Shown here in pieces: positions 1 to 22,610 of a stretch of DNA of 22,610 nucleotides. Each line of letters opens with the position of its first letter. The stretch's first letter is position 1. This DNA comes from a virus, in the IMG/VR virus record IMGVR_UViG_3300048686_000071, positions 1-22,610 of that record; one strand, 5' to 3'. The position numbers and the translations under genes were made by a program. The notes under the pieces were generated by a model. It had not been told where the DNA came from. It saw only the letters and a program-made list of their open reading frames with translations, and did not search any database.

Positions 1-341
1 CCCCCATTAGAAGTAATAGTAGAAAATATAGAATTATTTCCTGCATTTCCTCTGCCTGAACTTACGCCAGCACCGCCACCGCCAACGGTAACCGTATAAT
101 TACCGTTTCCATCGCCGCCAGTCGTAGAAACAGCTAATCCAGTACCTGTACGAAAGCCTCCGGCGCCGCCACCGCCTCCGTTTGAGTATCCACCTCCCCC
201 ACCACCCGCCACAACCAAATACTCAACCTCTGTAACACCAGTAGGGCAAGTCCAAGTGGACGTAGCGGTAAAGGTTTGGACAACTGTATAAGTTGCAGCA
301 GCAGCCCTAGCACCAAGCAACGATAAAAATATCCCTGTCAT
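1..341 (-). CDS. Glycine-rich tail/fibre-type protein, C-terminus cut by window edge
   Basis: The frame opens at an ATG at 339-341, which overlaps the TGA of the preceding gene (ATGA), and stays open to base 1, giving about 113 codons. The protein begins MTGIFLSLLGARAAAATYTV, a hydrophobic stretch. A beta-type segment follows (QTFTATSTWTCPTGVTEVEY), then VVAGGGGGG and repeated glycine clusters (GGGGGAGGFRTG, VTVGGGGAGVSSGRGNAG). The pattern 'W-x-C/V-P-x-G-V-T-x-V-x-Y-L-V-V-A-G-G-G-G-G' is typical of glycine-rich domains in phage tail fibre or tail-tip proteins. It is the last gene of a run of beta-rich tail-type genes, which fits a receptor-contact or fibre role. The exact role is inferred and the full length cannot be known from this window. 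Confidence 0.75.
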   Translation of the reverse strand, partial: MTGIFLSLLGARAAAATYTVVQTFTATSTWTCPTGVTEVEYLVVAGGGGGGYSNGGGGGAGGFRTGTGLAVSTTGGDGNGNYTVTVGGGGAGVSSGRGNAGNNSIFSTITSNG

Positions 342-766
342 GACACGTTCCCAGAAACAACGCAGACCGTACCGCTAATAAACAAGATCGTTGCTATGCC
401 ACGGGTTGCTAACGTCATTGTGGCTTTGTCGCTATCTGTCCCTGCTATATACGCAGTGGTAATCGTACAAGTGATCGTGATGTTGCCTGTCGTGTTGTTG
501 AACAACGAGATAATGTCACCCTCTGCAAACGTAGCATCAGGGATTGTTATTGACCCACCAGAGCCGATCTGAACGTATTTACCAACATCACCTGTTGCTA
601 GTGTATAACTACCTGTTTTTGTCCCAACAGCGGGTGCGTTTAAATATCCCAACGTCACTGCATCCATCGTCGGTAAAGTCTGCGTGATGGACGAGTTTGT
701 GTTAGCTGATTGCAGCGTATGCGTTCCTGAGCCAGAAGCATTGCCTTGGACTTTGAGATTACTCAT
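338..766 (-). CDS. Small beta-rich tail/fibre-type virion protein
   Basis: This is a 142-residue protein rich in Thr, Ser, Gly, Ala and Ile with no charged core. It starts MSNLKVQGNASGSGTHTL, a form often seen in small phage fibre or virion proteins. The middle (YVQIGSGGSITIPDATFAEG) and the end read as alternating beta strands with no catalytic motif. The ATG at 764-766 has GGGTGA upstream, and the stop overlaps the next ATG (ATGA). It lies inside the tail/fibre run, six bases after the preceding gene. The likely role is a structural tail component; that rests on composition and context, not on a recognised domain. Confidence 0.75.
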   Translation of the reverse strand: MSNLKVQGNASGSGTHTLQSANTNSSITQTLPTMDAVTLGYLNAPAVGTKTGSYTLATGDVGKYVQIGSGGSITIPDATFAEGDIISLFNNTTGNITITCTITTAYIAGTDSDKATMTLATRGIATILFISGTVCVVSGNVS

Positions 767-772
767 GTCATT

Positions 773-1219
773 TCACCCAAAAATAAGCCACGCTTGACCT
801 GACGATACCGTGACTGACTTGCTTGTGTTAATCGTGATTGGCCCCACGGCGCTAGCATTGTTGCCTGTCGGAATGGCGTAGCTGCTTGTCATGGTTTGAT
901 TGTTAAGTGCAAACAAAGTACTTGAAGCAGGAAACGTCACAAAAACATTCTTGGTTCCTGCCCCAAAATTCACCAAACTTCCAGAGTTACTGGAAGACAG
1001 CACCGTGTCTCGTGAAAGAGTGGTTCCGCTTGAGGTGTAAGTCCCGATCCCAATTTCCCAATTGGAACCTGACGAATCAGCAATCGTATAAAACGTCGTA
1101 TTGCCGTTACCAACCGCAGCAAATGATTGAAAGCCGGTTGATGCACCGGCAAGGGTTACCGTCCCCGTGCCAGTGGTTGTCGTGGTTTCTTGAACCCGAT
1201 CAGCAAGGACGAAAGCCAT
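773..1219 (-). CDS. Conserved beta-rich phage tail-type protein
   Basis: This is a 148-residue protein. The N-terminal half (ADRVQETTTTTGTGTVTLAG, then GFQSF and TFYTIADSSGSNWEIGIG) and the segment TLSRDTVLSSSNSG...VNFGAGTKNVFVTFPA match a short module I recognise from many phage tail and fibre genes: DRVxETTTTTGTG, a W-E-x-G-x-G-T strand, and S-S-N-S-G-x-x-V-N-F-x-x-G-T-K. No enzyme motif is visible. The start ATG at 1217-1219 is shared with the TAA of the preceding gene (TAATG). The role is probably a virion surface or tail component. Family recognition is from memory. Confidence 0.8.
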   Translation of the reverse strand: MAFVLADRVQETTTTTGTGTVTLAGASTGFQSFAAVGNGNTTFYTIADSSGSNWEIGIGTYTSSGTTLSRDTVLSSSNSGSLVNFGAGTKNVFVTFPASSTLFALNNQTMTSSYAIPTGNNASAVGPITINTSKSVTVSSGQAWLIFG

Positions 1220-1797
1220 TACGCAGACAAGCTAAAAGTATAAGTCACAAGCACTACATCACCTGAGACTACGGAGCGATCACCGGGAGAATTAAAATCC
1301 GCTGCGGAAAATAACGTCCCCGTGGTGCCACTCTTGGTGTTGCTGCTTGTAAGAAATGCCCCGCCAACGGTTGTTGTCGCATTCATGGTGAACTGAGCTT
1401 TACTGGCTGAATTCGTGACTACCGAAGGGTTAGCCGTTGTCGCAGCGACAAATGTTGCCGCAGGGCGCGTCGCTTCTGTGTAATCCGTAACTTCTGTCCA
1501 TCCAGCATGAGAAGACATCGTGTCCCCAGCAGCGGGGTTATTGCTTGATGCCGCACCGTAAAGACCCAGATACCAAGACGTAATACGCGCTGTAGACCCG
1601 TCAAGTGCCGTGCCAGCCATGTACTGAAGACCAACATTAACGACAAGATTCTTTGAATCATCAACCCACTTGAGCTTGCCGTCTTTGTCATAACATTCAA
1701 TCACAAACCGACCTGTGGCTTTTGCTATTTCAGACGATCCGGGGCTAGTGATTAACCCGCTAGCGATTGTGTCTGTTGCTTTGGCTTTAAGTTCCAT
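1219..1797 (-). CDS. Tail/fibre-type virion protein
   Basis: This 192-residue protein has a short charged N-terminal part (residues 1-55, including FVIECYDKDGKLKWVDDSKN), followed by NLVVNVGLQYMAGTAL. The rest is Ala/Thr/Ser-rich and beta-type, ending GDVVLVTYTFSLSA. The order 'ECYDxxGxLKWxxxxxNLVxNxGLxYM' recurs in phage structural proteins, where it precedes a beta-sandwich domain. In general outline it resembles the next gene (a YLGLY or KLALY strand, then a TxYTxA/E segment), so the two may share a fold. It overlaps both neighbours by TAATG. There are no catalytic residues, and the structural role is inferred from composition and position. Confidence 0.78.
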   Translation of the reverse strand: MELKAKATDTIASGLITSPGSSEIAKATGRFVIECYDKDGKLKWVDDSKNLVVNVGLQYMAGTALDGSTARITSWYLGLYGAASSNNPAAGDTMSSHAGWTEVTDYTEATRPAATFVAATTANPSVVTNSASKAQFTMNATTTVGGAFLTSSNTKSGTTGTLFSAADFNSPGDRSVVSGDVVLVTYTFSLSA

Positions 1798-2231
1798 TAT
1801 GCAATCCTCATAATTGCGTTAGTGGCATCGTCCACTGGAAAAGTAATGACCAGATTCTGTGCCGTCTTGGTAATGTTGACCCCGAAATTTAAAACACAAA
1901 CGGATCGGTTCCCGTTTGTTGTGTTGTAAATCAAAGCGCCATTCGTCGTTAAAGTCACATTGGTGAATGTCGCATCTTCAAAAGACCAATACGCAGTAGT
2001 TCCTTGAAAGGACGGGGTAATGTTGGTGAGGGTGATCCCTCCAGAGGAATAATTGGTCCCACTGGAGGACACTTCCCCGGATGCTGTATACGCCGTAGTG
2101 GAAGCACCAAGATCCGCGTTGGCGGTGTATAAGGCCAGTTTAAACACATCACCTGTCCCCGTCGTAAAGTTGTGCAGCCCTTGAGCTAACTCTACTTTGA
2201 AACTGGTTGTCAGTGTTTGGATGATTGCCAT
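1797..2231 (-). CDS. Small beta-sandwich-like tail protein
   Basis: This is a 144-residue protein. Its strands read KLALYTANADLGASTTAYT, GEVSSSGTNYSSGG, TAYWSFEDATFTNVTLTTNG, ALIYNTTNGNRSVCVLNFG and LVITFPVDDATNAIMRIA. The combination of 'LALY...T-x-Y-x-A-x-x-E...G-T-N-Y', 'A-L-I-Y-N', 'x-V-L-N-F-G' and 'F-P-x-D-D-A-T-N-A-I-x-R-I' is a recurrent module in phage tail and baseplate-periphery proteins. It starts at an ATG overlapping the TAA of the adaptor gene (TAATG). The domain recognition is pattern-based. An attachment or fibre-base role is inferred. Confidence 0.78.
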   Translation of the reverse strand: MAIIQTLTTSFKVELAQGLHNFTTGTGDVFKLALYTANADLGASTTAYTASGEVSSSGTNYSSGGITLTNITPSFQGTTAYWSFEDATFTNVTLTTNGALIYNTTNGNRSVCVLNFGVNITKTAQNLVITFPVDDATNAIMRIA

Positions 2232-2911
2232 TACACCACCTTATCCCGCACCTGACCAGAACGGTACGCATCCATCCGCTCAAGACCATCACCGAGACGT
2301 TTAGCAAGAATCAGTGCTTCTTTGTATTTACCCGTGATGTTTGCCATCAGGTCAGGCTCTGACTTTAGGAATGTAGAAGCCTCTACCAGTGATCCATACA
2401 ACAAGACCGAATCAAAGTTATCACCAAGCCAAGTCGTTGTTGCGTCAACATTTCCGACCGTGATGGACGATGGGTAGTAAAAGTAATGCAGTTCCACTGT
2501 ATACCCAAGATCCGGGGTCGGGCCTAAGATGAAACTCAATTCATTTGAAATGGTTTCGCCCGTGACTGTCGGACCAAAGAGCGCATAACAATAAGGTCTG
2601 CCAGTATTCCCTGATCCTGTCGGGATAGGGAATGACTCACGGATGAAGTTCACATCCTTGTTAAGCAAGTAATGATATGACCCATCCGTGTCAATGACTG
2701 CTAAAGAGTAAGAAGCAAGAAAGTCTGATGGGCAACTCAGGTAACGATTATCTATCGTACAAACGCCCGTGACATTTTTACGCAAGCTGGGAAACTGGAT
2801 CGTGTTAAAGATCCTTTGCTCCGCCTGCTGTGTAAACGTCGTCAGGCTATCCGTGGAGAATGTGGTCTCCAGATAGTCTTGAATCTGAGTTTTTAACTCA
2901 CCCCAGTTCAC
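2231..2911 (-). CDS. Head-tail adaptor-like protein
   Basis: From the chosen start the protein has 226 residues and begins (M)NWGELKTQIQDYLETTF, with helix QQAEQRIFNTIQFPSLRKNV, then YLSCPSDFLASYSLAVIDTD, LGPTPDLGYTVELHYFYYPS and a C-terminal helix FLKSEPDLMANITGKYKEAL. 'N-W-x-x-L-x-x-x-I-x-D-Y-L', 'Q-A-E-x-R-I' and 'L-P/C-x-D-F-L' followed by strands ending 'Y-x-Y-Y' are features I associate with podovirus/siphovirus head-tail adaptors (SU10-adaptor-like). I chose GTG at 2909-2911 because it forms a GTGA overlap with the upstream stop, like the overlaps elsewhere here. A longer GTG start at 2929 is possible. The role is joining the portal to the tail. Confidence 0.75.
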   Translation of the reverse strand: MNWGELKTQIQDYLETTFSTDSLTTFTQQAEQRIFNTIQFPSLRKNVTGVCTIDNRYLSCPSDFLASYSLAVIDTDGSYHYLLNKDVNFIRESFPIPTGSGNTGRPYCYALFGPTVTGETISNELSFILGPTPDLGYTVELHYFYYPSSITVGNVDATTTWLGDNFDSVLLYGSLVEASTFLKSEPDLMANITGKYKEALILAKRLGDGLERMDAYRSGQVRDKVV

Positions 2912-3168
2912 GCCATCGGCCCCCGGCACATCACGCCTTTGGTTGCAGCCCCAGCTCCACGCATCTTAATCCCGGTCGTTTTGACTTGACTGTTAGGATT
3001 GATGGCAACACCCGCTGTTGGTTGCCAGTCTTTAACCATGTTGTAAGGCATTTCTTTACCCGGGCTAGGTGAAGCTACCACCTTAGCGCCGGTCATCGTA
3101 TGCGGCTCGGCATAAGTGGATGCTGGACCCACTTCTTTTCCGCCGATTTTCATGGAGTATTTAGCCAT
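2908..3168 (-). CDS. Small basic protein with RGxGAATKG C-terminal tag
   Basis: This is an 86-residue basic, proline/glycine-containing protein with no predicted hydrophobic core (MAKYSMKIGGKEVGPASTYA ... PYNMVKDWQPTAGVAINPNS). It ends TTGIKMRGAGAATKGVMCRG followed by PMA. This C-terminus looks like a conserved phage tag of the form TGIKMRGxGAATKGxxxRGPMA, which I recall from other environmental phages. The stretch GIKMRG aligns with GIAMRG in the C-terminal tag of the protein at 10619-11626. The start ATG has AAGGGG upstream and overlaps the upstream TAA. The function is unknown; its position between the small 52-aa protein and an adaptor suggests a virion-associated role. Confidence 0.75.
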   Translation of the reverse strand: MAKYSMKIGGKEVGPASTYAEPHTMTGAKVVASPSPGKEMPYNMVKDWQPTAGVAINPNSQVKTTGIKMRGAGAATKGVMCRGPMA

Positions 3169-3326
3169 TACTTACCCCTTTGATTAGCCACGCGAGCAAG
3201 GTTTCTTCCTTCCCGGCGCATCATCTCGGAGGTCGGGCCACCTTTCTTAAGCTTCTTAACATTAGCATCAGGGTGCGCTCCCTTGCCTTTTGCCATGTGT
3301 TTCTTGAGTGCTTCCATCGCTTTCAT
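3168..3326 (-). CDS. 52-aa basic phage protein (KKGGPTSEMMR type)
   Basis: This short gene has a clear ATG at 3324-3326, six bases after a perfect AGGAG, and its TAA overlaps the next ATG (TAATG). The 52-residue product starts MKAMEALKKHMAKGKGAHPD and continues LKKGGPTSEMMRREGRNLAR, ending VANQRGK. The 'KKGGPTSxxMRxxGRNxARxxNQ' ending is a form I recognise in small conserved phage proteins. It is strongly basic, so DNA or acidic-protein binding is possible, but no function is established. It fills what would otherwise be an apparent gap between the zinc-ribbon gene and the 86-aa gene. Confidence 0.8.
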   Translation of the reverse strand: MKAMEALKKHMAKGKGAHPDANVKKLKKGGPTSEMMRREGRNLARVANQRGK

Positions 3327-3334
3327 GTCGGCTC

Positions 3335-3760
3335 CTATGTAGCTGTGACACTGTTTAAACTAGACTGACCCACCAAATGATTGGGGGTTAGGTCGTAATC
3401 GTAGGATCGGGAACCACCAACAGGGTTGAAGCCCCACTCAATAATTCGGCTTCCTTCAAGTGGAACGCCCGTATAAAGCGGGTTTGTTCCTACGGTGTAG
3501 TTAGTCTGCATCCCGTTTAAGCCTGATTGGTAATACGAGTTGGAATCGGGACGTGGATTCCTAACGGCTTGCGGATCATTGACAGGATACATACCAAGCT
3601 GCAACTGCGGCTGGTCAGGTTCCCAACATTCCGGGCATACCAGTATATTGACATTTTTTGTCTTGATTGTCAGCGGTTTGAGCTGTTTTAACTTATACCG
3701 AAAGTTGCATCTATCGCACTGCGCGATAGCCCACTTGCCGGATGCAAACTGATTAGGCAT
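3335..3760 (-). CDS. Zinc-ribbon virion-module protein
   Basis: This is a 141-residue protein. Its N-terminal third carries two cysteine pairs, C15-x-x-C18 (AQCDRCNFRYKLKQL) and C42-x-x-C45 (LVCPECWEPDQPQLQLGMYP), which form a four-cysteine zinc ribbon. The following VNDPQAVRNPRPDSN matches a recurring phage form 'C-P-E-C-x-x-P-x-x-P-Q-x-x-x-G...D-P-Q-A-x-R-x-P-R-P-D'. The rest is Gly/Ser/Tyr/Asn-rich and probably extended. The start ATG directly abuts the TAA of the preceding gene, and I see no strong SD, so translation is probably coupled. It may be a small structural or DNA-contacting protein of the head-tail region; the function is unproven. Confidence 0.75.
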   Translation of the reverse strand: MPNQFASGKWAIAQCDRCNFRYKLKQLKPLTIKTKNVNILVCPECWEPDQPQLQLGMYPVNDPQAVRNPRPDSNSYYQSGLNGMQTNYTVGTNPLYTGVPLEGSRIIEWGFNPVGGSRSYDYDLTPNHLVGQSSLNSVTAT

Positions 3761-4732
3761 TTAGAAGTTCACACCAAGGAATGACTGCCGTGGCACAAAC
3801 CGAATGGGCGCTTTTTCTCGGTCTTCTGTGGATGCCAACTCCCAGGCTTGATCGTATTGGGCCTTGAGAAATTGCATCCGTTCTAGTCCGCCCTCTACTT
3901 TCATGGACAGCTTGTAGGCCAGTCCTGCAACTAACGCTTCTTGGAATCGAAAAGGTATGTCTTCTACGTTGACACCGTTGCCAGCATCCTGCATCCGACG
4001 TAGCCGCCAGTAAACAAGTGTGTAGTAAGGATTACTGATTGAACCCTGCTCTGGCGCAGGCCATACCGTTACGTTTGGAAACTTTGTATTCGTGACCGAA
4101 TCGCCCGACGTATGAGACGCAGCCGTCGTGTTATTTTGGCCGCGCACCACATTGTTAAGCGTTGCGTATGCCGAAGCTCCAGTTGCAACATTCTCAGCTT
4201 GTGTGGAGGTTCCATAGTAGTACACGGTCTCCGTTCCAATGGTGGCGTATCCAGCGTAAGGAACTTGAGCAAGCGTTGTCATCGGGATTGTTGTGACTGA
4301 CGAATTAATATTTGCAGCCAAAGTTCCTGTGAAGGTATAGGTCTGCCCGCCCTGCCGGTCAATATATATCTGGATCGGCCTGCCAGTTGCTAGTTTGTTT
4401 GGAATCGTAGAGTAGGTACTTACTGAAATCCGACTGATGTTGATGTCCGTTTGATTCTGATCTACGCCCGTGCGGATAATCGTTTCTACGAGGTCAACCG
4501 TATTGATAGGCAACGGGTAGGTGATTTGATTTGTATAGAGCGGGATCGCCCCCTGCTCAATAGTCCAGAGATTAATGCCTTGATTGGCCCACTCTGTAAC
4601 CAATAGGTTCAGGCTGCGACGAGCTGTACGCAAATCGTAGCCCGACCGCAGTTCTCGCCCACATCGCTCAAAAGCCTCTTCCACCAATTCATTGAGATTG
4701 GGGTTAAATGCGGTTACGCCGGTTGTGCTCAT
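3761..4732 (-). CDS. Connector/tail-tube-like virion protein
   Basis: This is a 323-residue protein. Helices at residues 10-50 (LNELVEEAFERCGRELRSGY, then DLRTARRSLNLLVTEWANQG) are followed by INLWTIEQGAIPLYTNQITY and PLPINTVDLVETIIRTG. An inserted beta domain follows (about residues 130-215, with PYAGYATIGTETVYYYG and NNVVRGQNNTTAASH). The C-terminal helices hold RFQEALVAGLAYKLSMKVEG. The 'ARRSLNxLxxEWANxGxNLWTxEQ' plus 'YxLPxxTVDxxEtIIRtG' plan is shared with podovirus adaptor or tail-tubular-A-like proteins (T7 gp11 class) in outline. Its ATG overlaps the TGA of the DUF5872-like gene. The likely role is a head-tail connector or upper tail; the exact equivalent is uncertain. Confidence 0.75.
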   Translation of the reverse strand: MSTTGVTAFNPNLNELVEEAFERCGRELRSGYDLRTARRSLNLLVTEWANQGINLWTIEQGAIPLYTNQITYPLPINTVDLVETIIRTGVDQNQTDINISRISVSTYSTIPNKLATGRPIQIYIDRQGGQTYTFTGTLAANINSSVTTIPMTTLAQVPYAGYATIGTETVYYYGTSTQAENVATGASAYATLNNVVRGQNNTTAASHTSGDSVTNTKFPNVTVWPAPEQGSISNPYYTLVYWRLRRMQDAGNGVNVEDIPFRFQEALVAGLAYKLSMKVEGGLERMQFLKAQYDQAWELASTEDREKAPIRFVPRQSFLGVNF

Positions 4733-4974
4733 TTACCTACCTTCCGAAATGGGGCCACCTTTTTGGCAATACTCTTGGGCTGAGAAACAAACTGAAGCCC
4801 CTTTGACTTTCCTTCTCTTTTGGCTCGGGTGGTTGCTGCGTATTCTGCTGATGAAAGAGATTTAATCGCCGCCTCTGGGAGATAGCGTTCCCCAGTATCA
4901 GATGACCTCTTGCCACTTTTAGTCCCCCACTTTTGCTGAGTCCAAGCTTTGAGAGATTGCTGCGGGGCTTTCAT
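4729..4974 (-). CDS. DUF5872-like small basic protein
   Basis: From the ATG at 4972-4974 the product has 81 residues: it starts MKAPQQSLKAWTQQKWGTKS, continues DTGERYLPEAAIKSLSSAEY and AATTRAKREGKSKGLQFVSQ, and ends PKSIAKKVAPFRKVGK. The pattern 'L-x-x-W-x-x-x-K-W-x-x-x-S-G-K...G-E-R-Y-L-P-x-A-A-x-x-x-L-S-x-x-E-x-A-A-T-x-R-A-K-R-x-G' matches what I know of DUF5872. I preferred this start to an upstream in-frame alternative because it makes an ATGA overlap with the preceding stop and is where the family match begins. The protein is very basic. Its function is unknown; it sits in the virion gene block. Confidence 0.8.
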   Translation of the reverse strand: MKAPQQSLKAWTQQKWGTKSGKRSSDTGERYLPEAAIKSLSSAEYAATTRAKREGKSKGLQFVSQPKSIAKKVAPFRKVGK

Positions 4975-5255
4975 GATGTATACCCGCCACCTTTTTCTTT
5001 GTACCGCTTTGCTAAAAGCTGCGCCTTCCTGGCTGACCATTTTCCTGCGCCAGTACCTTGCACCGCTGCGCTTTTGATCTGGTTAAACAGATTTTTACGC
5101 ATAGTTGGTTTAGTGTAATTACCGGATTCGTTAACTTTCGATACCTTACCGCCTTCTGCGTATTGCGTAAAGTCCGTGTCATCCCGCCGGCGTTTGACCT
5201 TGGCTTTGGGCATCTTGCTGGGATTGATTGCCCCCATTCCCCTGCTTGCCATCAT
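4971..5255 (-). CDS. Conserved small basic phage protein (WSARKAQxLAKxY)
   Basis: This 94-residue basic protein holds a KRRRDD cluster, FTQYAEGGKVSKVNESGNYT, KPTMRKNLFNQIKSAA and the C-terminal GAGKWSARKAQLLAKRYKEK, then GGGYTS. 'N-E-x-G-N-Y-T-K-P-x-M-R-K-x-L-F-x-x-I-K...W-S-A-R-K-A-Q-x-L-A-K-x-Y-K-x-K-G-G-G-Y' is a form I recognise as widespread in environmental phages, with no assigned function. AGGAG lies nine bases before the ATG at 5253-5255, which supports this start even though it puts the first 77 bases inside the end of the giant upstream gene. The YAEGGKV stretch is one of several short basic-GG motifs in this genome. Confidence 0.82.
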   Translation of the reverse strand: MMASRGMGAINPSKMPKAKVKRRRDDTDFTQYAEGGKVSKVNESGNYTKPTMRKNLFNQIKSAAVQGTGAGKWSARKAQLLAKRYKEKGGGYTS

Positions 5256-8200
5256 TTGTCACTGCTCCTATAAGTGCGGCTAACCCAAAATTGCCAGTGT
5301 CTTTTAAGGGACGCAAATAGTTTGGCGCTTTAAATAAATCAAACGGCCCAAATTCTGGCGGCGCTACTTGCGGTTGTGCATAGTCTACGTAAGTTTTCTT
5401 ACTAGTAATAGACGGTATTCCAAACAACGGAAATGGTGCAGCCGTTGTCACTGTCGTTGTTGGTGACTTTGTTGTCGTTGGTGATTTGGTTGTTGTAACG
5501 ACAGGCGTTGTTGTTACTACTGCGGTTGTCGTCACTTCCGTAGTGGTTGGCTCTAATGAAGTTGTTGGAGGCCACGGTATTGTAGGAGCTAAAGTTGTTG
5601 TTATTCCGGTCGTGGTTGGCGCTACGGTTGTTGTTACCGGAGGGGTAGTTACCGTCGTTGTAATAGGCGGTAACTCAGTGGTTGTAATGATTGCTGTAAT
5701 GCTAGGCGTTATTGTTACTGTTGGCGTAACAGTTTGTGTAATCGTTGGGGTAACAGTTTGAGTGACAGTTGCAGTAACCGTTGGTGTAATTGTTTGCGTT
5801 ACTGTCTGAGTTACTGTTTGAGTAACAGTCTGGGTCACAGTAGGCGTGACCGTTTGGGTTATTGTTTGAGTGACTGTTGGCGTTACTGTTTGAGTAACGG
5901 TTTGCGTAACAGTGGGCGTAACTGTTTGAGTAACAGTGGGCGTTACTGTTTGAGTAACAGTGGGCGTAACTGTTTGAGTAACAGTGGGCGTTACTGTTTG
6001 CGTAACCTCTTCTGTTACCGTTGCCGTAATTGTTTGTGTAATAGTAGGAGTTTGGGTCACTGTTTGTGTGACCGTTGGTGTTACTGTCTGAGTTACCGTT
6101 TGTGTGACAGTGGGTGTTTGGGTCACTGTTTGAGTAACCTTTGGCGTCTCTGTTTGTGTGATCGTAGACGTTTGAGTAACTGTCTGTGTTATGGTTGGTG
6201 TTATCGTTTGCGTTTCTGTAATAGTTGGCGTTACCGTTACCGCCTGAGTGACCGGTATTTCTAAACGCACTGTTGGCGTACTGTCTGGTTTTATAGTGGA
6301 CAGACCAAGCTTAACAACATCGCCACGCGATAATGATTTATTGTCAACATCTGTGGCTGGCATGGTAAACAATCTGCCGTCCTCAGTCCTGACTATAGCC
6401 ATGCCGTTAGTGATTGAGTCTACGGTTCCACGCACTACTTGCCTTGGTGTAATCGTATCTAACACGTTAATTTGACGATTGGGGTCTAGCCCCATCGTAT
6501 TGAATAGCGTATTTATGTCTGCATAGCTTTTACCTGAGCCTAAAAGCCCGAGCATGTCATCGGCAATCTGCGCGTCCGTTTTTGCATTAAAAGCTGTTTT
6601 GTCATTGTAAAACTTACCCTCTGGAGATTCGTTCAGAGTGGCTTGTATAGTCTGTATTTGCGTACCATTAATGATGCTTTGGATGGCGTTTTGTAGTTCG
6701 TCAAACGAAGGTTCTCTGCCTAGTTCTGAACTATATAAATCTTGTACGTCATTAGCATACTGAGCAAAACGATCTATATTTTGCTGTGGCGTGTAAATGA
6801 TATCGCTTGTTGTTGCGCCAATATTGATTTGATCGCCTAGCTTAATGTTTGCGTTGGAAGGGATGTCTACGCGTGCTACACCGCCATTTCCAAGTACAAC
6901 AAATGCTTCTCTACCATCTCCACTAAGTTCAACAATTTGACCACTATTGTCTGGCGTGAAGCCACCCTTTAGGCCAACTGCTACACCAGTATTGCCGCCA
7001 GCGGCTACAAATGTTTGTTGCATGGTTGATAAAGCACCACGCAAATAATCCATCTCTGTTGCTTGTTGGTTAAGCCCAACATCCGATAGCTTATCGGTCG
7101 CAAATTGCAAATTAAATGTCAACAACTCACCAAGTTGTTCTTTAGTTCCAATTTCGCCAATTTTTTGCATTAATGATTGACTAATTACATTTGCAAGTTG
7201 TCCCGCCGGGGCTTCTCTCCAAAGCGGTTTTAATAACGCAACAACTTGACTAGCTCCAATCCTTTCTCCTATGCCTTCAGCAATTCCCATAAGGGTTGCT
7301 CGAAATTCTGCTTCGGACGGCGAAAGTCCTGCAAATCTACCTTGGATGTATTCGTTACCATAAGTTTGCGAAACCGCTCCAGCGACAACACCCGGCACTG
7401 TTCCTGTTATTAACCACGGTATCGAAGACACGATGTTTGATAGCCCGCCGTAGAAATTTCTACCGGCTTCTGTTTTTGCATCCCCAATGGTTAAAGCATT
7501 ATCGCCAGCAGATTTAATTGTTCCTGCAAGCTCCCGAAAGTCTTTAGCGAATGTATCTAAACCGGTTTTTTCGGCTAAATACAAATTGATGCCCAAAGCC
7601 CCATTTAAAAAATTAGCTGTTGCACTCCCGCCTACTGCATAAGCTCCAGCAAGCGTATTAGCTAATGCATCGCCCTGCGGCGTTCCGCGGAATTGATTGA
7701 TGAATTGCTTGACTTCAAATGGAAAAGCCGAGTCTTTTACTTCTGAAAGATTTGCTTTGTTATATAGTTGCCCTACTTGCAAATCTCTTCTTGCTTCATC
7801 AAGCGCTGTTCCAGGCTGTAATCCTTGGGTTAGTTGATACCACTGAGCTTTTTGTTCTAATCGAGTATCTAAGGCGCTATAGGATTTGAGTAATGATTTT
7901 GCAGCTAAGTTACCAGATTGTGCTGATTGAACAAGATCTGCTATTTGTGTATCAATATTCTTGTACTGTTTATGAATATCTTGCAGCACTTTTAGTTGCG
8001 TTGTATCTGCGGGCATGCCTGCAATTTTTGCGCGATCTTCTGGTGTCATCGCGCTATAAGCTCTCAACAATCGGTCAAACTCAGTCTTGTTGACCGCCAT
8101 AAAATTGTTGTTGATAAGACCTTTCCCAGCTACGATTGGGCCGGCAAGCTGAACCTCTTCACCTAAATCAAACGGTACATTTGCATCTGAAGCTTTGATA

Positions 8201-10242
8201 TTTGTTAGATATTGTTCAACCGTCCAATTTGGATTGCCATGAAAGATTTCGTCTGGGTTGAACCCAGCGGCCAACATGTTTTCAATAACACTTGTTGTAT
8301 TTAACAGGCTATTAACTTCATCCTGGCTTAGTGTTGCAACTTGATCTTTGACTTCTTGTTTGGCTATTGTTTTAGCATTAGCTTGGTTGAAGCCCAAGTT
8401 AATTAAAGAATTCATAAGCGATACAGGATTGAATGTTCCTGTTCTCGCTGTATTAATGGCTTGCGATACGCCAATTTGCAACAATGCTTTGGATGTTGGG
8501 TCTAGTTGTTTTTCAGTTGCTAACTGATTAATACCTGTTGATACTGCTGCATTAACTGCACCGCCAAGCAAAGTTGGTAGAGGGTCTTGACCTTGTGATA
8601 TGGCATAGATTGCGTTAGTCATGGGGGCTGCGAACAACCTTGCCGTAGCAAGCTTGTCTGCTGCCGTAGCCCCACTGATCATTCCGCTATTGGCTAATTC
8701 ATTGGCTACCACATCAGTAACCAAAGTTAGAGCCTCACCCTTGATGGCCCCCAAGAAAGCTTTGGATAAATCACCACCATTGAATATGGTGTTTACTGCT
8801 GTACGTACAAGGAAGTTAGATACCGCTGGCGCTGCCGCCGTTCCAACAATACTGCTGATATAAGGCGCGATTGCCTGACCAATACCCGGCACTAAAAATG
8901 ATGCGCCCATAGCCAGGAACTGCACCAGCATAGGATTTTTGGCTATAAAGTTTGCCGTATCCCATTCAGGAACAATAATTGGACTGCCAAAAGCATCAAA
9001 CTGAACCGTGTAGTTTGAGTATCCTTCCCCAGCCCCAGTAGAACCAATTATGTTTGCACCCTTACCGCCAACCATAGCGGTATCAAGTGCTTTGCCCGTG
9101 TCTTTGTTATAAATGCCCTTTGTTTCATCCATCCCTATTTGATTTAGGTTGGTGATACCAAGAGCTGTTAGACGTTTAGCGAGATCGTCTGTATGCCAAG
9201 CATCAGAATTACCCGGCGTCTTAAAGTTCATCTTGTACAGCGATTTCCCGCTATTAATCTGCCCTTTTAGAAAACTTATCGTATCGTTACTAAGCCATTT
9301 ACCTTCCCATTTTGTATCGTTGGGATGGATGATTTGTTCTTCGTATTCTTGAACAGTTAGCTTCTGGCCCGTCTGTGGGTTTTGAAATGGTTTGCTAAAT
9401 TCTGGTTCGTAAATCCAACCCTGTTTTAACTCTAGCCCCATAGGGCTTGAAGCTTTACTTGTTGTTGGGGCCAAGGTTGTTGTTACCGTGGCCGTTGTAG
9501 TTGGTGCTTTAGTTGTTGTAACTGTGGCGGTTGTCGTAGGAGGCGGTGTCGTTGTTACTGTGGAGGTCGTAGTTGGAGCAATCGTTGTAGTTGAAGCAAC
9601 GGTCGTAGTTGGAGCGGCTGTAGTGGTTAAAACTGTAGTAGTTGGAGCCGCAGTAGTAGTTGGAGTGGCGGTAGTAGTTGGAGCGGCGGTAGTAGTTGGA
9701 GTGGCGGTAGTAGTTGGAGCGGCGGTAGTAGTTGGAGCGGCTGTAGTAGTTGGAGCCGCTGTTGTAACCGTTGCTGACGTTACAAATACCGGTGTAGTTG
9801 TAGGTGCAACCGTGGTAGTTGGAGCCGCAGTAGTAGTTGGAGCCGCAGTAGTAGTTGGAGCGGCGGTGGTAGTTGGAGCAGCAGTGGTTGTAGGAGGTGG
9901 TGTTGTTGTTAATGCAGCCGCTAATGTTTGTTCGTATGCCCAACGCTCATTTAAAGAATAAAAAGCTGCTCCGTCTGAAGCATAATAAATCGTTGGTGGC
10001 TCGTAATAATCTTCGTATTCAGGTTGTAATGTTCTTATTGGCTCCCTTGTGTATACGGGGGCGTCTGTAACAACCGCGGTGGTTTGTGGATAACGATTTG
10101 CTTCTATCCAATCAATTGAAGCTTGGTCTAATCCGGCATCTGCTAAATCAGATGCCGTGACACCATAAGCGTTAAACCACGCTAACTTTTGCGCGGTATC
10201 ATAATCTTCCCAATCTGGCGGTAATTCATCGACAAGAGCCAC
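5179..10242 (-). CDS. Giant (1,687-aa) virion protein with three Thr-rich repeat regions
   Basis: This is probably a large ejection (internal virion) or tail protein. It starts at GTG (10240-10242) after AAGGTGA; no in-frame ATG occurs before residue 268. Domains: residues 1-55, a small helical module (DTAQKLAWFNAYGVTASDLA, then IDWIEANRY); 112-263, TTTAAP-type repeats; 268-430, mixed; about 436-482, a hydrophobic Gly/Ala stretch (MLVQFLAMGASFLVPGIGQA); 490-1090, long helical, with EAEFRATLMGIAEGIGERIG near 975-995; 1100-1143 and 1264-1313, two small beta-barrel-like modules (ELSGDGREAFVVLGNGG; DSITNGMAIVRTEDGRLFTM); 1155-1218, a DUF4214-like helix set (LYSSELGREPSFDEL); 1331-1517, TVTQTVTP repeats; 1518-1605, more Thr/Pro; then an 80-residue tail. 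No catalytic site is clear. The ejection role is inferred from size, the helical core and position before the connector genes. Confidence 0.85.
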   Translation of the reverse strand: MALVDELPPDWEDYDTAQKLAWFNAYGVTASDLADAGLDQASIDWIEANRYPQTTAVVTDAPVYTREPIRTLQPEYEDYYEPPTIYYASDGAAFYSLNERWAYEQTLAAALTTTPPPTTTAAPTTTAAPTTTAAPTTTAAPTTTVAPTTTPVFVTSATVTTAAPTTTAAPTTTAAPTTTATPTTTAAPTTTATPTTTAAPTTTVLTTTAAPTTTVASTTTIAPTTTSTVTTTPPPTTTATVTTTKAPTTTATVTTTLAPTTSKASSPMGLELKQGWIYEPEFSKPFQNPQTGQKLTVQEYEEQIIHPNDTKWEGKWLSNDTISFLKGQINSGKSLYKMNFKTPGNSDAWHTDDLAKRLTALGITNLNQIGMDETKGIYNKDTGKALDTAMVGGKGANIIGSTGAGEGYSNYTVQFDAFGSPIIVPEWDTANFIAKNPMLVQFLAMGASFLVPGIGQAIAPYISSIVGTAAAPAVSNFLVRTAVNTIFNGGDLSKAFLGAIKGEALTLVTDVVANELANSGMISGATAADKLATARLFAAPMTNAIYAISQGQDPLPTLLGGAVNAAVSTGINQLATEKQLDPTSKALLQIGVSQAINTARTGTFNPVSLMNSLINLGFNQANAKTIAKQEVKDQVATLSQDEVNSLLNTTSVIENMLAAGFNPDEIFHGNPNWTVEQYLTNIKASDANVPFDLGEEVQLAGPIVAGKGLINNNFMAVNKTEFDRLLRAYSAMTPEDRAKIAGMPADTTQLKVLQDIHKQYKNIDTQIADLVQSAQSGNLAAKSLLKSYSALDTRLEQKAQWYQLTQGLQPGTALDEARRDLQVGQLYNKANLSEVKDSAFPFEVKQFINQFRGTPQGDALANTLAGAYAVGGSATANFLNGALGINLYLAEKTGLDTFAKDFRELAGTIKSAGDNALTIGDAKTEAGRNFYGGLSNIVSSIPWLITGTVPGVVAGAVSQTYGNEYIQGRFAGLSPSEAEFRATLMGIAEGIGERIGASQVVALLKPLWREAPAGQLANVISQSLMQKIGEIGTKEQLGELLTFNLQFATDKLSDVGLNQQATEMDYLRGALSTMQQTFVAAGGNTGVAVGLKGGFTPDNSGQIVELSGDGREAFVVLGNGGVARVDIPSNANIKLGDQINIGATTSDIIYTPQQNIDRFAQYANDVQDLYSSELGREPSFDELQNAIQSIINGTQIQTIQATLNESPEGKFYNDKTAFNAKTDAQIADDMLGLLGSGKSYADINTLFNTMGLDPNRQINVLDTITPRQVVRGTVDSITNGMAIVRTEDGRLFTMPATDVDNKSLSRGDVVKLGLSTIKPDSTPTVRLEIPVTQAVTVTPTITETQTITPTITQTVTQTSTITQTETPKVTQTVTQTPTVTQTVTQTVTPTVTQTVTQTPTITQTITATVTEEVTQTVTPTVTQTVTPTVTQTVTPTVTQTVTPTVTQTVTQTVTPTVTQTITQTVTPTVTQTVTQTVTQTVTQTITPTVTATVTQTVTPTITQTVTPTVTITPSITAIITTTELPPITTTVTTPPVTTTVAPTTTGITTTLAPTIPWPPTTSLEPTTTEVTTTAVVTTTPVVTTTKSPTTTKSPTTTVTTAAPFPLFGIPSITSKKTYVDYAQPQVAPPEFGPFDLFKAPNYLRPLKDTGNFGLAALIGAVTNDGKQGNGGNQSQQDAQSQGQTPAG
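5438..5691 (-). repeat. C-terminal Thr/Pro low-complexity region
   Basis: This encodes residues of about 1518-1602 of the giant protein, with TTT, TTTKSP (twice in tandem), PTTT and VTTT blocks. It is less regular than the other two repeat regions and has only short exact nucleotide repeats. It looks like a linker before the final 80-residue segment. Confidence 0.75.
5692..6250 (-). repeat. TVTQ/TVTP protein-coding repeat region
   Basis: In the giant gene this encodes about 187 residues of alternating Thr-x in units such as TVTQTVTP, TITQTVTQ and TSTITQTE. Nearly every second residue is Thr, which suits an extended or beta-strand stalk. Unit order and third bases vary, so most copies are old. 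The central part (5911-6006) is nearly identical between copies. Confidence 0.9.
5911..6006 (-). repeat. Four tandem 24-bp units
   Basis: Units at 5911-5934, 5935-5958, 5959-5982 and 5983-6006 share agtgggcgt(a/t)actgttt then g(a/c)gtaac. Copies 1 and 3 carry gta and copies 2 and 4 carry gtt at the same place, giving a 48-bp higher-order period. Each unit codes for eight residues (VTQTVTPT register). The near-identity indicates a recent expansion. Confidence 0.92.
9455..9909 (-). repeat. TTTAAP mucin-like protein-coding repeat region
   Basis: This encodes residues 112-263 of the giant protein as PTTTAA, PTTTAT, PTTTVA and similar six-residue units, interrupted once by PVFVTSATV. The best conserved part is seven 18-bp units at 9644-9769 (ggagcggcggtagtagtt and close variants). 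A second cluster of four units lies at about 9818-9890. The composition is Thr/Pro/Ala with no charge, like mucin-type linkers. Confidence 0.92.
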
Positions 10243-10250
10243 ATATCACC

Positions 10251-10619
10251 TTAGCAAGAATAGCCGCCAGCCTTCATCTTGATCATCTTGCCTTTGGTTT
10301 TACCTTTCACAGCAACACCATTGATAGACGGTGCAGCAGTCTTTACTGCGCCCATCTTGGTCATACCACCGGATTTCATACCCTTCATCTCGGCCATTTC
10401 ATGCTTGACCATAGACTTCGGTGCGCCTTTGGCTTTCATAAAGGCAACTTCTTTCTTGACCATCGCTTTGGGTTCTCCACCCATCTTGTAACCTTTCATG
10501 GCTTTTTGCTCCGATATGCCAATTGCTATGGCTTGTTTGGGGTTAGTGACTTTCTGTCCAGAGGAAGACTTTAGTTTACCTTCCTTGAACTCGCGCATTA
10601 CACGTCCTATTTTGTCCAT
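10251..10619 (-). CDS. DUF6496-like small basic protein with GKTKG C-terminal tag
   Basis: This 122-residue protein starts at the ATG at 10617-10619, which overlaps the upstream TGA. An extra TTG codon just upstream is not needed. The N-terminus MDKIGRVMREFKEGKLKSSS then GQKVTNPKQAIAIGISE matches DUF6496 (VMxEFKxGxLxSxSGxxVxxxKQAIAIxxSE). Next come two related segments, PKAMVKKEVAFMKAKGA and PKSMVKHEMAEMKGMK, then SGGMTKMGAVKTAAP and the tag INGVAVKGKTKGKMIKMKAG, ending GYSC. It is very Lys- and Met-rich. It is the last of three consecutive genes ending in the same tag. DUF6496 has no established function that I know of; DNA or capsid binding is a guess from charge. Confidence 0.85.
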   Translation of the reverse strand: MDKIGRVMREFKEGKLKSSSGQKVTNPKQAIAIGISEQKAMKGYKMGGEPKAMVKKEVAFMKAKGAPKSMVKHEMAEMKGMKSGGMTKMGAVKTAAPSINGVAVKGKTKGKMIKMKAGGYSC

Positions 10620-11626
10620 CAAATGTACCTCCCACGGGTTTTGCCACGCATGGCTATGCCATCCGCCCGCTTAGAAGCGCCTCCAACCTTACCGCCTTTA
10701 CGCATGAAATCAGAACCCATACGCATTTGATCCAACTCATCTTGCGTTGGGCGGCGAGCGCCGGGATCTTTACCTCCGCCACGGGGCGGAGATGCTAATC
10801 GTTTTGTTCCTTCCTGCTGACCTGGAAGGCGTGGCGTTGCTTTCTTAACGGTTTCAGCTTCGCCCATATATTTTTCATAGGGCAAGCGGCGCTTAGGCAT
10901 TTCTAACATGTCTGGCTGACGCGGTGGAACGCGAGGTTCTACACGGGCTTTTGATGCCGCTCCCATGCGACTAGCCAACCCGGCTCCGGCAGCTCTTAAA
11001 CCACGCAACGCTGCGCCGCCAATTAAAGCCTCTTCAGGAGACACTCTTTCTAAAGGCTTATCGGCTTTTTGTAAACGCTCGATCTCGCGCTTGCCAGCAG
11101 TTTGTCGTGCAGCGTTAATTGCTGCAATTTCTTGTTCAGCCGTTTTCCCCATCGCAGTGCGGCCTACGGGGCGCTCAGGCTCCTTCTTTGCAGATGCCAT
11201 GCCCGCCATTTCTTGTTCAACGGTCTTGCCCATCGCAGTGCGGCCCATTGCACGTTCAGGTTCTTTTTGTGCTGGTTTTTGTACCGGAGTTGAGCTTCCG
11301 CCACGTGGCGGACCCACTGGTCTGCCAGAACCAGCCGATGGTCGGCCAGAAGCTGCCGCTGGTCGGTTTTTGAGTGGCGTCCGCGAGAATCCTGCTGTTC
11401 CAGGCTCTTCAAAATCAGGGGCTATTGAAGTGCTTGTTGCCGATGGCGTTCTTACTGGAGACACCATAGTTTCTGGAGAACGCTCTGCCATCATGCGCCC
11501 TCTAATTGCATCTTCAATGTCAGACGGATCTAGTGTACTTATCCGTCCTTCGCGGTTTTCATTGCGAGCGTAATCATCATCACCATACCCGCCTTCTTGG
11601 TAACGCCTGACTTTGCGCTTTTTCAT
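10619..11626 (-). CDS. Disordered basic protein with internal 27-aa duplication and GKTRG tag
   Basis: This 335-residue protein is rich in Arg, Lys, Pro, Gly and Ala and probably largely disordered. It starts MKKRKVRRYQEGGYGDDDYA. Residues 120-146 and 147-173 are a tandem repeat (KEPERAMGRTAMGKTVEQE; KEPERPVGRTAMGKTAEQE). A possible helix lies near 195-225 (SPEEALIGGAALRGLRAAG). It ends FMRKGGKVGG, then KRADGIAMRGKTRGRYI. No homologous enzyme is recognised. Both ends overlap neighbours by ATGA. The tag is shared with the genes on either side. The amino-acid bias and repeats suggest a fast-evolving accessory virion or DNA-binding protein; this is inference. Confidence 0.82.
   Translation of the reverse strand: MKKRKVRRYQEGGYGDDDYARNENREGRISTLDPSDIEDAIRGRMMAERSPETMVSPVRTPSATSTSIAPDFEEPGTAGFSRTPLKNRPAAASGRPSAGSGRPVGPPRGGSSTPVQKPAQKEPERAMGRTAMGKTVEQEMAGMASAKKEPERPVGRTAMGKTAEQEIAAINAARQTAGKREIERLQKADKPLERVSPEEALIGGAALRGLRAAGAGLASRMGAASKARVEPRVPPRQPDMLEMPKRRLPYEKYMGEAETVKKATPRLPGQQEGTKRLASPPRGGGKDPGARRPTQDELDQMRMGSDFMRKGGKVGGASKRADGIAMRGKTRGRYI
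11127..11270 (-). repeat. Tandem duplication, 81-bp period
   Basis: Two 63-bp copies (11127-11189 and 11208-11270) are spaced 81 bases apart and share a 17-base identical core, cccatcgcagtgcggcc. They encode the two 27-residue units KEPER-x-x-GRTAMGKT-x-EQE. The third-base differences show that the duplication is not brand new and that the protein sequence has been kept. Confidence 0.88.
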
Positions 11627-11868
11627 TTCATCACCACCATCGTGCCTTTGGTTTTACCACGCTGGGCGCATCCGTCAGCAGCACGGACGTATCCACCATT
11701 CTTAAACATCTTGCCAAGGTTAGGACGCTTGTCTAGCTTACGCAGCTTCTCATCCTCTACCTCTTGTTGCATCGCACCCTTTTCTTTCTGGGTGGGTACA
11801 AGATCGTAGTTAGGGTTGTAGTTTGTGTCACCGTGACGCCCACGGCCTTTACGGGGATCATTTTCCAT
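11623..11868 (-). CDS. Small basic protein with ADGCAQRGKTKG tag
   Basis: From the ATG at 11866-11868 the product has 81 residues: MENDPRKGRGRHGDTNYNPN, then YDLVPTQKEKGAMQQEVEDE, KLRKLDKRPNLGKMFKNGG and the tag YVRAADGCAQRGKTKGTMVV, ending MK. I chose this ATG because AAGGA lies seven bases upstream. The ATG two codons earlier is almost on top of the SD. The stop overlaps the next ATG (ATGA). The tag differs from those of the next two proteins only at variable positions, and it shares a 16-base identical DNA stretch with the DUF6496-like gene. Function unknown. Confidence 0.82.
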   Translation of the reverse strand: MENDPRKGRGRHGDTNYNPNYDLVPTQKEKGAMQQEVEDEKLRKLDKRPNLGKMFKNGGYVRAADGCAQRGKTKGTMVVMK

Positions 11869-11870
11869 CG

Positions 11871-12122
11871 TCATTTCCTTTCAGCGAGGGCATCAATTTT
11901 TGCTTCAAGCCTTGCAAAGCCTGTGTCAAAGCGTTCACAAATCTTTTCCATGTCTGCACGAACTTCTGCACGAGTGATGTGATCACGGGCGATTTCCTCC
12001 CGAGTTTTGTTCAATAAAATCTGGATGCGTTTCTGTTCATCTGAAGCTAGTTTCAACATAAACATCACCAGCCCCACAAAGAATGATGTGATGAGATTCC
12101 AAACAAGAGCACCGGTTTCCAT
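11871..12122 (-). CDS. One-TM coiled-coil protein (holin or spanin-like candidate)
   Basis: This 83-residue protein has one hydrophobic segment at residues 5-25 (ALVWNLITSFFVGLVMFMLK). A charged, heptad-like helix follows (SDEQKRIQILLNKTREEIAR) and the C-terminus is FDTGFARLEAKIDALAERK. One TM near the N-terminus plus a long coiled coil could suit a small holin-like, spanin-like or virion membrane protein. It has no lipobox or signal-peptidase site that I can see. It lies among virion genes with no endolysin nearby, so a lysis role is uncertain. It starts at ATG 12120-12122, which abuts the upstream TAA. Its stop overlaps the start of the next small gene's frame. Confidence 0.8.
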   Translation of the reverse strand: METGALVWNLITSFFVGLVMFMLKLASDEQKRIQILLNKTREEIARDHITRAEVRADMEKICERFDTGFARLEAKIDALAERK

Positions 12123-12410
12123 TTAACATTTCCATCTACGTCTTGCCTGCCGTATACGGCTATTGGGATCTTTGGCTGCTTCAGGGAATTGCTTCATCTG
12201 ACCGGCTGATCGCGCACAGAACGATTTCCTGCGAGCCGCATCTTTCGGGCCAGGGTTATCACTGGTCACAGCCGTCTTAAGTTTGCTGCCAGGATTAGCC
12301 TTGCGATAAGCTGCAACGCCTTTCTCCGTCATGCCAGCACCTTGCTTGGTAGGGCGGAAATTGCCTGACTTCACTGAAGTGGCAATCCCCATACCCTTGG
12401 CCTTAGCCAT
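12123..12410 (-). CDS. DUF6321-like small basic protein
   Basis: This is a 95-residue basic protein from the ATG at 12408-12410. It contains MTEKGVAAYRKANPGSKLKT, AVTSDNPGPKDAARRKSFCA, RSAGQMKQFPEAAKDPNSRI and the end RQARRRWKC. The form 'L/M-T-x-K-G-x-A-A-Y-x-x-x-x-G-S-x-L-K-x-x-V-T...A-A-R-R-K-S-F-C-A-R...W-K-C' matches my knowledge of DUF6321, a small phage family without a known function. A longer in-frame start at 12518 would add 36 residues (MLTTQQHSTCLYREK...), but they lie inside the upstream gene and look like shadow coding. This start instead overlaps the upstream gene by only 8 bases. Confidence 0.82.
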   Translation of the reverse strand: MAKAKGMGIATSVKSGNFRPTKQGAGMTEKGVAAYRKANPGSKLKTAVTSDNPGPKDAARRKSFCARSAGQMKQFPEAAKDPNSRIRQARRRWKC

Positions 12411-12903
12411 AGAACACCGTAGCAGTGACGTTTGCAGCAAGACCTGTATAAATCCCGCTTGTGGCAACAACACCTTCTCCCGGTACAAGCACGTTGAATG
12501 CTGTTGGGTTGTAAGCATCTATCTCCATCAAGATATCTGCGTACATCGTAACGACAGGTGACCCTGTAATCGTTCCGCTAGCGGTATCAGTCACAGTGAA
12601 TACGTTTGCATCTGTCACTGTTACTGAATAAACGCCCGTGGTCGCTGTACCACCTGTACCCGCCGCAAAGATCAGCCACACACGATCCCCTGTAGTGAGA
12701 CCATGATTGGTAATTGTGCAAGTCACCGTGGTTGTTGAACGCCCGTAAGTCCCGGCTTGCGTACTGTTATTTGCAAAGACGGCATGGCGCGTTGCCGCTG
12801 ATGTATTGGCTGAAATAACCGCACCCTTTAGACGAGTGCGGTAATTCACCACAACACCAGAGCTTGTCACATGGGCCGACTTAACATCGGTTTGCATCCC
12901 CAT
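12403..12903 (-). CDS. Beta-rich virion protein, possible head decoration
   Basis: This 166-residue protein starts MGMQTDVKSAHVTSSGVVV. A beta domain follows: TCTITNHGLTTGDRVWLIFA, TTGVYSVTVTDANVFTVTDT, then MYADILMEIDAYNPTAFNVL. The 'T-x-T-x-x-x-H-G-L-x-x-G-D-x-V...G-x-Y-x-V-T-x-x-D-x-N-x-F-T-V' module is common in phage structural proteins. It is often annotated as E1-FCCH-like, with no ubiquitin link. AGGAG lies six bases before the ATG at 12901-12903. It follows the capsid and HNH genes, so a decoration or minor head/tail role is plausible but not shown. Confidence 0.8.
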   Translation of the reverse strand: MGMQTDVKSAHVTSSGVVVNYRTRLKGAVISANTSAATRHAVFANNSTQAGTYGRSTTTVTCTITNHGLTTGDRVWLIFAAGTGGTATTGVYSVTVTDANVFTVTDTASGTITGSPVVTMYADILMEIDAYNPTAFNVLVPGEGVVATSGIYTGLAANVTATVFYG

Positions 12904-12915
12904 GATGTACTCCTA

Positions 12916-13455
12916 TTAGGACGTTGCAAACGGTGTTGCTACTGAACCCGAGCCAACCGCTACGCCAGTGACCATGTATTTCAATGCAGCGATTGCCACA
13001 ATCTGAACCCATGTTCCCGCAACGCCACCGGTTGTTGACCCGTTAAAGTTGATGAAATCATCATTCGCGCCAGCACCAAACCCACGGGTTGCATCGGTTG
13101 TGTCACTGTCAATTGACAAAACATAACCAACAAACCGATCCGTGCCGTCTGTGCCAATCTTCAGGGAAGATGTAGCAATCGTCGTCGGAACCCAAATGGT
13201 GTAGGTCACGCCTTCGTTGTTAGGCGTATTGGGATCATTGCCCGGACCAGATGAAGAAACATTGGCCGAGGTATTAATCGTTGGGAGTGTAAGAACCACG
13301 TTAGCTGCAAGCGTACCACCCACTGAAATAATCCTGCCGCCATGAGCCACTGGATCAAGGGTTGTACTTGCTGTGATTTCTACGATAGTAGACGGGCCTT
13401 GTTGATAGATCCCGCCCAGTGAACGGATTGGACCGTCAAAGGTTGTAATTGCCAT
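12916..13455 (-). CDS. Beta-rich virion protein
   Basis: This 179-residue protein starts MAITTFDGPIRSLGGIYQQG, continues PSTIVEITASTTLDPVAHGG, RIISVGGTLAANVVLTLPTI, and ends KYMVTGVAVGSGSVATPFAT. The 'T-L-x-x-x-x-H-x-G-R-x-x-x-x-x-x-A-x-x-x-x-T-L-P' pattern recurs in small phage virion proteins located after the major capsid gene. GGAG lies five bases before ATG 13453-13455. It is the first gene after the HNH gene and probably belongs to the same late unit as the genes at 12403 and below. No catalytic motif is present. The role as a minor head or decoration protein is inferred. Confidence 0.8.
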   Translation of the reverse strand: MAITTFDGPIRSLGGIYQQGPSTIVEITASTTLDPVAHGGRIISVGGTLAANVVLTLPTINTSANVSSSGPGNDPNTPNNEGVTYTIWVPTTIATSSLKIGTDGTDRFVGYVLSIDSDTTDATRGFGAGANDDFINFNGSTTGGVAGTWVQIVAIAALKYMVTGVAVGSGSVATPFATS

Positions 13456-13553
13456 AATAACTCCGCGTTGTAGCGCATCCCCATACCGTCTCTACAAAGT
13501 CTGCTAGGTCAGTCTGTATGGGTGGGAACCCTAGTAGGGTGTTTGTATCAGTT
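13456..13553 (-). other. 98-bp intergenic region after the HNH gene
   Basis: I see no gene here. It carries the SD of the 12916-13455 gene and a short imperfect hairpin (accctagtagggt at about 13529-13541) without a following U-tract, so it is not a convincing terminator. No strong -35/-10 pair is visible, although a phage-specific promoter would not be recognised by eye. Confidence 0.5.
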
Positions 13554-14150
13554 TTAGGGGCGAGAGTCAATGAGCTTGTTGGACTTCAAGAGGTTTTCTT
13601 GCCTTGGTATGACACGTAAATTCCAAGGTACATGCAAACCGCATACAACTTCCGAACGCAACGGAATGATGTGGTCAACAACGTATTGTTCACCCGTCGT
13701 TTTGGTCATCGTAATAGCAATCTTGTACAACTCTCTTATCTGTCCTTTTTGCTCCCTGGTAAGCCAAATAGGCGTAGCTTCCCTATGTTTGCGCCTACGC
13801 GCTTTTGTATCAGCTCTTACCCAAGTTGTGTTTCGCTCTTTCCATGCCTTTTGGTAAACACGCTTTACTTCCAAAGGTCTGGTTGCCGCTGCTTGTATGA
13901 CTTGCTCCTTGTGCGCCTCATACCAATCATTCTTTCGGTCTTTCACGCCCTCCCTTTTGTTGTACTCCCGGAAGTAATCTGCGCGTTTTTCTGCTGCCTC
14001 TTGCCACTCCACCTTTAAGCATTCAACGCACGACCCTTTTGTTTTACGTGGTGCGATATGACCATGCTTACAAGGCTCACCAGTGAAGTAGTACTTAGCG
14101 TTTGAGGCTTGGGCCTCTTTGCGGGTTCTGGGTAAGTTTGTGGTATCCAT
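13554..14150 (-). CDS. HNH homing-type endonuclease
   Basis: This 198-residue protein has an N-terminal zinc site (PCKHGHIAPRKTKGSCVECL; C27, H29/H31, C41, C44), a basic coiled or linker region (residues 45-130), and a C-terminal HNH core. The core is VVDHIIPLRSEVVCGLHVPW then NLRVIPRQENLLKSNK, with D159-H160, H173, N177, N186 and K189. It is expected to cut DNA using a metal ion at the HNH site. AGGAG lies five bases before ATG 14148-14150. It sits between the capsid gene and other virion genes, has its own leader with a 19-bp near-palindrome, and follows a terminator. This arrangement suits a free-standing homing endonuclease gene. A packaging-related role, as for some terminase-linked HNH proteins, is less likely here. 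Confidence 0.9.
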   Translation of the reverse strand: MDTTNLPRTRKEAQASNAKYYFTGEPCKHGHIAPRKTKGSCVECLKVEWQEAAEKRADYFREYNKREGVKDRKNDWYEAHKEQVIQAAATRPLEVKRVYQKAWKERNTTWVRADTKARRRKHREATPIWLTREQKGQIRELYKIAITMTKTTGEQYVVDHIIPLRSEVVCGLHVPWNLRVIPRQENLLKSNKLIDSRP

Positions 14151-14157
14151 TTTATCT

Positions 14158-14176
14158 CCTGTGACTTAGTAACAGG
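14158..14176. promoter_or_regulatory. 19-bp near-palindrome overlapping the HNH gene SD
   Basis: The sequence cctgtgacttagtaacagg is a palindrome with eight of nine pairs matching. On the minus strand its end is part of the AGGAG SD of the HNH gene. It could be an operator for a repressor, or an RNA hairpin that hides the SD. A weak sigma70-like pair lies just upstream (-35 TTGTTT at 14200-14205, -10 TACATT at 14178-14183, 16-bp spacing). Confidence 0.4.
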
Positions 14177-14203
14177 TAATGTACCACACTTCTTGTAAGA
14201 AAC

Positions 14204-14227
14204 AAAAAACCCCGCCGGAGCGGGGTT
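14204..14227 (-). terminator. Intrinsic terminator after the major capsid gene
   Basis: On the minus strand AACCCCGC (from 14227) and GCGGGGTT (to 14208) form an eight-pair, GC-rich stem with a TCCG loop, followed directly by TTTTTTG. The T-run lies at 14204-14209. This is a textbook Rho-independent terminator, placed 25 bases after the capsid stop codon. It should limit read-through into the HNH and downstream genes. Confidence 0.93.
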
Positions 14228-14241
14228 CTCTGTGCTAAGTG

Positions 14242-14257
14242 CTTGATTTACATCAAG
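14242..14257. promoter_or_regulatory. Perfect 6-bp-arm palindrome matching the FNR-box consensus
   Basis: cttgatttacatcaag has six-base arms around TTAC. The inner part, TTGAT-N4-ATCAA, is a full match to the FNR/ANR consensus. It overlaps the stop codon of the capsid gene (14253-14255) and precedes the terminator. It could be a protein site, a small RNA hairpin at the 3' end of the capsid message, or chance. Confidence 0.35.
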
Positions 14258-15161
14258 CTCCTTGCGAACCAAAAATGCCTAGAGGGTCCGAAACCCCGAA
14301 TGAATAACGCTCACGGGCTTTGTACCGCACGTTTCCGGTATCGAAGTCTCCATCCATTCCAGTCTGCATGGGTGTCCGCACGAAGTGTTTCAATCCATTG
14401 GGCACATCGGTGGTAAGGAACCAGCCGTTTGTGTCAGTCAAGAAGTGGTTGATGGTGTATCCCTCTGGGATCGAACCGTTGTTCTTGATGGCGTTGATGT
14501 CGTTGTTGTTAGTACCGACACGGAGTTCGGTTTCTAACAGACGCGTAGCCACGAACTGGAGGTTCGGAGGAACGATGAGCTTGCGTGGGCGAGCTGCGAT
14601 CAACAGACCACGTTCGTCCGTCCACCCTGCGATTTGAATGACTGCGTTTTCCAACGAAGTCTCATTCAAGTCAGCCTGGGTAGCAGGCGTGTTGCTGTTA
14701 GTGCCGCCGGATACAAGAGGATGTGCTGTAGAGAACAGAGGCTGTCCATCACCGTAAGTAACGGTAGATGCCCATCCGTTGTTCAACACTGCTGCACCCT
14801 TAACTTGTTTCGTGTATGCCATAGCGCGAGCAAGCGCTTTGGTATAACGCGAACTGAGCGAGTCGTACAGGTTGTCTTCAATCGCTTCTTCAGTGACTGA
14901 AAAGCCCATCGCAATCGTCTCATGGGTGTAGCGAGCCGTCCAAGCTTCCTGCGCGTTGTCATAAGCAATCGCAGAACCTTCGTTCTTGACCGGTGCGGCC
15001 GAGAATCCAGACAGCTTGGTTTCCTCTTCAAACGAACGCTCAGAGGTCTCGGTTTCGTAGATCTCTTTGTGTTCTTCGCCATAGCGAGCGTACTCAAGAC
15101 CGAACAGTGCGTTCAGGCCGGGGAGCAGCTCTTTCAATAGTTGTGCGCGTGAAATAGCCAT
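14253..15161 (-). CDS. Major capsid protein, Mu gpT-like
   Basis: This is a 302-residue shell protein. It starts MAISRAQLLKELLPGLNALF, with EEHKEIYETETSERSFEEET near 29-48 and FSAAPVKNEG, then the helix TEEAIEDNLYDSLSSRYTKA. GDGQPLFSTAHPLVSGGTNS (residues 137-156) is the hallmark seen in Mu-like gpT and related major head proteins. It ends GNVRYKARERYSFGVSDPLG. It is expected to have an HK97-type fold and to assemble with the scaffold protein. It has GGGGA upstream of ATG 15159-15161. It is followed by a strong terminator, as in T7 after gene 10. The length suits the family, and I see no N-terminal delta domain or protease gene here. Confidence 0.92.
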   Translation of the reverse strand: MAISRAQLLKELLPGLNALFGLEYARYGEEHKEIYETETSERSFEEETKLSGFSAAPVKNEGSAIAYDNAQEAWTARYTHETIAMGFSVTEEAIEDNLYDSLSSRYTKALARAMAYTKQVKGAAVLNNGWASTVTYGDGQPLFSTAHPLVSGGTNSNTPATQADLNETSLENAVIQIAGWTDERGLLIAARPRKLIVPPNLQFVATRLLETELRVGTNNNDINAIKNNGSIPEGYTINHFLTDTNGWFLTTDVPNGLKHFVRTPMQTGMDGDFDTGNVRYKARERYSFGVSDPLGIFGSQGA

Positions 15162-15172
15162 TTATGTTCCCC

Positions 15173-15841
15173 TTACAGACCGACTGGGTTGTTGTACGCA
15201 TGACCACCCGTCACCACGCCAGTCGCTTGCACCACATAGGCTGCATTGAACTTAACAATGACTTCTGGATAGTACAGCGTGCTGCTATAGGTGAATGCCG
15301 TGTCAGGCACCACATCAATGATTCGCAACGGCAAAGTCTGGGTCGTTGCACCGCTAGCAATATCTACTGCATAGCGTGAATCTTTGGTTGTGGTATTCAG
15401 GGTGTTTGCAACCATAGCTACGTTTAAACCGATGTCGGTATAAGTGAAGCCAGAGGTTGTTGAAACAACCGTCGTGCCGCTAACGCCGCAAACTTGGAAC
15501 AACTGATCTGGATCTTCACAGATGTAAGCAACAATGTAGGTGTTGCTTGCTACTGCGGTTCCAGAGATCCAAGCTTGTGAGAAGGTCGGCTGACCAGTCA
15601 CAGACGAGACAAACGTACAGCCCATAAACACACCAGCAAAACCAGTGGTCGGGGCAGTAGTTGTTTCGGTACAAACGACAACGCAACCGTTGGCGTCAAA
15701 CTTCACAGGGTCACCAAAGCCAATACTTGAAGCGCTGGAGTTTACGATCCGGCGCTGACGAGTGGCTCCGGCAAACACCTGACCGCCGATCAAATTGACC
15801 GGACGCAGGCCATATGGGCCTGAAATAGTCGGGTAAGCCAT
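15173..15841 (-). CDS. Putative head decoration or minor capsid protein
   Basis: This 222-residue protein starts MAYPTISGPYGLRPVNLIGG, continues QVFAGATRQRRIVNSSASSI and GFGDPVKFDANGCVVVC, and ends AAYVVQATGVVTGGHAYNNP. The 'G-L-x-P-V-x-x-x-G-x-x-x-x-G-x-x-R-x-x-x-I...G-D-x-V' start is one I recognise in small beta-barrel virion proteins encoded immediately before the capsid gene. GGAG lies seven bases before ATG 15839-15841. It ends 11 bases before the capsid gene. A decoration or capsid-stabilising role is inferred from order and beta-rich composition. Confidence 0.8.
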   Translation of the reverse strand: MAYPTISGPYGLRPVNLIGGQVFAGATRQRRIVNSSASSIGFGDPVKFDANGCVVVCTETTTAPTTGFAGVFMGCTFVSSVTGQPTFSQAWISGTAVASNTYIVAYICEDPDQLFQVCGVSGTTVVSTTSGFTYTDIGLNVAMVANTLNTTTKDSRYAVDIASGATTQTLPLRIIDVVPDTAFTYSSTLYYPEVIVKFNAAYVVQATGVVTGGHAYNNPVGL

Positions 15842-15861
15842 TTAATTACTCCAAATGAGGT

Positions 15862-16302
15862 TTATCTCTTACCGAATCGGACCTCGGACCGTTTCTCATT
15901 AAAGAGCGGCATCCTTGGGTCGTTTTCGCGCATGAAATTACTGTCCACACTCTGCATCCAATCACGAGCTTGCTGCATGTAATAACCATTACGTTGCTCG
16001 ACCATCTCTACAGGGGCGCGGCACAGCATTAATCCACCAATCTCAATGTTTCCGGTTTGAGGTCCGGTTGCGAGCATCGCTCGGGCTACTTCTGGATACT
16101 CTTCCCATTTGCATGGTTCAAATCCATCTTGGTGACGGGTTGCCACATTTCTGGCGTCTGCCTGTCCAAGGATGGACGTTCTGACCCAGCGGTGCTTCCA
16201 GCCGTCTCGCGGGAGAGGATCAGGCAATGAGCTGGGCGGCTTCCACTGTTTAGGACGCTCCGTTTGTTCACGGTTCTGTACTTCACGGGATTCGCGGCTC
16301 AT
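15862..16302 (-). CDS. Conserved phage protein of unknown function (head module)
   Basis: This is a 146-residue charged protein: MSRESREVQNREQTERPKQW, then KPPSSLPDPLPRDGWKHRWV, RTSILGQADARNVATRHQDG, FEPCKWEEYPEV and the end PRMPLFNEKRSEVRFGKR. 'W-x-P-P-S-x-L-P-x-P-x-x-x-x-G-x-x-x-R-W-V-R...G-x-A-D-x-x-N-V-x-x-x-x-x-x-G-x-x-x' is a phage pattern I know without a function. The ATG overlaps the scaffold stop (ATGA), with AAGGA five bases upstream. Tight coupling to the scaffold gene suggests a role in prohead assembly. No catalytic triad or zinc site is seen. Confidence 0.75.
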   Translation of the reverse strand: MSRESREVQNREQTERPKQWKPPSSLPDPLPRDGWKHRWVRTSILGQADARNVATRHQDGFEPCKWEEYPEVARAMLATGPQTGNIEIGGLMLCRAPVEMVEQRNGYYMQQARDWMQSVDSNFMRENDPRMPLFNEKRSEVRFGKR

Positions 16303-17243
16303 AGTTTTCCTTCCATACGGAGTTTTGCCAATTCCTTGGCGTAATGTTCAAGCGGCACTCCAATCCTGCGGGCAGCGTTAGCTTCCGAGGCGGTCAGTCT
16401 CAATTTTTTAGGTGGCGAGCTGCGCGTTGCCGGGGCAACCACCGAACTAGCAGGCTTGCGGTAAGACTCTGGCCCAGCCTGTTTGCCAAAGTATTCAGGG
16501 AATTTCTCCCTCATGCGAGCGTCTATTCGCTCGTAATATTCGTCAGTCGCAGCATAGTTATCACCATGCTCTCGCGTAAGTTTCTTATGGACGCCCATAG
16601 CAAAATGAGACATCTCATCATCCACTCCAGGATCGCCTGATTGCCCAAACCACGGGTTACTAGCTTTCCAGCGCGAGGCTCTGTTATCAACATACTGCGG
16701 AGGACTTGGTTGATTATATGTTTGATTTTCTACAGATTGCAACTGTTCTTGTGCAGCAGGCTTAAATCCCTTAACGCGTTCAGCCTTAATAACTGCTTTA
16801 CTCAGTTCCTCTTGGGCCGTTGTAATCTTGTCGGCGTCACCTGTATACAACGCTTCTTTGTATTTGCGTTTGGCTTCATCGAGTTCTTTCTCGGTCGCCA
16901 CTTGCATCGTTTTAATAAGCGTTGATTCGCCGGTGGTTAACTTCTCTTTGAGTTTGTTGTTTTCCTCAGCAATCTGTTTGGCATAAGCAATTGCAGCCTC
17001 ACGCTCACGGAACGCCTCTTCTTTTGCTCGGCGCTCATCATGTCTGGCGTGTGTTAATTGCTGTATGCGCTTTTTGACGTTGTCTGAATACTGACGGATT
17101 TCGTCATCAGGTATATCTTCAGGATCGCTTTTGATAGGCGTCGCGTTTTTATCTAGCTCCGGGCGATCATCAATAATTTCAACTTCGGCCGGACCTTCGC
17201 CTTCTACTTCTACTTCGATTCTTCCTTCTTGCTCTGCTGCCAT
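16299..17243 (-). CDS. Scaffolding protein
   Basis: From the ATG at 17241-17243 (AAGGAG five bases upstream) the product has 314 residues. A longer start at 17291 has no such support. Residues 1-50 are acidic (RIEVEVEGEGPAEVEIIDD). Residues 50-165 are a long charged coiled coil (ERRAKEEAFREREAAIAYAK). NPWFG lies at 196-200. A helix-rich C-terminus holds ASEANAARRIGVPLEHYAKE. This acidic, coiled-coil, basic-helix plan and its place between portal and capsid genes are typical of phage internal scaffolds. The C-terminal helices would be expected to bind the capsid protein. It is expected to leave or be lost as DNA is packaged. Confidence 0.87.
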   Translation of the reverse strand: MAAEQEGRIEVEVEGEGPAEVEIIDDRPELDKNATPIKSDPEDIPDDEIRQYSDNVKKRIQQLTHARHDERRAKEEAFREREAAIAYAKQIAEENNKLKEKLTTGESTLIKTMQVATEKELDEAKRKYKEALYTGDADKITTAQEELSKAVIKAERVKGFKPAAQEQLQSVENQTYNQPSPPQYVDNRASRWKASNPWFGQSGDPGVDDEMSHFAMGVHKKLTREHGDNYAATDEYYERIDARMREKFPEYFGKQAGPESYRKPASSVVAPATRSSPPKKLRLTASEANAARRIGVPLEHYAKELAKLRMEGKL

Positions 17244-17253
17244 AACAGCTCCT

Positions 17254-17628
17254 TTATGCGCGGCTATACCCGCGTGGGTCTTCAACAACACCTTCTACAG
17301 TGTCATCATTAATCAGCCTAAACTCACGGCCATGAATTTTGAATCGCGTGCCTGAGTAAGCACGTACCAACACAAAATCACCTTCTTTGCACCACGGGCC
17401 TGTAGGAAACTTTGCAGCATCCTTATAGCAATCCGGGCCTTGTTTGATAACAAACAACACCACCGTGCTGAACTCTTCAAGCTTGGTTAACGCGTCAGGC
17501 TTTAGAATTCCGTTGGCAAATTTGTCTTCAACTTCTGGCAAAGCACACAACATGCGATAGCCCGTTGGATTAGGCAATTGCGTAGCTTCTTGCTGCTCTT
17601 CTTCGGTAATTTCCGACAGATCAGTCAT
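17254..17628 (-). CDS. Phage GroES-like co-chaperonin
   Basis: This 124-residue protein matches the GroES fold in order. PTGYRMLCALPEVEDKFANG then ILKPDALTKLEEF corresponds to the first strand and mobile loop: NGILKP lines up with GGIVL of GroES. STVVLFVIKQGPDCY resembles the central strand. KEGDFVLVRAYSGTRFKIHG then REFRLINDDTVEGVV matches the V-x-x-G-D-x-V-x-x-x-x-x-G...x-L-x-x-x-x-D-x-x-x-x-V end. About 20 extra acidic residues precede the fold. It probably acts with the host GroEL to fold capsid protein, as T4 gp31 does. Two ATGs compete at the start; the second (17628) has better SD spacing. It lies directly before the scaffold gene. Confidence 0.85.
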   Translation of the reverse strand: MTDLSEITEEEQQEATQLPNPTGYRMLCALPEVEDKFANGILKPDALTKLEEFSTVVLFVIKQGPDCYKDAAKFPTGPWCKEGDFVLVRAYSGTRFKIHGREFRLINDDTVEGVVEDPRGYSRA

Positions 17629-17809
17629 CATATTCCTTCATTCGGTTAGCAAGGTCTTCGTTAATGCGTCTTGCAATCAAAAGACCTTGAATCTGACCGC
17701 AGACGAATTTGTATTCTTCAAACGACTTCATACTTCCTTGTGCAAGCTGTTCTTCCGCATAACGGATTTGCTTGTTTATCTCCAGGTTGACAGCTTCATA
17801 AAACTCCAT
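17621..17809 (-). CDS. 62-aa helical phage protein
   Basis: This short helical protein reads MEFYEAVNLEINKQIRYAEE, QLAQGSMKSFEEYKFVCGQI, QGLLIARRINEDLANRMKEY and DD. The form 'S-F-E-E-Y-K-x-V-C-G-Q-I-x-G-L-x-x-A-R' is one I recognise as conserved between portal and downstream head genes in environmental phages. Function unknown. The ATG at 17807-17809 overlaps the portal stop (ATGA), and its stop overlaps the co-chaperonin start. A GTG just upstream is an alternative start that I do not favour. Its tight linkage hints at a portal- or assembly-associated role. Confidence 0.8.
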   Translation of the reverse strand: MEFYEAVNLEINKQIRYAEEQLAQGSMKSFEEYKFVCGQIQGLLIARRINEDLANRMKEYDD

Positions 17810-20196
17810 CACTGACCCCGCTGGATTTCCGCAGCCTTGTCAATCATCTTGACTTGGTTGTTTTGATTATTGATGCGCTCGTTAGAAGCCAAGCGCTCTT
17901 GCTCCAACATCACTTTCTGAGCCTGTGCTTGTTGTTTCAATTGAATATCAGCCGCGTCTTTTGCTGCTTCACGCTGTTCACGCGCCGCTTTAATTTCCAA
18001 TTCTTTTTGCTGCATTTGAACAACAGGATCTTGTTGAGCCTGCATGTTTTGGGCCATTTGCGCTTGTTGCGTGTTTTGTTGCAACAACTGTTGGGCCGCT
18101 TGAGCCGCCAATCGGGAGACTTGAACTTCAAAGTCTTCTGGCATCCGCGTATTTGGCGGTGGTAACGGTACACCTAACTGCTCTTCCATCTTGCGGCGAT
18201 ACAGGAATGCCAAATGCTCGTTCACATGCGCCATAGCAGCAGCCATCATCTGGCCGGACATTGGGTTTTGTTGCATCTGTTGTCGTAGCAACGGATCATT
18301 GAGTGCAGCCATATGCACAGCAATATGTGCATCGTGATCCTGATAAATAAACGCTTTCACAGGCTTCATGTTCAAAATGTCCATGTTTTCTGTGATTGGG
18401 TCACGGGGCTCTTGCTGTTTGGTCACTGGTATGAGTTTGTCTATTTCTTTAATACCCAATACACCTAGCATCCTTTTATGCAACTCCGGCATGTCGTAGA
18501 TCTGCGGGGCTTGTGCTGCTAGCTGCAACACCGCTTGATATTGCGTAACTCGCTGGGCAAGTGTCGTTGCATTTGGATCAGAGACAGGGATGACGTCTAC
18601 ATTGTCATAATCTGCCTGTTTTACCATTCTGCCTATCGGTGAATCAACATCGTAGTTATATTCAGACGGCAAATAATCTCTGATAATAGCGGCTAATAAT
18701 TTAAACTCCTGGCGCATTGAATAATGCAAACGCGCCTGTACCGCAGACATTACTTTTAATGTGCGCTCTAATACTGCTAATGTTGTTCCTACTGGGGTAT
18801 TTGCAGATAAATCACTGATTTGCATATCTGCGGTTGCTGCAAACCGGCGTCCTTCTTCAACAATTGTTTTAAGCAATTCAAAAAGAACCTGACTTGGTTC
18901 TTTATAGGGCAGCGGAAGGATGTTGTCCCTAATAGAACCAGATGGGACATCTACGTCTCTAAACTCCCCTGGTGATATTGGCGTGTCGTCACCTTTAACA
19001 CGCAAGCCGCGTGATTTTAATCCGCCGGGTAAATTAGATAATGTGCCTGCATCAACTAACTGCCTAATTAATGATGTGCCGGATTTTGAAAATCCACCAA
19101 CTAAATGTATTAATCCAAACCCATAAAAACCAAATCCAGGTATATATATGTAATGGGTATAATGCATCCGTTTTAATTTAAGCGGATCGTCGTCATACCA
19201 GTTTCTACGTATTGCTAATATCTTGCTTGTGCCTTTATCAATGGTCACAATATAAGGCAGCGCGATACCAGTTGGGCCTTGTTTGTCTGAGTCCTCAAAT
19301 CCTGGCAGATCTAAGTCAACACACATTTCAAGGATGCGGTAACGATCATCCATTGTGGCTGACATGCCTTGTTCTTCAGCCTTGCGCTTTTCAATATCGT
19401 CAAGAACAGTTGTTGGCTCACCAAGATCGATGTCGCGCCACAGTCCTGCGTGCTGAAGTTTTTTAACTTCGTTCTTTGTTTTACGCATGATTTGCGTAAT
19501 GCGTGGCGAAGACCGCAACTCTGTTGCGCCATAGGGCACGACAAGATCTTCCGCAGGCACAAACATAGATACCTGTCTGCCTAGAGACGGATCGTAGTAG
19601 ACCTTTTTAAATGCTGAGCCGGCTAAGGCTAACGACCAAAGCATCTTTTCATGTTCGGGTCGGTACTCTGGCATTTGTTCTGTTAGACGCCAGTTCATGT
19701 CTTCTTTGACTCGCTCGGCTGCGTCTTCTTTTTCTTTGCTTAATACGCCAACGATTTGCGTTTTTACAGGACCGGACGCAGGGAATGTTTCCATAATGGA
19801 TTCGGCCTGGAAACGGACTGCTGCTTCGGATAGCAACGGATAGAACACACCGCAGGCTCCCGGCCAGGGTTCTGTACGATCCTCATACTTTAGTCCTAGT
19901 AACTTCAAACCATCAACATACGTATCCACCCACTCTTTCCTGGATGACTGATCGGTTTCGTAGTCATCAAGTAAGTCTGATGCAATGGTACTTAGCTCAC
20001 GCTCGTCAATATATTCCGCTAGATTGGCGTCATGGTCTGTTGGGTATTCAGGTTCGTGTTCAAGCGTAATTTCCACGCCGTCTGTTGCAATCGTGACAGA
20101 CTCAGGGTCTTCAATTTCAATCTCCACTTCGGTTGGTTCATCCATAGCGGCGTCCAAACCAAGGGGTGCGGGGTAGAGTGCGGGTGCAATTGCCAT
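17809..20196 (-). CDS. Portal protein
   Basis: This 795-residue protein has an acidic N-terminus (DEPTEVEIEIEDPESVTIAT), then RKEWVDTYVDGLKLLGLKYE, TEPWPGACGVFYPLLSEAAV and RFQAESIMETFP. The core includes RPEHEKMLWSLALAGSAFKK and VYYDP, the stem-type region GFGFYGFGLIHLVGGFSKSG, then NLPGGLKSRGLRVKGDDTPI. The last roughly 110 residues are Gln/Ala-rich helix (barrel or crown region). Such length, the 'G-A-C-x-x-x-Y-P-L-L-x-E-A-x-x-x-F-Q-A-E' segment and the Gln-rich end match large P22-like or podovirus portals. It forms the DNA gate at one vertex and binds terminase and the adaptors. Two ATGs abut; the second (20196) has AGGAG at five bases. Confidence 0.9.
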   Translation of the reverse strand: MAIAPALYPAPLGLDAAMDEPTEVEIEIEDPESVTIATDGVEITLEHEPEYPTDHDANLAEYIDERELSTIASDLLDDYETDQSSRKEWVDTYVDGLKLLGLKYEDRTEPWPGACGVFYPLLSEAAVRFQAESIMETFPASGPVKTQIVGVLSKEKEDAAERVKEDMNWRLTEQMPEYRPEHEKMLWSLALAGSAFKKVYYDPSLGRQVSMFVPAEDLVVPYGATELRSSPRITQIMRKTKNEVKKLQHAGLWRDIDLGEPTTVLDDIEKRKAEEQGMSATMDDRYRILEMCVDLDLPGFEDSDKQGPTGIALPYIVTIDKGTSKILAIRRNWYDDDPLKLKRMHYTHYIYIPGFGFYGFGLIHLVGGFSKSGTSLIRQLVDAGTLSNLPGGLKSRGLRVKGDDTPISPGEFRDVDVPSGSIRDNILPLPYKEPSQVLFELLKTIVEEGRRFAATADMQISDLSANTPVGTTLAVLERTLKVMSAVQARLHYSMRQEFKLLAAIIRDYLPSEYNYDVDSPIGRMVKQADYDNVDVIPVSDPNATTLAQRVTQYQAVLQLAAQAPQIYDMPELHKRMLGVLGIKEIDKLIPVTKQQEPRDPITENMDILNMKPVKAFIYQDHDAHIAVHMAALNDPLLRQQMQQNPMSGQMMAAAMAHVNEHLAFLYRRKMEEQLGVPLPPPNTRMPEDFEVQVSRLAAQAAQQLLQQNTQQAQMAQNMQAQQDPVVQMQQKELEIKAAREQREAAKDAADIQLKQQAQAQKVMLEQERLASNERINNQNNQVKMIDKAAEIQRGQ

Positions 20197-20204
20197 CATG
20201 GCTC

Positions 20205-20630
20205 CTAAATTAAAGCGACGTTACCGCCATGTTTATAGTCTTGTGGCATCAAGACGCGCTGCGGCGCTTTCAAATAAATATCATCGTCTGACAGACCCAT
20301 GTCTTTTGCAGACTGGATTATTTGAATGTATTTGTGAGCGCCTATGTCATGCGGACGCTGCGTCATCATTTCTTTTACAACATTGAGGAAATTAGGATTA
20401 TCGGGCCAAGCAGCAGTTCCTTTACCTTGCCCAATAGAATCATTGTAAGCAGAAACTAGTGAAAACCCTTTAGTTGGATCTGTACTAAAACCCCCTGATT
20501 CATCGCCTTGGTTAGTCACACGAAATGCTTTTGCAGCAAGAAGCTTGTCAAAGTTCAAAGGTCTGTAATCAACTGACAATTTTTGGTTATCTGATGTCAA
20601 ATGTCTGTACTTTTCTGGATCAATTGGCAT
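20205..20630 (-). CDS. Unknown protein between terminase and portal
   Basis: This is a 141-residue protein. It starts MPIDPEKYRHLTSDNQKLSV, continues DYRPLNFDKLLAAKAFRVTN, QGDESGGFSTDPTKGFSLVS, AYNDSIGQGKGTAAWPDNPN, HDIGAHKYIQIIQSAKDMGL and ends MPQDYKHGGNVALI. The final 14 residues resemble C-terminal peptides of other phage virion proteins and include a basic-GG motif. I do not recognise a family with confidence. The start follows TAGGAG, which also holds the stop codon of the terminase gene. Its position suggests a packaging or portal-region function. Confidence 0.7.
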   Translation of the reverse strand: MPIDPEKYRHLTSDNQKLSVDYRPLNFDKLLAAKAFRVTNQGDESGGFSTDPTKGFSLVSAYNDSIGQGKGTAAWPDNPNFLNVVKEMMTQRPHDIGAHKYIQIIQSAKDMGLSDDDIYLKAPQRVLMPQDYKHGGNVALI

Positions 20631-20638
20631 GTCGGCTC

Positions 20639-22144
20639 CTAGTAATAGCTGTGTCGTCGGGGGTTTATTGGACGATCATCGGCGTCATCCGATTGAAGTG
20701 ACAAAAAACCGCCGGTACGGAAGCGTAGCAAGGCTTGGGTTGTTGAGTCCACTAGGTCATCATGCTCGCCAGCAGGAAAAGCTGCAACTTCTTCAATCAA
20801 TTCGTCTGCAAACTTGCGATCTGGCACCCAAATCCGCCCTGAAGCAAACAAATCTGCTACTGCATTGAGCCTAACAATCTTGTCATTACCCTTAGTCGGC
20901 GTAAATTCGCTCACCGGTATGCCCATTTTCCGTAATTCAAAGATCAATGGACTTCCTGCGGCCTTGGCTTCTACCAAAAACACATCAGGTTGCCATTCCA
21001 TGTACGTTTCATAGGCTTTTTGCTTCAATTCGGGAAACTCATAGCGGTCTTTGAAGGCATCTAACAGGATAATGTTGGTATCACCATCTTCATTGGTCCA
21101 TATGCCCCAGGTTGTACAGGCGGAAAAGTCCGCTCGCTGGCTTTTTAGGAACGCCGTATCCCAACTTTGCAGTACAAAATCACATGCAGGCGGTCTATCA
21201 GACTCCCAACGCTTCCACCATTCCCGCTTAACAATCGCACCTTCTTCTGCTGTGGGTTGTTGTTGATACTGAGCAAGCCATTTACCAACGGGTAGCTCTT
21301 CTTTTAACGCCATCAGCTCTTCTATTCGCCAAAACTCCGGCCATAAAGATCTTCCTGACGGCAAAATAGCTGGCAATTCAATAATCTTCCACTCATCTCC
21401 GCCACGCGTACCACTGGCCTTAATCACTTGACCCGTCAAATCCCTTAACGACCATCGTGTCATCACAATGACAATCCGCCCACCCGGTTGTAAACGCTGT
21501 CTCGGCCCTGACGTATACCACTCATACACCGCATCAAAGACTTCAGGCTTATGTGCAGCTAATCTTGCTTCCTGCTCCGAATGAGGATCATCAATAATCA
21601 ATAGGTCAGCACCCTTACCTGTTACAGCACCGCCCACCCCAATCGCAAAATATTCACCACCTTTATTCGTAGACCATCGGCCCGCAGCCTTAGAATCCTG
21701 CTGAAGCTTTACTTCCTCAAACACCTTCTTATACTCATCCGAATTAACCAGATTCCTAACCTTTCTGCCAAATCCAACCGCCAGTTCTGCCGTATGGGAT
21801 GTCTGTATCACCTTCCTATCAGGAAAATTTCCCAAGAACCAAGCAGGCAAAGCAAACGACGCAAACTCACTCTTGGTATGCCGCGGCGGCATATTAATAA
21901 TCAGCCTTTTACAATCCCCAAATACCACCTCTTCAAACGCTTCAGCCACCAACTTATGGTGATAGCCCTCAATAAACCCAGGCCAAATCTGTTTTACAAA
22001 CGGCAAGAAATGATTCCTAGCCTGCTTCTTTACTTCCTCTTCCTCTAAACGGGCAATCTCCTCATACAAAAACGCCTGCTCCTCCTTCGTCAAAAGGTGC
22101 AAGTGTTTCATCGCCGCTTGAGCTAATTCCTTAAGATTTCCCAT
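20639..22144 (-). CDS. terL: Terminase large subunit
   Basis: This 501-residue protein is the ATP-driven DNA packaging motor with a nuclease. Walker A is MPPRHTKSE (P86-E93), with Walker B LLIIDDP (residues 181-187), a coupling motif MTRW (228-231), and a C-terminal RNase-H-like nuclease holding D329 (SWDTAF), E392 (VEAKAAG) and HDDLVDS (461-467; D462/D463/D466). The length is normal for a TerL. It starts at ATG 22142-22144 and overlaps the winged-helix gene by 14 bases. Its TAG stop lies inside the SD of the next gene. It should form a ring on the portal and cut concatemers. All key residues are present, so it is probably active. Confidence 0.96.
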   Translation of the reverse strand: MGNLKELAQAAMKHLHLLTKEEQAFLYEEIARLEEEEVKKQARNHFLPFVKQIWPGFIEGYHHKLVAEAFEEVVFGDCKRLIINMPPRHTKSEFASFALPAWFLGNFPDRKVIQTSHTAELAVGFGRKVRNLVNSDEYKKVFEEVKLQQDSKAAGRWSTNKGGEYFAIGVGGAVTGKGADLLIIDDPHSEQEARLAAHKPEVFDAVYEWYTSGPRQRLQPGGRIVIVMTRWSLRDLTGQVIKASGTRGGDEWKIIELPAILPSGRSLWPEFWRIEELMALKEELPVGKWLAQYQQQPTAEEGAIVKREWWKRWESDRPPACDFVLQSWDTAFLKSQRADFSACTTWGIWTNEDGDTNIILLDAFKDRYEFPELKQKAYETYMEWQPDVFLVEAKAAGSPLIFELRKMGIPVSEFTPTKGNDKIVRLNAVADLFASGRIWVPDRKFADELIEEVAAFPAGEHDDLVDSTTQALLRFRTGGFLSLQSDDADDRPINPRRHSYY

Positions 22145-22343
22145 TGGCCGGCCTAATACTCCTCGCCATCCCCTTTTCCCGCTTCAACATACCCTTCTTC
22201 ACCAACCGCTGTACCGTCTTCCATACCGCAGCTTTACTTTCCAACCTCAATACAAACCGTATGTCATCGTACGTCGGTCCAAAATGGTACTGCTTCCACC
22301 ACTCAACCACAACACGATACACATCACGCTGCGCCGGAGTCAT
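22131..22343 (-). CDS. LexA-like winged-helix DNA-binding protein (possible small terminase)
   Basis: This 70-residue protein is close to a complete winged helix: MTPAQRDVYRVVVEWWKQYH, then FGPTYDDIRFVLRLESKAAV, WKTVQRLVKKGMLKREKGMA and RSIRP. The order T-x-x-Q-x-x-V-x-x-x-x...P-T-x-x-x-I-x-x-x-L-x-L-x-S-x-x-A-V-x-x-x-V-x-x-L-x-x-K-G-x-L...x-x-x-A-R-S-I-R matches the N-terminal domain of LexA (LexA_DNA_bind), without the peptidase part. GGGAG lies seven bases before ATG 22341-22343. Coming immediately before terL, it may replace the small terminase, or it may be a regulator. The two cannot be separated from sequence alone. Confidence 0.82.
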   Translation of the reverse strand: MTPAQRDVYRVVVEWWKQYHFGPTYDDIRFVLRLESKAAVWKTVQRLVKKGMLKREKGMARSIRPANGKS

Positions 22344-22610
22344 CCTTCATCTCCCTAAATCGTTTAGCAAACTCCTCTCTCGGCATCTCATCCTCCATCT
22401 TTATCTCCCCATAATGATGCTCATACCACCGCTTAGGATCTTCCCATAACGGCTTCTCCTTTTTACCCCCACCCGTATGGGAACCCAAATCTTTTTCATG
22501 GGGGGCCATTTCCCCTATCACGTCATCACCATCACCCAAGCTTTCAACGTCATGGGGGGTGGGTACAAAATCTTGGGATTGTTGATGGGGATTAATGGAC
22601 GCAGTGCGCG
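22324..22610 (-). CDS. Charged hypothetical protein, start beyond window
   Basis: The frame is open from 22610 to a TGA at 22324-22326, giving at least 95 residues. The C-terminal half looks like a real, charged protein (KEKPLWEDPKRWYEHHYGEI, then KMEDEMPREEFAKRFREMKD, ending DSGAA). The upstream half is less convincing and holds G/C-rich tracts. Possible internal starts are a TTG at 22539 and an ATG at 22509, the latter preceded by AGGGGA. It overlaps the next gene by 20 bases. No domain is recognised. Alternatives: a short gene from 22509, or a longer one entering from outside the window. Confidence 0.5.
   Translation of the reverse strand, partial: RTASINPHQQSQDFVPTPHDVESLGDGDDVIGEMAPHEKDLGSHTGGGKKEKPLWEDPKRWYEHHYGEIKMEDEMPREEFAKRFREMKDDSGAA
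22497..22590. repeat. G-run-rich segment with two CATGGGGGG copies
   Basis: CATGGGGGG occurs at 22497-22505 and 22551-22559. The second is followed by GGG at 22561-22563, GGG at 22575-22577 and GGGG at 22587-22590, which gives four G-runs with loops of 1, 11 and 9 bases. It lies upstream of the terminase pair, where a packaging signal or promoter could be. Chance base composition is also possible. Confidence 0.4.

Follow-up and report, generated by a model that had tools for sequence, protein, structure and literature searches.

In phage T4, the capsid-targeting sequences of IPI, IPII, and IPIII constitute a short terminal peptide that is common to head proteins with divergent bodies and that loads varied proteins (PMC9026906). 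Encapsulin cargo-loading peptides are conserved C-terminal peptides of about 10 residues on unrelated cargo, whose genes are adjacent to a shell gene related to those of phage capsids (PMC7355545). Here, a conserved terminal peptide of phage proteins, designated tag A, was compared with both systems, with the T4 sequences being set beside it by anatomy rather than by sequence. The T4 peptide and tag A are both short terminal peptides on divergent bodies, but the former is N-terminal, is about 10 residues long, and is removed by the gp21 protease, whereas the latter is mostly C-terminal and about 16 residues long. Divergent bodies occur within one phage, as in T4, with 1 to 6 tags per contig and 122 clusters of bodies among the matches listed. 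An N-terminal propeptide was not found; the median tag position is within the last 30 residues in 121 of the 122 clusters among the matches listed, and this terminal position rules out a T4-type capsid-targeting sequence. As in encapsulins, a C-terminal peptide is carried by unrelated proteins beside an HK97-fold shell gene, judging by tag position and capsid linkage, with the capsid fold being assigned by family annotation. However, encapsulins are bacterial compartments with enzyme cargo, whereas tag A is found on phage proteins, and its binding to a shell is putative.

Three overlapping tagged genes in a phage structural module

The window, which is the whole stretch of DNA analyzed, is an IMG/VR record of 22,610 bases with a G+C content of 48%. 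Its minus strand carries a structural module comprising genes for the terminase large subunit, portal, GroES-like, major capsid, and DUF6321 proteins, three tagged genes (encoding p3, p2, and p1), a gene for a 1,687-residue repeat protein, and tail or head-tail genes. The features are as follows.

17809..20199, minus strand: portal protein (phrog_1216), used as the lineage anchor
14253..15161, minus strand: major capsid protein (PF25209, 54 bits; phrog_371), of the tag-carrying capsid clade
12123..12518, minus strand: DUF6321 protein, without the tag in the window and tagged in some relatives (body cluster 5)
11623..11874, minus strand: p3, tagged protein of 83 aa with the body MENDPRKGRGRHGDTNYNPNYD... 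(ORF list; AlphaFold2 mean pLDDT of 54)
11626..11676, minus strand: tag of p3, DGCAQRGKTKG followed by TMVVMK (profile E value of 2.1e-15)
10619..11626, minus strand: p2, tagged protein of 335 aa with a low-complexity body and the N terminus MKKRKVRRYQEGG (ORF list; body cluster 2, 52 members)
10622..10663, minus strand: tag of p2, DGIAMRGKTRG followed by RYI, strictly C-terminal (profile E value of 2.9e-13)
10251..10619, minus strand: p1, DUF6496 protein with a tagged C-terminal half (PF20106, 36.4 bits)
10290..10322, minus strand: tag core of p1, NGVAVKGKTKG, followed by KMIKMKAGGYSC (profile E value of 5.4e-11)
2908..3168, minus strand: protein of 86 aa ending in a second tag, tag B, RGAGAATKGVMCRGPMA (ORF and tag B pattern)

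The 1,687-residue ORF (positions 5179-10242, minus strand) contains TTTAP and TVTQTVTPTV repeats, and a tblastn search with the low-complexity filter on found no relative of it in the 120 tagged loci listed. The interval from the capsid gene to the tagged genes encodes an endonuclease VII-like protein (13554-14150) and a protein with a baseplate-wedge profile match (12403-12903).

Neighboring genes among p3, p2, and p1 overlap by 4 nt (ATGA) and 1 nt (TGATG), with the start of p1 taken as ATG (the ORF list has TTG at 10622). The preliminary description of this DNA had recognized three overlapping genes with a common end motif, and both the ORFs and their C-terminal ends (ADGCAQRGKTKGTMVVMK, ADGIAMRGKTRGRYI, and INGVAVKGKTKGKMIKMKAGGYSC for p3, p2, and p1, respectively) were confirmed. 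Its statement that these ends align stands insofar as all three match the tag profile, but only the p2 tag is strictly terminal, with 3 residues after GKTRG; p3 has 6 residues after the core, and p1 has 12, and both of these counts recur among relatives. The resemblance of p1 to DUF6496 that it had noted is borne out by the PF20106 score, which exceeds the Pfam gathering cutoff of 24, but the match covers only residues 3 to 46 of p1, and the tag lies outside the matched part. The C-terminal half of p1 clusters with proteins bearing another N-terminal domain, KQHNFM. No match to p2 or p3 was found in Pfam or PHROGs, and p3 orthologs with 80 to 100% identity are present in about 27 IMG/VR contigs.

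Tag A and the bodies that carry it

The 16-residue consensus of tag A, [RK]-[AGS]-D-G-[CIV]-A-x-[KR]-G-K-T-[KR]-G-[RKT]-[MFI]-[VIC], matches all three window ORFs. The DNA pattern for G-x-A-x-[KR]-G-K-T-K-G (the GKTKG pattern) occurs at at least 120 loci in IMG/VR, and 150 of the 154 matches listed are in frame in closed-ended ORFs of at least 40 residues, about half of which end three residues later. The GKTRG variant also occurs at at least 120 IMG/VR loci, with 137 of the 158 matches listed ending exactly three residues later. A control pattern of the reversed peptide matched 13 chance stretches in the whole of IMG/VR, none of which ends 3 residues later. Among the matches listed, exactly 3 residues separate GKT[KR]G from the stop in 238 of 432 distinct tagged ORFs, and a sizeable minority have 6 to 30 extra residues. 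The invariance of G, A, K, and T arises partly by construction because the patterns select those positions; the search did not, however, select for location at the C terminus, for the D that precedes them, or for a hydrophobic residue at the very end. Four small ORFs of 62 to 69 residues (L120 9456-9650, L027 1084-1272, L031 2056-2265, and L086 1152-1340) carry the tag near the N terminus (MAFTKSADGIAAKGKTKGKNLGDSGP...) and resemble MAGRGMGCATRGGGAVESGPKNK of phage DSL-LC04.

The preliminary description had called for a profile scan, and the profile and pattern searches showed C-terminal enrichment, linkage to virion genes, and several tags per genome, with 1 to 6 mostly clustered tags per record in whole-record searches of 29 tagged records. 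Its own grounds for abandoning the tag did not materialize: the motif is not confined to one full-length homologous family or equally frequent at internal positions, given the body clusters and tag positions among the matches listed, and it was not found to be a feature of nonphage proteins. A scan of 257 Gb of prokaryote genomes yielded 8 stretches matching the pattern, 5 of which have the tag (L217, L218, L221, L222, and L224); all five belong to metagenome-assembled or uncultured bins, and the contig is <9 kb long in four cases, suggesting that these contigs are viral. Single-sequence and profile searches found no solved structure bearing the tag, and a literature search on the motif or on a shared C-terminal phage tag returned only unrelated matches. 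A tblastn search of the short tags against INPHARED is a weak test, with typical tag B queries being unmatched even at an E value of 10, and the Alishewanella matches (E values of 0.8 and 6) were taken as chance. The segment G-x-A-x-[KR]-GKT fits the consensus of a Walker A P-loop ([AG]x4GK[ST] plus a helix), yet usually only about 5 residues follow the T, GHT and GRT variants occur, and the models have no fold at the tag, and a P-loop was therefore rejected.

Bodies were clustered by BLAST (E value of 1e-5) after removal of the tag and the 12 preceding residues, and the 423 bodies among the matches listed formed the 122 clusters, a number to be read with the caveat that low complexity can split or join clusters. 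At least half of the members end three residues past the tag in 104 of the 122 clusters among the matches listed. Cluster 1 (139 members) merges at least two N-terminal domains, KQHNFM and DUF6496, on a related C-terminal half, and p1 is therefore a case of one tail on different heads. Pfam recognizes only DUF6321 among 60 cluster representatives. The bodies have a median length of 90 residues and a median pI of 9.5, with 14 of 120 being acidic; by the charge-hydropathy line, 91 of the 120 are classed as disordered. The tags alone show no confident fold in the AlphaFold2 model of p3 or in the KQHNFM family model, in which confidence is limited to an N-terminal domain of ~38 residues and does not extend to the tag. 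A fold search with the KQHNFM model gave only insignificant matches, many of them to helix-turn-helix proteins (E values of ≥4). The KQHNFM domain is found in many jumbo phages, including phiKZ-type phages, and is 70% identical over 43 residues to phiKZ PHIKZ165.1 (L468 4001-4177, a 58-residue ORF), which lies near a structural protein gene. It also matches an Eowyn ORF labeled structural protein and two PHROG profiles named virion structural protein, and these similarities hint at a virion location of the tagged proteins.

Linkage to the major capsid gene

All 120 GKTKG-pattern loci listed share genes with the window. Tagged genes are on the capsid strand, about 1 to 8 kb downstream of the major capsid gene (1.1 to 6.5 kb for all 79 tags in the loci with a capsid gene), and a window-type capsid is present in all 48 of the tagged GKTKG loci whose sequence extends at least 3.5 kb upstream from the tag. 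The capsids of tagged loci are 72 to 91% identical to that of the window. When the search was started from the capsid, 33 of 36 contigs with room for the tagged genes were tagged in the window capsid clade, versus 1 of 30 in the DSL-LC04 sister clade. In the capsid tree, one clade (support of 99) holds 54 tagged rows of 57, including Planktothrix phage Pag-Yong1, and the tag label requires 5 changes, versus 16 when shuffled. The capsid-based counts are the fairer test because the tree rows were partly picked by tag.

Sequenced phages with a capsid and portal close to those of the window are Pag-Yong1 (and two records of the same length), the HTVC023P-type pelagiphages, DSL-LC04, and the Roseobacter phages CRP-901/902. 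Pag-Yong1 is the one cultured relative with the tag. Records OL906435.1, OQ594354.1, and PP438419.1 are each 65,014 bases long, with equal match scores and differing host labels, and they may be one phage. The HTVC023P-type pelagiphages and DSL-LC04 have terminase, portal, GroES-like, capsid, and adaptor-region genes related to those of the window; unlike the window, these isolates lack tag A. Profile searches found no tag in the whole records of HTVC023P, HTVC027P, DSL-LC04, CRP-902, QDWS535, and 023Pt, and Caulobacter phage RW gave a weak match (E value of 0.009).

The link between tag and capsid may be plain vertical descent of one lineage. Locus L432 is tagged, although its capsid is close to that of the untagged L423, and no window-type capsid was found in the fetched DNA of three tagged GKTRG loci (L314, L485, and L524); the capsid itself therefore need not be the receptor. 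Three other receptor candidates, g4971, g4729, and g2908, have relatives that are frequent in tagged loci and were not found by tblastn in untagged isolates, but they were not put forward because relatives were also not found in the tagged Pag-Yong1.

A putative docking peptide and its alternatives

Tag A is tentatively proposed to be an undescribed C-terminal docking peptide for the virion near the head, a reading to which we give slightly less than an even chance. In this view, small accessory proteins of the late (structural) gene block, most of them disordered, would carry a short linear peptide at their free C terminus, and this peptide would be read by a component of the assembling particle, most likely in the head (capsid shell or scaffold), so that the tagged bodies would be carried into or onto the virion. 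The bodies would be interchangeable over evolution while the tag stays. A docking peptide fits because the tag keeps a fixed distance to the free end, lies in an unfolded context, stays constant while the bodies turn over, and is tightly linked to the capsid gene. That the proteins are expressed late, have such a partner, and enter the virion is inferred, as is what their bodies do. A search for a virion proteome or structure of a tagged phage found none. Packaging into the head, which the preliminary description had given as one possibility, is plausible.

Tag B has the form RGxGAATKG...ARGPMA and is present in tag A phages and in others. The pattern RGxGAA[TI]KG occurs at at least 120 loci, and 74 of the 77 pattern matches listed from newly fetched contigs end 6 to 8 residues before the stop, on varied bodies. 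In HTVC023P, gp32 and gp51 (L304 15873-16610 and 26698-27081), which are unlike proteins, share a C-terminal RGxGAAxRGxxFxGVx. Intermediate forms are present on two adjacent proteins of L473 (VRGCGIASRGKTRGRMV and VKGCGIASRGKTRGKIV) and at the ends of neighboring proteins of L524 (VRGSGCAKRGKTRGKMV and VRGGGAATKGLKISKKMG). What relates tags A and B is the similarity of their short cores. It is conceivable, if doubtful, that they are two dialects of one sorting code with the C-terminal core [RK]-[AG]-x-G-x-A-x-[KR]-G, by which aquatic tailed phages would recruit varying sets of small disordered proteins to the virion.

Docking to the portal, adaptor, or tail instead of the head, for instance, as tail-tip or ejection cargo, would agree with the location of the tagged genes, which have the capsid and cement-like genes on one side and the adaptor gene on the other, but this location is equally compatible with the head. 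The head is favored mainly because the T4 capsid-targeting sequences and the encapsulin cargo-loading peptides show the same anatomy, and docking to the tail side is judged unlikely. A similarly low probability is given to a basic tail that binds nucleic acid, on late proteins that condense DNA or bind RNA, which would need no protein partner. The tags are net positive, and the bodies are typically basic; however, an acidic D, three G residues, and an A are conserved within the basic stretch, the acidic bodies do not fit, and an electrostatic tail would not be expected to keep a constant spacing to the stop codon.

Some C-terminal degrons resemble the end of the tag in having a basic stretch and a hydrophobic last residue (as in RMV, RFV, and RII). 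The tag could in this way be read by a host factor, such as a protease, chaperone, or membrane protein, and limit or time these proteins. A signal read by the host is not expected to be largely confined to one capsid clade or to capsid-adjacent genes, and neither the minority of tags followed by 6 to 30 residues nor the small family tagged near the N terminus agrees with it; this explanation is quite improbable.

The codons bear on whether the tag has a protein function of its own. In 14 aligned p3 orthologs, 18 of 23 codons in the tag region vary only synonymously and 2 change the residue; in the body of the same alignment, 23 of 56 vary only synonymously and 8 change the residue. The tags are constrained at the protein level. 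The 16-base match between the p1 and p3 tags reported in the preliminary description (10289-10304 and 11643-11658) is exact, but the copying or gene conversion that it was taken to indicate is not supported: codon identity between tags is 0.457 within contigs, barely above the 0.430 between contigs (0.372 is expected from codon usage), and the orthologs lack the 16-bp identity, with the p1 and p3 tags using differing codons in the orthologous contigs read. These identities indicate a tag-specific codon preference with little sign of homogenization within genomes, and the best interpretation of the 16-base identity is therefore coincidence added to this codon preference. Average codon usage alone, however, would give identical GKTKG codons in a proportion of only about 0.005. 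In the tags of L002 to L201 and the window, GGC or GGT nearly always encodes the first glycine of GKTKG, and GGA or GGG often encodes the last; the threonine is mostly ACC or ACT, though ACA is the commonest in the window.

In the window (10619-10640) and the tagged loci listed, the codons for the last tag residues resemble an embedded Shine-Dalgarno sequence of the overlapping next gene. CGG and AGG account for 65% of the codons of the R that follows the core, versus 24% in bodies (P = 1e-9), and in 57 of 73 cases the stop of the tagged gene is overlapped by the start codon of the next one; because of this bias and overlap, the end of the tag seems to double as a ribosome-binding site for the next gene. 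That the whole tag is a by-product of duplication, recombination, or such an embedded site is very improbable, since the Shine-Dalgarno effect touches only the last few codons, codons elsewhere vary synonymously while the residues stay, and the tags of orthologous genes keep gene-specific residues and are not homogenized.

The same tail closes more than 100 different small proteins encoded next to the capsid gene in one large, mostly uncultured group of aquatic phages. This phage group is common, and the motif is strongly conserved in it whatever its mechanism. The role of the tag can be tested in a deposited cultured phage. If the docking reading is true, the tag would allow cargo to be predicted from metagenomic sequences and would be a candidate loading peptide for engineered capsids; as a virion docking signal, it would also mark more than 100 families of otherwise unnameable small phage proteins as components of the particle.
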